Of a stretch of 64,000 nucleotides of DNA, positions 1 to 64,000 are shown piece by piece. A program made the translations under genes and the position numbers. This DNA comes from Intrasporangiaceae bacterium URHB0013 (GTDB lineage Bacteria > Actinomycetota > Actinomycetes > Actinomycetales > Dermatophilaceae), in the NCBI GenBank assembly GCA_000620545.1, contig KK211150.1, positions 124,001 through 188,000 on the forward strand, given 5' to 3'. Position 1 is the stretch's first letter; each line of letters starts with the position of its first letter. The notes below the pieces were generated by a model. It was not told the origin of the DNA. It ran no database searches and was given only the letters and a program-made list of their open reading frames with translations.

Positions 1-657
1 CACCTCACGAAGGGGCCACCGCCCCTGCGAGCCGGCGGAGTGCGGATCAGCCTGTGTCACAGACTCCTCCGACCGATCTTGCTCGGAACCACTTGGCGCA
101 GAGCTCGACTCGCCTCCCCGGATCGCGCCGGAGTTCTGCCCGCCCGCCGCCTCGCCTTCCGCGGCCCGGTGGGTCTGGTCGGTGTCATCGACCTTCTCGG
201 CGTCGGCGGCCAACACTGAAACCACACGCGCAGAAAGAGGCTCGGCCACGAGACTCCGCACGAGCGTGGGCTGCGAGCGCTCGGACTCCTCCAGCACGCG
301 CAGCCGGACGCGCTCTGGGTGGTCGGGCAGCTCGAGGTCGGTCCAGACCTTGCCGCTCGTGGCGCGGACGTCGTGCTCGCTGCCGTCGACCAGGGTCACG
401 AGGGCCGAGACCGGACCGAACGCGACGATGCGCGTGCGCGGCTGCCAGTGCACGCCGACGAAGTGGTGCGCCTTGCGCATGCCGCCCTTCGTCAGCACCT
501 CGACGACGTCGTCGAGGTCGCCACCGTCGGCGGCGTCGCTCGCGGCGATCGTGCGCTCGTCGTCCTCGTCCAGGCCGATGAGCAGGTGCATGCCGGGGCC
601 CCCGATGTGCGTCCAGCCTTCGGGGGCCCGGTCGACGACAACGGACGGGCCACTCAC
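1..657 (-). CDS. Hypothetical protein resembling the N-terminal region of FHA-domain proteins (3' end outside window)
   Basis: The frame is open from a GTG at 657 to the window edge, giving 219 codons without a stop, so the C-terminus is missing. The start lies 2 bases after the stop of the upstream PP2C gene, and a GGGGAG sits about 14 bases before it. The visible part has a short beta-rich region with an early GWTHIGGPGMHLLIG stretch, then an acidic segment (DDVVEVLTKGG) and a low-complexity Gly/Ser/Glu tail from about residue 160. This layout resembles the region that precedes the FHA domain in actinobacterial FHA proteins encoded next to PP2C phosphatases. No FHA domain is visible before the sequence ends, so the assignment is an inference from layout and neighbours. 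Reading frame and coupling are well supported; function is not. Confidence 0.6.
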   Translation of the reverse strand, partial: MSGPSVVVDRAPEGWTHIGGPGMHLLIGLDEDDERTIAASDAADGGDLDDVVEVLTKGGMRKAHHFVGVHWQPRTRIVAFGPVSALVTLVDGSEHDVRATSGKVWTDLELPDHPERVRLRVLEESERSQPTLVRSLVAEPLSARVVSVLAADAEKVDDTDQTHRAAEGEAAGGQNSGAIRGGESSSAPSGSEQDRSEESVTQADPHSAGSQGRWPLREV

Positions 658-659
658 GT

Positions 660-1472
660 CTACGACCTGCTCTCCCCTGATGAGCCGTTCACGTTCTCGC
701 GCGGGGTCGTGTCCTCGTCGACGTCGGAGTCGGCGTCCTGGCCCTGCACCGCGACGACGATAGCAGTCACGTTGTCGCGTCCACCGGCTGCGACAGCACG
801 TCGCACGAGCTCGGTCGCCGCCTCGCCCGCGTCGGGGTGGTCGGCGAGGACGGCCTCGATCTCCTCGCGCGTCAGCTCGTTGGACAGTCCGTCGGAGCAG
901 ATGACGAACACCTCCCCCGGGTAGGGCGGGAAGACCCACGTGTCGACCACTCCCATGGGGTCGCGTCCCAGCGACCGCGTGACGACGTTGCGTCCGGGGT
1001 GCCGTTGCGCCTGCTCGGCGGTGATGAGGCCGCGCTCGACGAGCTCCCAGACCTCCGAGTGGTCGGCGGTCACCTGCGAGAGCCGGCCGTCGAGGCAGCG
1101 GTAGACGCGCGAGTCGCCGATGTTGAAGACCGCCCAGTGACGCGATCCGCCGACCGAGACGAGGGCGAGGCCGGCGGCCGTGGTCCCCATGCCGGTCTGC
1201 TCCGGGTGCCGCGCGGCCGAGGCGAGGATGCGCCGGTTGGCCTCGCCGACCTGGGCCACGACGTCGCCGAGCTGGATCACCGGTCGCTCGGCGAGCTCGG
1301 CGACCGTCTCGGCAGCGATCCGGCTCGCGACCTCGCCGGCGGCGTGGCCGCCCATGCCGTCCGCGACGACGTAGACGGTGCCCTCGACACGCGCGGCATC
1401 CTCGTTGTGCTGTCGCACGCGGCCCACGTCGGTCGCCACGCCGGCGGCGATGGCCGGGAACGTCGTGCTCAT
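660..1472 (-). CDS. PP2C-family serine/threonine protein phosphatase
   Basis: A 270-residue protein of the PPM/PP2C family, which removes phosphate from Ser/Thr residues using two metal ions. Family motifs appear in order: an early RQHNEDA, VVADGMGGHAAGE (metal-binding Asp-Gly), GTTAAGLAL, NIGDSRVYR, then VICSDGLSNELT and the final GGRDNVTAIVV. All metal-coordinating Asp positions look intact and there is no membrane segment, so a soluble active enzyme is expected. The start at 1472 is chosen because ATGA overlaps the stop of the upstream gene and the protein then begins directly with MSTTFPAIAAGVATDVG, as usual for the family. A longer reading frame upstream is an out-of-frame shadow of the neighbour. 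It probably opposes a Ser/Thr kinase and acts with the adjacent FHA-type protein. Confidence 0.92.
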   Translation of the reverse strand: MSTTFPAIAAGVATDVGRVRQHNEDAARVEGTVYVVADGMGGHAAGEVASRIAAETVAELAERPVIQLGDVVAQVGEANRRILASAARHPEQTGMGTTAAGLALVSVGGSRHWAVFNIGDSRVYRCLDGRLSQVTADHSEVWELVERGLITAEQAQRHPGRNVVTRSLGRDPMGVVDTWVFPPYPGEVFVICSDGLSNELTREEIEAVLADHPDAGEAATELVRRAVAAGGRDNVTAIVVAVQGQDADSDVDEDTTPRENVNGSSGESRS

Positions 1473-2005
1473 GCGTCCGCGTTCCCGTCGAGCACGACAC
1501 CCGTGTCCACGGGCCGCCCCGCGTCGCTCCACGGGGTGACCCGCACCGTCGTCAGCACCTCGCGGACGAGCTCGTAGTCGGTCACGGCATCTGCCCCGCC
1601 GACCGCGCCGGTCAGCTGGACGAGGTGTGCCCCGGCGCCGGGCGCTCCCGACGTGACGAGGTGGAAGAGGTTGGCCTGCAGGACGGTCTCGACGTCGGCG
1701 TCGGGCCACGTCGCGTCGCACCCGACGAACTGGGCACCTCCGAGGTCGGCGGCATACGGCTCGGAGACGGCACCGCCCCGCGAGGTGGCCATGGAGGCGA
1801 CCTGATCGAGGGAGTCCTCGATGCGGAAGGACGGCCCGCACTGCTTGATGCTGACGACGACGTTCGGCGCGAACGTCCCGTCGCGCGGCAGTCGGGCCGC
1901 CAGCGTCGTGCCCGGTGCGTGCGCCGGCTCCCACCCGTCCGGCACCTCGAGGGCCACGGAGGGCGGGCCCGGGAAGTCGGCGCTCGGGTAGGCGAGGGTG
2001 CTCAT
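1469..2005 (-). CDS. LpqN/LpqT-like hypothetical protein
   Basis: A 178-residue protein without a signal peptide or membrane segment. It starts MSTLAYPSADF and continues with a P-D-G-W segment, an N-V-V-V-S strand and a late VREVLTTVRV strand. This order resembles the LpqN/LpqT fold known from mycobacterial lipoproteins, where the sequence pattern is substrate-like (pdgW...p...f..nv.v). Here the lipobox is absent, so the protein is probably cytoplasmic. It is the first gene of a leftward operon with the PP2C and FHA-type genes (ATGA overlap with the phosphatase), which suggests a role in the same signalling or export-related module. Family assignment is by pattern only and should be treated as tentative. 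Confidence 0.6.
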   Translation of the reverse strand: MSTLAYPSADFPGPPSVALEVPDGWEPAHAPGTTLAARLPRDGTFAPNVVVSIKQCGPSFRIEDSLDQVASMATSRGGAVSEPYAADLGGAQFVGCDATWPDADVETVLQANLFHLVTSGAPGAGAHLVQLTGAVGGADAVTDYELVREVLTTVRVTPWSDAGRPVDTGVVLDGNADA

Positions 2006-2202
2006 GGCTCGTTCCTTTCGGTCGTTCCCGCGGCGGGTCGGGGACGGCGCGGTCAGTCAATCATTCACGGGAAGCCGTGTCAGATCGGCCGAGGCACCGT
2101 CTCGCGCGGTGGCAGCAGCACGGGAACGAGTGCCTGCCGAGCGTACGACGGCACACCGGGCGTCGCGATGGGGAGAGCTCCCCATCATGGGCGCCCGCAC
2201 GG

Positions 2203-3702
2203 TCAGTCCGCCGGCTCGCGCACGGCCCACCAGGCGAGCAGCTTCTCCCGGGCGGCGTCCTTGCCGATGGGACCGTCGTCGAGACGGACCGACAGGAGGA
2301 AGTCGTAGGCCTGGCCCAGGACCGGCCCGGGCCGGATCCCCAGTGCCTCGGCGATCTCGTTGCCGTTGAGCTCCGGTCGCACGCTGGCGAGCTCCTCCTC
2401 GGCGGCAAGACGCGCGATGCGCTTCTCGAGGTCGTCGTACGCGCGGGAGAGGCGCTGTGCCTTGCGGACGTTTCGCGTGGTGCAGTCGGACCGCGTCAGA
2501 CGGTGCAGGCGAGTCAGCAGCGGTCCGGCGTCGTTGACGTAGCGCCGGACGGCCGAGTCGGTCCACTGACCCTCGCCGTAGCCGTGGAAGCGCAGGTGCA
2601 GCTCGACGAGGCGGGCGACCTGCTTGGTCGTGTCCTTGTCGAAGCGCAACGCCTTCATCCGCTTGCTCACGAGCTTGGCGCCGACGAGCTCGTGGTGGTG
2701 GAACGAGACGCCGCCGCCCTCCTCGAAGCGGCGGGTCGCGGGCTTGCCGATGTCGTGCAGCAGGGCTGCGAGGCGCAGCACGAGGTCGGGCCCCGGGACC
2801 GACTCCGGCGGGCCGTCGGCGGGGCCCTCGAGGTCGATGGCCTGCTCGAGGACGATGAGCGAGTGGTCGTAGACGTCCTTGTGCCGGTGGTGCTCGTCGA
2901 GCTCGAGGCGCAGGGCGGGCAGCTCCGGCAGGAAGACGTCGGCGAGGCCCGTGTCGACGAGCAGCGTGAGGCCGAGCCGGGGGCGCGGCGACAGGAGCAG
3001 CTTGACGAGCTCGTCCCGGACGCGCTCCGCGGAGATGATCGAGAGCGTCTCGGCGCGCTCGGCCATGGCGGCCCGCACCTCCGGTGCCACGTCGAAGCCC
3101 AGCTGCGACGCGAAGCGCGCGGCCCGCATCATCCGCAGCGGGTCGTCGGCGAAGGACTCCTCGGGCGCGGCGGGCGTCATGAGCCGCGAACGCACGAGGT
3201 CGGGCAGTCCGCCGTGGACGTCGACGAACTCGAGCTCGGGCAGCCGGATCGCCATGGCGTTGACGGTGAAGTCCCGGCGCACGAGATCGCCCTCGAGGCT
3301 GTCGCCGAACATGACCTCCGGCTTGCGCGACGTCCGGTCGTAGGTGTCGGCGCGGTAGGTCGTGATCTCGATGACGTGCGCGCCCCGGCGCAGCCCGATC
3401 GTGCCGAACTCGCGCCCGATGTCCCAGTGCGCGTCGGCCCAGCCCGCGACGATCGCCAGGATCTCGTCGGGTCTCGCGTCGGACGTGAGGTCGAGGTCCG
3501 GTGAGACCCGCCCGAGGAACGCGTCACGCACCGGCCCACCGACGAGCGCCAGCTGGTGCCCGCTCGCGGCGAACCGTTCCCCGAGCTCGGTGAGCATCGG
3601 CAGGACGGGAGCGAGCCGCGCGATCGCGGCTCGAAGGAGCGGCAGGCCCGCGTCAGCCGGGTCGTGGCCGGCGGCGGACGGCGTGGCGGATCGGTCAGGC
3701 AC
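2203..3702 (-). CDS. cca: CCA tRNA nucleotidyltransferase with HD domain
   Basis: A 499-residue enzyme of the class II nucleotidyltransferase family that adds or repairs the 3' CCA end of tRNA. The polymerase head is near residues 50-80, with GGPVRDAFLG followed by the metal-binding DLDLTSD. The RNA-binding part around residues 150-200 contains RRDFTVNAMA and DPLRMMRAARF. An HD phosphohydrolase motif, LLHDIGKP, with a following FHHHELVG segment, lies near residues 310-340. Length and layout match actinobacterial CCA enzymes (PcnA in mycobacteria). It is transcribed leftward and divergently from the nudix gene, the usual arrangement at this locus. The 197-base gap to the next leftward gene contains no recognisable gene. 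Confidence 0.95.
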   Translation of the reverse strand: MPDRSATPSAAGHDPADAGLPLLRAAIARLAPVLPMLTELGERFAASGHQLALVGGPVRDAFLGRVSPDLDLTSDARPDEILAIVAGWADAHWDIGREFGTIGLRRGAHVIEITTYRADTYDRTSRKPEVMFGDSLEGDLVRRDFTVNAMAIRLPELEFVDVHGGLPDLVRSRLMTPAAPEESFADDPLRMMRAARFASQLGFDVAPEVRAAMAERAETLSIISAERVRDELVKLLLSPRPRLGLTLLVDTGLADVFLPELPALRLELDEHHRHKDVYDHSLIVLEQAIDLEGPADGPPESVPGPDLVLRLAALLHDIGKPATRRFEEGGGVSFHHHELVGAKLVSKRMKALRFDKDTTKQVARLVELHLRFHGYGEGQWTDSAVRRYVNDAGPLLTRLHRLTRSDCTTRNVRKAQRLSRAYDDLEKRIARLAAEEELASVRPELNGNEIAEALGIRPGPVLGQAYDFLLSVRLDDGPIGKDAAREKLLAWWAVREPAD

Positions 3703-3845
3703 CCCCCCAGCCTAGTGAGCGATCGTCGGGCTCCCGAGGGCGTGTGCGGCTGCGGCCGTCCCCCGCGGCGTGCCCTCGGACGCGCCCGTCTGCACTCCGG
3801 GTGCGGGGCCGCCTCGACGACGAGAGAGGCGCGGGCCCCGCCCGT

Positions 3846-3851
3846 TATGGT
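3846..3851 (+). promoter_or_regulatory. Putative -10 element for a leaderless nudix transcript
   Basis: TATGGT lies 6 bases before the GTG at 3858. No Shine-Dalgarno sequence is visible between them. The same geometry is seen upstream of the gene at 14359, and leaderless mRNAs are common in Actinobacteria. Confidence 0.45.
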
Positions 3852-3857
3852 GGCGAT

Positions 3858-4343
3858 GTGAGTGCGCAGCCCGTCCCCAGCCCCGTGCCGGGGAGGCGTC
3901 TGCCCGCCGTCGAGGAGCGTTCCGCCGGGGGCATCGTCGTGGACGTGCGGGAGGGTCTGGCACTCATCGCGATCATCGCCCGGCGCAACCGGGCCGGACG
4001 CGTCGAGTGGTGCCTGCCCAAGGGGCACGTCGAGCCCGGCGAGACGCTCGTCGAGACGGCAGCCCGCGAGGTCGCCGAGGAGACGGGGATCGTGGGCCGC
4101 GTGCTCGTCGAGCTCGGCACGATCGACTACTGGTTCGCGACGTCCAACAAGCGCGTCCACAAGTTCGTGCACCACTACCTGCTCGAGGCGACGGGTGGAG
4201 AGCTCTCCATCGAGAACGACCCCGACCACGAGGCCATCGACGTCGCCTGGATGCGGCTCGACGAGGTGCACCGCAGGCTCACCTTCCCCAACGAGCGCCG
4301 CATCGCGCAGGCGGCGTGGAACCGGCTGGCGGGGACGGCGTGA
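3858..4343 (+). CDS. Nudix hydrolase (MutT4-like position)
   Basis: A 161-residue nudix-family hydrolase that would cleave a nucleoside diphosphate linked to another group. The nudix box is visible as GHVEPGET...AAREVAEETGI around residues 55-75, with all catalytic glutamates present, and is preceded by EWCLPKG. The start is the GTG at 3858, which gives VSAQPVPSP; upstream ATGs would add an arginine-rich stretch with no conservation signs. In mycobacteria the same position, divergent from the CCA enzyme and upstream of the DUF6049/MurJ-type genes, is held by mutT4. The stop overlaps the GTG of the next gene (GTGA), so translation is coupled. The true substrate cannot be told from sequence. 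Confidence 0.9.
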   Translation: MSAQPVPSPVPGRRLPAVEERSAGGIVVDVREGLALIAIIARRNRAGRVEWCLPKGHVEPGETLVETAAREVAEETGIVGRVLVELGTIDYWFATSNKRVHKFVHHYLLEATGGELSIENDPDHEAIDVAWMRLDEVHRRLTFPNERRIAQAAWNRLAGTA

Positions 4344-6787
4344 TCCTTCGAAGGTCGCGGCGTCCGGACACCAACGGGCGTCGCGCGACCCGCCTCGCTC
4401 GCCACCTGACCGCCACGGCGACCACACTCGCCGCAGTGGGGATGACGATCGGCGGGACCCTGACGAGCGCCACGTCGTCCACGGCCGCCCCGAACACGTA
4501 TGCCGCCGGGTCCCTCACCGCCGCAGCCCACCGTCCCGCGGTCGTCCCCGCCAAGGACGTCGCCGTCATCGTGCTCGACACGCTGTCACCTGCCGTGGTG
4601 GGCCCGGGCAAGGACGTGACGATCACCGGGACGGTCACGGCTCCGCTGACGGGCCCGCTCTCGGGGCCTGAGATCCGGGTCGTGCGCGGCGACGTGACGG
4701 TCAACCAGCGGGCCGCGCTCGACAGCTGGGCCTCCGGCCGCACGGACACCTCCGGTCCGACGGTGGGCACGACACCCCTCGCCACCGTCGCGGCCGGCCA
4801 GACGCGTCCTTTCACCGCCGCCGTCCCCTGGGAACGGCTGCGATCCGACGACGCGTTCGCGGCGCTGCCGATCTCGGTGGAGGTCGTGCAGCAGGGCGCG
4901 AGCGAGCCCACCGGCATGGTCCGGACCTTCATCGCGTGGAACCCGCGCAAGGAGTACGTCCCCCTCAAGGTCGCCACCGTCCTGCCCGTGACCCTCGACC
5001 CACAGGTCGACCTCTTCTCCCGGAGCGACGTCGTCCGGGAGGCGGCCTGGCAGAAGGCCATCGGCCCCGACTCGCGCGTGGTCCGCATCATCGAGGGCAG
5101 CCGCGGCACGCCCGTCAGCCTCGCCGTCGATCCCTCCGTGCTCGGTCCCGACGCGGGGTCCGGCTCCGGGGCGGTCAGCCCCACGCCCACCGGGACCGCC
5201 ACGTCCGGCGGTTCGGCCACGCCCACCCCGTCGCCCTCCGGCAGCCCCACCTCCGGCAGCCCCACCTCCGGGACTCCCGACCCGTCGCGGACCTCCGGCA
5301 CGACCGGCACGCCCGCCCCCGGGAGCTCGACGAGCACTCCCGCTCCCGGCGGGGCGACCCCCGCGCCGACGACGACGTCCTCGCCGCCCGGCGGCGCGCC
5401 GTCCGAGGCCACGCTCGCCATCGCTCGCCTCGGCGACGCGCTCGTCAGGCAGCTGAGCGGCCGCAGCGTCTGGGCGCTGCCCTACGCCGATGCCGACATC
5501 GCCGCCACCGTCGGCATCGACCCGGCGAACGCCCTCGTGCGCGACCTCGTCAGCCGCGCCACCACGCTTGCGGCACGCCTGGACGAGCCGGCGCGGGCCG
5601 ACATCGTGTGGCCCGTCGACGGGCTGATGCCGCCCGGCCGCGAGCAGGGCATCAGGACGCTGCTGTCCGGTACCGCCGTGAAGAAGGCCGCCGGCATCGT
5701 CATCAGCGCCGCCGCGGTGACGAGGCCGACGGCCTACACCCCGACCGCGCGCCGGGTCACGCCCAGCGGGACCCGCCTGCTCGCATACGACACCCGACTG
5801 TCGGCGCTGCTGCCCAGGCGCAGCGACCCCAGCCCCGTCCTGTCGGTGCAGCGCTACCTCGCCGAGACGCTCGTGCTGCTCGGCGAGCGCGCCGGCACGC
5901 CGCGCTCCGTGCTCGTCACGGGAGCACGGACGTACGACCCCGACGCGGCGGGCCTGGCCACCTTCCTCTCCGCCACGGCGAGCGCACCCTGGCTCGAGAC
6001 CGTCGACGCGGCGTCGCTGCTCAGCGACAGCGGCAACGACAAGGCCGTGCCGCAGACCAGGCCGACGACGGCCGTCGCCTCCGCCGCACCACCACCCGTG
6101 CTCAACGCACGCCGGCTCGGGCGGATGGCCGACCAACGCGACACCCTGCTCAGCGTCTCCTCCGTCCTGCGCGACGGCGAGGAGTTCGAGCGCACCCACC
6201 GCGAGGTGCTGGACGCCCTCGCGGGCTCGCGGTGGCGCTGGAACCCGGCGGGGTGGGTCACGCTGGCCAACTCCGTGGACGCCGACATCAAGGCCGCGAC
6301 GAGCGCGATCCGGGTCGTGCCGCGCACGAGCACGATCAACCTGCTCGCCGAGAACGGCACGCTGCGCATCACCGTCGAGAACGGCCTCGACTACACCGTC
6401 GAGGACATCCGCCTGAAGCTCGTCCCGGACAACCCCCGCATCCGCATCGTGGAGCAGCCCGGCCCCGTCACCATCGGACCCTCCTCGCGCACCAACGTGC
6501 CCGTCGAGGTCGCCGCCGTCGCCGCCGGCCGGGCCGAGATCCGCGCCTTCCTCACCACCGCCGACGGCACCCGCATCGGGTCCGCCGCCACCATCCCCGT
6601 GGCGGCCAACCCCCTCGACACGGCCATCTACTGGGTCGGCGGCGTCCTCGTCGGACTCGTCCTGCTCGCCGGCGTGGTCCGCGCCGTCGTCAAGGGCACC
6701 TCGCGCGTCGACGAGATCGCCGACATCGAGGCCGTGACCGCGGCACACGAGGCGCTCGGCGATTCGGACGACCGGGATCGCGTCTGA
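4340..6787 (+). CDS. DUF6049-family exported membrane-anchored protein
   Basis: An 815-residue protein. After a basic N-terminus (RRSRRPDTNGRR) there is a signal-peptide-like hydrophobic stretch ending near SSTAAPN. An extracytoplasmic region follows, interrupted by a Ser/Thr/Pro/Gly-rich low-complexity linker around residues 275-355. One C-terminal transmembrane helix (IYWVGGVLVGLVLLAGVV) precedes a short acidic cytoplasmic tail. The layout matches the conserved actinobacterial protein encoded between mutT4 and murJ (Rv3909 in mycobacteria), whose function is unknown but whose position suggests a cell-envelope role. The GTG at 4340 overlaps the nudix stop. The next gene is the pseudokinase, with no flippase gene in between, which is unusual. 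Confidence 0.85.
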   Translation: MILRRSRRPDTNGRRATRLARHLTATATTLAAVGMTIGGTLTSATSSTAAPNTYAAGSLTAAAHRPAVVPAKDVAVIVLDTLSPAVVGPGKDVTITGTVTAPLTGPLSGPEIRVVRGDVTVNQRAALDSWASGRTDTSGPTVGTTPLATVAAGQTRPFTAAVPWERLRSDDAFAALPISVEVVQQGASEPTGMVRTFIAWNPRKEYVPLKVATVLPVTLDPQVDLFSRSDVVREAAWQKAIGPDSRVVRIIEGSRGTPVSLAVDPSVLGPDAGSGSGAVSPTPTGTATSGGSATPTPSPSGSPTSGSPTSGTPDPSRTSGTTGTPAPGSSTSTPAPGGATPAPTTTSSPPGGAPSEATLAIARLGDALVRQLSGRSVWALPYADADIAATVGIDPANALVRDLVSRATTLAARLDEPARADIVWPVDGLMPPGREQGIRTLLSGTAVKKAAGIVISAAAVTRPTAYTPTARRVTPSGTRLLAYDTRLSALLPRRSDPSPVLSVQRYLAETLVLLGERAGTPRSVLVTGARTYDPDAAGLATFLSATASAPWLETVDAASLLSDSGNDKAVPQTRPTTAVASAAPPPVLNARRLGRMADQRDTLLSVSSVLRDGEEFERTHREVLDALAGSRWRWNPAGWVTLANSVDADIKAATSAIRVVPRTSTINLLAENGTLRITVENGLDYTVEDIRLKLVPDNPRIRIVEQPGPVTIGPSSRTNVPVEVAAVAAGRAEIRAFLTTADGTRIGSAATIPVAANPLDTAIYWVGGVLVGLVLLAGVVRAVVKGTSRVDEIADIEAVTAAHEALGDSDDRDRV

Positions 6788-6851
6788 GTCGGCCTAGGAT
6801 GGGGGCCGAGCCACGCATCCGCGCATGACATGACGAGGGAGGGTGACGCAC

Positions 6852-8798
6852 GTGCAGGGAGTCGGACCCGGTTCCGTCCTGGGCGGCCGCTACGCGGTCA
6901 CGCTGCGCACCTCCGAGGGCGCCCACCACGAACGTTGGCGAGCCAGCGACCACACCCTCGAGCGCGAGGTCGTGCTCGTCTGCTTCCCCGCCGGCTCGTC
7001 GGTGGCGGCGGCTGCGCTCGATGCCGCCCGGCGAGCCGCCGGCGTGGAGGACTCCCGCCTCGTGCGGGTCCTCGACGTGGGCACCGACCAGGGCGTCGGC
7101 TTCATCGTCGAGGAGCCCCTCACCGGCGCCATGCCCCTCTCGCACCTGCTCCAGAGCGGTGGCCTTCCACCTGACGAGGTGCGTCGCCTCACGGGTGAGG
7201 CCGCCACGGCCCTCGACAAGGCGAGTCATCGCGGCCTGCACCACCTCGCCCTGTCCCCGAGCTCGCTGCTTCGCATGTCCGACGGCGGCGTCAAGGTGCG
7301 CGGGCTCGCCACGGAGGCCGCCCTCACCGACGCCGACCGCCTCTCCGACGAGCGGGCCTCCCGCGCCGACGCCGTCGGGCTCGTCAAGATCGCGTATGCC
7401 GGGCTCACCGGTCGCTGGCCCATGGTGCCCGTCGACGACGGGCTGATCCCGGCGGGCGCGCCTGTCGGACTCGAGCCCGCCCCCACCATCGTCGGTGGCG
7501 TGGCGGCTCCCTCGGAGATCGCCGTCGGTGTGCCCAACGACCTCGACCTCATCTGCCGCATGACCCTCGGCAGCGGCCGGCGCGGGCCGGTGTCGCCCGG
7601 CGACCTCGCACTGCAGATCGCGCCCTGGCCCGCCGAGCAGGCGACGTCCGACGGCGCCACGGGCACGGGCACGGGCCTGCGCGGCCGTGGTGACCGCGAG
7701 TCGCTCGAGCCGACGCGCGTCATGCCGTCGGTGGGCGCCGGTGCCGCGTCGACCGGCGCCGTCGCCGCGGGTGCTGCCGGGGCCACCTCGTTCTCCGGTG
7801 CCGCCACCGACCGGAGCCAGGCCAGCACAATGTTCGTCGACAGCCTCGCCGAGGCATCCGCGCCCCCGCGAGACGCCGCCACCGAGCGCCTCTCGGGCGG
7901 CATGGCCGCGGCCGGTGCCGCAGCCGCGGCGGCCGCCGGAGTCGCCGGCGCCATCGGTGGCAAGGTCGGGTCGTTCGCCCGGGCAGCGGCGGACAAGGCG
8001 GCAGCCCGAGCCGCCGAGCGCCGCTCGTCCCACGAGGACGAGTTCGACGGCGAGGACATCGGGCTGGGAGACGCGCTGGACGAGGCCCCCTCGACCCAAC
8101 TGGAGCCACCGCTGCCGGTCTTCGGCCGCGAAGCCCCGGAGGGGCCCAGCGGTGCCCAGTCGCGCATCGCCCTCGCGATCGTCGGGGTGCTCGTGCTCGT
8201 CGCGCTGTTCATCGGCATCAGCAACGTGATGAAGATCGGCCAGCACGACGGGCCCGCCACGGCCGTGACCGTGACGAAGACCCGCGCCCCGAGCGCCACG
8301 CAGCCCCAGGGCACGGCCACACAGGCACCGCCGACCGCCACCCAGGCGCCCCCCGCGGAGTCGGTGTCGATCGTCGGCGGCACGGGCTTCGACCCCGAGG
8401 ACGGCAACGAGGCCGACCAGAACGTCAAGCTCACCCATGACGGCGACACGAGCTCCGAGTGGCGCTCGCGCTGGTACGGCACCTCCTCGTTCAACGGCAA
8501 CAAGGACGGCGTCGGGGTCCTGCTCGAGCTCAGCGAGCCGACCTCCGTCAAGGAGGTCGAGCTCGTGCTCGGCGCCAAGCAGAACGTCACCGTCTACGCC
8601 ACCGACTCGGACTCCACCGACTCGCTCGACGGTGCCCAGAAGATCGGCTCGGCGAAGAACGCCGACGGCACCGTCGTCATCAAGGCCGACGAGAAGCTAG
8701 AGCCGAGCAGCAAGATCCTCGTCCTCGTCACGAAGGCGGCGCCCGCCGAGGCCGACAACCACTACCGCGCGCAGATCCGCGAAGTGACGGTGCGCTGA
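6852..8798 (+). CDS. Membrane-anchored pseudokinase with C-terminal discoidin-like domain (MurJ-associated type)
   Basis: A 648-residue protein with a kinase-like fold in residues 1-260. The catalytic features are lost: no VAVK lysine, HHLAL in place of HRD, and VRGLA in place of DFG. An Ala-rich linker follows, then one membrane helix (IALAIVGVLVLVALFIGI), a Thr/Pro linker and a C-terminal beta-sandwich containing DGDTSSEWRSRWYG, typical of the extracytoplasmic domain in mycobacterial MviN. In that protein a pseudokinase of this kind binds the FHA protein FhaA when phosphorylated and restrains peptidoglycan synthesis. Here it stands alone without the flippase part. The GTG at 6852 is preferred over 6843 because GAGGGAGG at 6835-6842 is 9 bases away from 6852 but touches 6843. 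Confidence 0.82.
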   Translation: MQGVGPGSVLGGRYAVTLRTSEGAHHERWRASDHTLEREVVLVCFPAGSSVAAAALDAARRAAGVEDSRLVRVLDVGTDQGVGFIVEEPLTGAMPLSHLLQSGGLPPDEVRRLTGEAATALDKASHRGLHHLALSPSSLLRMSDGGVKVRGLATEAALTDADRLSDERASRADAVGLVKIAYAGLTGRWPMVPVDDGLIPAGAPVGLEPAPTIVGGVAAPSEIAVGVPNDLDLICRMTLGSGRRGPVSPGDLALQIAPWPAEQATSDGATGTGTGLRGRGDRESLEPTRVMPSVGAGAASTGAVAAGAAGATSFSGAATDRSQASTMFVDSLAEASAPPRDAATERLSGGMAAAGAAAAAAAGVAGAIGGKVGSFARAAADKAAARAAERRSSHEDEFDGEDIGLGDALDEAPSTQLEPPLPVFGREAPEGPSGAQSRIALAIVGVLVLVALFIGISNVMKIGQHDGPATAVTVTKTRAPSATQPQGTATQAPPTATQAPPAESVSIVGGTGFDPEDGNEADQNVKLTHDGDTSSEWRSRWYGTSSFNGNKDGVGVLLELSEPTSVKEVELVLGAKQNVTVYATDSDSTDSLDGAQKIGSAKNADGTVVIKADEKLEPSSKILVLVTKAAPAEADNHYRAQIREVTVR

Positions 8799-8800
8799 CC

Positions 8801-9373
8801 GTGAGCCAGGGGGGTGCTGCCCCGGTCGCCGATCTGAGCGACCGGGAGCTGCTGGCACTGCACGTCGACGGTGACGACCACGCGTTCGCAGAGCTCTTCC
8901 GTCGACACAAGGACCGGATGTGGGCCGTCGCGCTCCGAACCGTTCGTGACCCCGAGCTGGCCGCCGACTGCGTCCAGGACGGCTTCATCGCCGCCTTCCG
9001 CCGCGCCGACTCCTTCCGCGGCGAGGCCGCGGTCACCACGTGGTTGCACCGCATCGTCGTCAATGCCTGTCTCGACCGGCTGCGCCGCCGCAGGCCGACG
9101 ACGGAGCTGCCCGAGTACGAGCTCGCCGACCGGCACGACCACCACGCCTCCACCGAGGTGCGGCTCGACATCCAGGAGGCCCTGGCCATGCTGCCCGAGG
9201 GACAGCGAGCGGCCCTCGTGCTCGTCGACATGCACGCCGTCCCGGTGGCCGAGGCCGCCGTCATCCTCGGCGTGGCCGAGGGCACGATCAAGTCCCGGTG
9301 CGCGCGCGGCCGGGCGGCCCTGGCGCAGCACCTGGGGCTGACTCCGGGCCTGCGGCCGGTCGAGCAGGACTGA
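8801..9373 (+). CDS. sigM: ECF RNA polymerase sigma factor SigM
   Basis: A 190-residue extracytoplasmic-function sigma factor. Region 2 runs from about residue 20 to 85 (HAFAELFRRHKDRMWAVAL, DCVQDGFIAAFRR, TTWLHRIVVNACLDRLRRR). Region 4 runs from about 120 to 170, with a helix-turn-helix in VAEAAVILGVAEGTIKSR. The GTG start is 2 bases after the pseudokinase stop, so the gene is co-transcribed with it. Position before an anti-sigma-like membrane protein and trxB-trxA matches sigM of mycobacteria. It is probably held inactive by the following gene product and released by an envelope or redox signal, which is inference from family knowledge. Confidence 0.93.
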   Translation: MSQGGAAPVADLSDRELLALHVDGDDHAFAELFRRHKDRMWAVALRTVRDPELAADCVQDGFIAAFRRADSFRGEAAVTTWLHRIVVNACLDRLRRRRPTTELPEYELADRHDHHASTEVRLDIQEALAMLPEGQRAALVLVDMHAVPVAEAAVILGVAEGTIKSRCARGRAALAQHLGLTPGLRPVEQD

Positions 9374-9623
9374 CCCCGTGCTGCTCGAAGGGCCCCGCCG
9401 GGCCACGAGCCGACACGACAGCACCAAAGCGGTCCCGCCCAGCACCGGCCACCGCCGACTCCCGACTACCGACCCCCGACCCCGAACCCGACCCCGACTC
9501 CAACCGAAGAAGGGTGGGATCGGGGGAACCCGACGGCTGGAGGGGCCCGTCGAAGCCACGGCGACCGGCATACCCCTGCCTGCCCGTCCGACCACCACAC
9601 GCTCTGCCCGAAGGACCACATCC

Positions 9624-10526
9624 GTGGACGAGTCCGCGAACACCCCTGAGCTCATCCCACCGCCCGGCGCCGCCGACGGGCACGACGCGACCCCGCCGGC
9701 ACCGCGCTCCCCCGGACCAGCCCAGGGCGGGGTTATCGACCACGAGGCCGCGGACGACGGACCACAGCCGCACCTCGATGTCGACGTCGAGCAGCAGCTC
9801 CGGGCCCTGCTCGCGGCGGCTCCCGACCCGGGACCGATGCCGGACGCCGTGTCCGGGCGCATCTCGAGCGCGCTCCTGGAGGAGTCGCGGCTGCGGGTGC
9901 GTCCGGGCCCGTTGGCGCCAGCTCGCTCAGGCTCGGACCCTGCGGGCACAGGCGACGGCACGGTGCTCCCGATGCCGTCCCGGGCCGACCGGCCCAAGCC
10001 GCTCTACATCGTCGCCGCCGTCGCGGCAGCCGCAGTGGTCGTCGCCGTGGGCGCGTCGGCCCTGCACGTGACCAAGCGGCCCAACGGTGCCGCGGTCGTC
10101 GGCGACCCGTTCGGCTCTGGAGCCACGACAGCCACGACGGCCACGACGTCGAGCGCGCCGGCCGCTCCCGGTGGGCTCCACATCCAGCTCAGCACGACGG
10201 CATACACCGCCGGAAACCTCGCCACCGAGGCACGGTCGCTGCTGGACCACCCCGGCGACCCGATCCGTGACCTCGCGGCCGAGTCCCCGGGGATCGGCCC
10301 CATCGCCACGCCCATCGGCCTCGCGTCGTGTCTCGAGGAGATCGGGGCCCTCCAGGCGGCCGACCCCGCACCCGACGCGGTCTCGGCCGACCTCGCGACG
10401 TTCGACGGACGTCCGGCGGTGGTCGTCGTCGTGACGCGCGGGAGCGCCAGCACCGCGTGGGCCGTCGAGCGCAGCTGCACGACCGGCGCTCCCGGCCTGC
10501 TCCAGGGTGCCACTCCGGTCCCGTGA
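9624..10526 (+). CDS. Putative SigM anti-sigma factor, single-pass membrane protein
   Basis: The protein has 300 residues. Residues 1-120 are acidic and Pro-rich with a short helical segment (DVEQQLRALLAAAPDPGPMPDAVSGR cut here to its pattern: a conserved-looking leucine-rich helix followed by a P-x-P-x-P turn). One membrane helix (LYIVAAVAAAAVVVAVGASAL) follows near residue 130, and then an exported C-terminal domain containing two cysteines. This is the topology of mycobacterial SigM anti-sigma proteins, encoded directly after sigM. There is no zinc-binding HxxxCxxC signature. The GTG at 9624 is chosen because GAAGGA precedes it by about 8 bases; the frame is open upstream to 9378 but that part is repetitive Arg/Pro/Thr. 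The 250-base gap after sigM holds no other gene. Confidence 0.75.
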   Translation: MDESANTPELIPPPGAADGHDATPPAPRSPGPAQGGVIDHEAADDGPQPHLDVDVEQQLRALLAAAPDPGPMPDAVSGRISSALLEESRLRVRPGPLAPARSGSDPAGTGDGTVLPMPSRADRPKPLYIVAAVAAAAVVVAVGASALHVTKRPNGAAVVGDPFGSGATTATTATTSSAPAAPGGLHIQLSTTAYTAGNLATEARSLLDHPGDPIRDLAAESPGIGPIATPIGLASCLEEIGALQAADPAPDAVSADLATFDGRPAVVVVVTRGSASTAWAVERSCTTGAPGLLQGATPVP

Positions 10527-10595
10527 GCCCCGGGAGGTTGCCGACACCACGGCCGTCACGCCACGCTGTGACTGCCCATCGGGGCTGACGGGCGC

Positions 10596-10622
10596 GGGAA
10601 CAACAAGCGCCTAGGATCGGTT
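10596..10622 (+). promoter_or_regulatory. SigR/SigH-type promoter upstream of trxB
   Basis: GGGAAC at 10596-10601 and GTT at 10620-10622 are separated by 18 bases. This matches the GGGAAT-N18-GTT class recognised by thiol-stress sigma factors SigR/SigH, and trxB-trxA is a known target in related bacteria. A TAGGAT at 10612-10617 could serve as an additional housekeeping -10. Confidence 0.6.
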
Positions 10623-10724
10623 GAGGCCTATGCGGCACGCGGCCCCCCAGGCACCGGCACCTGCCGGTCCACCACGCGGGGCGGAGCGGCCCCGACACGA
10701 GAGCGCCACGAGGAGCAGTCCACC

Positions 10725-11759
10725 ATGTCCGACGTCCGCAACGTCATCATCATCGGCTCAGGCCCCGCGGGTTACACCGCGGCCGTCTACGCCGCGCGCG
10801 CCAACCTCGCGCCCCTCGTCTTCGAGGGCGCCGTGACCGCCGGTGGCGCGCTGATGAACACGACCGAGGTCGAGAACTTCCCCGGTTTCAAGGACGGCAT
10901 CATGGGCCCCGACCTCATGGACGGCATGCGCGCCCAGGCAGAGCGCTTCGGCGCCGAGCTCGTCACCGACGACGTCACCGCCGTCGACCTGACGGGCGCG
11001 GTCAAGACCGTCACCGACGGAGAGGGCACCGTGCACCGGGCCCGGTCGGTCATCCTCGCGATGGGCTCGGCCTACCGCGAGCTTGGCCTGCCCCGCGAGA
11101 AGGAGCTCTCGGGGCACGGCGTCTCCTGGTGCGCGACCTGCGACGGGTTCTTCTTCCGCGACCAGGACATCGCCGTCGTCGGCGGCGGCGACTCCGCCAT
11201 CGAGGAGGCGACCTTCCTGACGAAGTTCGCCCGCAGCGTGACGATCGTGCACCGCCGCGAGGAGCTGCGCGCCAGCAAGATCATGGCTGACCGGGCCTTC
11301 GCCAACGACAAGATCCGCTGCGCCTGGAACTCCGAGGTCGCCGAGATCCACGGTGAGGGCAAGCTCTCGGGCGTCACGCTGCGCGACACGGTCACCGGCG
11401 AGACGCGCGAGCTCGCTGTCACCGGCCTGTTCGTCGCCATCGGCCACGACCCGCGCAACGAGCTCGTCAAGGGTGTCGTCGAGACGGACGACGCGGGCTA
11501 CGTCCTCGTCGACGGCCGCTCGACGCGGACGAACCTCCCGGGCGTGTTCGCCTCGGGCGACCTCGTCGACCACACCTACCGCCAGGCCATCACCGCCGCC
11601 GGCTCCGGCTGTGCCGCAGCCCTCGATGCCGAGCACTACCTGGCCGCGCTCGAGGACACCGCGACGCCCGCCGAGGCCGCTGCCGAGGCCGCCGCCATCG
11701 ACGAGACCGACTCGGGCGTGATCCCCGACCTGCGCTCCACCGTCGGCGCCGACGCCTAG
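10725..11759 (+). CDS. trxB: Thioredoxin-disulfide reductase
   Basis: A 344-residue flavoprotein that passes electrons from NADPH to thioredoxin. An N-terminal FAD site ([18 protein letters not shown], residues 7-24) is followed by the redox pair in [10 protein letters not shown] near residue 137. The NADPH-binding [12 protein letters not shown] lies near 150 and the C-terminal FAD segment [16 protein letters not shown] near 275. The last 40 residues are an Ala-rich tail beyond the usual 310-320 residue length. It precedes trxA by 67 bases, and both probably share the stress promoter in front. The start ATG has AGGAG about 8 bases upstream. Confidence 0.97.
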
Positions 11760-11826
11760 CCTCGACCCTGACCGGCTCTCCACCGCCCACCACACCAGCC
11801 CCGCCGCACACCGAGAAGGAATGCCC

Positions 11827-12150
11827 ATGGCACTGAAGAACACGACCGACGCCACCTTCGCCGACGACGTCCTCATGAGTGACAAGCCCGTGCTCGTCGA
11901 CTTCTGGGCGACGTGGTGCGGCCCGTGCCGCAAGGTCGCCCCGATCCTCGAGGAGATCAACGAGCAGTACGGCGACAAGATCGAGGTCGTCAAGCTCGAC
12001 ACCGACGCCAACGTCGACACTGCCGCCCGCTACGGCGTCGTGTCGATCCCGACGCTCAACGTCTACGTCAAGGGCGAGGTCGTCAAGACGATCGTCGGCG
12101 CGCACCCGAAGCCCAAGCTGCTCCGCGAGCTGGAGGAGTTCATCGCCTGA
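11827..12150 (+). CDS. trxA: Thioredoxin
   Basis: A 107-residue cytoplasmic thioredoxin that reduces protein disulfides. The active site is VDFWATWCGPCRKVAP near residues 22-37, and the cis-proline loop is SIPTLNVYVKG. Length is typical. The ATG at 11827 is preferred to the one at 11821 because AGAAGGA at 11814-11820 is 6 bases from it, while the earlier ATG touches the ribosome-binding site. It is the partner of the reductase upstream. Confidence 0.97.
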   Translation: MALKNTTDATFADDVLMSDKPVLVDFWATWCGPCRKVAPILEEINEQYGDKIEVVKLDTDANVDTAARYGVVSIPTLNVYVKGEVVKTIVGAHPKPKLLRELEEFIA

Positions 12151-12292
12151 ACGGCGCACGTCGAAGGGGTGGTCCACCGTCACGGTGCCACCCCTTTCGC
12201 GTACTACGCTGCTGTCCGGCCCCCGACCACTCCGGACCGACGCACAGCCACCTGCGGCCCCTTCCGGAGCCCGTCCAAGGAAAGGAGCCGAG

Positions 12293-13510
12293 ATGACCCC
12301 CCATCAGTCAGTCGTGCTCCGGCGCGGCGACTCCGGACCCGCTGTGGCGGCTGTGTGCGAACGGCTCGTGCTCTCCGGTGACCTCCCCGTGGGCACCGGC
12401 CACGCCGACCGCTTCGGCGACGCCGTCTACGACGAGCGCGTCGAGCAGGCGGTCAAGTCCTTCCAGCAGCGGCGCGGCCTCATCGTCGACGGCGTCGTCG
12501 GCCGCTCCACCTATGCCGTGCTCGACGGTGCGCGCTGGGCGCTCGGTGACCGTGTGCTGCGCTACGTCCCGGAGCATTTCATCGAGGGCGACGACGTCGT
12601 GGCGCTGCAGGCCCGCCTCGCCGAGCTCGGCTTCACGCCCGGCAAGGTCGACGGTCTCCACGGCCCGAACACCGACTCCGCGTTGCGAGCCTTCCAGGCG
12701 GCCGTGGGGCTCGTGCCTGACGGCACCGTCGGACCCGAGACGATGCGCGCCTTCACCGGCCTGCGCCGTTCCGTCAGCGGCGGGTCGGCCAACGCGCTGC
12801 GCGAGCGAGAGCAGATCCGGCGCAGCGGCTACAGCCTCAGCGGCCGCACCATCGTGCTCGACCCCGGGCACGGTGGCGGCGACCCCGGCGCACAGGGCTA
12901 CCGAGGGCTCGTCGAGTCGAGCCTGGCCCTCGACCTGGCGCGACGCATCGAGGGGCGCCTGTCGGCTCACGGTGTGAGCGTCGTCTTCACCCACACCGAG
13001 GCCACCGACGGCGGCACCGACGAGGAGCGCGCGGCCTTCGCGAACTCGTGCGAGGCCGACCTCGTCCTCTCCCTGCACACCGACCACTCCCTCACGGGAG
13101 CGGCCCACGGGGCGGCGACGTACTTCTACGGCCACCCCGACAAGGGCGCTCACGCTGACTGGTCCGTCATCGGTGAGAGCTTTGCCGACCTGCTCCTGCG
13201 CGAGGTCGTGGCGCGCACGGGTCTGACCGACTGCCGCGCACACGCCCGCACGTGGCCACTGCTGCGACGCACGCGCATGCCGGCGGTGCGCCTGGACTTC
13301 GGCTACCTCAGCCACGAGGGCGACGCCGCGGCCCTGGCCGACGCCCAGACGCTCGACCACGTCGCCGAGGCCGTGGTCGTGGCTCTCCAGCGCGTCTACC
13401 TCGGCGAGGCCGACACCTCGCGCACCGGCGTCCTGCGCCTTGACGACCTCCGACGTCACCTGGAGACCATGCGCGCCCAGCAGGTGGAGGCCGAGCGCAC
13501 GGTCGGCTGA
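12293..13510 (+). CDS. cwlM: CwlM-like N-acetylmuramoyl-L-alanine amidase homologue
   Basis: A 405-residue protein with no signal peptide. Two peptidoglycan-binding repeats come first (residues about 10-75 with AVKSFQQRRGLIVDG, and 85-150 with ALRAFQAAVGLVPDG). An Amidase_3 domain follows from about 180, with DPGHGGGDPGA, a Glu in LVESSLALDLA and SLHTDH; these are the zinc ligands. The last catalytic Glu of active amidases is Asp in the visible RLDFGYLSH. In mycobacteria the cytoplasmic CwlM is not a working hydrolase but a phosphoprotein that activates MurA, and lack of a signal peptide plus position after trxB-trxA fits that role here. The ATG at 12293 has AAAGGAG about 5 bases upstream. 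Confidence 0.9.
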   Translation: MTPHQSVVLRRGDSGPAVAAVCERLVLSGDLPVGTGHADRFGDAVYDERVEQAVKSFQQRRGLIVDGVVGRSTYAVLDGARWALGDRVLRYVPEHFIEGDDVVALQARLAELGFTPGKVDGLHGPNTDSALRAFQAAVGLVPDGTVGPETMRAFTGLRRSVSGGSANALREREQIRRSGYSLSGRTIVLDPGHGGGDPGAQGYRGLVESSLALDLARRIEGRLSAHGVSVVFTHTEATDGGTDEERAAFANSCEADLVLSLHTDHSLTGAAHGAATYFYGHPDKGAHADWSVIGESFADLLLREVVARTGLTDCRAHARTWPLLRRTRMPAVRLDFGYLSHEGDAAALADAQTLDHVAEAVVVALQRVYLGEADTSRTGVLRLDDLRRHLETMRAQQVEAERTVG

Positions 13511-13540
13511 GGCAGCGCGGGGCGCGCCTTCACAGGGATC

Positions 13541-14197
13541 TCAGCAGTGATCGACCACGTGCGCGTGGCTCGAGCCGTTGGGGTGCGTCTCGGGCACCGG
13601 GCGCACGCCCGGCACCCGGTCCAGAGCCCGGGCGATGGCCGCTGCGGCCCCGTCACGAATCGTGACGACGGTCCGCAGGTCCATCCGCAGGCGGGGGTAT
13701 GCCGGGTGGTCGCGCTCGATCCGGAAGCCGACCTTCTCGAGGAAGGCGACGTCGAACACGCAGGCGTGCCTCGCGACCGCGAGCGGGCGTCCGGCCACCG
13801 CCTCCAGGGAACGCGTCCGGTGCCGCAGGGCGTCCTTGGCGGCCGACTGCACGAGGGCCTTGCGCAGTCCCCTGCCGGGGTGCTCCCGCGACGTGACTGC
13901 GGTGACGAGCATGAGGGTGGACGGGTCAGACGGCGAGGTCGGGAAGGCCGCCAACCGGTCGACGTGGCGGGCGGGTGCGAGGATGACGTGCCCGGCGGGC
14001 ACGCGGTCGACGTACGCGATGCGCCCCGGGGGCCCCCAGTCGGACGTCACCGTCGCGACCCACTCGGCCAGCAGCTCGAGCGGCTCTCTCGGATCCGAGT
14101 GGCCGTTGCTGGGCACCGTCTGCCAGAACGTGCACGGCGCGCACGTGCCGACGAGGTCGCCGACACGGTCGGGTGTCAGGGGGCGAAACTCACGCAT
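13541..14197 (-). CDS. GNAT-like N-acetyltransferase (Rv3916c-type)
   Basis: A 218-residue protein read leftward and convergent with cwlM (30-base gap). It has the order expected for an acetyltransferase-like fold: an N-terminal MREFRPLTPDRVGDL, a central beta pair (IAYVDRVPAGHVILAP), a GRGLRKALVQSAA helix with the acetyl-CoA-type G-x-G/A turn, and a late VFLEKVGF-like segment (AFLEKVGFRIERDHP). The protein at this position next to cwlM and parB in mycobacteria (Rv3916c) is also of unknown substrate. The C-terminus ends in a His-rich tail. Substrate cannot be inferred. Confidence 0.75.
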   Translation of the reverse strand: MREFRPLTPDRVGDLVGTCAPCTFWQTVPSNGHSDPREPLELLAEWVATVTSDWGPPGRIAYVDRVPAGHVILAPARHVDRLAAFPTSPSDPSTLMLVTAVTSREHPGRGLRKALVQSAAKDALRHRTRSLEAVAGRPLAVARHACVFDVAFLEKVGFRIERDHPAYPRLRMDLRTVVTIRDGAAAAIARALDRVPGVRPVPETHPNGSSHAHVVDHC

Positions 14198-14346
14198 CGC
14201 TCGTCCTCGCAGCCCTCATGCTCCCCATTCTGGCCCGCCGCCCGTCCCGGAGCACCCCGACTGGGGCAACCGCCGTGTCGGCGCGGTGTCCGACGCGGGC
14301 ACGCGGCTGCGGCAGGGCGTTCCGCCGGCCACGCGGCATACCGAAT

Positions 14347-14352
14347 TAGGCT
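14347..14352 (+). promoter_or_regulatory. Putative -10 element for a leaderless transcript
   Basis: TAGGCT ends 6 bases before the ATG at 14359 and no ribosome-binding site is visible. A GGCATAC word lies at 14335-14341 just upstream. Confidence 0.45.
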
Positions 14353-14358
14353 GGGCGG

Positions 14359-15381
14359 ATGAGCGAGCCGGGCACGTATGTCGAGAAGAGCTTCAAGCGA
14401 GACACCAACTACATGACCACGCGGATCACGGCGGACGGGCGCGACGGCTTCCCCGTCGAGTCGGGGCGCTACCGTCTGGTCGTCGCGCGGGCGTGCCCGT
14501 GGGCCAACCGCGCGATGATCGTGCGGCGCCTCCTGGGCCTCGAGGACGCGCTGTCGATGGGGATCTGCGGGCCGACGCACGACAAGCGCAGCTGGACGTT
14601 CGACCTCGACCCCGGCGGCCTCGACCCGGTGCTGCAGATCCCGCGCATCCAGGACGCATACTTCAAGCGCGACCCCGAATACCCTCGCGGGATCACGGTT
14701 CCCGCCATCGTCGACGTGCCCACCGGCGCCGTCGTCACCAACGACTTCAAGCAGATCACGGTCGACCTCGAGACCGAGTGGAGAGAGTTCCACCGTGAGG
14801 GCGCGCCGGACCTCTACCCCGACGCGCTGGCCGACGAGATCGAGTCGGTCAGCGAGCCGATCTACCGCTTCGTCAACAACGGCGTCTACCGGTGTGGTTT
14901 CGCCGGCACGCAGGAGGCCTACGACAAGGCGTACCACCGGCTCTGGGAGAACCTCGACCTGCTGGAGGAGCGCCTGTCGACGCGGCGCTACCTCGTCGGG
15001 GACCACATCACCGAGGCCGACGTGCGGCTCTTCACGACGCTCGTGCGCTTCGACCCCGTCTACCACGGTCACTTCAAGTGCAACCGCAACAAGCTCATCG
15101 AGCTGCCGGCCCTGTGGGGCTATGCGCGCGACCTCTTCCAGACGCCCGGCTTCGGGGACACCGTCGACTTCGCGCACATCAAGCGGCACTACTACGTCGT
15201 GCACAGCGACGTGAACCCGACGGGCGTCGTCCCGCTCGGCCCGGCGCTCGAGAACTGGGCGACGCCGCACGGGCGTGAGGAGCTCGGCGGCTCACCGTTC
15301 GGCGACGGCACTCCCCCGGGACCGCCCCGTGAGGTCGTGCCGCCGGAGCACAACCCCGCGCTCGCCCTGCTCGCCGGCTGA
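14359..15381 (+). CDS. Glutathionyl-hydroquinone reductase-like protein (ECM4/YqjG family)
   Basis: A 340-residue member of the Xi/omega-like glutathione transferase family, which reduces S-conjugated hydroquinones. The thioredoxin-fold N-terminal part carries the catalytic Cys in ARACPWANRA near residue 50 and the cis-Pro region GITVPAIVD near 115. The all-helical C-terminal part contains AYDKAYHRLWENLD and the conserved ITEADVRLFTTLVRFDPVYHGHFKCN. Actinobacteria use mycothiol rather than glutathione, so the natural conjugate is probably a mycothiol-hydroquinone; that is inference. The gene stands alone and ends at a strong shared terminator. Confidence 0.88.
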   Translation: MSEPGTYVEKSFKRDTNYMTTRITADGRDGFPVESGRYRLVVARACPWANRAMIVRRLLGLEDALSMGICGPTHDKRSWTFDLDPGGLDPVLQIPRIQDAYFKRDPEYPRGITVPAIVDVPTGAVVTNDFKQITVDLETEWREFHREGAPDLYPDALADEIESVSEPIYRFVNNGVYRCGFAGTQEAYDKAYHRLWENLDLLEERLSTRRYLVGDHITEADVRLFTTLVRFDPVYHGHFKCNRNKLIELPALWGYARDLFQTPGFGDTVDFAHIKRHYYVVHSDVNPTGVVPLGPALENWATPHGREELGGSPFGDGTPPGPPREVVPPEHNPALALLAG

Positions 15382-15397
15382 CGACAGCCGACGTATG

Positions 15398-15434
15398 CCG
15401 GTGGGTTGCCCTGTCGTACAGGGCAACCCACCGG
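15398..15434. terminator. Bidirectional intrinsic terminator
   Basis: A perfect 17-base-pair stem (15398-15414 with 15418-15434) with a CGT loop lies between convergent genes. There is no clear T-run. A GTATGCC word (15393-15399) overlaps its left edge. Confidence 0.8.
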
Positions 15435-15444
15435 ACCGGTGTGG

Positions 15445-16251
15445 TCAGGAGCGGTAGAACTCTGCCAGGGCCGGAGCCAGCACCGACGCGGGCACCTGGT
15501 GGAACTCGCCGGGGAGCTCCACGGCGCGACCATCCGGGAGCGCCTCGGCCAGGACGCCGGCCGAGTCGTGCAGCCAGGGCATCGCGGTGCCACTGCTGCA
15601 GACCGAGAGGAACGGCACCGTGACGCGGCTCAGCGTCTCGGTGGGCAGACCCTGGTCGTCGCCGCCCAGGCACAGGCCGTCGTACTTGACCGTGTAGGTC
15701 ATCGAGAGCATGGGCTCCCACATCGGGGTGCCCTTCATGCCCTCGACCATCTCGTCGGGCATACCGACGACGACGTTGTTGAAGTAGCGCAGGATGCCCT
15801 CTCGGTCCCCGGCCGCCTCGAAGCGCTCGAGCGTGCCGATGTAGTCCTCCGGTGCGGGGGGCCACGCCTCACTGCGGTAGGGCACCTCCAGGGCCGATCC
15901 CTTGGTGATCGGAGCGCCGGCTGCGATGGCCTCGATGACAAGGGCGCCACCGGACGAGACGCCGAAGACGTAGGCAGGAGAGGTGCTGTCGCCTGCTGCC
16001 TCGATGACGGCCGTCAGGTCCTCGACCTCCCGGCCGACGGCGTAGGGGTGGGTGTCGCCGCTGTCCCCGCGGCCCCGGCGGTCATACGTCACTCCCGTCA
16101 GGCCCAGCGCGCCCCAGGCCTGGGCCACGTCCCGGAAGGCGCCTCGGTCACAGAACGCGCCGCCGACGACGACCGCGACGGGTCCCGCGCCGTAGGCCTC
16201 GTAGGCGATGGTGGTGCCGTCCTCCGATGTGGCCTTCTCGATCTGGCTCAT
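15445..16251 (-). CDS. Alpha/beta-fold hydrolase
   Basis: A 268-residue protein with an alpha/beta hydrolase core. An oxyanion-type VVVGGAFCDRG is near residue 30, and the nucleophile elbow GVSSGGALV is near residue 95. The probable catalytic His is in GEFHQVP close to the C-terminus. The ATG at 16251 is chosen over upstream ones because GAGGAG lies at the right distance and the protein then begins MSQIEKATSEDGTTIAYE, typical for the family. No signal peptide is present. The substrate is unknown; lipases, esterases and dehalogenases share this fold. It faces the upstream gene across a shared terminator. Confidence 0.85.
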   Translation of the reverse strand: MSQIEKATSEDGTTIAYEAYGAGPVAVVVGGAFCDRGAFRDVAQAWGALGLTGVTYDRRGRGDSGDTHPYAVGREVEDLTAVIEAAGDSTSPAYVFGVSSGGALVIEAIAAGAPITKGSALEVPYRSEAWPPAPEDYIGTLERFEAAGDREGILRYFNNVVVGMPDEMVEGMKGTPMWEPMLSMTYTVKYDGLCLGGDDQGLPTETLSRVTVPFLSVCSSGTAMPWLHDSAGVLAEALPDGRAVELPGEFHQVPASVLAPALAEFYRS

Positions 16252-16354
16252 CTCTGACTCCTCGTGTCTGCGGTCCGGCTCTCGGACCCTCATCCCCATG
16301 TCGATCGGCGACCGGCCGGCTCGACACTTCGAGTTTCGAAAGGTTCTCCCGGAC

Positions 16355-17248
16355 TCACGAACGCTTGCGGGAGAAGACCTCACGCCGTTCGGCCTCCGGC
16401 ACGGTCTCCATGTACTGCGTGACGGTCTCCGACAGCGCGGGCCACGTCCGGTGCTGCTCGATGGGCACGACGGTGCCCACGACCTCGTGCGCGTGCACCT
16501 CGACGAGGTTCCACGACTGGGGCCCGTCGACGCCCATGAGGAGCTCACGGGGGGCTCCCACGTCGTCGACGTAGCTGACGCCGCCTGCGACGAGCACCGG
16601 GACCGACCCGAGCATGCCGAAGCTCGTGACGTGGAGGTGACCGCTCAGAACGGCTCGGACGTCGCTGCCCTGGACGATCCCACGCAGGCGGTCGACGTCG
16701 TCGAAGTCGAGCAGCTGCATCACCGGAGAGCGGTAGGTGATGGGGGCGTGGTGGATGACGAGGATCGTGCCGTGCTCAGCCGGCGAAGCGAGCTCCCTTG
16801 CGAGCCAGGCATACTGGTCGTCCGAGAAGCCACCGTGATGGTATCCGGGCACAGCGGAGTCGATCGCGATGATGCGCAGGCCACGCAGGTCGGTGACGGT
16901 GTCCTGCGGCGCGTCGCTGTCGACGCCGTAGAGGGTCCGGGCCATGGGGAGACGCTCGTCGTGGTTGCCGCCGGTGAGCACGAGGGCGCAGCCGAGCCGC
17001 TCGACGACGGGCTCGACGATCTCGAGCAGCAGGGCGTAGGCCGCGACGTCGCCGCTGTCGGCGAGGTCGCCCGAGATGACGAGGGCGTCGATCCGCTCCC
17101 CCGACCCCTCCACCCGCGCCAGGGCCTTGCGCAGCTGTCGCTCCGTGTCGACATGACCGGCGAGCAGGCCGCCACCGGCGATGAGGTGAGGGTCGGACAG
17201 GTGGGCGATCACGTGCGTCGGCGCAGGCCGTGATCCGGTGAGGGCCAT
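16355..17248 (-). CDS. Metallophosphoesterase, CpdA-like phosphodiesterase
   Basis: A 297-residue calcineurin-like phosphoesterase. The five metal-binding blocks appear in order: HLSDPHL (about residue 18), VISGDLADSGD (58), TGGNHDERLP (95), VIHHAPITYR (170) and LSGHLHVTSFG (210). All His, Asp and Asn ligands are present, so it should be active on a phosphodiester, with cyclic AMP or another cyclic nucleotide as the usual guess for this subfamily. It is cytoplasmic (no signal peptide). It reads in the same direction as the hydrolase downstream with a 103-base gap. Confidence 0.9.
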   Translation of the reverse strand: MALTGSRPAPTHVIAHLSDPHLIAGGGLLAGHVDTERQLRKALARVEGSGERIDALVISGDLADSGDVAAYALLLEIVEPVVERLGCALVLTGGNHDERLPMARTLYGVDSDAPQDTVTDLRGLRIIAIDSAVPGYHHGGFSDDQYAWLARELASPAEHGTILVIHHAPITYRSPVMQLLDFDDVDRLRGIVQGSDVRAVLSGHLHVTSFGMLGSVPVLVAGGVSYVDDVGAPRELLMGVDGPQSWNLVEVHAHEVVGTVVPIEQHRTWPALSETVTQYMETVPEAERREVFSRKRS

Positions 17249-17357
17249 GACGCCAGCCTAGGGGCGCACGCTCGCCGGCAGTGCCCAACCCTTGGGCCGA
17301 GGCCTGCCTCGGTCGGCCGACCAACTGTCGGCGCCTGATGAGAGACGGGCGCTACGT

Positions 17358-18218
17358 TCAGTGCCTCTCCTGGCAGGCCGGACACCAGTAGAGGCGACGA
17401 CCGGCGATGTCTCTCTCCTGAACAGGGTGGGCGCATCGCGGGCACGGCTCCCCAGTGCGCTTGTAGACGAGGAAGCGTCGCTCGAAGGTGTCACCGAGCC
17501 GCTCGCCGGTCAGGCGTGAGGTGATGGCGCGTGCCCGCCCCGACCGTCTGGCGCGGACCGCGTCCTGGACCTGGTCGGGCACCGTGATGATCTGGGAGAA
17601 CGCCCGCCCGAGGGGCATGAGGAGCACGAGGTCGTCCCAGACCTCGCGCCAGACCTGCTCGGACACGTCGAGGCCACGGGTGAGGGGGTCGACGGCCAGA
17701 CGGTGCAGCACCTCACAGCGATAGACGTTGCCCACGCCGGCGACCACCGACTGGTCCATGAGCAGCTCGGCCACCGTCCGCCGGCTCCGGTGGACTCGTT
17801 CCCACGTCGGCCCAGGCCCGTGACCCCGGCGTAGGGGATCCGGACCGAGGGTCGCGACGATCTCTCGTTGCCTCTTCTCGTCGACGAGGGTGCAGATCAT
17901 GGGTCCGCGGAGGTCGGCCCAGTGCTCGGGCCCCACCAGACGCAGGCGGACGGCGCCCACGGGGGCGGGTGGCTCGCCACCACCACGGTGTTTCACGGGA
18001 AACATCCCGATCAGGCCGAGGTGGACGTGCAGGATGGCGTCGCCGATGTCGACGAACAGATGCTTGCCCCACGCCTGGGCGCGGTCGAGAACGCGTCCGT
18101 CCAGGCGCTCGGCGTCGGCCGCGAACCGGCCCTGCGGGCTCGTCGCCTCGACGGCGGATCCACGAAAGGCCCGTTCGAGGCGATCGGCGAGCGCGTGGAT
18201 GGTGTGTCCCTCGGGCAT
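17358..18218 (-). CDS. Fpg/Nei-family DNA glycosylase (endonuclease VIII type)
   Basis: A 286-residue base-excision repair enzyme that removes oxidised bases and cuts at the abasic site. It begins MPEGHTIHALADRL, which gives the catalytic Pro and Glu after Met removal; PEGHT is typical of the Nei branch, while Fpg proteins start PELPE. A helix-two-turn-helix includes DQSVVAGVGNVYRCEVL. A C-terminal zinc finger has two Cys pairs (CPRC and CPAC). The ATG at 18218 is set by this start; the open frame extends farther upstream without meaning. A near-parS sequence, GTTTCACGGGAAAC, lies inside the gene at 17990-18003. Confidence 0.93.
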   Translation of the reverse strand: MPEGHTIHALADRLERAFRGSAVEATSPQGRFAADAERLDGRVLDRAQAWGKHLFVDIGDAILHVHLGLIGMFPVKHRGGGEPPAPVGAVRLRLVGPEHWADLRGPMICTLVDEKRQREIVATLGPDPLRRGHGPGPTWERVHRSRRTVAELLMDQSVVAGVGNVYRCEVLHRLAVDPLTRGLDVSEQVWREVWDDLVLLMPLGRAFSQIITVPDQVQDAVRARRSGRARAITSRLTGERLGDTFERRFLVYKRTGEPCPRCAHPVQERDIAGRRLYWCPACQERH

Positions 18219-18497
18219 CCTCGTCCTTTCCGAGCACCGGCAGCTGTGGAGCCGGTCCTCACGCGCGCTGGCTCGGCCGGCTCGGCAGCGGTCGTCTACA
18301 TCGGTCGCACCGACGCGGCTCGACGGCTCGGCTGCTGCTGGACGTACCCGATCCGCCGAGGCGCTGTGGCCGCAACGCGCCGGGCCGAGGCGTCGCGGCC
18401 GGTGCACCCGAGATGTTCGGGTTACCGTGGTGCCGCAGAGCGACAGCAGAGCAGGTGCGCTGAACGGCTGGCGAACCACACCGGACCCAGGGAACGC

Positions 18498-19937
18498 ATG
18501 AGCAACACTACCGACGTGGCGGCCGAACGAGCCACGGGCCACGGGCCGTCGCCGACCCCTCGCCGTCCCACGCCCGAGTGGCTCGTGGTGCTCGGCGCCA
18601 TGGGGCTGGCGCTCGTCGTGACGGGGGCGCTGCTGCAGGTGGCCCATCCATTCATCCGGCACGACGACTGGCTTTTCACCCTCGGGCCCGGCGAGCCCGG
18701 GTCGTCCGGGCATTTCAGCCGCAACCTCTACGAGGGACGCTGGCTCAACACCGTCTACTGGTACGTCATCGGGCAGCGGACCTCCATCGTCGTGGCCTCC
18801 GCGATCTTCGTCGCGTCCTACTCGGCCTTCGTGTGGGGGTTCGTGCGCGCCCTTGCTCCGCCGAACAGGCTCTCGACGTTCGTCCTGACCCTCGCCGTGT
18901 TCGTGTCCGCCGTCTGGGTCCGTCTCGTCTACTGGCCCGGCACCCTCTCGGCGTCGATGGTCGTCGCCGCCACGGCCGTCTGGTCCCTGCCGTGGGCGCG
19001 GAGGCGACGGCGCACGCTCGCGGCGTGGTTGCTCGTGTTCGTCGTCCTGTCGATCCTGTCCTACCCGCCAGTAGCCGGCCTCGTCTTCCTGACCTTCGTC
19101 GTGACGGAGCTCGGCGAGTCGTTCCGGCGGTTGCTGGTCGGCGCTGCCGGCTTCGTCGCCGCCTACGGGGTCGGGGTCCTCACCGTCTACGCGTTCAACT
19201 GGCTGGCCTTCGGCACCTTCGGTCTGACCATCTCGGCCTGGCGCCGCCCGAACCCGCTCGAGAGCCTGGACGACCTCGCCTCCAACCTCTCGCGCTACGG
19301 CACCCAGTTCGCGTCGCTGGCCGCGCTGCTCGGCTGGGCCGGCGTGGTGGCCGTCGCCAGCCTCGTCTGGGCGCTCGTCGACTCCTCGACGAGGCGCTCG
19401 GCCGTCGTCGTCCTCGGCGCAGTGGTCGTCGTGGTGGGGCTCGAGGCCGGCCTCACGGTGTACTCCGGCGTCGTGACCGGCACCAGGGCTTCCCTCTGGG
19501 CCTGGCCTGCGGTGTGTCTGCCAGCAGCCTTGCTGCTCAGGGGAATTCGGGCATCACGAGTCGCCGGTGTCGTGGCGCTCGCGCTCATCGCCCTGGTCGG
19601 CGTCCTGTCCTGGCGCGTCGACCTCGGTGATCACCGCGCGACGCGTGGCCAGTACGACGTCATCGTCAGCGAGACGGCGGCCGCCGTGCAGGAGCATCCG
19701 GGAGATGCCGTCGTCATGTGGATGGAGCCGCGCTGGAAGGCGACCGCGCAGGGCAACATGACGGCGGTCACGGTGCGTTCGATGGTCTACGACCAGCTGG
19801 GCATCTCCCCGAGATGGTGTGCGCGCGCCACGTGCCCCGAGATCGCGCGGGCGGTCCAACGCGACCCCAGCGCCGACGTCCTGCGGGTCGACGGACTCAC
19901 GGTGGTGCGCATTCCGCGTCCGCCGGCCTGGCTCTGA
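18498..19937 (+). CDS. Polytopic membrane protein, possible GT-C-type glycosyltransferase
   Basis: A 479-residue protein with about ten hydrophobic helices. After a Pro-rich cytoplasmic N-terminus and the first helix (WLVVLGAMGLALVVTGALL), the first external loop has an RHDDW motif near residue 55, similar to the acidic pair of GT-C lipid-linked sugar transferases. The C-terminal soluble part (about 385-479) carries a Cys pair in RWCARATCPE. No close family is recognised; the function as a sugar transferase is an inference from topology and the DD pair. It is flanked upstream by the divergent nei gene (279-base gap without another gene) and converges on parB. Confidence 0.7.
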   Translation: MSNTTDVAAERATGHGPSPTPRRPTPEWLVVLGAMGLALVVTGALLQVAHPFIRHDDWLFTLGPGEPGSSGHFSRNLYEGRWLNTVYWYVIGQRTSIVVASAIFVASYSAFVWGFVRALAPPNRLSTFVLTLAVFVSAVWVRLVYWPGTLSASMVVAATAVWSLPWARRRRRTLAAWLLVFVVLSILSYPPVAGLVFLTFVVTELGESFRRLLVGAAGFVAAYGVGVLTVYAFNWLAFGTFGLTISAWRRPNPLESLDDLASNLSRYGTQFASLAALLGWAGVVAVASLVWALVDSSTRRSAVVVLGAVVVVVGLEAGLTVYSGVVTGTRASLWAWPAVCLPAALLLRGIRASRVAGVVALALIALVGVLSWRVDLGDHRATRGQYDVIVSETAAAVQEHPGDAVVMWMEPRWKATAQGNMTAVTVRSMVYDQLGISPRWCARATCPEIARAVQRDPSADVLRVDGLTVVRIPRPPAWL

Positions 19938-19961
19938 GGTCGACGTCCTCCGACACACCCG

Positions 19962-19983
19962 GCGGACGGGTCATCCCGTCCGC
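19962..19983. terminator. Hairpin between convergent genes
   Basis: A 9-base-pair GC-rich stem (19962-19970 with 19975-19983) and a TCAT loop separate the membrane-protein gene from parB. No T-run is visible, so this is a weaker call than the other terminators. Confidence 0.55.
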
Positions 19984-19990
19984 GTCCGCG

Positions 19991-21103
19991 TCAGTTCTGG
20001 GACGGGGAGGACATGCCCATGAGGCCCAGGATCCGGCGCAGGTCCTCCACCGAGGCGAACTCGACGGTGATCTTCCCCTTGCGCTGGCCCAGGGCGATGG
20101 CGACGCGGGTCTCGAGGTGGTCCGACAACCCGGACGTGAAGTCGTCCAGCTGCGGGTGACGGCTCCCGGCGCGCGGACGCCGGGGCTTGGGTGCGTCGTT
20201 ACCCTCGCCGAGCGCGACGAGCTCTTCGACGTTGCGCACCGACAGGCCCTCGGCGACGATGCGCTGGGCCATGCGCTCCATGGCAGCCCCGTCCGCCATG
20301 CCGAGGAGTGCGCGCGCGTGCCCGGCGCTCAGCACGCCCGCTGCGACGCGTCGCTGCACGAGCGGCGGGAGCTTGAGCAGCCGCAGCGTGTTGGAGATCT
20401 GCGGACGGGAGCGGCCGATGCGAGTGGCGAGCTGCTCGTGCGAGCAGCCGAAGTCGTCGAGCAGCTGCTGGTAGGCCGCCGCCTCCTCCAGCGGGTTGAG
20501 CTGGCTGCGGTGCAGGTTCTCGAGCAGCGCATCGCGCAGCAGGTCGTCGTCGCTCGTGTCCTTGATGATGGCCGGAATGACACCGAGGTCCGCGGCCTGG
20601 GAGGCGCGCCACCGACGCTCGCCCATGATGAGCTCGAAGGTCTTCCCCTCGGCCTCGGCGAGCTGGTCAGTGGGGATGCGACGCACGACGATGGGCTGCA
20701 AGACCCCGATCTCGCGGATGGAGTGGACGAGCTCGCCCATGTGGTCCTCGTCGAAGACCGTGCGTGGCTGCTTCGGGTTCGGGCGGATCGAGTCGATGTC
20801 GAGCTCGGCGAACTCGGCACCCGGCACGGCGGCGAGACCGGTGCTCGTGCCGGCGACAGGGGAGGCAGACGCGGACACTGCCTCGGAGGCGGCCGGTTCG
20901 GCAGACGGCACGTGGGTAGGCGGCTGGAGCGGGGCGCCCTCAGCGTCGGCTTCGGTCACCCCGTTCGTCGGCTCCGTCGGGACGGGTTCGGCGTGCTTCT
21001 GCTCGGTGAAGAAGACATCGACCGGCCGACCAGCGCCTCCGCTCGGTGCGCTCGGGATCAGTGCCCCGAGGCCTCGACCCAGTGCTCGACGCTTCTCCGC
21101 CAT
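19991..21103 (-). CDS. parB: Chromosome-partitioning protein ParB
   Basis: A 370-residue DNA-binding CTPase clamp that loads at parS and spreads on nearby DNA. It starts MAEKRRALGRGLGALIPS, the classic ParB N-terminus that meets ParA, and so the ATG at 21103 is chosen over 21136. The CTP-binding domain contains QPRTVFDE and GERRWRAS near residue 190. The parS-reading helix-turn-helix (IGRSRPQISNTLRLLKLP) is near residue 240, and a C-terminal dimer region includes ITVEFASVEDLRRILGLM. An Ala/Pro/Glu-rich linker of about 110 residues between the first motif and the CTP domain is longer than usual. It sits next to several parS sites. Confidence 0.97.
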   Translation of the reverse strand: MAEKRRALGRGLGALIPSAPSGGAGRPVDVFFTEQKHAEPVPTEPTNGVTEADAEGAPLQPPTHVPSAEPAASEAVSASASPVAGTSTGLAAVPGAEFAELDIDSIRPNPKQPRTVFDEDHMGELVHSIREIGVLQPIVVRRIPTDQLAEAEGKTFELIMGERRWRASQAADLGVIPAIIKDTSDDDLLRDALLENLHRSQLNPLEEAAAYQQLLDDFGCSHEQLATRIGRSRPQISNTLRLLKLPPLVQRRVAAGVLSAGHARALLGMADGAAMERMAQRIVAEGLSVRNVEELVALGEGNDAPKPRRPRAGSRHPQLDDFTSGLSDHLETRVAIALGQRKGKITVEFASVEDLRRILGLMGMSSPSQN

Positions 21104-21213
21104 TCGCCAACCCTTCGACATGTCCGACGCGGCCATCGCGCCGTCGGTCAGTCTAGGTGGTCAGGTGCAGTCCCCCGCGTACCGACGCCGGGTCGCCTAC
21201 ACGCGCCCGGTCC

Positions 21214-21227
21214 GTTTCACGTGAAAC
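21214..21227. promoter_or_regulatory. parS site (perfect)
   Basis: GTTTCACGTGAAAC matches the bacterial parS palindrome. It is one of four sites between parB and parA. Confidence 0.92.
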
Positions 21228-21254
21228 AGGAAGCGCAATCATGGGTTGGGCGGC

Positions 21255-21268
21255 GTTCCACGTGAAAC
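21255..21268. promoter_or_regulatory. parS site (one mismatch)
   Basis: GTTCCACGTGAAAC differs from the perfect palindrome by one base in the left arm. Confidence 0.8.
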
Positions 21269-21401
21269 GGACGCCCGTGCTGTTAGCCGCACGGCGCGCG
21301 GACCGACGCGCACACCTCCGCGGAGGTGAGGCCTCCCCCTTCGATGTCATCCGACGGAGCCGACGCCGCGCTCTGTGCTCAGCCAGCCTGCGCCACGGCC
21401 T

Positions 21402-21415
21402 GTTTCACGTGAAAC
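21402..21415. promoter_or_regulatory. parS site (perfect)
   Basis: GTTTCACGTGAAAC, a perfect match, in the parB-parA gap. Confidence 0.92.
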
Positions 21416-21495
21416 GGACCCGACCGTGGGAGTCGATCAACCGAAGCCGTCGAGAGAACTGGCTCTGACCACCATCTTCGGGCCTGACGGGGCCC

Positions 21496-21509
21496 GTTCC
21501 ACGTGAAAC
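21496..21509. promoter_or_regulatory. parS site (one mismatch)
   Basis: GTTCCACGTGAAAC abuts the parA terminator stem on its right side. Confidence 0.8.
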
Positions 21510-21539
21510 GGGACCGCCACCCCGAGGGGTGGCGGTCCC
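21510..21539 (-). terminator. Intrinsic terminator of parA
   Basis: GGGACCGCCACCCC and GGGGTGGCGGTCCC form a long perfect inverted repeat (21510-21523 with 21526-21539); the real loop is probably GAGG with a 12-pair stem. It lies 20 bases past the parA stop. Confidence 0.8.
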
Positions 21540-21560
21540 GCAGGCGCTCGATCGGGTTGG

Positions 21561-23438
21561 TCAGGTGCGACCGGCCGCCCCGCGGTCGGCCATCTCACCG
21601 GCTGCCTCGAGGTAGGCCAGGGCGCCGCTGCTTGATGGGTCGTACGTCATGACGGTCTCGCCGAAGCTCGGTGCCTCCGACACGCGCACAGAACGCGGCA
21701 CGGTGGTGCGCAGCACCTCCTTCGGGAAGTGTTCGCGCACCTCGTCAGCGACCTGGGCGGACAGCCGGGTTCGTGCGTCGTACATCGTCAGCAGGATCGT
21801 CGAGACGTGCAGTGTCGGGTTGAGGTGGCGCTTGACGAGGTCGATGTTCTTGAGCAGTTGCGAGAGACCCTCGAGGGCGTAGTACTCACACTGGATCGGG
21901 ATGAACACCTCACTGGCCGCAACCATCGCGTTCACGGTGAGCAGTCCGAGGCTGGGCGGGCAGTCGATGAGGATGTAGTCGAACTCGTGGCCCGCCTCCA
22001 CCGCCCCGGCAATCGCCTTCTGCAGGCGCGACTCTCGGGCGACGAGCGAGACCAGCTCGATCTCGGCACCGGCGAGGTCGATCGTCGCGGGCGCGCAGTA
22101 GAGGTTGTCGACCGTGGTGCACCGCTGGACCACGTCGAGCAGGGGGGTGCTGTCGACGAGGACGTCGTAGATGGACGGCACTTCGGCATGGTGGTCGATC
22201 CCGAGGGCAGTGCTGGCATTTCCCTGGGGGTCGAGGTCGATGACGAGCGTCCTGAGCCCGGACTGCGCCAGGGCGGCGGCGACGTTGACCGTCGTGGTCG
22301 TCTTGCCGACCCCACCCTTCTGGTTCGCCACGGTGAGGACCCGGGCCGCGACCGGCTTCGGGAACGGACGGCCTGTCAGGTGGATCCGTCTGCGTGCGTT
22401 CTCGGCGAGCTCCATCGCGAGGGGCGTGTCCGTGCCGGCGATCGGGATGGCGGCTGCAAGGGCTTCACGATCCGCACGGTCGGCAGCGAGCTGCGAGGTC
22501 CGCTCCGCTTCGTCCACAGCGTTGTCCCCAGCCTCCTTCGTCGCCGTTTCCAGTTCAACAGGCGGCATTTCATGACCGTCATCCACCGCGTTGTCCACAG
22601 GCGCGGAGTCGGCTCCCTGCCCGTCCCCGGTGCCCTCCTCGACGCGCCCGGGCGCCGTGCCAGCAACCTCGACCGGCGCCGCCTTCTCGGTCCGCGGTGC
22701 CATGTCGTACGCCCGCGGAGCGTTCACGGGTTCGGCGTCGGCCGGCCCGTCACCGGGTGCCGCCGCCTGGGGGGCCGAGGCGTCGTCGCGCGACGCGTCG
22801 AGCTCCGAAGGCGGCTCGTCCGCCACGGGCGCTGCGTTCGCCGGGAAGGCCTCGTGCGCCGACTCGATGGGGTCAGGCTGCGCGCCGGGCGCCTCGGACG
22901 CGTCGAGCTCCCCAGGCCGCTCCTGCGCCACCGGCGCTGTGTTCGCCGGGAAGGCCTCGTGCGCCGACTCGATGGGGTCAGGCTGCGCGCCGGGCGCCTC
23001 GGAGACGGGAACCTCACCGACCGACGCCCCGCCGACTGCACCCTCGCTCACCTGGGGCTCGCCCACCGGAACCGCACCCTGCGAAGCGGCCGGAGTGCCC
23101 GGAGCGCTGGTCTCCACGGGTTCACCGCCCGTCATCGCGTCATGGCGGCCTTGCGAAGAGCCGGAGCCTCCGTGACCGGACGGGTCGTCGCCCAGGTCAC
23201 CAGTGTTGGCGGACCCCACCGACGACGGCCCGACGTCGCCGCTCGTCGCTGCGTGGACGGCCTTCGGAACCGACGCCTCCGCCGCGCTCTCGCTGATGGC
23301 GTCACGCTCGGAAGCGTCGTGGGTCGGATCGATCGTTTCACGTGAAACGCCCAACATGCGCGCCAGCCACCCGAGACGTCGGTGCTCCGGGCCCGGCTCG
23401 GGTTCGCTCGGCCAGCCCAGGTTGGTCGACATCGTCAC
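21561..23438 (-). CDS. parA: Chromosome-partitioning ATPase ParA with long disordered N-terminal extension
   Basis: The protein has 625 residues, about twice the usual ParA length. The C-terminal 270 residues are a normal ParA/Soj ATPase: ANQKGGVGKTTTTVNVAAAL (deviant Walker A), LVIDLDPQGNAST, LIDCPPSLGLLTVNAM and VRVSEAPSFGETV. The first 340 residues are Ala/Pro/Glu/Ser-rich low complexity, include a short segment LGWLARMLGVSRETIDP encoded across a parS site, and carry a 105-base tandem duplication. The GTG at 23438 is chosen because GGAGG lies 10 bases away; an ATG at 23432 is the alternative. The extension may act as a flexible tether or a partner-binding tail, but no function is established from sequence. 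Confidence 0.93.
   Translation of the reverse strand: MTMSTNLGWPSEPEPGPEHRRLGWLARMLGVSRETIDPTHDASERDAISESAAEASVPKAVHAATSGDVGPSSVGSANTGDLGDDPSGHGGSGSSQGRHDAMTGGEPVETSAPGTPAASQGAVPVGEPQVSEGAVGGASVGEVPVSEAPGAQPDPIESAHEAFPANTAPVAQERPGELDASEAPGAQPDPIESAHEAFPANAAPVADEPPSELDASRDDASAPQAAAPGDGPADAEPVNAPRAYDMAPRTEKAAPVEVAGTAPGRVEEGTGDGQGADSAPVDNAVDDGHEMPPVELETATKEAGDNAVDEAERTSQLAADRADREALAAAIPIAGTDTPLAMELAENARRRIHLTGRPFPKPVAARVLTVANQKGGVGKTTTTVNVAAALAQSGLRTLVIDLDPQGNASTALGIDHHAEVPSIYDVLVDSTPLLDVVQRCTTVDNLYCAPATIDLAGAEIELVSLVARESRLQKAIAGAVEAGHEFDYILIDCPPSLGLLTVNAMVAASEVFIPIQCEYYALEGLSQLLKNIDLVKRHLNPTLHVSTILLTMYDARTRLSAQVADEVREHFPKEVLRTTVPRSVRVSEAPSFGETVMTYDPSSSGALAYLEAAGEMADRGAAGRT
22792..23001. repeat. 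105-base tandem duplication inside parA
   Basis: Two adjacent units, 22792-22896 and 22897-23001, are nearly identical; a core of about 63 bases starting at 22836 and 22941 matches exactly. In protein each unit is 35 residues with the pattern S/D-ELDAS...EAPGAQPDPIESAHEAFPAN. The reading frame is kept. Confidence 0.85.
23335..23348. promoter_or_regulatory. parS site (perfect) inside parA
   Basis: GTTTCACGTGAAAC within the 5' part of the parA coding sequence, coding VSRET. The frame tolerates the palindrome. Confidence 0.9.
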
Positions 23439-23517
23439 AGGGAGAGCACCTCCGGGGTTGCGGGTCGGTTTGCGCGGCGATCCGCGCGGGCCGGCCGACG
23501 AAATGGTCTGGGCATGA

Positions 23518-24309
23518 TCATGGCTGATGGCGCGGACGCTGGCCCGCTTCCGGGCCGGAGCGTCGCGAACCACGAGGGCGATCAGCCCGGCGACGAGCCG
23601 ATCCGGCGCTGGACGGTTGCCGGGAGCGGAAGAGCCGACGGTCCACGACATCACCGATGGTGGCTCGGAGCACGAGCGTGGGCTCACCCAGAAGGGCGGC
23701 GCCACACTCGTGCATCTCGGCGTCGACGACACCGAGACGGGTCAGGGCCACCCTGCTCTCGGCGAGCTCCTCTGCGGCGCGGCTCCCCTTCAGGGCGAGC
23801 AGGCTGCCTCCCGCGTCCAGCAGCGGCAGGGTCCATTCCGCCAGCTGCACGATCCGCGACACCGCTCGGGCCGTGACCCATGGGGCGTGGAGTCGATCCC
23901 ACATGGTCTCGGCCCGCGCGGTGTGGACCGTGACGTTCGTCAGACCCAGCTGGGCAACCGTGCCCGAGAGCCAGCCGGTGCGCCTTGCGAGCGGCTCGAC
24001 GAGGTGCAGGTCCAGGTCGGGACGGGCGATGGCCAGAGCAAGACCGGGCAGGCCGGCACCCGAGCCGACGTCGATGACCTGCTGCCTCGCAGCCGTTCGG
24101 GGAATCGCCTCATGGACCACGGCGCAGTTGAGCACGTGCCGATCCCAGAGGCGGGGCGCCTCACGAGGTCCGATGAGGCCGTGGCTGATCCCGGTGTCGG
24201 CCAGGATCGCCACGAAACGCTCCGCCAGCCCTACCCGATCACCGAAGACGACGGCAGCTGCCGCCGGCGTCGCGGGCGGCTCGGCGGGGCCGAGAGCACC
24301 GTGGGTCAC
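23518..24309 (-). CDS. rsmG: 16S rRNA (guanine-N7)-methyltransferase RsmG
   Basis: A 263-residue S-adenosylmethionine enzyme that methylates G527 of 16S rRNA. The SAM site is VIDVGSGAGLPGLALA near residue 78, and the family segment LWDRHVLNCAVV is near 53. The acceptor-side ARAVSRIVQLAEW and LALKGSRAAEEL follow. The last 40 residues are a basic tail (RRRADRPRGSRRSG) longer than in most homologues. Its place between parA and jag is the conserved one. Loss of rsmG in other bacteria gives low-level streptomycin resistance; here the gene looks intact. Confidence 0.95.
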   Translation of the reverse strand: MTHGALGPAEPPATPAAAAVVFGDRVGLAERFVAILADTGISHGLIGPREAPRLWDRHVLNCAVVHEAIPRTAARQQVIDVGSGAGLPGLALAIARPDLDLHLVEPLARRTGWLSGTVAQLGLTNVTVHTARAETMWDRLHAPWVTARAVSRIVQLAEWTLPLLDAGGSLLALKGSRAAEELAESRVALTRLGVVDAEMHECGAALLGEPTLVLRATIGDVVDRRLFRSRQPSSAGSARRRADRPRGSRRSGPEAGQRPRHQP

Positions 24310-24358
24310 GCGCTCTCACTCCTCGGTCGGTGCCGTGTGGGCAGTGGGGCCCGGCCTC

Positions 24359-24372
24359 GTTTCACGTGAAAC
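24359..24372. promoter_or_regulatory. parS site (perfect) between jag and rsmG
   Basis: GTTTCACGTGAAAC in the 72-base gap between the jag stop and the rsmG start. Confidence 0.9.
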
Positions 24373-24381
24373 GAGCAGTGG

Positions 24382-25146
24382 TCAGGCAGGCAGGATGACG
24401 ATGTGTCGATGCGGGTCGACACCTTCGGACTCCGACACGAGACCGGCGGCCGAGACCTCGTCGTGAACGACCTTGCGCTCGAAGGCCGTCATCGGCTCAA
24501 GCGAGCGCTTCGTCCCCGACTCCTGCACCTCGGCGATGGCCACCTTCGCGAGCTCGACGAGAGCCGAACGTCGCTGGGCCCGGTGACCGGCGATGTCGAG
24601 CATCAGACGGCTTCGCTCACCGGTCTCCACCTGGACGGCCAGGCGGGTCAGCTCCTGGAGCGCCTCGAGGACCTTGCCGTCGGTGCCGACGAGGCGGCGC
24701 GGCACGCGGCCCTCGTCGGAGTCGACGATGGCGATCGCGGCGCGGTCACCATCGACGTCGACGTCCAGGTCGCCGTCGAGATCGGCGATGTCGAGAAGGG
24801 TCTCCAGGAAGTCCGCTGCCACCTCACCCTCGCGCTCGAGCTGACGGACCCGGGTCTTCTTCTCGCCCTTCTCGGCGTGCTCAGCCAGGTCGTCGTGGTC
24901 GTCGTGGTCGTCGCTGTCGTCGCGGACGTCGCGGTCGTCGTCCTCGTCGCCCGCCACTGCCTGCTCCGCACCCGAAGCCTCGTCGGAGACGCGACTCGCG
25001 GAGCCATTGCCCTCGGGGGTCTCAGGAGCCTCGGTGACGTCACCGACCTCCCCCTGGTCGACGACCTCGCTGGTCTCGGCTCCAGTGCCCGGGTCGGTGG
25101 TGGCGTCGATCGACGTCTCGACGTCAGGGGCGTGCGTGTCGCTCAT
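24382..25146 (-). CDS. jag: Jag/KhpB family RNA-binding protein
   Basis: The protein has 254 residues. The N-terminal 100 residues are very acidic, including a DDSDDHDDHDDL run, and replace the usual Jag-N domain. A KH domain (about 130-185, with AIVDSDEGRVPRRLVGTDGKVLEALQ cut to its GxxG-like VGTDGKV core) and an R3H domain (about 190-250, with AHRAQRRS and EPMTAFERKVVHDEV) follow. The R3H arginine-histidine pair appears as HRHIVI near the end. ATG at 25146 has AAGGAG 6 bases upstream, so the longer start at 25185 is rejected. It lies in the conserved yidC-jag order; the protein probably binds small RNAs or mRNA. Confidence 0.9.
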   Translation of the reverse strand: MSDTHAPDVETSIDATTDPGTGAETSEVVDQGEVGDVTEAPETPEGNGSASRVSDEASGAEQAVAGDEDDDRDVRDDSDDHDDHDDLAEHAEKGEKKTRVRQLEREGEVAADFLETLLDIADLDGDLDVDVDGDRAAIAIVDSDEGRVPRRLVGTDGKVLEALQELTRLAVQVETGERSRLMLDIAGHRAQRRSALVELAKVAIAEVQESGTKRSLEPMTAFERKVVHDEVSAAGLVSESEGVDPHRHIVILPA

Positions 25147-25176
25147 GGATACTCCTTCGTTCGCGAGGGCTTCCTC

Positions 25177-25240
25177 TGTGGACAACCGGCGTTTCCGCAG
25201 GTCAGAGGCCCCAAGGCAATGTGGACAAGTCTGTGGACGA
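25177..25240. promoter_or_regulatory. Three DnaA boxes between jag and yidC
   Basis: TGTGGACAA occurs at 25177-25185 and 25220-25228, and TGTGGACGA at 25232-25240. All three point the same way. They sit in a 97-base gap. Confidence 0.75.
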
Positions 25241-25243
25241 ACC

Positions 25244-26242
25244 TCAGCGGCGGTTCTTGGTCGGCTGGGTGCGCGCGCGCTTCTTCCCCTTCGGCTGCTG
25301 GCGCTGGCCCGACTTGGGCACGTCGTCAGGCACGGGCTCGGACGACTCGAGACCGGGCACCGTCAGCTCCTGCATGTCCTTGCCCTTGCGCTTGAGACGC
25401 TCGCGGCGGGAGCGCTCGGCCTCGGAGCCCGGCGCCGGCATGTTGCGGATGACGTAGAACTGCTGACCCATCGTCCAAAGGTTCGTCGTGAGCCAGTAGA
25501 TCAGGACGCCGATCGGGAAGTTGATGCCCGAGATCGCGAAGAAGATCGGCATCAGGTAGAGCAGCACCTTCTGCTGCTTGGCGAAGGGGTTGTCCAGGGT
25601 CGATGCCGGCATGTTCTTGCGCATCAGCTGGTACTGGGTGGTGAACGTCGTGGCCGACATGAGCACGATGAGGATGGCCGTGAGGATCTTGACGTTCAGG
25701 CTGGCGCCCGGCGTGAGGAACGAGTCCGACAGCTTGGCGCCGAAGATGGTCGAGCTCTCGATCTGGGCCGCGACCTCGCGGGTGATCGGACCGATGGCGT
25801 CGTGACCGGGGACTCCCTCGGCCTGGGCCTTGAGGTTGTTGAGCAGCTGGAAGAGCGCGAAGAAGAAGGGGCTCTGGATGAGGATCGGCAGACAGCTGCT
25901 GAACGGATTGGTCCCCGTGCGGCGGTAGAGATCCATGATCTCCGCCTGCTGCGCCTTCTGGGACTCCGGGTCGCGCTTGCCCTTGTACTTCTTCTGGATC
26001 TTCTGCATCTCGGGCTGGATGAGCTGCATCCGGCGCGAGGAGTGGATCTGTCGCACGAAGAGCGGGATGAGCAGGATGCGGACGACGACCGTGAGGCCGA
26101 CGATCGACAGCGCCCACGCCCAGCCCGCCCAGGCCCCGCTGAGCCCCAGGAACTCCCAGAACGCGTGCCAGCCGTACATGACCCATGCTTCACCGAGCTT
26201 GATCGGATAGAGCAGGGTGTTGAAGAAGTCGATCAACGTCAT
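25244..26242 (-). CDS. yidC: Membrane protein insertase YidC
   Basis: A 332-residue insertase of the YidC/Oxa1/Alb3 family that places proteins in the inner membrane, alone or with SecYEG. About five transmembrane helices are visible, starting with WAWALSIVGLTVVVRILLIPLF. The cytoplasmic hairpin contains MQKIQKKYKGKRDPE and the conserved NPFSSCLPILIQSPFFFALF. A basic C-terminal tail (KGKKRARTQPTKNRR), which may bind ribosomes, ends the protein. There is no lipobox, so it is not the lipoprotein type. It precedes jag in the conserved leftward operon. Confidence 0.96.
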   Translation of the reverse strand: MTLIDFFNTLLYPIKLGEAWVMYGWHAFWEFLGLSGAWAGWAWALSIVGLTVVVRILLIPLFVRQIHSSRRMQLIQPEMQKIQKKYKGKRDPESQKAQQAEIMDLYRRTGTNPFSSCLPILIQSPFFFALFQLLNNLKAQAEGVPGHDAIGPITREVAAQIESSTIFGAKLSDSFLTPGASLNVKILTAILIVLMSATTFTTQYQLMRKNMPASTLDNPFAKQQKVLLYLMPIFFAISGINFPIGVLIYWLTTNLWTMGQQFYVIRNMPAPGSEAERSRRERLKRKGKDMQELTVPGLESSEPVPDDVPKSGQRQQPKGKKRARTQPTKNRR

Positions 26243-26304
26243 TCCTCTGTCGTAGGGCGGGCGGCGGGCCGCTCACCACTGATCGGCAACGATATGCCGG
26301 ATGT

Positions 26305-26652
26305 TCAGGTCGTGTGGTCGTGCGCCCCGGCCGTCCGCGGCGTATCGGCCCCCTCAGGCCCGGGCGGCTCGGGTGGCCGGTAGTCCTCGGGCCGGACGTC
26401 GTTGCGGGTGGCCCACGTCTTCGGAACGGGGTCGACCCCGCCCGGGTTCCACGGGTTGCACCGCCCGAGCCGGCGGATCGTGAGCCAGCCACCGCGGACC
26501 GGGCCGAAGCGGGTCAGCGCCGTGACGGCATACGCCGAGCAGCTGGGGTAGAAGCGACAGCTGGGCCCGGTGAGCGGGGAGATGAAGCGCTGGTAGAGCC
26601 GGACGGCGAACACCAGGGGCGATGCGAGCACCTGGTTGACCGTGCGGCTCAT
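26305..26652 (-). CDS. yidD: Membrane protein insertion efficiency factor YidD
   Basis: A 115-residue member of the YidD family. The conserved core is [29 protein letters not shown] cut here to its signature [11 protein letters not shown] with three Cys, followed by [18 protein letters not shown]. The C-terminal 40 residues are Pro-rich. The ATG at 26652 overlaps the rnpA stop (ATGA), giving translational coupling. It helps insertion of membrane proteins with YidC downstream. Confidence 0.95.
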
Positions 26653-26999
26653 GGCCGGCACACCTTGTCGAGCTGGCGCCCGACGGCGAGGTCGAGCTCG
26701 TCCCAGCTGGCGCCGGCCGCGGCCGGGTTGGCGCGCACGACGAGGTCGAGACCAGCAGGTATGCCGGTCAGCCGGGTGGCGACGCTGGCGCGCAGCCGGC
26801 GCTTGGTCCTGTTGCGCACGACGGCGTTGCCGACGGCCTTGGACACAACAAAACCGACGCGCGGCGGAAGTTCCGCACGCGCATCGGTCCGGTTGGCATG
26901 CACGACGATGAGTCGTCCGCCTGCTCTGCTGGCGCCGGGCCCGCGTACTGCCGTCGTGAAGTCCGTCCGCTCACGCAGTCGGTGACGTGCCGGCAGCAC
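26649..26999 (-). CDS. rnpA: Ribonuclease P protein component
   Basis: A 116-residue basic protein that partners the RNase P RNA to trim tRNA 5' ends. It starts [14 protein letters not shown] and contains [24 protein letters not shown] near residue 50-70, which is the RNR signature. Order rpmH-rnpA-yidD-yidC is universal in bacteria. The start ATG at 26999 is 18 bases from the rpmH stop. Confidence 0.97.
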
Positions 27000-27017
27000 G
27001 CCGCGGCCTCCGGCTGC

Positions 27018-27155
27018 TCAGGCCGAGAGCTCGGCGCGGCCCTTGCGGCGGCGGGCGGCGAGGATGGCGCGGCCGGCGCGGGTGCGCATGCGCAGGCGGA
27101 AGCCGTGCGTCTTGGCGCGGCGACGGTTGTTCGGCTGGAAGGTGCGCTTGCTCAC
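27018..27155 (-). CDS. rpmH: Ribosomal protein L34
   Basis: A 45-residue, very basic protein: [19 protein letters not shown], then [15 protein letters not shown], ending GRAELSA. This is a complete L34, typical for the family. The GTG at 27155 is preceded by GGAG about 6 bases upstream. A longer frame from 27329 is not needed. Confidence 0.96.
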
Positions 27156-27698
27156 GAGGTTCTCCGTAGGTTGCAGGGGCCCGCCCGACGTCACGACGAC
27201 GTCGGTCCGGCTCCCGTTGTGGGGCTGTCGGTGGCCGATGCGACCGCAATCGGCAAGCCCGTGGAGGGCCGAGCTGCTCCGGCTGGGCCGGTCTCGGGGC
27301 CATGGGCATGCGAAAAAGGTCGCAGACACGCTCGGTCAACGATACGGGAGCCGCCGAACGAGGGTCAAACCGACGGAGGCTCACGCGGGACCAAGGCCAA
27401 ACGCACGATCCTTCGAGGTCCTGAGCGGATTGCAAGGCGACACGCCGATGGTGCCAAAAGATCTGTGGCCGACGTAATTGTCACCAGCGCGCCTGCGGCT
27501 GTAGGTTTTCGACTCTCACGATCCTCGCCACCCCATGCACAGGCTGTGGACAAACGTGTGGACAACAGGGCATCGTTCACCGGGGCACGGGGCGGTCCCA
27601 GTAGGTCCGACCCGGCAGGCTCGAGTTCGTGCTCGCGCCGCAGCGAGCCGGGAACTCAACAGGTGCAACAGAATTGATTCAGGGGTAGGTGGGATCAG
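27156..27698. promoter_or_regulatory. rpmH-dnaA intergenic region with DnaA boxes and dnaA promoter
   Basis: This 543-base gap has no gene. A dnaA promoter candidate is TTGTCA (27478-27483) and TAGGTT (27502-27507) with an 18-base spacer, giving a leader of about 185 bases. Two DnaA boxes, TGTGGACAA at 27545-27553 and 27557-27565, lie in the leader, which fits autoregulation by DnaA. A TTGACC in minus orientation near 27325 may belong to the rpmH promoter. The two boxes are too few to be the main origin here. Confidence 0.7.
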
Positions 27699-29348
27699 GT
27701 GGCCGAGACAGGCGTCGACTACGCGCAGATCTGGCAGCAGACGCTCGGCACGCTCGACTCTGTGGGTTTGTCCAACCAGGAGCGCGCGTTCGTCCGGTTG
27801 TGCCGTCTCGTCGGTGTGCTGGACCAGACGGCCCTCGTGCGCGCACCGAACACGTTCACCAAGGACTTCCTCGAGCAGCGGGTCCGGGACCAGATCCACG
27901 AGGCCCTGGCCAGCCAGCTCGGGCACCCGGTGCAGCTCGCGGTGTCGGTCGACGAGAGCCTCGAGCCCGACTTCGGGCTCATCACCGACGAGCCGAGCGG
28001 CCAGGTCCTCGACGGCTCGCGCGGCGCTGGCTCGGGCATCGGTTCGGCCACCGTGTCTGCGATGGCCCCCGGCAACGGCTCGGGCGTCATCGGTGGCCAC
28101 CACACCGGGGCGGGTGGCTACGGGCAGGCGGCAGCCAACCCGCTGCGGGACCTGGCCGAGAGCGCCCCCGCCCTCAACGGTGCCGATCTCGACGAGCCAC
28201 GCGCGCCGGCATACCCCGAGGTTCAGACACGGATGGAGCTCGGTCCCGACCCGCTCAGCGCTGGTGAGAGCGGGCCACTGCGCCTGCAGCAGCGCCCGGA
28301 GCCGAGCTCACCCGGCGACACGCGGCTGAACCCGAAGTACACCTTCGACACGTTCGTCATCGGCGCGAGCAACCGCTTCGCCCACGCGGCGGCGGTCGCG
28401 GTCGCCGAGGCCCCGGCCAAGGCGTACAACCCGCTGTTCGTCTACGGCGAGTCCGGGCTGGGCAAGACGCACCTGCTGCATGCGATTGGGCACTACGCCC
28501 GCACGATGTTCCCGAACGTCCGCGTGCGCTACGTGAACTCCGAGGAGTTCACCAACGACTTCATCAACAGCATCCGCGACGACAAGGCGAGCGCTTTCCA
28601 GAACCGCTACCGCAGCGTCGACGTGCTGCTCATCGACGACATCCAGTTCCTCCAGGGCAAGCTGCAGACCCAGGAGGAGTTCTTCCACACGTTCAACACG
28701 CTGCACAACGCGAACAAGCAGATCGTCATCACCAGCGACCTGCCGCCGCGGGAGCTGTCGGGCTTCGAGGACCGGATGCGCACGCGGTTCGAGTCGGGCC
28801 TGCTCACCGACGTGCAGCCGCCGGACCTCGAGACCCGCATCGCGATCCTGCGCAAGAAGGCGATCCAGGACCGGATGAAGGTGCCGGACGACGTGCTCGA
28901 GTACATCGCGACGAACTTCAGCACCAACATCCGCGAGCTCGAGGGCGCCCTCATCCGCGTCACGGCGTTCAGCAACCTCAACCGCCAGGCGGTCGACCTG
29001 CCCCTGGCCGTGATCGTCCTCAAGGACGTGTTGCCGAACGAGACGCCCAACCAGGTGACGGCGGCGACGATCATGGCGGTCACCGCCGCCTACTACGCCG
29101 TGACGCTCGAGGACCTCTGCGGCTCGTCGCGCTCACGCCAGCTCGTGACCGCCCGCCAGATCGCCATGTACCTGTGCCGCGAGATGACCGACCTGTCGCT
29201 GCCGAAGATCGGTCAGCACTTCGGCGGGCGTGACCACACGACGGTCATGCACGCCGACCGCAAGATCCGCGAGCTCATGGGTGAGCGCCGCGCCATCTAC
29301 AACCAGGTCACCGAGCTGACCAACCGGATCCGCCAGCAGTCGCACTGA
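27699..29348 (+). CDS. dnaA: Chromosomal replication initiator DnaA
   Basis: A 549-residue AAA+ initiator that binds DnaA boxes and opens oriC. Domain I spans about residues 1-85 and starts VAETGVDYAQIWQQTL. A long Gly/Pro/Ala-rich domain II follows to about 215. Domain III has Walker A GESGLGKT near 250, Walker B LLIDDIQFLQ near 310 and the arginine-finger region ELSGFEDRMRTRF. Domain IV carries the DnaA-box-binding GGRDHTTVMHADRKI near 510. GTG start at 27699 fits AGGGGTAGGT upstream. The gene is read away from rpmH as usual. Confidence 0.98.
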   Translation: MAETGVDYAQIWQQTLGTLDSVGLSNQERAFVRLCRLVGVLDQTALVRAPNTFTKDFLEQRVRDQIHEALASQLGHPVQLAVSVDESLEPDFGLITDEPSGQVLDGSRGAGSGIGSATVSAMAPGNGSGVIGGHHTGAGGYGQAAANPLRDLAESAPALNGADLDEPRAPAYPEVQTRMELGPDPLSAGESGPLRLQQRPEPSSPGDTRLNPKYTFDTFVIGASNRFAHAAAVAVAEAPAKAYNPLFVYGESGLGKTHLLHAIGHYARTMFPNVRVRYVNSEEFTNDFINSIRDDKASAFQNRYRSVDVLLIDDIQFLQGKLQTQEEFFHTFNTLHNANKQIVITSDLPPRELSGFEDRMRTRFESGLLTDVQPPDLETRIAILRKKAIQDRMKVPDDVLEYIATNFSTNIRELEGALIRVTAFSNLNRQAVDLPLAVIVLKDVLPNETPNQVTAATIMAVTAAYYAVTLEDLCGSSRSRQLVTARQIAMYLCREMTDLSLPKIGQHFGGRDHTTVMHADRKIRELMGERRAIYNQVTELTNRIRQQSH

Positions 29349-29357
29349 TACCCGCCA

Positions 29358-29391
29358 CCCGACCCGAGGGCGTATGCCGCCGGGTCGGGTT
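29358..29391. terminator. Hairpin after dnaA with GTATGCC in the loop
   Basis: ACCCGACCCG (29358-29367) pairs with CGGGTCGGGT (29382-29391). The 14-base loop contains GTATGCC at 29373-29379. Convergent genes on both sides support a terminator role; no strong T-run is present. Confidence 0.7.
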
Positions 29392-29395
29392 CGCG

Positions 29396-30382
29396 TCACG
29401 CCGCGGCGTCCACGTTGGCCGGCTTCGCCGCGCGGCGTGCCGCGATCGTCGCCGTCAGGGCCTCGTCCCACGGCGTGGGCACGAGATCGAAGGTGCGCTG
29501 CGTGAGGTCCGAGTCCAGGACGAAGGACCGTTCGAACTGGTGCCGCGTCTCGCGGAGCTCCCGCATGACGGGGACGACGAGACCGGCTGCGGTGCCGAGC
29601 GGCCGGGGCAGCACGCGTACCCGGCGGTCCCTGACGCCCGCGAGCCGCGCGACATCGGCGGCTGCCTCGTCGAACGTGCGGGCGGGAGCCGTCGGCACGT
29701 GCCAGACACGTCCCCAGCCGACGTCGCCGGTCGCGATCCTGGCCGCGAGGCGGCCCACATCGGGGACGTAGGTCCACGAGTGGGGTGCGTCGGCTCGGCC
29801 GACGGGGAGGAAGGGCGTCCGCCCGGCAAGCAGTGCCTCGATGAGGATGTCGCCCAGGTAGCTCGTCCGCGGCGTCGTGCCGGGGCCGAAGTAGTCGCTC
29901 GAGCGCAGCTCCGTGACGCGCACGCGCCCAGCGTCGTGGCGGGCCAGGGCCTCGGTCCACATGTCGGCGCGCACGCGGCCCTTGTGACCGGCCGGACGCA
30001 GTGGGTCGTCCTCCCGCATCGGTGCCTCGACCTGCCCGTAGCCGTAGAGGTTGCCGACCATGACGAGTCCGGCGCCACTGGCCTCGGCCGCGGTGAGCGT
30101 GGCGGCGGCGATCGGTGGCCAGTCGGTGTCCCACGTGGTGTAGGTCGGCGGGTTGACGGCATTGACGATGCTCGTGGCGCCCCGGGCCAGCTCGGTGAGG
30201 GCCTGCGCGTCGCTGGCGTCGACGGCGACGACGTCCACGGAGTCGGGGTGGGTGTCGTGCCAGGGCCGCTCATTGACGCGTCCGGAGCGCGAGGCCAGGG
30301 TCACGGTGTGACCGAGGGCGACGAGATCGGCCGTGGTGGCTCGGCCGACGCCTCCGGCGCCGAGGACGAGGTGGTGGGTCAT
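29396..30382 (-). CDS. NAD(P)-dependent epimerase/dehydratase family protein
   Basis: A 328-residue short-chain dehydrogenase-like protein. The Rossmann motif is MTHHLVLGAGGVGRATTADL, with GAGGVG replacing GxxGxxG. An MVGNLYGYGQ strand-loop near residue 110, where the extended SDR active Tyr would be, is followed by RVRVTELRSSDYFGPG. The ATG at 30382 has AAGGAG 6 bases upstream and is chosen over more distant ones. The gene diverges from a TetR regulator and faces dnaA. The substrate is unknown. It belongs to the atypical SDR group rather than classical sugar epimerases. Confidence 0.85.
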   Translation of the reverse strand: MTHHLVLGAGGVGRATTADLVALGHTVTLASRSGRVNERPWHDTHPDSVDVVAVDASDAQALTELARGATSIVNAVNPPTYTTWDTDWPPIAAATLTAAEASGAGLVMVGNLYGYGQVEAPMREDDPLRPAGHKGRVRADMWTEALARHDAGRVRVTELRSSDYFGPGTTPRTSYLGDILIEALLAGRTPFLPVGRADAPHSWTYVPDVGRLAARIATGDVGWGRVWHVPTAPARTFDEAAADVARLAGVRDRRVRVLPRPLGTAAGLVVPVMRELRETRHQFERSFVLDSDLTQRTFDLVPTPWDEALTATIAARRAAKPANVDAAA

Positions 30383-30405
30383 GGTCTGCTCCTTCGAGGT
30401 CATGG

Positions 30406-30470
30406 TGTGAGCACCGCTCACATTTGAACCATGACACCAGTGCAGCCATAAAGCAAGAGCACCGCTCACA
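30406..30470. promoter_or_regulatory. Operator region between epimerase and tetR genes
   Basis: TGTGAGCACCGCTCACA (30406-30422) is a palindrome. A second copy, with a degenerate left arm and intact GCTCACA right arm, ends at 30470. A possible tetR promoter, TTGAAC (30424-30429) and CATAAA (30447-30452), lies between them, so bound regulator would cover both promoters. Confidence 0.6.
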
Positions 30471-30501
30471 TTTGCACGGATGGTGTGGCAGGCTCTTCTT
30501 C

Positions 30502-31251
30502 ATGGAGCTCCACCCCCCAGCGACGGACACGGACGCCACCCGGCCGCCGGGCAAGCGCGCCCGCAACCGGCTCGCCGTCGAGGCGGAGATCCTGCGTGTC
30601 GCCCGTGAGCACCTGGCATCGGACGGGGCGGCAGCGCTCAGCCTGCGAGCCGTGGCCCGCGACCTCGGCATGGTGTCCTCGGGGATCTACCGTTACGTCG
30701 AGAGTCGCGACGAGCTGCTCACCCGGCTCATCGTCGACTCGTACTGGTCTCTCGCGACAGCCGTCCGCGCCGCTCACGACGCGATCCCGGCCGACGACCT
30801 CGATGCGCGGTGGGACGCCATCGGCCGGGCCCTGCGTGCCTGGGCGCTCGCGCGGCCTCATGACTTCGCCCTCATCTACGGCTCGCCCGTCCCGGACTAC
30901 GAGGCCCCGGCCGAACGCACCGAGGAGCCGGGCACGGCAGTGATCGTCCTTCTCGTCGCGCTGCTCGACGACGTCCGACGAGCAGCGCGTCTCGCCGACC
31001 CCGACCGCCTCGGGATCGTCGCGCCTCGTGCCGAGGCCGTTGTGGGGACACTGCTCGATGCGCCGATGTTCGCCTCCACGCGGCTCGATGCCGTCACCCT
31101 CACTCAGGGACTGGCGGCCTGGACCCTGCTCCTGGGCGCCGTGACGAGCGAGGTCTTCGCCCAGCTCGGCCCGCTTCCGGACGGGAACGCCCTGTTCGAG
31201 TGCCTGCTGGCCGCCTCGCGACGCTGCGTCATCGCGCCGGTCGGTGACTAG
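30502..31251 (+). CDS. TetR/AcrR-family transcriptional regulator
   Basis: A 249-residue repressor. The N-terminal helix-turn-helix (residues about 25-65) contains AEILRVAREHLASDG, LSLRAVARDLGM and VSSGIYRYVESRDEL, as in this family, plus the usual YRYVESRDELL edge. The C-terminal part is a helical ligand-binding domain containing YWSLATAVRAAHDAI and ALARPHDFALIYG. It matches the TetR_C_33-like subgroup by general pattern only. It is divergent from the epimerase gene and probably controls it, with two palindromic sites between them. ATG at 30502 is chosen for family-typical length. Confidence 0.9.
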   Translation: MELHPPATDTDATRPPGKRARNRLAVEAEILRVAREHLASDGAAALSLRAVARDLGMVSSGIYRYVESRDELLTRLIVDSYWSLATAVRAAHDAIPADDLDARWDAIGRALRAWALARPHDFALIYGSPVPDYEAPAERTEEPGTAVIVLLVALLDDVRRAARLADPDRLGIVAPRAEAVVGTLLDAPMFASTRLDAVTLTQGLAAWTLLLGAVTSEVFAQLGPLPDGNALFECLLAASRRCVIAPVGD

Positions 31252-31898
31252 TCGGCAGCGGCGTACTCGCCCGTCGTCCGCCGCCGACAGTGCTCGGGTC
31301 CACATCCGTCCACAGGGTTGTCCACACCTGTGTGCACAGCGTGACCTCCCCGTGACCGGCCACTCACAGACGCCGGACGGCCAGCACCGGCCAGAGTTGT
31401 CCACCGTCTGTGGACAACTCTGTGGAAGGCTTTCGGTCTCCGGTGCACAGGTGACTAGTCAGCAATGCCGTCAAACCCGACATATGCCCATCGTTCTTCC
31501 ACACACCGTCTGTGGAAACGTGTGGATGACGGCGGCGAACCTGCGGACAAGCCGCCGCCGACCTGTGAGGACGATGTGCACCGGCGAGGTCCGTCCACAG
31601 GCCCCTGCCGTCGCGCCGCGGCCGGCCCCACATCCTGTCCACACCCTCATGGACGGCTGACCAGCAGCGATACCGGTTGTCCACACGATCCACACCACCT
31701 ATGACTACGACGAGATCCCAGACATGGAGGGGAGCCCCGACAACGAGGGTCTGTCCCACCCCGAGCCGGCCCTCCACGAGCCCGGGAGATACGTGCCGTT
31801 TGAACACATCGGAGATTCGGGGAGTGTCTGTGGTGCCAGTCACCGGCAGGCACTAGTGTCTGGACCCCAATGTCCTTCCTTGTCGAAGTGAGTGCACC
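31252..31898. promoter_or_regulatory. oriC: Probable chromosomal origin oriC
   Basis: This 647-base gap upstream of dnaN has no gene and many DnaA boxes. Clear ones are TTGTCCACA at 31318-31326, TTGTCCACC at 31397-31405, TGTGGACAA at 31409-31417 and TTGTCCACA at 31677-31685. Looser forms (CGTCCACAG, TGTGGAAAC, TGTGGATGA, CTGTCCACA, TGTGGAAGG) lie between. A TAGTGT at 31854-31859 is a possible dnaN -10. The gap is separated from dnaA by two genes, unlike the usual dnaA-oriC-dnaN order. Confidence 0.88.
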
Positions 31899-33026
31899 GT
31901 GAAGTTTCGGGTTGAGCGAGACGTCCTGGCCGAGGCCGTGACCTGGGTGGCCCGCGGGCTCCCGGCGCGCCCGCCGGTTCCTGTGCTCGCTGGCGTGCTC
32001 GTCGACGCGAACGAGGACGGCACGCTGACGCTGTCCGCCTTCGACTACGAGGTGTCCGCGCGCATCACCGTGCCGGCCGACGTCGCCGAGTCCGGCCAGG
32101 TCCTCGTCCTCGGGCGGCTCCTCGCGGACATCTCCCGCAACCTGCCCAACAAGCCGATCGACGTCAGCACCGATGGCACCAAGGTCAACGTCGCCTGCGG
32201 CTCGTCGCGCTTCGCGCTCCGTGAGATGCCGGTCGCCGACTACCCGACGCTCCCCGCGTCGCCCGAGACGAGCGGCACGATCGCCGGGGACGTCTTCACC
32301 CAGGCTGTCGCCCAGGTCTCGATCGCGGCCGACAAGGGCGACACCCTGCCGATCCTCACGGGCGTGCGCATGGAGATCGACGGTGACAAGGTGACCCTCC
32401 TCGCGACCGACCGCTACCGCCTCGCGATGCGCGAGCTGACCTGGAGCCCGTCGGCCACCGATGCGAGCCACGTCGCTCTCATCCCGGCCCGTCAGCTCTC
32501 CGACACGGCGCGTGCCCTCGGGGCCTCGGGCTCCGTCGAGCTCGCCCTCGGCCGGGGCGGCGACGGCCTCATCGGGTTCGAGGCCGGCCAGCGCCGCGCG
32601 ACGACCCGGCTGCTCGACGGCGAGTACCCCAAGGTCACCTCGATCTTCCCGACCTCCGTCGACACCGAGGCGATCATCGAGACCGCGGCCCTCGAGGAGG
32701 CGGTCAAGCGCGTCGCGCTGGTCGCCGAGCGCAACACCCCCGTGCTGCTGAAGTTCACCGACGGCCAGGTCGCGATCGAGGCCGGCACCGGAGACGACGC
32801 GCAGGCCTCCGAGGCCGTCGAGGCCACGCTCATCGGCCCCGACATCCAGATCGCCTTCAACCCGCAGTTCCTCCTCGACGGCCTGCACGCTGTCGGCACC
32901 GCATGGAGCCGGCTGTCCTTCACCCAGCCGAGCCGACCGGCCGTGCTGACGGGCCAGGCCGAGGCGGACTCCGAGTCCGACACGAGCTATCGCTACGTGC
33001 TCATGCCGGTCCGCTTCGCCAGCTGA
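31899..33026 (+). CDS. dnaN: DNA polymerase III sliding clamp (beta subunit)
   Basis: A 375-residue ring-forming clamp that holds polymerase on DNA. The three clamp domains are recognisable: KFRVERDVLAEAVTWVARGL (start of domain 1), GDVFTQAVAQVSIAADKGDTLPILTGVRMEI (domain 2, near 130) and a C-terminal YRYVLMPVRFAS, the standard ending. GTG at 31899 gives the normal N-terminus. Length is typical. It lies directly downstream of the origin. Confidence 0.98.
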   Translation: MKFRVERDVLAEAVTWVARGLPARPPVPVLAGVLVDANEDGTLTLSAFDYEVSARITVPADVAESGQVLVLGRLLADISRNLPNKPIDVSTDGTKVNVACGSSRFALREMPVADYPTLPASPETSGTIAGDVFTQAVAQVSIAADKGDTLPILTGVRMEIDGDKVTLLATDRYRLAMRELTWSPSATDASHVALIPARQLSDTARALGASGSVELALGRGGDGLIGFEAGQRRATTRLLDGEYPKVTSIFPTSVDTEAIIETAALEEAVKRVALVAERNTPVLLKFTDGQVAIEAGTGDDAQASEAVEATLIGPDIQIAFNPQFLLDGLHAVGTAWSRLSFTQPSRPAVLTGQAEADSESDTSYRYVLMPVRFAS

Positions 33027-33127
33027 GGCCGCACGGCACGGCCCACGAGGCCGCCCGCCGGGTAGGCGTAGCCTCGAACCACGCCACCTGATCCGCCCCC
33101 ACGCTCCCCCGCAGAAAGGCTCGCGAC

Positions 33128-34219
33128 ATGCAGCTCGGTCTCATCGGTCTCGGCAAGATGGGCGGCAACATGCGCGAGCGGTTGCGTCGTGCGGGCCACG
33201 AGGTGGTCGGCTTCGACCGCAACCCGGAGGTCGCGGACGTCGGCTCCCTGCCCGACCTGGTGAAGGCCCTGGACGCGCCCCGCGTCGTGTGGGTCATGGT
33301 CCCGGCCGGAGACCCGACGCGCGAGACGGTGGCCGCGCTCGCTGACGTGCTCGAGCCGGGTGACCTCGTCATCGACGGCGGCAACTCCCGCTTCACCGAT
33401 GACTTCGAGAACGCCAAGCTGCTCGGCGCCAAGCAGATCGGCTACGTCGACTGCGGCGTGAGCGGCGGCATCTGGGGTCTGGACAACGGCTACGGCCTCA
33501 TGTGCGGCGGCGATGACGAGTGGGTCCAGCGCGCCATGCCGATCTTCGATGCGCTCCGCCCCGAGGGCCCCCGCGAGGAGGGCTTCGTCCACGCGGGAGA
33601 GGTCGGCGCCGGGCACTACACGAAGATGGTGCACAACGGGATCGAGTACGGCCTCATGGCCGCCTACGCCGAGGGCTACGAGCTGCTCGAGAAGAAGGAC
33701 ATCGTCAAGGACGTCCCGGGCGCCTTCAAGGCATGGAGCCGAGGCACCGTCGTGCGCTCCTGGCTGCTCGACCTCATGGTCAAGGCCCTCGAGGAGAACC
33801 CGCACCTCGACGACGTGTCCGACTACACCAACGACTCGGGCGAGGGCCGTTGGACCGTCGAGGAGGCCATCGCACTCGGCGTCCCGATGCCCGTCATCTC
33901 CGCGTCGCTCTTCGCCCGGTTCGCCTCGCGCCAGCAGAGCTCACCCACCATGCAGGCCGTCGCGGCACTACGCGGACAGTTCGGCGGCCACCAGGTGATG
34001 TCCATCGACGAGGGCGAGGAGCTGCGCCGCGGAACCGGCGCCGAGGGTTTGACGCACCCCGCGCCTGCAGCGTCCCGCGAGAAGGAGAGCGCGCCGGACC
34101 GGCCGAGCAACGCAGACGCGGACGCGGCGACGGCCGGTCCTTCGTCAGGCACGGGCTCCACCGGGGGCGGTGCACCCGGTGGCGGTCCCACGTCCGGCAC
34201 CCAGGACACCTCGTCCTGA
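33128..34219 (+). CDS. gnd: 6-phosphogluconate dehydrogenase (decarboxylating), short type
   Basis: The protein has 363 residues and oxidises 6-phosphogluconate to ribulose 5-phosphate in the pentose phosphate pathway. The dinucleotide site is [13 protein letters not shown] at the N-terminus, with GFDRNPEV after the second strand. The catalytic part has GGNSRF, a GVSGGIWG turn and [20 protein letters not shown] near residue 160-180. It is the short GntZ-like form. The last 60 residues are a Ser/Gly/Pro-rich tail not needed for the enzyme. A location between dnaN and recF is common in Actinobacteria. A TAGCCT at 33069-33074 may be its -10. Confidence 0.95.
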
Positions 34220-34293
34220 CGCCCGGTCCCGGTCGGCAGTCCGCTGCCGGTCGGTGTCCGGTCCGCTCCGGCCCGAGAACCAGCTCGCCTGAC

Positions 34294-35628
34294 GTGCACG
34301 TCCGACACCTCACCCTCAAGGACTTCCGCAGCTACCCGAGCGCCGAGCTCGCGTTGACCCCGGGTGTCACGACGCTCGTCGGTCTCAACGGGCAGGGCAA
34401 GACCAACCTCGTCGAGGCCGTCGGCTACCTGGCCACCCTCGGCTCGCACCGGGTCGCGACCGACCAGCCCCTCGTGCGGTTCGGGGCGGCCCAGGCGATC
34501 GTGCGCGGCGCCATCGTGCGCGACGAGCGCGAGACGATGGTCGAGCTCGAGATCACGCCCGGACGGGCCAACCGCGCCCGGCTGGGTCGGTCCCCGGTCT
34601 CGCGCCCGCGGGACGTGCTCGGCACCGTGCGCACGGTGCTCTTCGCCCCCGAGGACCTCGCCCTCGTCAAGGGCGACCCGTCCGAACGGCGTCGGTTCCT
34701 CGACGAGCTGCTCGTCCAGCGTCAGCCGCGGTGGTCGGGCGTGCGGTCCGACTACGACAAGATCCTCAAGCAGCGCAACGCCCTGCTGAAGTCGGCGGCC
34801 CCCGTGCTGCGCAAGGGCTCCCGCCGTCAGCCGCGCCCACCGCGAGACGGCGAGCAACCGCTCGACGAGGCCCGCGAGTCGGCCCTGCACACCCTGGACG
34901 TGTGGAACGACCACCTGGCCACGGTCGGGGCCCAGCTGCTCTATGCCCGGCTCCGGCTGCTGCGCGACCTCGTGCCCGACCTGTCCGACTGCTACGACGC
35001 CGTGAGCGCGGCATCGTCGAACGCGCGAGCCACCTACAAGAGCTCCCTGCACGAGGACCTCGCCAAGCGACTCGCGGCCGGCGAGGTCCCCGAGGTCGAC
35101 GTGCTGCGGACAGGCATGCTCGACACCCTCGAGCAGCTGCGGTCCAACGAGATCGAGCGCGGGATCTCCCTCGTCGGACCGCACCGCGACGATCTCATGC
35201 TGTCCCTCGGCGAGCTGCCCGCGAAGGGCTACGCCAGCCACGGCGAGTCGTGGAGCTTCGCGCTGGGACTCAAGCTGGCGGCATACCGCCTGCTGCGACG
35301 CGACCTCGGCGATGACCCCGTGCTCGTGCTCGACGACGTCTTCGCCGAGCTCGACTCGGGGCGACGGGAGCGGCTGGCGGCGCTCGTCGCCGACTGCGAG
35401 CAGGTGCTCATCACGGCCGCCGTCGGTGCGGACGTCCCCGACGTCCTCCGCAAGAACGGCACGACGTATGCCGTCGAGCTGGGTCAGGTGCACGCGGCCG
35501 GCTCCCCCGCCACCTCCTCCGAGACCGTCCCCGACACCTCTGTCGGCAGCGTGGCAGCGGCCGAGGAGCCGGCCGTCGGGGATCCGGCCGAGGACCCCGT
35601 GAGGCATCCGGACGACGACCATGAGTGA
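34294..35628 (+). CDS. recF: DNA replication and repair protein RecF
   Basis: A 444-residue ABC-type ATPase that helps load RecA at gaps. Walker A is [13 protein letters not shown] near residue 33, the signature helix region is [15 protein letters not shown] near 320, and Walker B is [17 protein letters not shown] near 345. An insertion of about 25 basic and Pro-rich residues ([16 protein letters not shown]) follows residue 170. The C-terminus beyond residue 390 is acidic and variable. GTG at 34294 is the start. Its end overlaps the next gene by 8 bases. Confidence 0.96.
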
Positions 35629-36184
35629 CGAGACCCCCCGCGTCGACGACGCGGACACCCCCGAACCGACCGACGAGGACACCCGGATCGCCGACGCTGC
35701 GGCCTCGGCACTGGCGCGCGCCCGGGCCGGCGCGACCGAGAAGGGGCTGCGGCCGGGGATGCGGCCGATGAAGCGCCGCCGCCCGATCGGTCACGCACCG
35801 GTGCTGTCGGGGTCGTCGCGCGACGGGCGCGACCCGTCACTGCTCGGTGACCAGCTCGATCGTCTCCTCATCGACCGGGGATGGAAGGTCGACGTCGCCG
35901 TGGGTTCGGTGATGGGCCGCTGGCCCGAGATCGTGGGTCCCGACATCGCCGGCCACGTCGAGCCCCAGACCTTCGTCGACGGCATCCTCACGGTGCGCGC
36001 CGACTCCACCGCCTGGGCCACGCAGATGCGCCTGCTCGCCTCCTCGCTCCTTGCCCGGATCGACGAGGAGATCGGCGCCGGCGCGGTGAGCGAGCTGAAG
36101 GTCGTGGGGCCGAGCGCGCCGTCCTGGAACCGCGGGGCCCGGCGGTCCCCGGACTCCCGCGGCCCCCGCGACACCTACGGCTGA
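35621..36184 (+). CDS. DciA-like (DUF721) protein
   Basis: A 187-residue protein of the DUF721 family; DciA members load the replicative helicase in bacteria without DnaC. The conserved core starts near residue 85 with a [31 protein letters not shown] pattern cut to [13 protein letters not shown] and [16 protein letters not shown]. The N-terminal part is a charged linker with KRRRPIG. ATG at 35621 overlaps the recF stop (ATGAGTGA). The C-terminus is Arg/Pro-rich. Position after recF and before gyrB matches mycobacterial Rv0004. Confidence 0.92.
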
Positions 36185-36247
36185 CCGGACCGCGACTGCA
36201 GGGCCGCTCGGAGGGCGGGTGTCGGTGTTCCGACGCAGACTGTCGTC

Positions 36248-37750
36248 ATGACCTCGACGCCGTCCCCGAGCGACCTGCCGATGCCGCACTGCACGATCGT
36301 CCCGCCCTACATGCTCGAGGCGATGGCCGCCAGCGACGAGCCCGTCCTGGCCGCGCACGCCCGCGAGGCCCTGCGCCACGACGAGGACCTGCGCGCCTCG
36401 CGCCGCACGCCGACGGCACGCCCGACCACCCGCCGGGCCCCGCGTCGCGACGACGTCGTCGCGCCCGGAACGGCGGGGGCCCACGGCACGGGACCGCACC
36501 GCACGATCTCGGACGCCGGGGGCACCTCGACGACGCCGGGCACGCCGGTGCGCGCCGAGGGCGAGGCGGCGGCCGACGACGCCGCGGTCAACGAGGCCTA
36601 CGACGGACTCGGTTCCACGTGGCAGCTGTGGGCCACGGCTTACGCCCGCGACTCCCTCGACGGCAAGGGCATGCCGCTGCTGGCGACGGTCCACTACGGC
36701 CGCAACTACGACAACGCCTTCTGGGACGGCTCGCAGATGGTGTTCGGCGACGGCGACGGCGTCATCTTCGAGCCCTTCACCCGGAGCCTGGACGTCATCG
36801 GCCACGAGCTCGCGCACGGCGTCACCGAGCACACGGCCGGCCTGCTCTACCAGGGACAGTCGGGAGCGCTCAACGAGTCGATCTCCGACGTCTTCGGGGT
36901 CCTCGTCAAGCAGAAGGCCCTCGGGCAGAGTGCGGCCGAGGCCGACTGGCTCGTCGGTGCCGAGCTGCTCAACCCCTCGGTCAAGGGGCGGGCGCTGCGC
37001 GACATGCGCAACCCGGGCACGGCCTACGACGACCCGCGCCTGGGCACCGATCCGCAGCCCGCGCACATGGATGACTACGTCGACACCCGGGACGACAACG
37101 GCGGCGTCCACATCAACTCCGGCATCCCCAACCGCGCCTTCGTCCTCGCGGCCGACGCGATCGGCGGCGACGCGTGGGATGCCGCGGGCTCGATCTGGTA
37201 TGCGGTCGTGTCGGGTGACGGGATCAAGGCCGACTGCGACTTCGCGACCTTCGCAGGCCTGACGGTCGCGGCGGCCGGGACCGCGTACGGCGACGGGTCC
37301 GCCGAGCAGACGGCCGTGCGCTCCGCCTGGGAGCAGGTCGGGGTGCTGACCTCGGACGTGGAGCCGCCGGCGGACGGTGGCGGCAGCGCCGCCAACGGCG
37401 ACGGCGACGGCTCGCAGTCCGCGCCGAGCCCCGGCGACGGTGAAGCGCCCGGTCGGACGCCGGGCTTCGACGCGCACGTGCTGCTCCGGCGCACCGGTGG
37501 GTTCGCGGGACACGTGCGCGAGCGGCGGATGGCCCTGGCCGAGCTGCCCGAGCGGGACGCCAAGGACTGGCAGCACCTGCTTGCCGCGCCGACGCTGCAG
37601 CGCATCGCCGCCTCGACCGAGCGCACCCATCCCGACGCGTACCTCTACTGCGTCGTGTGCGACGAGGCAGGGTGCGACGTGATGCTGCAGGAACCACACC
37701 TCCCCGAGGCGATCCACTCCCTCTTCGAGCGCACCCTCGCCCGCGACTGA
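36248..37750 (+). CDS. Protealysin-like M4 metallopeptidase fused to an emfourin-like domain
   Basis: The protein has 500 residues and no signal peptide. A short protealysin-type propeptide includes CTIVPPYMLEAM near residue 18. The thermolysin-like domain has HELAH at residues 186-190 and NESISDVFG as the third zinc ligand region, then VDTRDDNGGVHINSGIPN with the catalytic His. After an acidic Gly-rich linker (about 375-410), the last 85 residues (VLLRRTGGFAGHVRER...ALAELPERDAKDW...DAYLYCVVC) resemble emfourin, a small inhibitor usually encoded beside protealysin. Here inhibitor and protease seem joined. No secretion signal suggests cytoplasmic action or non-classical release. Confidence 0.85.
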   Translation: MTSTPSPSDLPMPHCTIVPPYMLEAMAASDEPVLAAHAREALRHDEDLRASRRTPTARPTTRRAPRRDDVVAPGTAGAHGTGPHRTISDAGGTSTTPGTPVRAEGEAAADDAAVNEAYDGLGSTWQLWATAYARDSLDGKGMPLLATVHYGRNYDNAFWDGSQMVFGDGDGVIFEPFTRSLDVIGHELAHGVTEHTAGLLYQGQSGALNESISDVFGVLVKQKALGQSAAEADWLVGAELLNPSVKGRALRDMRNPGTAYDDPRLGTDPQPAHMDDYVDTRDDNGGVHINSGIPNRAFVLAADAIGGDAWDAAGSIWYAVVSGDGIKADCDFATFAGLTVAAAGTAYGDGSAEQTAVRSAWEQVGVLTSDVEPPADGGGSAANGDGDGSQSAPSPGDGEAPGRTPGFDAHVLLRRTGGFAGHVRERRMALAELPERDAKDWQHLLAAPTLQRIAASTERTHPDAYLYCVVCDEAGCDVMLQEPHLPEAIHSLFERTLARD

Positions 37751-37963
37751 CGACTGGCGGCAGCTGGGCACCGCGTCTCTGGTCGCGTCAGAGGTGCCCG
37801 AGGGCGTCCGTCGGCGGTCCGGCATCGCCTGCGGAAACGAGGGGAAGTCTTTACGAATCCCGGCCGATCCGTGGATGTCCGGCGTGGTTGCCTGTGTCGT
37901 CGCCACCACCACGTCGCCACCACCACGTCGCCCTCCCAGCGTCGTCACCCCGAAAGGTTCGAC

Positions 37964-39376
37964 ATGCGTCGTACGCCTCTCATCGCCACCGCTTCGGTCG
38001 TCGCTGCTGTCGGTGCCCTGCTGTCGACGGCCGCCACCGGCTCGGTCGCCGCGCCCCGGCCCGCTGCGGCAGGCGCCTCCGTGCCCGCCGACCTCGCGCT
38101 GGTCCAGGTGCGCCAGAGCCTGCTCGGCTCGCACACCTGGTACGCCCAGACCTACCGCGGCCTCCCGGTGCTCGGCGGCTACTACGCCGTGCACGCGACC
38201 GGCGCCACCGCGGCCGTCGACGACGGTCGTCGCCCCGTCACCGGCCTCGGCACGGTGGCTCCCGGCGTCGCACGCTCCTCGGCCGCCACCGCTGCGAAGG
38301 CCCATGGCAACGCCCGCAGCAGCCGGCTCGTCGTCGTGCCCGGCGCCACGGCGACCCTCGCGTGGGAGGTCTTCACCGACCGGGACAAGCGAGTTCTGGT
38401 CGACGCGCGCAGCGGCCGGGTCACGAAGGTCACCGACGAGCGGGTGCTCGCCAGCGGCTCGGGCAAGGTCTTCGATCCCAACCCCGTCGTCGCCCTGCAG
38501 AACGAGTCGCTCAAGGACGCGAACAACGCGGACAGTGCCGTCCCGAGCTCGGCCTACACGACGGTGACGCTCGCCAACCTCGACGGCACGGGCTACCTCA
38601 AGGGCAGCTGGGCCAACGTCATCAACAGCACGAAGGGCAAGAACGCCGCAGCCTTCTCCTCGACGCTCACCTTCGCGTACACCCGCAGCGACACCCGGTT
38701 CGAGCAGGTCAACAGCTACTACGCCGTCGACAGGGTCCAGACCTACGTCCAGTCGCTCGGCTTCACCGACGTCAACCACGAGTCCCAGGACCTCAGCGTC
38801 AACACGACGACGCAGGACAACTCCTGGTACACCCCGAGCCAGGACACCATCACCATCGGAACCGGCGGGGTCGACGACGGTGAGGACCAGGAGGTCGTGT
38901 GGCACGAGTACGGCCACGCGGTCCAGGACGACCAGGTGCCCGGCTTCGGCGGTGGGTCCGACGCCGGCGCCATCGGCGAGGGCTTCGGCGACTACCTCGC
39001 CGCGACGATGTCGCAGGCGAGCTCGCCCAACTCGACGGTGACGCCGTGGACCTGCGTCATGGACTGGGACTCGACGAGCTACACCTCGACGACGCCGCAC
39101 TGCATCCGCCGCCTCGACACGACCAAGACCGTCGCCAACCGCACGGGTGAGGTGCATGCGGACGGCGAGATCTGGAGCCACGCGCTCTGGGACGTCAACA
39201 AGGCCTTCGGCCGCGACAAGGCGACCCGGATCATCCTCGAGGCGCAGTTCGCCTACGCGCCCTCGACGACGTGGGCGGCCGCCGCGCAGAAGACCGTCGA
39301 CGCCGCCACCGCGCTCTACGGCTCGACCGACGGCGCCACCGTGCGCGCCGCCTTCCAGGCCCGCGGCATCCTCTGA
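37964..39376 (+). CDS. Secreted zinc metallopeptidase (M36-like with FTP-type prodomain)
   Basis: The protein has 470 residues. A signal peptide (RRTPLIATASVVAAVGALLSTAATG) is followed by an FTP-like propeptide with HTWYAQTYRGLPVLGGYY near residue 50. The zinc motif is HEYGH at residues 314-318, and the third ligand is probably the Glu in IGEGFGDYLA about 25 residues later. Two cysteines frame a WTCVMDW...CIRRL loop. The order fits fungalysin/M36 enzymes and related actinobacterial exoproteases. ATG at 37964 has AAAGG upstream and gives the basic signal peptide; a more distant ATG is rejected. It follows the M4 gene by 213 bases with a small GTCGCCACCACCAC repeat upstream. Confidence 0.85.
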   Translation: MRRTPLIATASVVAAVGALLSTAATGSVAAPRPAAAGASVPADLALVQVRQSLLGSHTWYAQTYRGLPVLGGYYAVHATGATAAVDDGRRPVTGLGTVAPGVARSSAATAAKAHGNARSSRLVVVPGATATLAWEVFTDRDKRVLVDARSGRVTKVTDERVLASGSGKVFDPNPVVALQNESLKDANNADSAVPSSAYTTVTLANLDGTGYLKGSWANVINSTKGKNAAAFSSTLTFAYTRSDTRFEQVNSYYAVDRVQTYVQSLGFTDVNHESQDLSVNTTTQDNSWYTPSQDTITIGTGGVDDGEDQEVVWHEYGHAVQDDQVPGFGGGSDAGAIGEGFGDYLAATMSQASSPNSTVTPWTCVMDWDSTSYTSTTPHCIRRLDTTKTVANRTGEVHADGEIWSHALWDVNKAFGRDKATRIILEAQFAYAPSTTWAAAAQKTVDAATALYGSTDGATVRAAFQARGIL

Positions 39377-39412
39377 CGCAGGCCCCGGGCCGACGCTCGG
39401 GGGTCGTGTGCC

Positions 39413-39443
39413 GGAGGCCGGGTTCCGCTGGGACCCGGCCTCC
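39413..39443 (+). terminator. Intrinsic terminator after the M36-like gene
   Basis: GGAGGCCGGGTTCC (39413-39426) pairs with GGACCCGGCCTCC (39431-39443) with a small bulge and GCTG loop. No T-run follows. The rest of the 388-base gap to gyrB has no gene. Confidence 0.7.
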
Positions 39444-39692
39444 GCGCCCGCCTTCTCCGGTGCCTCCTTGCCCGGGGCGAAGGGCTGTGGACGGCGGCGG
39501 CCGGGAACGCCTCGGAGGAGGAGAATGGGTTCCGGCGGCAGCCCTCCGGCGGCCGTCGGCGATGTGGCGAGTGAAGGTGCCTGAGGGGCGCTGCGGCCCC
39601 CTGGCGTGATCCTCCCCTCGGATCCACGGGTTCCCGGGCCGGAAAGTGGCCGTTTCGCACGTCTGAGGGCACGGTTTCCCGTGCCGGACCGT

Positions 39693-39733
39693 TAGACTTG
39701 CGAGGTTGCGGCTCGACGTCCACGTCGAGCCGC
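39693..39733 (+). promoter_or_regulatory. gyrB promoter and leader hairpin
   Basis: A -10 TAGACT lies at 39693-39698. Just after the expected start site, GCGGCTCGACGT (39708-39719) and ACGTCGAGCCGC (39722-39733) form a perfect 12-pair hairpin with a 2-base gap. It would stand at the very 5' end of the mRNA, before the GAGGAGA ribosome-binding site. Confidence 0.6.
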
Positions 39734-39749
39734 CCCGCATGAGGTCTGA

Positions 39750-41978
<2,229 letters not shown>

Positions 41979-41986
41979 GCCCCGAG

Positions 41987-42056
41987 GGCGTATGCCGTCC
42001 GCCGCGTCCCGCTGGGACGTGACGTTCCACGTGAAACGAGCGACACGGCATACGCC
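41987..42056. promoter_or_regulatory. gyrB-gyrA spacer: inverted GTATGCC pair around a parS-like site
   Basis: GGCGTATGCCGT (41987-41998) and ACGGCATACGCC (42045-42056) are exact inverted copies. A parS with one mismatch, GTTCCACGTGAAAC, lies between them at 42024-42037. The 133-base spacer has no gene. Confidence 0.75.
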
Positions 42057-42111
42057 ATCACCGGCGCACCACGACCTGTACGAATGTGACTGAGAGACAA
42101 AGGGATCTGAC

Positions 42112-44897
<2,786 letters not shown>

Positions 44898-44901
<4 letters not shown>

Positions 44902-45557
44902 GCGCGACCAGCCCTGAGGGGTCCGTGAGTGGGACCGGCGCGTCGGCGCGGTCGGGCATCGGGTCCGGCACCTCCGGCGACCAGGGGCAGAACGGCGTCT
45001 ACTACGCGGCCGGCGGGTCGTCCGGCAGCACGTCGGGTGCCTCGACTGCCGACCAGGCCACCGCGCTCTCCCGTGGTGCGGTCACCAACCGCACCGCTCC
45101 GACGCAGCGGGTCGGCTCCGGCCAGTCAGGTGCGGCGTCCTCCTCGACGAGCACCGGTGCCCGAACCACGACGGCGGCCCGCAAGCACAAGGGCCCGCGC
45201 CGGGTCCGGCTCGCGGTGGCACGGGTCGATCCCTGGTCCGTGATGAAGATGAGCTTCCTGCTCTCCGTGGCGCTCGGCATCGCCGGCGTCATCCTCACGG
45301 CCGTCCTGTGGATGATCCTGTCGACGATGAACGTCTTCACCGACATCGAGGGCGTCCTCCAGTCGCTCCAGACGACGACGTCGGACCCGTTCTCGATCAA
45401 GGACTATGTCGGCTTCGGTCGGGTCGTGTCCCTCTCGATCGTCATCGGCGTCATCGACGTCATCCTCATGACCGCGATCGCGACCGTCATGGCCTTCCTC
45501 TACAACATCTGCTCGGCCCTCGTCGGCGGCGTGCAGCTGACCCTCACCGACGACTGA
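44898..45557 (+). CDS. DUF3566 membrane protein
   Basis: A 219-residue protein whose ATG overlaps the gyrA stop. A Ser/Gly/Thr-rich cytoplasmic stretch of about 100 residues is followed by the DUF3566 core: [25 protein letters not shown], then a helix ([21 protein letters not shown]) and a second helix ([20 protein letters not shown]) near the end. The order matches the gyrA-linked protein of mycobacteria (Rv0007), of unknown role. Transmembrane topology is clear, function is not. Confidence 0.92.
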
Positions 45558-45593
45558 GCCGGTCCTCGCGACGGCGCCACCCGGCATACGCAG

Positions 45594-45626
45594 ACGGCCC
45601 CCACCCTCACGGGCGGGGGCCGTTTT
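45594..45626 (+). terminator. Intrinsic terminator of the gyrA operon
   Basis: ACGGCCCCC-A-CCC pairs with GGG-C-GGGGGCCGT (45594-45606 with 45611-45623) and is followed by TTTT. A GGCATAC word (45583-45589) lies just before it. Confidence 0.88.
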
Positions 45627-45714
45627 GTATGAGGTGAGGTGCATCAGGTAACGTTTCCCCTCGCGTCCGGTCGTCATCTCCGACGGGGTGGACCGGCCGC
45701 GCGAAGGTGACGAT

Positions 45715-45788
45715 GGGCCTATAGCTCAGACGGTTAGAGCGCTTCCCTGATAAGGAAGAGGTCGGAGGTTCAAGTCCTCCTAGGCCCA
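45715..45788 (+). tRNA. tRNA-Ile (anticodon GAT)
   Basis: The cloverleaf starts GGGCCTATAGCTCAGA and the acceptor pair is GGGCCTA/TAGGCCC. The anticodon loop CTGATAA is closed by CTTCC/GGAAG. A CCA follows directly at 45789-45791, so the 3' end may be encoded. It is placed after the gyrase operon as in mycobacteria. Confidence 0.97.
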
Positions 45789-45820
45789 CCATCACCGCCA
45801 CCACGGAGAGGATCCATCGC

Positions 45821-46009
45821 ATGCTCAAGCGTCTCGCCCTCCTCGGTGCAGCCGTCGCCGGCGTCGTGTTCCTCCGCAACAAGGCCAAGCAGCAGCAGGC
45901 CGAGCAGGACCTCTGGACCCAGGCCACCGACGACGTGCACGCATCGGTCGCCCCGGTCGCACCGGCCACCGCTCCCACGGCCACCGACGAGGCTGACACC
46001 TCGTCCTGA
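45821..46009 (+). CDS. DLW-39 family small protein
   Basis: The protein has 62 residues. A hydrophobic N-terminal stretch (LALLGAAVAGVVFL) is followed by RNKAKQQQAEQDLWTQATDDV, which contains the DLW motif that names this small actinobacterial family. The rest is an Ala/Pro/Thr tail. It lies between the two tRNA genes, the usual place. Function is unknown. Confidence 0.88.
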   Translation: MLKRLALLGAAVAGVVFLRNKAKQQQAEQDLWTQATDDVHASVAPVAPATAPTATDEADTSS

Positions 46010-46027
46010 GGCCGCTCTCCCCCACTC

Positions 46028-46100
46028 GGGGCCATGGCGCAATTGGTAGCGCACCTGCTTTGCAAGCAGGGGGTTAGGGGTTCGAGTCCCCTTGGCTCCA
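46028..46100 (+). tRNA. tRNA-Ala (anticodon TGC)
   Basis: The gene starts GGGGCCATGGCGCAATT. The acceptor pair is GGGGCCA/TGGCTCC, with one G-T pair. The anticodon loop TTTGCAA is closed by CCTGC/GCAGG. CCA follows at 46101-46103. It ends in a strong terminator. Confidence 0.97.
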
Positions 46101-46105
46101 CCAGC

Positions 46106-46134
46106 ACGACCTCGCCCGTCCCGGGCGAGGTCGT
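46106..46134. terminator. Intrinsic terminator after tRNA-Ala
   Basis: A 13-pair stem (46106-46118 with 46122-46134) with loop TCC lies between the tRNA and the caspase gene, which is read toward it. It can serve both. Confidence 0.82.
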
Positions 46135-46148
46135 CGTGCTTTCAGCGG

Positions 46149-48497
46149 TCAGGTGGCGGCGGGGGCCATGAGGTCGCTCGACCGGGGTCGGAGCAGGGCC
46201 GCTGAGAGGAGCAGCACGACACCGGCGGCGATGAGCGTCGGGATGGCGTGCGGGTCGTTCGAGACCCGGGTGAGGAAGACCCACTCGGACACGGAGTAGC
46301 TCAAGGTGCCCACGGCCCAGCCGGCGAGCAGGACTCGTCCGACGGCGGGTTCGAGCAGAACCGCTGCCACGGTGACGGCAAGCGTGAGCAGCCCCCAGAC
46401 GAGGGCGACCGCCGCCCAGTAGGCCACCTCGAGCGAGGTGAGATGCAGCGCGTAGGCGAAGAAGATGGTGGCAGTGACGATTCCGACGAACAGGGCCACC
46501 ATCGAACCGTAGGCGCGCTGGCCGAACCGCCGGAACGACACCGCGGTCCGCGAGGTCGCGACGAGGACAGCCCCGAGGCCGGCCGCACCGACGAGGAGCT
46601 GCCCGGCCAGGGCCATCCACCAGCCGGCGGTGATGCGCTCGAGGCCGGCGTCGCGGACCACGCCGATGAGGGTCAGGGAGCCGGCCCCGCAGGAGGCGCC
46701 GGCCGCGGCAAGGAACGCCACGGCCACCGGGGTCCTGACGCGGGAAACGAACATCACCGCGCCGGCAGCCAGCGCCAGCAGGCCGCGGATGCCCATGGCA
46801 GGGAGCTGCTCCGGGGCGTTGTCTGCGTAGGTCCCGTCGTCGAACCACGGGACGAGCATGCTCAGCAAGATGAGCAGACCACCGAGGAGTGCTGCGGCCC
46901 CGGCGACCTGGCGCGTCCAGGGTGCGGCCGTCGGGCGCGCGACAGCGGCAGCGACCTCGGCGGCCGGCCCGGCCGGCCCGGCCGGCTCAGCGGGCTCAGG
47001 GGGCTCAGCGGGCCCGGCAGGCCCGGCAGGCCCGGCAGGCACAGCTTGCCCGGTCGGACCCGCGACGCCTTCCGAGACGTCGCCCGGCGTCGTCTCGAGC
47101 GGCGTGTCCGGTGGCGTCTCGACCGGCATGAGGCGCCGGCCGACGAGCCCAGCAGAACCGGCCTGCTGCTGCTCCGGGGGTGCGGACCCAACGGCCGGAG
47201 TGGGCTCGACCACGGGAGAAGCCGACTCGAGGAAGCCGGTCCGGCGCCCGACCGACGCGGTGACCGGCACGACCACGGAACCGGTCGGGCTCGTCAGCGT
47301 GAGGCTGCCGGCATACGGCTGATCGGTCGGGGAGAAGGTCACGGTCACGACGGAACCCTGCACGACCGCGCTGAGCGGCGGGTCGGCGTCGACCCGTACC
47401 TCGCGGGCGAGCGGCACTCCGTTGAGACGCAGCTCGCGCTCGACGGCGACCACCGCTCCCGCTGCGACCTCACCGAAGTCGATCGCTGTCGGGCTGACCC
47501 TGGGTGCGGCCCCTGCGATGACGGCCGCGGCGTCGTCGGCTACGGACTTCGTGTCGGAGCGGGCGACGTCCTGCAGCGCCTCGAGGGCCCCGAGCGCGAC
47601 GCCCAGGTCGGGGTGCCCGAGCCGGTCGCGCAGCTCGACGACCGCGCCCCGGCGGTACGTGGGGTCGGGCTCGCGCAGAGCGGCGACGATCGCCTCCGGG
47701 ATCGGCAGCGGCCGCACCCGCTTGTGCCGGCTCTTGGCGAGGTACACCTCCCCCGACATCTCGACGTCACGGCCGGGCGTCTGGCGTGGGTTCTGCTCCC
47801 GGACCCGGTCGAAGACGTAGTCGTAGAGCTCCCCCAGCGCCACGAGGCCGTCCTCGTCGCGGTCCGCCTCGCCGGTGAGCAGGCCTTGGACCACGGCCGA
47901 CGTGAAGACCGACGGCTGGACCTCGTGGTCGCTCGTCAGGGTCGTGCCCTCGAACGCGTACTCCATGGCGCTCGAGGCGCTGATCACCGCTCGCCCCCGG
48001 CCGCCACCGAGGCGGCCCGCGGGGAAGCTCTCCATGACGTTGACGGGCCCGGCGGCCCGGACGGCGACGCCCTGCCCGAAGGCGCCCCCGTAGCAGCAGT
48101 CGAGGAAGAGGACGATGGTGCGGGCTCGCGCGGAGCGCATGCAGCGCTGGATGAAGTCGGCCGGCACCGCCGTCGATCCCAGCCGGTCCGGCCGGGTGTT
48201 GCGCGCCGCGACGAACAGCTCGCCCGAGTCGCTCTTTAGGCCGTGGCCCGAGAAGTGCAGCAGCAGCAGGTCATCCGGACGACTGTCCGCGAAGAGGTCG
48301 TCGATGTGCGACTGCACCTCGTACGAGGCGGCGTTGTGCACGATCGACACGTCGAAGCCACCGATCTCCGGGTCCCCGAGAACGGCCGCGAGGGCCCGCG
48401 CATCGGCCTCGGGGGCGCGCAGCTGGCTCAGGCTGGTGTGGTCGTAGGTGTCGTTGGCGATGATGAGGGCGCGCCTGGCCGGTGCCGTGTCGCTCAC
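46149..48497 (-). CDS. Caspase-family (C14) protein with Ig-like and multi-pass membrane regions
   Basis: The protein has 782 residues. The caspase fold occupies residues 1-240, with the catalytic His85 in HFSGHGL and the Cys135 in LFLDCCYGG. An EF-hand-like loop, DRDEDGLVALGE, is at 212-223, as often seen in bacterial caspases. A helical part follows (about 265-345), then a beta-sandwich (about 345-425), a Pro/Gly/Ala collagen-like linker, and about eight membrane helices from about 555 to the end. The GTG at 48497 is 10 bases after the stop of a small partner gene. Caspases with such partners act as effectors in bacterial conflict systems, so a suicide role is likely but inferred. Confidence 0.88.
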   Translation of the reverse strand: MSDTAPARRALIIANDTYDHTSLSQLRAPEADARALAAVLGDPEIGGFDVSIVHNAASYEVQSHIDDLFADSRPDDLLLLHFSGHGLKSDSGELFVAARNTRPDRLGSTAVPADFIQRCMRSARARTIVLFLDCCYGGAFGQGVAVRAAGPVNVMESFPAGRLGGGRGRAVISASSAMEYAFEGTTLTSDHEVQPSVFTSAVVQGLLTGEADRDEDGLVALGELYDYVFDRVREQNPRQTPGRDVEMSGEVYLAKSRHKRVRPLPIPEAIVAALREPDPTYRRGAVVELRDRLGHPDLGVALGALEALQDVARSDTKSVADDAAAVIAGAAPRVSPTAIDFGEVAAGAVVAVERELRLNGVPLAREVRVDADPPLSAVVQGSVVTVTFSPTDQPYAGSLTLTSPTGSVVVPVTASVGRRTGFLESASPVVEPTPAVGSAPPEQQQAGSAGLVGRRLMPVETPPDTPLETTPGDVSEGVAGPTGQAVPAGPAGPAGPAEPPEPAEPAGPAGPAAEVAAAVARPTAAPWTRQVAGAAALLGGLLILLSMLVPWFDDGTYADNAPEQLPAMGIRGLLALAAGAVMFVSRVRTPVAVAFLAAAGASCGAGSLTLIGVVRDAGLERITAGWWMALAGQLLVGAAGLGAVLVATSRTAVSFRRFGQRAYGSMVALFVGIVTATIFFAYALHLTSLEVAYWAAVALVWGLLTLAVTVAAVLLEPAVGRVLLAGWAVGTLSYSVSEWVFLTRVSNDPHAIPTLIAAGVVLLLSAALLRPRSSDLMAPAAT

Positions 48498-48507
48498 CGT
48501 GGACCGA

Positions 48508-48900
48508 TCATGACGCGTTCCCGCCCTCGTGCCGCGCGAGGAACAGTGCGACCAGACGCTCGTGCTCGCCGTCGGTCGCACCGTTGAGCTCGAGCACGTC
48601 GCCGGCGATCTCGAGGCGCACCGAGCGGGCGTCGCGGGTGCCGCGGCCCAGCCAGTCGCGCGCAGAGGCGATGAGGGCGGTAAGGCCGCCGGATCCGAGC
48701 AGGGCCACCGTCAGGGTGCCGAGGGCCTCGACGTCGATCCCGCGCGTGTCCTCGGGCCCCGGACCAACCGGCTGCCTCGCCCGCAGGACCTCCACCTCAT
48801 CGACCCCGTGGAGCTCCTGCCGGAGCTGGCGCTGGAGCAGGTCGAGGCGCGCGTCATCGGACCCGCGTTCGTCGAACCGCAGCTCAACCGTCGTGCCCAT
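48508..48900 (-). CDS. Small EACC1-like effector-associated protein
   Basis: A 130-residue protein with no membrane segment or catalytic motif. It has an N-terminal beta/alpha part (TTVELRFDERGSDDARL), a Leu/Val strand, a Gly-rich helix-capping segment (VALLGSGGLTALIASARDWLGR) and a C-terminal strand region (VRLEIAGDVLEL). This is the pattern of the effector-associated constant component EACC1, a small protein found beside effector proteases in actinobacterial conflict systems. It ends 10 bases before the caspase gene, so the two are one operon. The assignment is by pattern and neighbour, not by a profile search. Confidence 0.72.
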   Translation of the reverse strand: MGTTVELRFDERGSDDARLDLLQRQLRQELHGVDEVEVLRARQPVGPGPEDTRGIDVEALGTLTVALLGSGGLTALIASARDWLGRGTRDARSVRLEIAGDVLELNGATDGEHERLVALFLARHEGGNAS

Positions 48901-48975
48901 CGGCTCACCTCTCGGCGCCGCACCCCTACGCCGTCGATCGTACGCGTGAGCGGGCTGTCGCGGGCAGGAGCAGAA

Positions 48976-49033
48976 GGCCCGGCTCGAGGTGCGTCGTCGC
49001 GGCACGCCGCGAACCTCCACCTCGAACCGGGCC
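48976..49033 (-). terminator. Terminator downstream of the GH31 gene
   Basis: GGCCCGGCTCGAGGT (48976-48990) pairs with ACCTCGAACCGGGCC (49019-49033) with one mismatch and a 28-base loop. It separates GH31 from the EACC1-caspase operon, whose promoter should lie within 48901-48975. Confidence 0.65.
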
Positions 49034-49049
49034 CGACCCGATTCCCGCG

Positions 49050-52000
49050 CTAGTTGGCCGTCGCCGCCCAACGCTGGGTCGCCGCTCCGGTGTCGGTCGC
49101 CTGCACGACCTTGCCGGAGCCGTCGACCGCGAGCGACAGCCCGCTGTGCTTGGCCGTGAGCCTCAGCTGCGAGCCCGACCGAGTGACGTTCCACTGCTGG
49201 TTCATCGTGCCGGTGCAGGTGTACTGCCCGACGAGCGCGCCGGGCGTCTGCGAGCTGGAGAAGACGTCCATGCACTGCCCGCTCTGGGCGTTCTTCACCT
49301 GGTAGGCGCCCGAGTCCTGAAGCGTCACGACCCACTTCTGCGACGCCGACGAGCTGACCGCCGCGGTGCCGAGCTGGGCCGAGGCCGACCCCGGCGCCTC
49401 GAGCGCGAGCCCGGACCCGACGTTGCCGAGCGAGTACTGCCCGTCGGCGATGGGCGGCGGCACGACCTCCTCGGTGCCCACGGTCATCGCGAAGACGTGC
49501 GCCGCGGAGTTGGCCGGCAGGGTCACCGCGGCCACCTCCTTGGCCGGGTCGATCCGGACCGTCTTCGTGAAGAGCCGGTACGCCGTCGTCGGGTACGCAG
49601 CGCCAGCTGGCGTGTTCTTGCCCAACGTCGTCACGGCGATCTTCGCGCCGTACGTGTCGGTCGCCAGGCAGCACCAGTTGGGGAAGCCGACGGTGACTGC
49701 CGCCGATGACCCGTCCGTGTAGTGCACGGTGCCCGCGCCACCCGCAGCCCCGCTCGTCCCGGTCCCGAGGAAGGCCAGCGCGTTGCCGCGACCCGACACC
49801 TGGATCGTCTCGCCGGCAGAGGCGACGTTGTCTTTCGTCCCGGGCTGCGAAGACGGCCACGTGAAGTCGAAGCCGTTCGCCGTCACCTTGGATCCAGGTG
49901 AGACTCCTTGCGCGGCAAGCCTTTCCGCGATGAAGCTCGACCCGCCGCCGTCGATGTCACCCGGTGTGGGCGACGCCAGCGCCGTCACGCCCACGTTGCT
50001 GAAGGCGCTCGCCAACGACGGGAACGCCAAGCGCGTCTTCGTCGCGTCCGTGACGGTCCGCGAGACGTCCCGCACGGTGTAGGCGGCCGACGCCGTCACG
50101 GCATACGACCCCGGCTTGGCTCCGGCGGCTGGTGTCACCGCGAAGCGGGCGGTGAAGGAGGCGCCGTCCTTGAGATCGGTCGCCGTGGTGGGACCGGAGG
50201 CCATCGCCGTCCAGCCGGACGGAAGCCCGACGGACGTCGCCGTCACCTGGACCGGCTTGCCCGTCGAGTTGGTGAACGTCGCCGTGACCTCGCGGGCCTC
50301 GTCCGGCACCGAGATGACCGGTGCCTTGACGTCGAGCGCGACGTCGAGCTCGGCGGGCTGGGCGCCCCCGACCGCACTGGCACCGGTGATCCGCACCGTG
50401 TGCGCGGCGCCCGTTGACACCGAGCGGGTCTTGACCTGGACGACGCCGGTGGCCGAGTCGTAGAACCACCCGCTCGCCGCGGCCTGCAGCGCCGCCTTCG
50501 ACGCGACGGCGCCGACCTCGTCACCGTCCACGGCAACTGCCGACGGTGCCGTGTTCGTGTGCACGGCCAAGCCGTAGCTGCGCGAGCCGGGCTTGCCGGC
50601 GTACGAGCCGTCGACCGACCCCAGCGTCACCGTCACGGGACCCTTGCCGGCCGTCGGCGCGGCGACGTCGAAGCGCTGCGCTGCGCTGGCCCCAGACCTC
50701 CACGCCTGGGAGCGTCCGTCGTCCTCGTAGTTGGTGAACGTCGACGTGCCGGACGGGTAGACATCGAGGTCCAGGCGACCTGACTCCTTGGCGGCCTTCC
50801 AGTCGAGCGTTCCCTCGGCGAACATCGGCACGACGGCGCCGGCTCGGACGAAGAGCGGCAGCCGGTCGAGCGGCGCCTTGTAGCCGTTGACCGTCTGCTT
50901 GCCCGGGTAGAGCCGGCCGGTCCAGTAGTCGATCCACGTCCCCTCGGGCAGGTAGATGCCGTCGCGGACGGTGGTGTCGGAGTACACCGGCGCGACGAGG
51001 AAGTCGTCACCTGCGAGGAACTCGTACTTCGCCGAATCGCCCCACGTCGCAGGGTCCTTCGGGTAGTTGACGTAGAGCGGACGCGTCGCGCCGAGCCCGG
51101 TCCTCGACCCGTTGACGGTGTGCGTGTAGAGGTAGGGCAGCAGCCGTTCGTGCAGCTGGAGGTAGGAACGGTTGATCGAGGTGTACGGCTCTCCGTAGCG
51201 GTAGGGCTGCTTGTCCTTGCCCGCCCACCCGCTCATCGCGTACGTCATCGGCAGGAACATCTTCCACTGGAGGTCACGCGTGTACGTGTCCGCGCTCCCG
51301 CCGAAGATGCCGTCGATGTCGCCCGTCGTCACGTGCTGCCCGGACAGGGTCGAGCCGGCATACGTCGGGATCTGCCACTTGATGTAGTCCCACGTGCCCG
51401 ACTGGTCGCCGCTCCACATCGCGCCGCAGCGCTGCGTGCCGGCCCAGCCCTCGATCGTGAGGACGGTCGCGCGGTCGGTGCTGCTCGACTCGATCCCGTC
51501 GCGGGCCTTCTCGCACGCGTCGAGCGCGAAGCGGTAGCCGGGGCCGACCCACGCGACATCGGTCTTGCGCACCCGCACGCCACTGGCGACCTCGTAGGGC
51601 TGGTTCGTCAGGTCGGACTGGGTCCACAGGCCGAGCTCGGAGCCGTGGTCGACGAGCATCTCGTGCGTCTCGGGGAGGTCCTCGTAGCCGCATCCGTAGC
51701 CGTCGTTGACGAGGGTCCAGCCGAGCGGCATGTCGTTGGCCGTGTAGCCGTCGGCGATGGCCGTCGTGTCGCGCAGCGTCTCGCGCTCGCCACGGTTGGC
51801 GTTGTGCAGGTAGCAGTCCGCGTCGCCGACCTCGAGCGCGTACATCGGCAGCATGAGCGGCCGGCCGGTCAGCTCCGTGTAGCCGTCGAGCACCTCTCGC
51901 GTGTCGCCGATGAAGTAGTACGCATCGAACCGCTGCTCCTGGTGGGTGGTGCGCACCGGTGAGTGGAAGTCGTAGGCGCCCGGCGCGAAGGTGTTGCGGA

Positions 52001-52655
52001 GCACGCCGTAACCGGCGCTCGAGAGGTAGAAGGGCGCCGCGTTGGGGTTCCCGCCGTCGTCCCAGTTGTAGTCGCGGCTGATCGTGATCGCGGTGTCGCG
52101 GTGGCTGAAGCGACCGTTCTGCATCCCGCCGCCGAAGAACTGCTCCTGCGTGCCCCGGGCCAGCGTCTGCGTCATGCCGCTCGCGTTCCAGGCCAGCGGG
52201 GCGGTCTCGCGCATCAGCTCGGCGCCGCTCGAGTCCTGAAGTCGCAGTGTGATCGGCGACTTCGTCACCGTGAGCCGTGCCTTCGCCGTCGAGATGACGT
52301 ATGCCGTGCCGGTGTCCGTCACGCTCGACGCGCCACCCGTGTAGTCACGCTTGACGACGATGTCGGCGTCCGGGGCGGCAGGGTCGGAGGGGTCCGCCGA
52401 CGCCGGGTCGGTGAAGGTGCCGTCCGGTGCCACCTGGACGCGCAGCAGGTCGGCGTCGTCGACCTCCACGCGCAGCCTGGCCGCACCTGACCCGAACGTG
52501 TACGTGTCGCCGCTGCGGCTGTAGGCGGTCACGTCCCCCAGGTGTGCATCGGCCGCCTGCGCGGGACTGGACACCAGCACCACACCTGAGAGGGCGACGA
52601 CGGCGCCGGTGAGGGCACCCATCCCTCTCCGCACTGTGTGTTTGAAACTGCTCAT
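49050..52655 (-). CDS. Secreted glycoside hydrolase family 31 enzyme with C-terminal ricin-type lectin domain
   Basis: The protein has 1201 residues. A signal peptide (RRGMGALTGAVVALSGVVLVSSPAQA) is followed by an N-terminal beta-domain and a catalytic barrel. The nucleophile is likely Asp366 in KTDVAW and the acid/base is likely Asp417 in WSGDQSG. After a DUF5110-like segment come NPCBM-associated and Ig-like beta parts (about 735-900), and the last 130 residues form a ricin-B-type lectin fold (QLGTAAVSSSASQKWVVT, QCMDVFSSSQTPG). GH31 includes alpha-glucosidases and alpha-xylosidases; substrate is not resolved. ATG at 52655 is 39 bases from a good promoter. Confidence 0.9.
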   Translation of the reverse strand: MSSFKHTVRRGMGALTGAVVALSGVVLVSSPAQAADAHLGDVTAYSRSGDTYTFGSGAARLRVEVDDADLLRVQVAPDGTFTDPASADPSDPAAPDADIVVKRDYTGGASSVTDTGTAYVISTAKARLTVTKSPITLRLQDSSGAELMRETAPLAWNASGMTQTLARGTQEQFFGGGMQNGRFSHRDTAITISRDYNWDDGGNPNAAPFYLSSAGYGVLRNTFAPGAYDFHSPVRTTHQEQRFDAYYFIGDTREVLDGYTELTGRPLMLPMYALEVGDADCYLHNANRGERETLRDTTAIADGYTANDMPLGWTLVNDGYGCGYEDLPETHEMLVDHGSELGLWTQSDLTNQPYEVASGVRVRKTDVAWVGPGYRFALDACEKARDGIESSSTDRATVLTIEGWAGTQRCGAMWSGDQSGTWDYIKWQIPTYAGSTLSGQHVTTGDIDGIFGGSADTYTRDLQWKMFLPMTYAMSGWAGKDKQPYRYGEPYTSINRSYLQLHERLLPYLYTHTVNGSRTGLGATRPLYVNYPKDPATWGDSAKYEFLAGDDFLVAPVYSDTTVRDGIYLPEGTWIDYWTGRLYPGKQTVNGYKAPLDRLPLFVRAGAVVPMFAEGTLDWKAAKESGRLDLDVYPSGTSTFTNYEDDGRSQAWRSGASAAQRFDVAAPTAGKGPVTVTLGSVDGSYAGKPGSRSYGLAVHTNTAPSAVAVDGDEVGAVASKAALQAAASGWFYDSATGVVQVKTRSVSTGAAHTVRITGASAVGGAQPAELDVALDVKAPVISVPDEAREVTATFTNSTGKPVQVTATSVGLPSGWTAMASGPTTATDLKDGASFTARFAVTPAAGAKPGSYAVTASAAYTVRDVSRTVTDATKTRLAFPSLASAFSNVGVTALASPTPGDIDGGGSSFIAERLAAQGVSPGSKVTANGFDFTWPSSQPGTKDNVASAGETIQVSGRGNALAFLGTGTSGAAGGAGTVHYTDGSSAAVTVGFPNWCCLATDTYGAKIAVTTLGKNTPAGAAYPTTAYRLFTKTVRIDPAKEVAAVTLPANSAAHVFAMTVGTEEVVPPPIADGQYSLGNVGSGLALEAPGSASAQLGTAAVSSSASQKWVVTLQDSGAYQVKNAQSGQCMDVFSSSQTPGALVGQYTCTGTMNQQWNVTRSGSQLRLTAKHSGLSLAVDGSGKVVQATDTGAATQRWAATAN

Positions 52656-52700
52656 TCAAGCATCCTTTCGCTCACATTCAGTCACCGTTCTGTCGGTAGG

Positions 52701-52749
52701 ACCGTAGGGGTGGGGTGAAAGGGGCGTCAAGAGTTTCGGACAAATCCGA
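52701..52749 (-). promoter_or_regulatory. GH31 promoter and upstream inverted repeat
   Basis: On the minus strand, TTGACG (52725-52730) and TACGGT (52701-52706) are separated by 18 bases. Just upstream, TCGGA-CAAA-TCCGA (52736-52749) is an inverted repeat that could be a regulator site. The rest of the gap up to 52976 has no gene. Confidence 0.65.
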
Positions 52750-52976
52750 CGTCCTCGCGGCCCTCCTGAGCGCGCGCACGGACCACACAGCCAATCCACG
52801 GAATCTCCCTCTGGCGCAACGTCGGCTCTGGTGCCATGCTCGGTGGAGCACCACCTCTCCGAGTCCCTCCCGGGGCACCGGAGCTCGTGGGCGGACTGCG
52901 TGGAAGGAACCGAACTGACGCGCTCGTCGTGATGCAAACTTCATCGAGCCCCTCGCGAAACCAGCCAGACAGGGTC

Positions 52977-52982
52977 TAGACT
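52977..52982 (+). promoter_or_regulatory. -10 element of a candidate small RNA
   Basis: TAGACT lies about 7 bases before the predicted start of a structured transcript. No clear -35 is seen. Confidence 0.5.
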
Positions 52983-52988
52983 GGTGGA

Positions 52989-53121
52989 AGCGAAGGGTTG
53001 GGCCCGCACGAACCGCGCCCAGCCCTTCTGCATGTGCTGGCTCGCGCTGTCCCCCTGTCGGTGCGAGCCAGCTCAAGCAGAGAAGGACCCGGATGCCAAG
53101 GCATCCGGGTCCTTCTCTTTG
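52989..53121 (+). ncRNA. Candidate structured small RNA with intrinsic terminator
   Basis: About 130 bases with three hairpins and no good reading frame. Hairpin 1 has a 12-pair stem (52992-53003 with 53017-53028, one G-U). Hairpin 2 has a perfect 10-pair stem (53036-53045 with 53063-53072) and a C-rich loop containing CCCCC. A perfect 17-pair terminator (53080-53096 with 53101-53117) and TTTGT end it. No known family is assigned; the C-rich loop recalls actinobacterial 6C RNA but the loops do not fit well. The promoter is only a -10 match. Confidence 0.62.
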
Positions 53122-53138
53122 TGCTCTGTGTGGGTGAC

Positions 53139-53170
53139 GCCCCGTGCCGGCCCTGAGGCCGGCACGGGGC
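53139..53170 (-). terminator. Terminator of the Ala-rich coiled-coil gene
   Basis: A perfect 14-pair stem (53139-53152 with 53157-53170) and CTGA loop lie just past the stop at 53177. There is no T-run. Confidence 0.72.
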
Positions 53171-53176
53171 CGTCGG

Positions 53177-54250
53177 TCAGCTCGAGGTGTCGTTCTCCTG
53201 CGCGAGCCTGGCCTGGGCGGACCCACGCGGCGATGACGTCGTCGAGGCGCCGTTGATCGTGCCGCCCTCGACCGCGTCGGAGGTGATGGCGTCCGAGTCG
53301 GGCGCGGCGTCGACCGCGGTGACCTGACCCTCGGCGGTGGCCGGTGCACCCGCGAGCTCGTCACTCTCGTCGCCCTCGCCGTCGCTGGCGTCCAGGGCCT
53401 CGCCGGAGCGGTCCTTCGCGTCGGCGATCGCAGCCTGACCCTTGGCGGCCAGCTCCGACCCCTTCTCCTTGGCCTTGCTCGCCGCGCCTGCGACGACCTC
53501 CTTGGCGTGGCCCACCTGCTCGGCGGCCTTGTCCTTGAGCGTCGCTGCGTCCGAGCCGCTCGCGCCGGAGCGCGAGTCGAGCGGCGTGGCCCACGGGTCT
53601 TCGGCCTGCTTCTGCTTGCGGAAGGCCGCGATCGCTGCAACCGCCGCAGCGATCAGACCGATCGCCATGAGCCACTTGCCCTTGCCACCACGCCGCTTCG
53701 CGACCGCGTCGCCCTTGAGCACCAGGTAGGCGTCCTGGGCGCGGTGGCCACCGACGGCCGCGGACTCCTTGGCCTGCGCGGCGGCCTGCTCGAGGTGCGG
53801 CTGGGCCGCCTCACGGGCCTGCTCGGCGCTGGCCGCAAGGGCTGCTGCAGCAGTGGCGATGGCTGCTCCGACCTTGGGCAGTACCGACTCGGTGAGGGTG
53901 GCCTGGGCCGCCTCCACCCGGGGTCGCGCCCGGTCGGCTGCCTCGTGCAGCGCCTCCTGCAGCGCCTCGCCGGCTACCTCCTTCGCGGAGACCGCCGTGG
54001 CCAGCAGCGCGGGCGCCGCGGCCTCCTTGGCACTCACCAGCCGCTCACGTGCGGCGTCCGCCGCGCTCTGGAGCACCGGTGTGGCGCTCTCGCGCGCGAG
54101 CAGTGCGCGCTCCTTGGCCAGGGCCGCGGCCTCTGCCGCGGAAGCAGCGGCGCTGGCCCTCAGCTCTGCTGCGCTTGCCTTGAGATCGGCCGCCGTGGCT
54201 CGCGCCTGGTCGACCCCAGTCTCCCTGCGGGACTGCTTGGTTTGGAACAT
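53177..54250 (-). CDS. Ala-rich coiled-coil membrane protein, function unknown
   Basis: The protein has 357 residues. Residues 1-185 are almost all helical, Ala/Glu/Lys-rich heptads (KASAAELRASAAASAAEAAAL) that suggest a coiled coil. A single hydrophobic helix near 195-215 (WLMAIGLIAAAVAAIAAF) is followed by a short DPWATPLD motif that resembles the end of DLW-type small proteins, and an acidic C-terminal half with KAKEKGSELAAKGQAA. I do not recognise a family. The topology looks like a long cytoplasmic rod tethered to the membrane. The gene stands alone between a candidate small RNA and a GTATGCC-bearing gap. Confidence 0.75.
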   Translation of the reverse strand: MFQTKQSRRETGVDQARATAADLKASAAELRASAAASAAEAAALAKERALLARESATPVLQSAADAARERLVSAKEAAAPALLATAVSAKEVAGEALQEALHEAADRARPRVEAAQATLTESVLPKVGAAIATAAAALAASAEQAREAAQPHLEQAAAQAKESAAVGGHRAQDAYLVLKGDAVAKRRGGKGKWLMAIGLIAAAVAAIAAFRKQKQAEDPWATPLDSRSGASGSDAATLKDKAAEQVGHAKEVVAGAASKAKEKGSELAAKGQAAIADAKDRSGEALDASDGEGDESDELAGAPATAEGQVTAVDAAPDSDAITSDAVEGGTINGASTTSSPRGSAQARLAQENDTSS

Positions 54251-54369
54251 ACGTCCTCCTAAGTCCTCTCCTGCGTACCCATCCTGCCAACTTCGGCCTC
54301 GGACCGCACCGACTCCGCCCGTCCGTGGGCGGCGCCGACGCAGATCGCGTATGCCGTCACGCCCTCCGT

Positions 54370-54996
54370 TCAGCTCGTGGCCCGGTGCGGCGGCTGGGCG
54401 CCGCGCTGGGTCGCGTCGGCGTCCTCCGGGGCCGGCGCATGCGGGTCTCCGTCCGTGGTGGTCGGCGGGTGGTCGAGCCCGAGCACCGTGTCCTCCAGCG
54501 TGGTGTCGGCGAGCGACTCCGGGGTGTGGACCGGCAGGTCGCCGGCAGCCGCGTCGAAGCCGGTCTCGCTCACCGGGGTCGGCGGGTCGATCGGGGAGGG
54601 TGCGTCGAGCGGGCTGGCCGACACGGGAGCGGGGGACTCGGGGTCGACCGGGAACGGCTCGCCGCCCGTGACGTCCGTCGCGCCGGCAGCTGCAGCCGAG
54701 CCCGTGGCCGTGGTGGGTCCCGAGGGGTGTCCCTCCGCCACCTTGCCGACGCCACGGTCGACGTGCTCACGGACCTTGGCCACCTTGTCGGCGTACCTGC
54801 CGTCGGTCTTCTCGTCGATCTTCGTCGTGGCCGTCTCGACGTAGCCGTTGATCTTGTCGCGGTTCTCGACGGCGAACTCGCCCGCCTTCTCACGACCCTG
54901 CTTGGCCGCCTGCGTGGCCGCCTCCTGCAACTGCCGGGCCTTGGTCTCGAGGTCGAGCTCCTCGGCCTTCTTCTTCAGCCTGTCCAGAAATGACAT
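54370..54996 (-). CDS. MT0933-like antitoxin-family protein with long acidic tail
   Basis: The protein has 208 residues. The first 90 residues match the pattern of the MT0933-like antitoxin family: SFLDRLKKKAEELDLETK, then a KINGYVETATTKIDEKTDGRYADKV helix pair cut to its IDEKTDGRYADKV core. The rest is Pro/Asp/Thr-rich with no domain. In that family a toxin partner may or may not be nearby; none is visible here. ATG at 54996 has GGAGTGCGG about 5 bases upstream. The divergent ppiA gene starts 175 bases away, and the gap holds two GGCATAC words. Confidence 0.7.
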   Translation of the reverse strand: MSFLDRLKKKAEELDLETKARQLQEAATQAAKQGREKAGEFAVENRDKINGYVETATTKIDEKTDGRYADKVAKVREHVDRGVGKVAEGHPSGPTTATGSAAAAGATDVTGGEPFPVDPESPAPVSASPLDAPSPIDPPTPVSETGFDAAAGDLPVHTPESLADTTLEDTVLGLDHPPTTTDGDPHAPAPEDADATQRGAQPPHRATS

Positions 54997-55170
54997 CCGC
55001 ACTCCGTCCTGCACCGGCTCGTGCCGGCCGCTCACTGGGGTCGAGTCCTCGACTGCTGCGAGGACGATCCTTCTCCTTGGCCAACGGTGGGTCCACCCCC
55101 AGCGTTCCTCTTCTGCTGGGGCATACCCGCCCGGACGGCATACGTGGGCGGTCGTGCAAGGATTGGATCC
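54997..55170. promoter_or_regulatory. Divergent region between antitoxin-like gene and ppiA
   Basis: A 174-base gap with two GGCATAC words in the same orientation, 55120-55126 and 55137-55143, seventeen bases apart. No gene is visible. Promoters for both genes should lie here. Confidence 0.6.
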
Positions 55171-55689
55171 ATGAAGGCAACCCTGCACACGAACCACGGT
55201 GACATCGTCATCGACCTCTTCGAGCACCAGGCCCCGAAGACGGTGGAGAACTTCGTCGGCCTCGCCAAGGGCGAGAAGGAGTACAAGGACGACGCCGGCC
55301 GGACCAACCCGACCCCGTTCTACGACGGCCTCATCTTCCACCGCATCATCCCGAACTTCATGATCCAGGGCGGCTGCCCGATCGGTCAGGGCTTCGGCGG
55401 TCCGGGCTACGCGTTCGACGACGAGATCAGCCCCGACAAGGACTTCACCAAGCCCTACGTCCTCGCCATGGCCAACGCCGGCAAGCGCATGGGCAAGGGC
55501 ACCAACGGCTCGCAGTTCTTCATCACGACCGCTGCGACGACGTGGCTCCAGGGCAAGCACACGATCTTCGGTGAGGTCGCCGACCAGGCCTCGCGTGACG
55601 TCGTCGACAAGATCGGTGCGGTCCCCACGGGCGCCAACGACAAGCCCGTCGAGGACGTCGTGCTCACCTCGGTCACCATCGAGGACTGA
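55171..55689 (+). CDS. ppiA: Peptidyl-prolyl cis-trans isomerase, cyclophilin type
   Basis: A 172-residue cytoplasmic cyclophilin that speeds proline isomerisation in folding proteins. The active-site residues are in place: the Arg and Phe in FHRIIPNFMIQGG near residue 55, the GTNGSQFFI strand near 110 and the Trp-containing WLQGKHTIFGEV near 125. The start MKATLHTNHGDIVIDLFE is typical. It holds the position of mycobacterial ppiA (Rv0009), after the gyrase/tRNA block. Confidence 0.96.
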   Translation: MKATLHTNHGDIVIDLFEHQAPKTVENFVGLAKGEKEYKDDAGRTNPTPFYDGLIFHRIIPNFMIQGGCPIGQGFGGPGYAFDDEISPDKDFTKPYVLAMANAGKRMGKGTNGSQFFITTAATTWLQGKHTIFGEVADQASRDVVDKIGAVPTGANDKPVEDVVLTSVTIED

Positions 55690-55762
55690 CCCTCCGGGTC
55701 CTACCGCAGCGACAGCACCACCGCACCACCGCCCATGGACGTGACCGGCAGGGGGACTCCCG

Positions 55763-56713
55763 TTGTCTGACGACCCGACCAGTGGCCAGCCCGGCCAGCC
55801 CCCGTTCGAGCCGGGAGTGCCGCAGCCCGCTGCCGGTCCGTCCGTGTGCCCGCGCCACCCCGACCGCGAGGCCTACGTCCGCTGCCAGCGGTGCGGCCGG
55901 CCCGCGTGCCCCGAGTGCCAGCGGCCGGCCGCCGTCGGCATCCAGTGCGTCGACTGCGTACGCGAGGCGGCCCGCAGCGCGCCCGACGCCCGCACCGTGT
56001 TCGGTGGCCGGGCGACGGACGGCACGCCGGTCGTCACCTACACGATCATCGCCATCTGCGCCGTCGCCTACCTTGCGCAGCGCGCCAGCTCGACCGTCAC
56101 GCAGAACTACGCGTTCGCGCCGTACCTCGGGTGGACCGAGCCGTGGCGCTTCGTCACCGCGGCCTTTCTGCACTCGCCCCAGACGGTGTTCCACATCCTG
56201 CTCAACATGTTCGCCTTGTGGACCCTCGGGCAGTACCTCGAGCCGATGCTTGGTCGCGCCCGGTTCGCCGCGCTCTACCTCATCAGCGGCATCGGTGGTC
56301 AGGTCGCCGTGACGCTCCTGGCGGGGTCCCCCACCATCGCCGGTCTCCGGGCGGGACTCGACGACGCCTGGCTGACCCCGGTGGTCGGCGCGTCCGGGGC
56401 CATCTTCGGGCTCTTCGGTGCGCTCCTCGTGCTGAACCGGCACCTCGGGCGCTCCTCGGCGGCCATGTACGCGACCCTCGCGATCAACGCCGCCTTCGGC
56501 TTCTTCTACCCCGGCATCTCGTGGCAGGCCCACGCCGGAGGCTTCGTCACCGGCATCCTCTGCGCCGGCGTCATCGTCCTCTTCCGCCGACAGGGCGTGC
56601 GCCACCTCGTGTGGGCCGGTCTGGGGGCGGTGCTCGCGCTGCTCGTCGCGGTCACCGTCGTCAAGTACCTCTTGGTGCCCGAGGTCATCCGCGAGCTCAG
56701 CATCTTCGGCTGA
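55763..56713 (+). CDS. Rhomboid-family intramembrane serine protease with zinc-finger N-terminus
   Basis: The protein has 316 residues. The N-terminal part has two CxxC pairs (CQRCGRPACPEC) plus CPRHPDRE and CVDC, a B-box-like zinc site. Six membrane helices follow. The catalytic pair is Ser in GASGAIFGLFGAL (about residue 215) and His in AHAGGFVTG (about 257). HILLNMFALW is the classic helix 2 motif. The start is TTG at 55763, with AGGGGG upstream; no ATG or GTG is suitably placed. It would cut single-pass membrane proteins. A close gap to the next gene (8 bases) suggests an operon. Confidence 0.93.
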   Translation: MSDDPTSGQPGQPPFEPGVPQPAAGPSVCPRHPDREAYVRCQRCGRPACPECQRPAAVGIQCVDCVREAARSAPDARTVFGGRATDGTPVVTYTIIAICAVAYLAQRASSTVTQNYAFAPYLGWTEPWRFVTAAFLHSPQTVFHILLNMFALWTLGQYLEPMLGRARFAALYLISGIGGQVAVTLLAGSPTIAGLRAGLDDAWLTPVVGASGAIFGLFGALLVLNRHLGRSSAAMYATLAINAAFGFFYPGISWQAHAGGFVTGILCAGVIVLFRRQGVRHLVWAGLGAVLALLVAVTVVKYLLVPEVIRELSIFG

Positions 56714-56721
56714 CGGCGGCC

Positions 56722-57306
56722 GTGCACCTCGTCTGCGTGACCGGTCCGCCGGCCGTCGGCAAGATGACGGTGGGTCGGGCGGTCTGCGACCTGACGGGTT
56801 TCCGGCTCTTCCACAACCACATGTCGATCGAGCCCCTCCTCGGGGTCTACGACTTCGGCACGCCGTCGTTCCGGCGGATCAACGCCCTGATCCGCCGCGA
56901 GGTCCTCGCCGAGTCCGTCGTCGCCGACCTGCCAGGGCTCGTCTTCACCTTCGCGATCGACCTCGACCATCCCGACGACCTCGCGCACCTGCGCGAGCTC
57001 ATCGCGCCGGTCGAGCGCGCCGGCGCGCCCGTCGACGTCGTGGAGCTGTACGCACCCCAGCACGTGCGTCTGGCCCGCGAGGGTGGCCCCGACCGTATGG
57101 AGCACAAGCGCAGCAAGCGCGACGTCGAGTGGGCGCGCGCGCACGTCATCGAGCTCGAGGCCCGGGCGCGGTTCAGCACCGACCCGGCACGCGACGGCGA
57201 GCGGCTGCTGCCCGGCCACCGTCACCTGCGCCTCGACAACGACCACGGTGACGCGGGCGCGACCGCAGAGCGGATCGTTGCCGAGCTCGGGCTGCCGCGG
57301 CTCTGA
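56722..57306 (+). CDS. P-loop NTPase, kinase-like
   Basis: A 194-residue protein with Walker A GPPAVGKMTVGRAV near residue 8. Late features include a lysine/arginine-rich lid (RMEHKRSKRDVEW) near 125. It looks like an AAA_33 or shikimate-kinase-like NTPase that could phosphorylate a small molecule. No signal peptide. GTG at 56722 follows the rhomboid stop by 8 bases. Substrate is unknown. Confidence 0.8.
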   Translation: MHLVCVTGPPAVGKMTVGRAVCDLTGFRLFHNHMSIEPLLGVYDFGTPSFRRINALIRREVLAESVVADLPGLVFTFAIDLDHPDDLAHLRELIAPVERAGAPVDVVELYAPQHVRLAREGGPDRMEHKRSKRDVEWARAHVIELEARARFSTDPARDGERLLPGHRHLRLDNDHGDAGATAERIVAELGLPRL

Positions 57307-57535
57307 TCCCTGTGGCCGGAAGGAAAGTTGTCCACCGGCTGTGGATAAACCTGTGGATGTAGTTACACACGTGTCATTCATCCCCAGCTGGGGACAACTC
57401 TGTGGACAACTCGCGCTCGTCGCGGTGCCGATTGTGCACGACCGTCATCCACAGGTGTGGACCGGGACGCACAGCGCCGGCTGTCCACAGGTGTGGACAG
57501 CCGGCGCAGGGTGGCGTTGTGGGCGGCGGTGCTGC
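57307..57535. promoter_or_regulatory. Second DnaA-box cluster upstream of crgA
   Basis: A 229-base gap without a gene has at least six DnaA-box-like 9-mers: TTGTCCACC (57328), TGTGGATAA (57340), TGTGGATGT (57352), TGTGGACAA (57401), TCATCCACA (57445) and CTGTCCACA/TGTGGACAG around 57481-57500. Density is close to that of oriC, but it lies about 25 kb away. Confidence 0.8.
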
Positions 57536-57787
57536 TCAGCGCCACCGCATCGTCATGATGAACCCGCCCATGAGCAGGACGAAGCCCACGCCGAGGTTCC
57601 AGACCCCGATGGACCCGATCGGGTACTGGTACTCGCTCACGTAGTAGACGACGATCCACAGCAGGCCCAGGACGAGCAGCGTGATGAAGACGGGCGCCCA
57701 CCAGGTGGGGTTGGGCTCGGCGGCCTTGCTGGTGCGGGGCGGGGTGTATGCCGTCGCCTTGTGGTCGCGGCCTTTGGACTCGGGCAC
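57536..57787 (-). CDS. crgA: Cell division protein CrgA
   Basis: The protein has 83 residues and two membrane helices, WWAPVFITLLVLGLLWIVVYY and GVWNLGVGFVLLMGGFIMTM, separated by a short loop (SEYQYPIGSIG). This is the CrgA family, which helps place FtsZ and recruit septal peptidoglycan enzymes in Actinobacteria. The GTG at 57787 has AAGGAG 6 bases upstream. The gene is read leftward from a region rich in DnaA boxes. Confidence 0.95.
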   Translation of the reverse strand: MPESKGRDHKATAYTPPRTSKAAEPNPTWWAPVFITLLVLGLLWIVVYYVSEYQYPIGSIGVWNLGVGFVLLMGGFIMTMRWR

Positions 57788-57937
57788 TGCGTTCTCCTTG
57801 CTCTGAGTTGAGGCAAGGGTAACCAATAGCGCGCGCGGCGTCCTCCGGGTGGCCACCTCGCCTCCGGTCGGCCCGCGAGCCGTGACGAGGCACAATGGAG
57901 GCGGCGCGGAGGGTCCGCGCGAGCGAGGACACCAGTC

Positions 57938-58789
57938 ATGAAGGATGTCGACCCGCCGGAGCAGCCGGCGGTGCAGGACGCTGCCGACCCGGCCGCGTCC
58001 CGCTCGGTCGACCCCCTCGACCCCCTCGACGCAGCGGACAGCGCTCCGACGCCCCCGACCGACCGGCGTCGTCGTCGTCTGACGTGGGGCCTGCTCGTGC
58101 CCGTGGTCATGGGCGCGGCCGGCGTGATGTTCGCGATGAGCTTCCAGACCGCGCAGGGTCGCGACCTCCGGGCCGATCGCGACCTGCCGCAGCTGATCAT
58201 GGAGGGCGACTCCAGGGTCGCCGAGAAGGCCAGCGTCCTCGACGGGCTTCAGAAGGAGGTCGAGGCGCTGTCGAAGGCGAACGCCCCCACCGACGACCAC
58301 CTGTCCGGCCTGACCCGCGCGGCCGACGCGCTCGCCGCGCCGGCCGCGACGACCAAGGTCCGGGGCGCCGCGCTCGAGGTGACTCTCGACGACGCGAAGC
58401 GCACCGCGGACTCGCTGCCCGACGGCTTCACCGCCGACGACATCGTCGTCCACCAGCAGGACGTCCAGGCCGTCGTCAACGCGCTCTGGACCTCAGGCGC
58501 CGAGGCGATGATGATCCAGGACCAGCGAGTCATCTCGACCAGCGCGGTCCGCTGCGTCGGAAACACCCTGATCCTCCAAGGTCGCGTCTACGCCCCGCCC
58601 TACCGGATCACGGCCATCGGTGACGTCGACCGCATGCAGCAGGGTCTCGACGCCGACCCCTCGGTCAACATCTACCGCCAGTACGTCGATGCCGTCGGCC
58701 TCGGCTATGCCCTCCACACGACCAGCTCGACGGAGTTCCCGGCATACTCGGGCTCGGTCGACTTCCAGTACGCGTCGCCGATCCGCTGA
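57938..58789 (+). CDS. DUF881 family membrane-anchored protein
   Basis: The protein has 283 residues. A Pro/Asp-rich N-terminus is followed by one membrane helix (LTWGLLVPVVMGAAGVMFAMSF). The exported part has a coiled-coil-like segment and the family core: GAALEVTLDDAKR, DDIVVHQQDVQAVVNALWTSGAEAMMIQDQRV cut to its QDVQAVVNALWTSGAEAM core, then RCVGNTLILQGRVYAPPYRI. It holds the position of mycobacterial Rv0012, between crgA and trpG. Its biochemical role is unknown, though the neighbourhood suggests cell division or envelope. Confidence 0.9.
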   Translation: MKDVDPPEQPAVQDAADPAASRSVDPLDPLDAADSAPTPPTDRRRRRLTWGLLVPVVMGAAGVMFAMSFQTAQGRDLRADRDLPQLIMEGDSRVAEKASVLDGLQKEVEALSKANAPTDDHLSGLTRAADALAAPAATTKVRGAALEVTLDDAKRTADSLPDGFTADDIVVHQQDVQAVVNALWTSGAEAMMIQDQRVISTSAVRCVGNTLILQGRVYAPPYRITAIGDVDRMQQGLDADPSVNIYRQYVDAVGLGYALHTTSSTEFPAYSGSVDFQYASPIR

Positions 58790-58818
58790 GCGCGCCACCC
58801 ACGACCTCTGAGGCCCGC

Positions 58819-59448
58819 ATGACCCGCATCCTCGTCATCGACAACTACGACAGCTTCGTCTACACGATCGTCGGCTACCTCGAACAGCTCGGCGCCGACT
58901 GCACCGTCGTGCGCAACGACGCCGTGCCCGCGACGGACGCGGCTGCCTACGACGGCGTGCTCGTCTCGCCCGGCCCGGGCACTCCCGAGGACGCCGGGGT
59001 GTCGATGGACATCATCCGCGAGTGCGCGCGCATCGCGAAGCCGATGTTCGGGGTGTGCCTCGGGCACCAGGCACTCGGCGTCGTCGCCGGCGCCGTCGTC
59101 GGGCGGGCGCCCGAGCTGCTCCACGGCAAGACCTCGCTCGTGCACCACGACGGCACCGGCGTCCTCGAGGGCCTGCCGAGTCCCTTCACGGCCACCCGCT
59201 ACCACTCGCTGACCATCGACCCGGCGACCCTGCCCGACGAGCTCGTCACGACCGGCAGCACCGACTCGGGCCTCGTCATGGCGGTGCGCCACCGCGACCT
59301 GCCGCTGCACGGCGTGCAGTTCCACCCCGAGAGCGTCCTGACCCAGGGCGGACACCGCATGCTGGCCAACTTCCTCGCCCTGTGCGGCGATCCCGACGCG
59401 GTGGCGCGTTCGGAGGGGTTGAGCCCCCTCGTGACGGCCGCCGTCTGA
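58819..59448 (+). CDS. pabA: Class I glutamine amidotransferase, component II of aminodeoxychorismate or anthranilate synthase
   Basis: A 209-residue enzyme that supplies ammonia from glutamine to its chorismate-binding partner. The catalytic Cys is in FGVCLGHQALG near residue 78 and the His/Glu pair in VQFHPESVL near 172. It starts MTRILVIDNYDSFVYTIVGYLEQLGA, typical. The pabA/trpG distinction cannot be made from the amidotransferase alone; at this position in mycobacteria it is trpG (Rv0013). No partner gene lies nearby. Confidence 0.88.
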   Translation: MTRILVIDNYDSFVYTIVGYLEQLGADCTVVRNDAVPATDAAAYDGVLVSPGPGTPEDAGVSMDIIRECARIAKPMFGVCLGHQALGVVAGAVVGRAPELLHGKTSLVHHDGTGVLEGLPSPFTATRYHSLTIDPATLPDELVTTGSTDSGLVMAVRHRDLPLHGVQFHPESVLTQGGHRMLANFLALCGDPDAVARSEGLSPLVTAAV

Positions 59449-59482
59449 CGCGACGGTCGAGCCGGCATACGGCACGAGCGCC

Positions 59483-59518
59483 ACGAAGGGCCCCTCCCGA
59501 GCGGGAGGGGCCCTTCGT
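59483..59518. terminator. Bidirectional terminator flanked by inverted GGCATAC words
   Basis: ACGAAGGGCCCCTCCC (59483-59498) pairs perfectly with GGGAGGGGCCCTTCGT (59503-59518), loop GAGC. GGCATAC (59464-59470) and GTATGCC (59520-59526) flank it in opposite orientation. It separates convergent pabA and pknB. Confidence 0.88.
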
Positions 59519-59537
59519 CGTATGCCGTGTGCTGACG

Positions 59538-61487
<1,950 letters not shown>

Positions 61488-61488
61488 G

Positions 61489-62826
61489 TCACTTCGCCTT
61501 GCCCTTGCCCTTGGTCTTGGCCTTGCCCTTGCCGGTGTGGGCGGGCTGCTGCTCGGGTTTCGTCGTCGTCGGGGAGAGGGCGGCCTTCGTCGCGGTCCGG
61601 CTCGTCGCGGTCCGGCTCGTCGCGGTCGGGCTCGTTGCGGTCGGGGCCGTCCGGGTGGGGGCGGCCGTGGTCGCGCGCGGGGCGGTCGGCGAGGCGCTCG
61701 GCGAGGCGCTCGCGGAAGCCGATGTGCCGGCTGGAGCGGGGGCCGCCGGTCGCGCGGCGGGACTCGTTGCCGGTCCGTTCAGGACGCTGCCGAGCGCGAA
61801 GGCACCCCCGGCCACCAGGGCCGCGGCCGGGACGGCCAGCCACGCCCGGTGTCGGCTCGACGGGTGGGCAGGCGCGCCCCCTCGCGGGTCGGCGGGCGGC
61901 AGGGGCAGGGCCCGGGTGGGGGTCGTGGGCCCAGCGGCCGTGGCCGCCTCCGGGGATGTGAGCGCGGTGGCGCCGGTGGCCACGGGAAGGTGGGTGACGC
62001 CGGGCAGGGGTGCCGACACCACACCGGCGGCCTCCGCGACGGTGCGGGCGTCGGCCGGGCGGTCGGAGGCCGACTTGGCCAGGCACGCGTCGACGACCTC
62101 ACGCAGGTCGACGGGCACGGTCGAGGGCAGCTCGGGCGGCGGGTCGTTGACCTGCGCGATGGCCGTTGCGACGGGCGTGCCCATGTCGAACGGCTTGCGG
62201 CCGGTGATCATCTCGTGGGCCACGACGCCGAGCGAGTAGATGTCGCTCGCCGCGGTCGCCGGCTCGCCGAGGGCCTGTTCCGGACTGATGTAGTCGGGGG
62301 TCCCGAGCACCTCACCCGTGAGCGTGTGCCCGGACCCGTCGCCGACGCGGGCGATGCCGAAGTCGGTGAGCTTCGCCTGACCCTCTGGCGTCACGATGAT
62401 GTTGGCCGGCTTCACGTCGCGGTGCACGACACCCGCGTCGTGGGCCGCAGACAGGGCCAATGCCGCCTGACCGAGCATCGAGCGTACGTCCTCGGCCGGC
62501 ATACCGCCGTCGCTGTCGCTGATGATCTCGCCGAGCGTGCGGCCGGGGACGAGCTCCATGACGAGGTAGGCCGTGCCGCCGTCCTCGCCGTAGTCGAAGA
62601 CCGAGGCGATGTTGGGATGGTGCAGCGAGGCGCTGCCGCGGGCCTCGTCCCGGAAGCGCTCGAGGAAGGCGTCGTCCTCGGGACCGTGAGGGCGCATGAC
62701 CTTGACGGCCACGGGACGGCGGAGCACCTCGTCGGTGCCCTCCCAGACGTCGCCCATCCCGCCGGACGCGATGCGGGCGCCGAGCGTGTAGCGGCTGCCG
62801 AGCGTGGCTCCTGTCGCGAGCGTCAC
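61489..62826 (-). CDS. pknA: Serine/threonine protein kinase (PknA-like)
   Basis: The protein has 445 residues. The kinase domain (about residues 10-275) has IASGGMGDVWEG, VAVKVM, VVHRDVKPANI and DFGIARVG, with catalytic residues intact. A Pro/Ala linker, a single membrane helix (WLAVPAAALVAGGAFALGSV) and a Thr/Pro tail of TATS-type repeats ending in KGKAKTKGKGKAK follow. The external lysine-rich end is unusual. The GTG at 62826 overlaps the pbpA stop (GTGA), as in the conserved pbpA-pknA-pknB order. It should regulate growth and division targets. Confidence 0.94.
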   Translation of the reverse strand: MTLATGATLGSRYTLGARIASGGMGDVWEGTDEVLRRPVAVKVMRPHGPEDDAFLERFRDEARGSASLHHPNIASVFDYGEDGGTAYLVMELVPGRTLGEIISDSDGGMPAEDVRSMLGQAALALSAAHDAGVVHRDVKPANIIVTPEGQAKLTDFGIARVGDGSGHTLTGEVLGTPDYISPEQALGEPATAASDIYSLGVVAHEMITGRKPFDMGTPVATAIAQVNDPPPELPSTVPVDLREVVDACLAKSASDRPADARTVAEAAGVVSAPLPGVTHLPVATGATALTSPEAATAAGPTTPTRALPLPPADPRGGAPAHPSSRHRAWLAVPAAALVAGGAFALGSVLNGPATSPAARPAAPAPAGTSASASASPSASPTAPRATTAAPTRTAPTATSPTATSRTATSRTATKAALSPTTTKPEQQPAHTGKGKAKTKGKGKAK

Positions 62827-64000
62827 CGGTCCAGCACCGCCTCCATGACCTCGCGCGCGATGGGCGCGGCGACACGGCCGCCACCCACCTCGCTGCCGCT
62901 CACGCCGCCGTCCTCCACGACGACCGCCACGGCGATCTTGGGGTCGGTGGCCGGGGCGAACGAGATGAACCACGCGTGTGGCGGCTTGTCCGGGTCGTGC
63001 TGGGCCGTTCCTGTCTTGCCGGCCACCTCGACGCCGTCGATCTGCGCCCGGGCACCGCTGCCGTTGTCGACGACCGAGACCATCATCTTGGTCAGCGTGG
63101 AGGCGGTCTCGGGCGAGACGGCCTGGGAGAGCTCGACCGGGTCGGGCGTCGACTCGATGATGTCGAGGTTGGCGCTGCGCACCGACTGGATCAGGTAGGG
63201 CGTCATGACCCTGCCCTGGTTGGCGATGCCGGCGGCGACCATCGCCATCTGCAGCGGTGTCGCGCGCACGTCGTACTGCCCGATGGCGGACTGGGCGGCC
63301 TGCGGGGCGTTGAGGTCGGCCGGCACCGAGCTCGTCGAGACGCGCATCGGGATCTGCAGCGAGTCACCGAACCCGAACTTGGCGGCCTGCGCGCGGATCT
63401 TCTCGCCGCCCAGCTCGAGGCCGAGCGAGCCGAAAGCGGTGTTGCACGAGATCTCCAGCGCGTGGATGAGCGTCGTCTTGTTGCCGGGCCCGCAGGCGCG
63501 GCCGTCCTCGTTGGGCAGGTCGGTGGGAGTCAACGGCAGGTCCAGCGTGGGCGGCCCGGGCACCGTGGAGTTCTCGTCCGTGGCGACGCCGTTCTCGAGG
63601 GCGGCCGCCGCGGTGACCACCTTGAACGTCGAGCCGGGCGGGTAGACGCCGTTGATCGTGCGGTTGAGGTAGGCCTTGTCCTTGTCGTTGGACAGCGTCC
63701 GCCACGCCTTGGCCGCCTTGTCGAGGTCGTGGCTCGAGAGCGGGTTGGGGTCGTACGACGGGTGGCTCACCATCGCGAGGATCGCGCCGGTGCTCGGGTC
63801 GAGGGCCACGACGGCGCCCTTGTTGTCACCGAGGGCCTTGTCGGCCGCGGCCTGCGCCTTGGGGTCGATCGTCAGCTCGATCGTCGCACCGGAGGTCTTG
63901 CGGCCGGTGATGAGGTCGGTCATGCGCCGCACGAACAGCGTGTCGGCATCACCCGAGAGCAGGTCGTCGGAGGCGTGCTCCAGCCCGTAGGGGGCGCCGA
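62823..64000 (-). CDS. pbpA: Penicillin-binding protein PbpA (transpeptidase), 5' part outside window
   Basis: The frame is open to the window edge, so the N-terminal part with its membrane anchor is missing. The visible 392 residues include the end of the PBP-dimer region (LEHASDDLLSG, RRMTDLITGRKTSGATIEL) and the transpeptidase domain. Catalytic motifs are SxxK in PPGSTFKVVTAAA, SxN in ISCNTAFG and KTG in EVAGKTGTAQHD. It ends with VEDGG and an Arg C-terminus. The internal ATG at 63932 is not the real start. Upstream genes would be rodA and the FHA/phosphatase set in other Actinobacteria. Confidence 0.95.
   Translation of the reverse strand, partial: GAPYGLEHASDDLLSGDADTLFVRRMTDLITGRKTSGATIELTIDPKAQAAADKALGDNKGAVVALDPSTGAILAMVSHPSYDPNPLSSHDLDKAAKAWRTLSNDKDKAYLNRTINGVYPPGSTFKVVTAAAALENGVATDENSTVPGPPTLDLPLTPTDLPNEDGRACGPGNKTTLIHALEISCNTAFGSLGLELGGEKIRAQAAKFGFGDSLQIPMRVSTSSVPADLNAPQAAQSAIGQYDVRATPLQMAMVAAGIANQGRVMTPYLIQSVRSANLDIIESTPDPVELSQAVSPETASTLTKMMVSVVDNGSGARAQIDGVEVAGKTGTAQHDPDKPPHAWFISFAPATDPKIAVAVVVEDGGVSGSEVGGGRVAAPIAREVMEAVLDR

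What the first reader, a model, noticed from the sequence alone, without database searches (positions are those of the whole stretch)
57328..57500. Second DnaA-box cluster 25 kb from oriC
At least six DnaA-box-like 9-mers, including the best match TGTGGATAA, lie within about 175 bases between a P-loop gene and crgA. That density equals the oriC gap. DnaA-titrating clusters are known (datA in E. coli, box clusters in Streptomyces). Alternatives are DnaA control of crgA, linking replication and division, or a displaced second origin.
Basis: partly seen in the sequence, partly recalled or inferred. Interest (0 to 1): 0.7.

Follow-up and report, generated by a model that had tools for sequence, protein, structure and literature searches.

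The report
Conserved DnaA-binding module beside crgA
A short stretch of DNA near the replication origin carries a cluster of binding sites for the replication starter protein DnaA, and a similar composite site turns up beside the same cell-division gene in many other actinobacteria, which suggests a shared, little-known control point for DNA replication.

Summary
The cluster is real: seven DnaA boxes (at most 1 mismatch) in 173 bp; the largest cluster in 200 simulated windows was 2. It lies between the 3' ends of two convergent genes, so it is not the crgA promoter.

Its centre is a ~50-bp module: an AT-leaning palindrome, then three DnaA boxes oriented -> <- <-. In a model search of 393 class genomes the 150 best places listed fall in 148 genomes. 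Of the 138 with crgA mapped, 128 have the module 0-525 bp 3' of crgA; 100 of these were not in the training set. Ten of 12 sampled loci from other classes show the same. Median distance to dnaA is 19.5 kb (93 genomes). In four genomes of one genus the module lies by the origin without crgA.

DnaA binds the crgA 3' gap of M. tuberculosis in vitro and its M. smegmatis homologue in vivo (PMC7738170); the authors saw "no obvious correspondence" in other species.

Box orientation equals the E. coli DARS core; the first gap differs (mostly 1-3 bp against 5). Best reading: an oriC-proximal DnaA-activity control element, DARS-like more likely than titrating. The mechanism is inferred.

The parts
57307..57535 (.). 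Convergent intergenic gap (229 bp) holding the whole element
   Evidence: ORF ends 57306 (+) and 57536 (-)
57361..57413 (+). Core module: palindrome plus DnaA-box triple; the R1 model match
   Evidence: R1 54.2 bits, E 3.8e-14, model positions 2-54 of 58; next best place in the genome 22 bits. The window is one of the 39 training sequences
57360..57379 (.). Palindrome, here TAGTTACACACGTGTCATTC (consensus near GAATKACA-N4-TGTMATTC); putative dimer-protein site
   Evidence: Only match of TNACANNNNTGTNANTC in the window, 0.03 expected; dyad symmetry in A1 79.5% of cells against 27-42% when slid
57378..57409 (+). DnaA-box triple 2: 57378 (+, TCATCCCCA), 57389 (-, TTGTCCCCA), 57401 (-, TTGTCCACA); gaps 2 and 3 bp; orientation -> <- <-
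57328..57360 (+). DnaA-box triple 1: 57328 (+, TTGTCCACC), 57340 (-, TTATCCACA), 57352 (-, ACATCCACA); gaps 3 and 3 bp; same orientation as triple 2
57445..57464 (.). Inverted pair of DnaA-box-like 9-mers, 2 bp apart
57475..57506 (.). Perfect 15-bp inverted repeat with 2-bp loop holding two more box-like 9-mers; may double as a two-way terminator; the box pair is seen in 5 of the 7 other Terrabacter-like loci L009-L015 (one arm only in L011, neither at this cutoff in L009)
   Evidence: terminator role inferred
57536..57787 (-). crgA, 83 aa, GTG start
   Evidence: PF06781 E 2.3e-29, translation
56722..57306 (+). P-loop-like gene (by eye, GPPAVGK), convergent with crgA; no Pfam match at E 1e-4
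31299..31694 (.). oriC DnaA-box region between dnaA and dnaN, for comparison
27545..27565 (-). Two perfect DnaA boxes upstream of dnaA

Best explanation
The cluster is the Terrabacter copy of an actinobacterial, oriC-proximal DnaA-binding control module that normally sits just 3' of crgA. SHOWN HERE: cluster, convergent setting, single copy in the genome, recurring palindrome plus -> <- <- box triple, recurring place near crgA and dnaA, presence without crgA in some genomes. SHOWN BY OTHERS in mycobacteria: DnaA binds the crgA 3' gap. INFERRED: DnaA molecules assemble on the triple with the first box facing the other two (head-to-head), helped by an unidentified dimeric protein on the palindrome, and this complex changes the nucleotide state of DnaA, most likely promoting ADP release so that ATP-DnaA is regenerated, as at E. 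coli DARS. Its early replication would tie this activity to the replication cycle. Confidence that it is a conserved DnaA-binding control element rather than a promoter, origin or chance: about 0.9. Confidence in the DARS-like direction (activation): about 0.4; the value given is for the whole statement.
For: Conservation: 63 of 70 class-wide loci (23 of 25 family labels) have at least one box (<=1 mismatch) within 300 bp 3' of crgA; density 7.77/kb against 0.19/kb in the 300 bp 5' of crgA and 0.23/kb in the rest. Module: model R1 from 39 instances; 128 of 138 mapped genomes have it 0-525 bp 3' of crgA, 100 of these untrained; 93 genomes with dnaA on the same contig: median 19.5 kb, range 9.7-178 kb. 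Ten of 12 fetched loci from other classes: module 7-373 bp 3' of a divergent crgA. Autonomy: in G038, G118, G145, G154 (one genus label) the module lies ~10 kb from dnaA while crgA lies ~30 kb away on the other side. Terrabacter alignment (8 sequences): 59 of 63 box columns invariant against 77 of 167 others; 0 of 229 mask shifts as good. Geometry: of 109 loci (of 151) with any three-box string, all 109 have -> <- <-; other orientation classes occur in 13, 5, 3 and 2 loci. The E. coli regions taken as DARS1 and DARS2 read -> 5 bp <- 3 bp <-, and a review names box I opposite to II and III, head-to-head, as the DARS hallmark (PMC5742627 passages). Binding: PMC7738170 section 9. Direction: its discussion says that mutants of dnaA and of that site have longer cells with unchanged initiation rate, like dnaA variants of decreased activity.
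Against: No binding or activity data were found for Terrabacter or the other genomes searched here. The gap between boxes I and II is mostly 1-3 bp here and 5 bp at DARS, and at DARS2 spacing matters. R1 found nothing at E <= 1 in the fetched E. coli DARS or datA loci, so there is no sequence homology. No partner of the palindrome is known. A cited review says the S. coelicolor cluster represses untimely initiation, which points to a negative role. The unchanged initiation rate reported for the mycobacterial mutants fits no strong effect on initiation in either direction, and those mutations could raise or lower binding. The module is weak or unrecognisable in several families: Streptomyces-like f24 best E 4e-7 to 0.09 with two genomes without a match, f22 above 1e-4, f23 mostly so. 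G200, G202 and G374 show no cluster by crgA and no R1 match in 13-16 kb around it. Palindrome halves show symmetry but no covariation. Tight convergent core pairs genome-wide are not above their control (5 places against 9).
Confidence: 0.45

Rival explanations
1. A titration or inactivation site (datA-like or like the S. coelicolor DnaA-box clusters): boxes near oriC double early after initiation, soak up or inactivate DnaA and delay re-initiation.
For: Seven boxes, two perfect, close to oriC; nearness to dnaA in 93 genomes; a review cites S. coelicolor and B. subtilis clusters as repressing untimely initiation.
Against: Tight, near-fixed -> <- <- spacing and a palindrome are not needed for mere titration; the box list of the fetched datA stretch shows no tight triple of this kind; the authors liken the mycobacterial mutants to lowered, not raised, DnaA activity.
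Confidence: 0.3
2. A transcriptional site: DnaA controls crgA or the neighbouring gene and so links replication to division.
For: Persistent neighbourhood with a cell-division gene; in M. tuberculosis the box palindrome is 65 bp upstream of the Rv0010c start.
Against: On the 3' side of crgA in all 128 close cases, none within 1 kb on the 5' side; convergent gap in the window; module strand differs (119 same, 9 opposite); present where crgA is elsewhere; neither flanking gene changes in dnaA mutants.
Confidence: 0.07
3. Chromosome organisation: the module anchors or pairs with oriC, or marks the region for segregation, through DnaA and a palindrome-binding protein.
For: Closeness to dnaA, found without crgA.
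Against: No known segregation motif recognised by eye (recall, no search made); no data on contacts.
Confidence: 0.1
4. A displaced or second replication origin.
For: Box density equals or exceeds oriC; 50-bp AT maximum 0.54 against 0.52 in the oriC gap; the cumulative GC-skew minimum of a 186-kb stretch falls at C9:183380, 2 kb away.
Against: Skew wanders without a clean V, with similar depths elsewhere, and the keto-skew minimum lies at 101300; an ordinary dnaA-box region-dnaN arrangement is present.
Confidence: 0.03
5. By-product of terminators or chance.
For: A 15-bp perfect hairpin lies at 57475-57506.
Against: Simulation maximum 2 against 7; recurrence across families; the one Rfam match is to a miRNA family far below its cutoff.
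Confidence: 0.02

Closest known systems
M. tuberculosis Rv0010c-Rv0011c DnaA interaction site (Hicks et al. 2020, PMC7738170)
   Same: Same place, 3' of crgA (Rv0011c = crgA, PMC3989709 passage); cluster of DnaA-box-like sites with a box palindrome; bound by DnaA in vitro, homologue bound in M. smegmatis. Probable ortholog.
   Different: The paper says it has no obvious correspondence in other bacterial species; conservation beyond mycobacteria, the AT-leaning palindrome and the DARS-like triple are not mentioned in the passages and sections read. M. tuberculosis itself was not fetched by name here.
E. coli DARS1 and DARS2
   Same: Three-box core with box I opposite to II and III; 3-bp gap between II and III; flanking regulatory region; position relative to oriC conserved in E. 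coli (PMC4585315 passages).
   Different: I-II gap 5 bp against mostly 1-3 bp; no sequence match to R1; IHF and Fis sites at DARS2, an unrelated palindrome here; activity untested here.
E. coli datA
   Same: Non-coding DnaA-box cluster outside oriC with a site for a second protein.
   Different: Boxes around an IHF site; no tight -> <- <- triple in the box list of the fetched stretch.
S. coelicolor DnaA-box clusters (Smulczyk-Krawczyszyn et al. 2006, not held; cited in PMC5742627)
   Same: Clusters acting on initiation. One named H69 may be the crgA site: recalled cosmid name only.
   Different: Original paper not readable, so identity of site and sequence could not be checked.
Upstream-of-dnaB and rpmH-dnaA DnaA sites of mycobacteria (PMC7738170)
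   Same: Terrabacter has box groups upstream of dnaB (C9:71602-71774) and upstream of dnaA (window 27545-27565), so with oriC and crgA four of the five mycobacterial DnaA-bound regions have a counterpart.
   Different: A counterpart of the fifth (Rv3843c region) was not recognised; no dedicated search was made.

Membership tests
DARS (DnaA-reactivating sequence) | Core of three DnaA boxes, box I opposite to boxes II and III | tested here: met
   Window; 109 of 109 loci with a three-box string (of 151 loci) carry -> <- <-; E. coli regions fetched and compared, their places recalled; definition
DARS (DnaA-reactivating sequence) | Same box spacing as DARS1 and DARS2 (5 and 3 bp) | tested here: not met
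   Window (2,3) and (3,3); best gaps per locus (2,3) in 57, (1,4) in 30, (3,3) in 13, other in 9 of 109
DARS (DnaA-reactivating sequence) | Promotes ADP release from ADP-DnaA | not testable with these tools
   Needs biochemistry
DARS (DnaA-reactivating sequence) | Flanking regulatory region or accessory-protein site | tested here: inconclusive
   Recurring palindrome beside the core but its partner is unknown
datA / titration cluster | Cluster of DnaA boxes outside oriC, close enough to be duplicated early | tested here: met
datA / titration cluster | IHF site between DnaA boxes at set spacing (E. coli datA) | not tested
   No IHF-site search was made; box layout differs from the fetched datA stretch
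datA / titration cluster | Loss causes extra or untimely initiation | not testable with these tools
   Needs a deletion strain
Rv0010c-Rv0011c DnaA site | DnaA-box cluster 3' of crgA | tested here: met
   for the window; for the definition
Rv0010c-Rv0011c DnaA site | Bound by DnaA | not testable with these tools
   Published for mycobacteria only, as far as seen
Replication origin | Unwinding element and skew switch at the site | tested here: inconclusive
   50-bp AT maximum 0.54 here, 0.52 at oriC; skew unreadable

The most novel reading that the evidence does not exclude
Actinomycetota carry a phylum-wide, usually single-locus counterpart of DARS beside crgA: a three-box DnaA core with DARS orientation, coupled to a dedicated palindrome-binding protein that takes the place of IHF and Fis, and recycling DnaA in a phylum where I know of no such site. 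The mycobacterial drug-susceptibility site would be one instance of it.
Probability: 0.33. Interest if true: 0.88.

Novelty: new variant of a known kind. Interest (0 to 1): 0.77.

Why it matters
How actinobacteria (Streptomyces, Corynebacterium, mycobacteria, much of soil and freshwater life) time replication with few of the E. coli controls is, to my knowledge, an open question. A small, non-coding, recurring site with a clear box grammar turns that into a direct test: delete about 55 bp, measure origin firing and DnaA nucleotide state, and fish for the palindrome-binding protein. It also gives an evolutionary frame to a published mycobacterial DnaA site that its authors could not relate to binding in other species.

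Tried and rejected
crgA promoter control was rejected on geometry (3' side, convergent), presence without crgA, and published expression data. Second origin: GC and keto skew over 186 kb gave no usable minimum, and AT content did not separate the sites. RNA element: Rfam gave one match far below cutoff, and the palindrome shows symmetry but no covariation beyond shuffles, so it reads as a protein dyad, not a helix. The other C9 cluster, first guessed to match the mycobacterial Rv3843c or Streptomyces D78 site, turned out to be the dnaB upstream region; that guess was dropped. A palindrome-like pair on C1 near a CoA-transferase operon was seen but not pursued. tRNA scans of the window and of the dnaB region gave no lead. 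The first count of the 70 loci was wrong for 20 loci stored unflipped; corrected, and only one search is used. Literature: ten searches listed no paper that by title or abstract describes a class-wide crgA-linked DnaA module; the library lacks most subscription papers. 'datA' as a search term also matches 'data', so one search is weak evidence.

Choices that shape the counts: the 70 loci are the 30 best CrgA matches plus 40 hand-picked over genera. R1 was trained on 39 hand-picked modules, so its ACA/TGT invariance is partly built in. The place list is capped at about 150 rows: 148 genomes, E down to about 1e-9, a few covering only model positions 6 or 7 onward. Ten of the 148 had no crgA place listed. 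For the other 243 genomes with some match at E 0.1, module position was not tallied. Where dnaA and module lie at opposite ends of a contig, distances assume a circular contig; for G371 and G065 the contig length used was a rounded figure, so those two distances are approximate. The 12 other-class loci are 12 of 20 that I count as near full-length. Of the 151 loci, 80 are named loci mostly from three families. The places of DARS1, DARS2 and datA in MG1655 were recalled, then checked against box layout only. dnaN, yidC, jag, parA and the isomerase next to the rhomboid gene were named by eye.

Full report
1. What is there. The gap 57307-57535 lies between the 3' ends of a P-loop-like gene (+, ends 57306, no Pfam match at E 1e-4) and crgA (-, 57536-57787, PF06781 E 2.3e-29). 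It holds seven DnaA boxes at most one mismatch from TTRTCCACA, two of them perfect, and five at two mismatches. Two hundred Markov simulations of the window gave at most 2 boxes in 175 bp, against 7 observed. In the whole 4.57-Mb genome there are only 18 perfect boxes, hardly more than the 14 of the reversed control, but 12 of them lie in 110 kb around oriC. Tight TCCACA core pairs genome-wide: same-strand 33 against 11 in the control, convergent 5 places against 9, divergent 8 places against 4. Places with several cores close together are oriC, upstream of dnaA, the yidC-jag region, upstream of dnaB, this gap, and small sites on contigs 10 and 14; many single pairs lie elsewhere.

2. Anatomy. 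Reading the + strand: a triple of boxes at 57328 (->), 57340 (<-), 57352 (<-) with gaps of 3 and 3 bp; a palindrome at 57360-57379; a second triple at 57378 (->), 57389 (<-), 57401 (<-) with gaps of 2 and 3 bp; then an inverted pair at 57445/57456 and a perfect 15-bp inverted repeat at 57475-57506 holding two more box-like 9-mers. Within the gap ranges searched, the only -> <- <- triples of the 64-kb window with at most three summed mismatches are these two. The palindrome pattern TNACANNNNTGTNANTC occurs once in the window, with 0.03 expected. Among eight Terrabacter-like sequences, 59 of 63 box columns are invariant against 77 of 167 other gap columns, and none of 229 shifts of the box mask does as well.

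3. Conservation of the cluster. In 70 class-wide loci (30 best CrgA matches, 40 picked over genera) 63 have a box within 300 bp 3' of crgA, 52 have two or more, and 48 have a perfect one; 23 of 25 family labels are represented. Density is 162 boxes in 20.9 kb (7.77/kb) against 4 in 21.0 kb on the 5' side and 65 in 277.7 kb elsewhere. Of the seven without, one (L115) has boxes 478-548 bp downstream, one (L110/L164) a module about 1.8 kb downstream (R1 33.9 bits), and one (L152) a recognisable module 18 bp after the CrgA match end with weaker boxes; G200, G202 and G374 lack it near crgA; G373 is unresolved. Among 80 named loci, within 500 bp: 17 of 18 Intrasporangiaceae-like, 5 of 5 Streptomycetaceae and 54 of 56 Geodermatophilaceae-like have at least one box; one further locus (L084) has none. 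In L018 and L065 the cluster is displaced by about 1.6 to 1.7 kb, and the model finds the module there.

4. The composite module. Printing the gaps side by side showed that the palindrome and a box triple recur together: GAATTACA-N4-TGTAATTC-like dyad, then TCCCCA, TGTGGATAA, TGTGGATAA. Thirty-nine examples were aligned (A1) and made into a sequence-only model R1. In the window's genome R1 scores 54.2 bits at the gap and 22 bits at the next best place, a partial match to the neighbouring triple. Over 393 class genomes, 391 have some match at E 0.1, but that loose figure includes box-only fragments; the capped list of best places covers 148 genomes down to about 1e-9. With crgA places, 128 of 138 of these have the module 0-525 bp 3' of crgA (median 62 bp), 100 of them not in the training set; 119 on the crgA strand, 9 on the opposite strand including this window. 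With dnaA places, 93 genomes have both on one contig: median 19.5 kb, range 9.7-178 kb, 84 on the downstream (dnaN) side of dnaA and 9 on the other. A scan of 158 genomes of the phylum gave 83 with E <= 1e-3, many of them box-only; of 20 near full-length matches outside the class by my count, 12 were fetched and 10 lie 7-373 bp 3' of a divergent crgA; in the other two no crgA was found by tblastn.

5. The module is not a crgA part. Ten of 138 genomes have the module away from crgA. In four of one genus label (G038, G118, G145, G154) it follows a gyrA-isomerase-rhomboid run about 10 kb from dnaA, where related genomes have crgA beside it, while crgA lies about 30 kb off on the other side and another large ORF faces the module (gyrA and rhomboid confirmed by tblastn in the two tested). 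These four may be one event. Elsewhere the module is by gyrB (G163), 3 kb from crgA on its 5' side (G325), or about 86 kb from dnaA (G282). Two genomes of one genus label carry a second strong copy far from crgA (G326, G381).

6. What it works like. A published genome-wide study found five DnaA-bound regions in M. tuberculosis in vitro, with homologues of the same five bound in M. [quoted passage not shown] Rv0011c is crgA (PMC3989709 passage). Terrabacter has box groups at four of the five. [quoted passage not shown] the present data supply a candidate correspondence in sequence. Their discussion says that dnaA and site mutants have longer cells with an unchanged initiation rate, like dnaA variants of decreased activity, that neither flanking gene changes expression in dnaA mutants, and names both titration and nucleotide exchange as possibilities.

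7. Box grammar. Of 151 loci (window, 70 and 80), 109 have a string of three boxes in the 700 bp 3' of crgA, and all 109 carry -> <- <-; other orientation classes appear in 13, 5, 3 and 2 loci. The E. coli DARS1 and DARS2 regions, fetched for comparison, read -> 5 <- 3 <-, and a review gives opposite box I and head-to-head contact of boxes I and II as the prominent DARS feature (PMC5742627 passages). The datA stretch listed shows no such tight triple. The gaps here are mostly 1-3 and 3-4 bp, so orientation fits and spacing does not: it is not filed as a DARS, but it may well work like one. R1 found no match in the E. coli loci, so this is analogy, not homology.

8. Verdict. A conserved DnaA-binding control element near oriC is strongly supported (about 0.9). 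Activation of DnaA in the DARS manner is the reading I commit to (about 0.4 on its own); titration or inactivation is second. Binding outside mycobacteria, the palindrome's partner and any biochemical activity are untested here.

9. Reading basis. PMC7738170: abstract, passages, sections 9 and 12. PMC5742627, PMC4585315, PMC3989709, PMC3411110, PMC4451416: passages (with the abstract where a passage showed it). The S. coelicolor 2006 paper: not seen; cluster names H69, H24, D78 are recalled.

Noticed in passing
Own genome C9:71602-71774 (L159 about 9600-9775): Second DnaA-box cluster 84 kb on the other side of oriC, just upstream of the likely start of dnaB (DnaB N- and C-terminal domains), matching the mycobacterial dnaB site.
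   Followed up: partly
window 25177-25240 and 22510-22599: Smaller DnaA-box groups in the yidC-jag region and in the 5' part of the parA-like ORF as called, upstream of its ParA-like domain (genes named by eye).
   Followed up: no
Own genome C10:201570-201596 (L160) and C14:337263-337311 (L161): Three TCCACA cores in 26 bp in a gap between two same-strand genes far from oriC, and three looser same-strand cores on contig 14.
   Followed up: no
L207 3490-3539 and L208 3538-3589: Second strong copies of the module far from crgA in two genomes of one genus label (G326, G381).
   Followed up: no
L210 about 2010-2065 (own genome C1:56511-56566): Two palindromes resembling the module's palindrome (weak R1 matches, E 4-9), 36 bp apart, upstream of a CoA-transferase-like operon (by eye); possible operator of the same or a related regulator.
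   Followed up: no
L200 3685-3740: Module placed between gyrB and another gene in G163, a different place from the other four genomes.
   Followed up: partly
window 57475-57506: Perfect 15-bp inverted repeat made partly of DnaA-box sequence; may serve as terminator for both convergent genes.
   Followed up: partly
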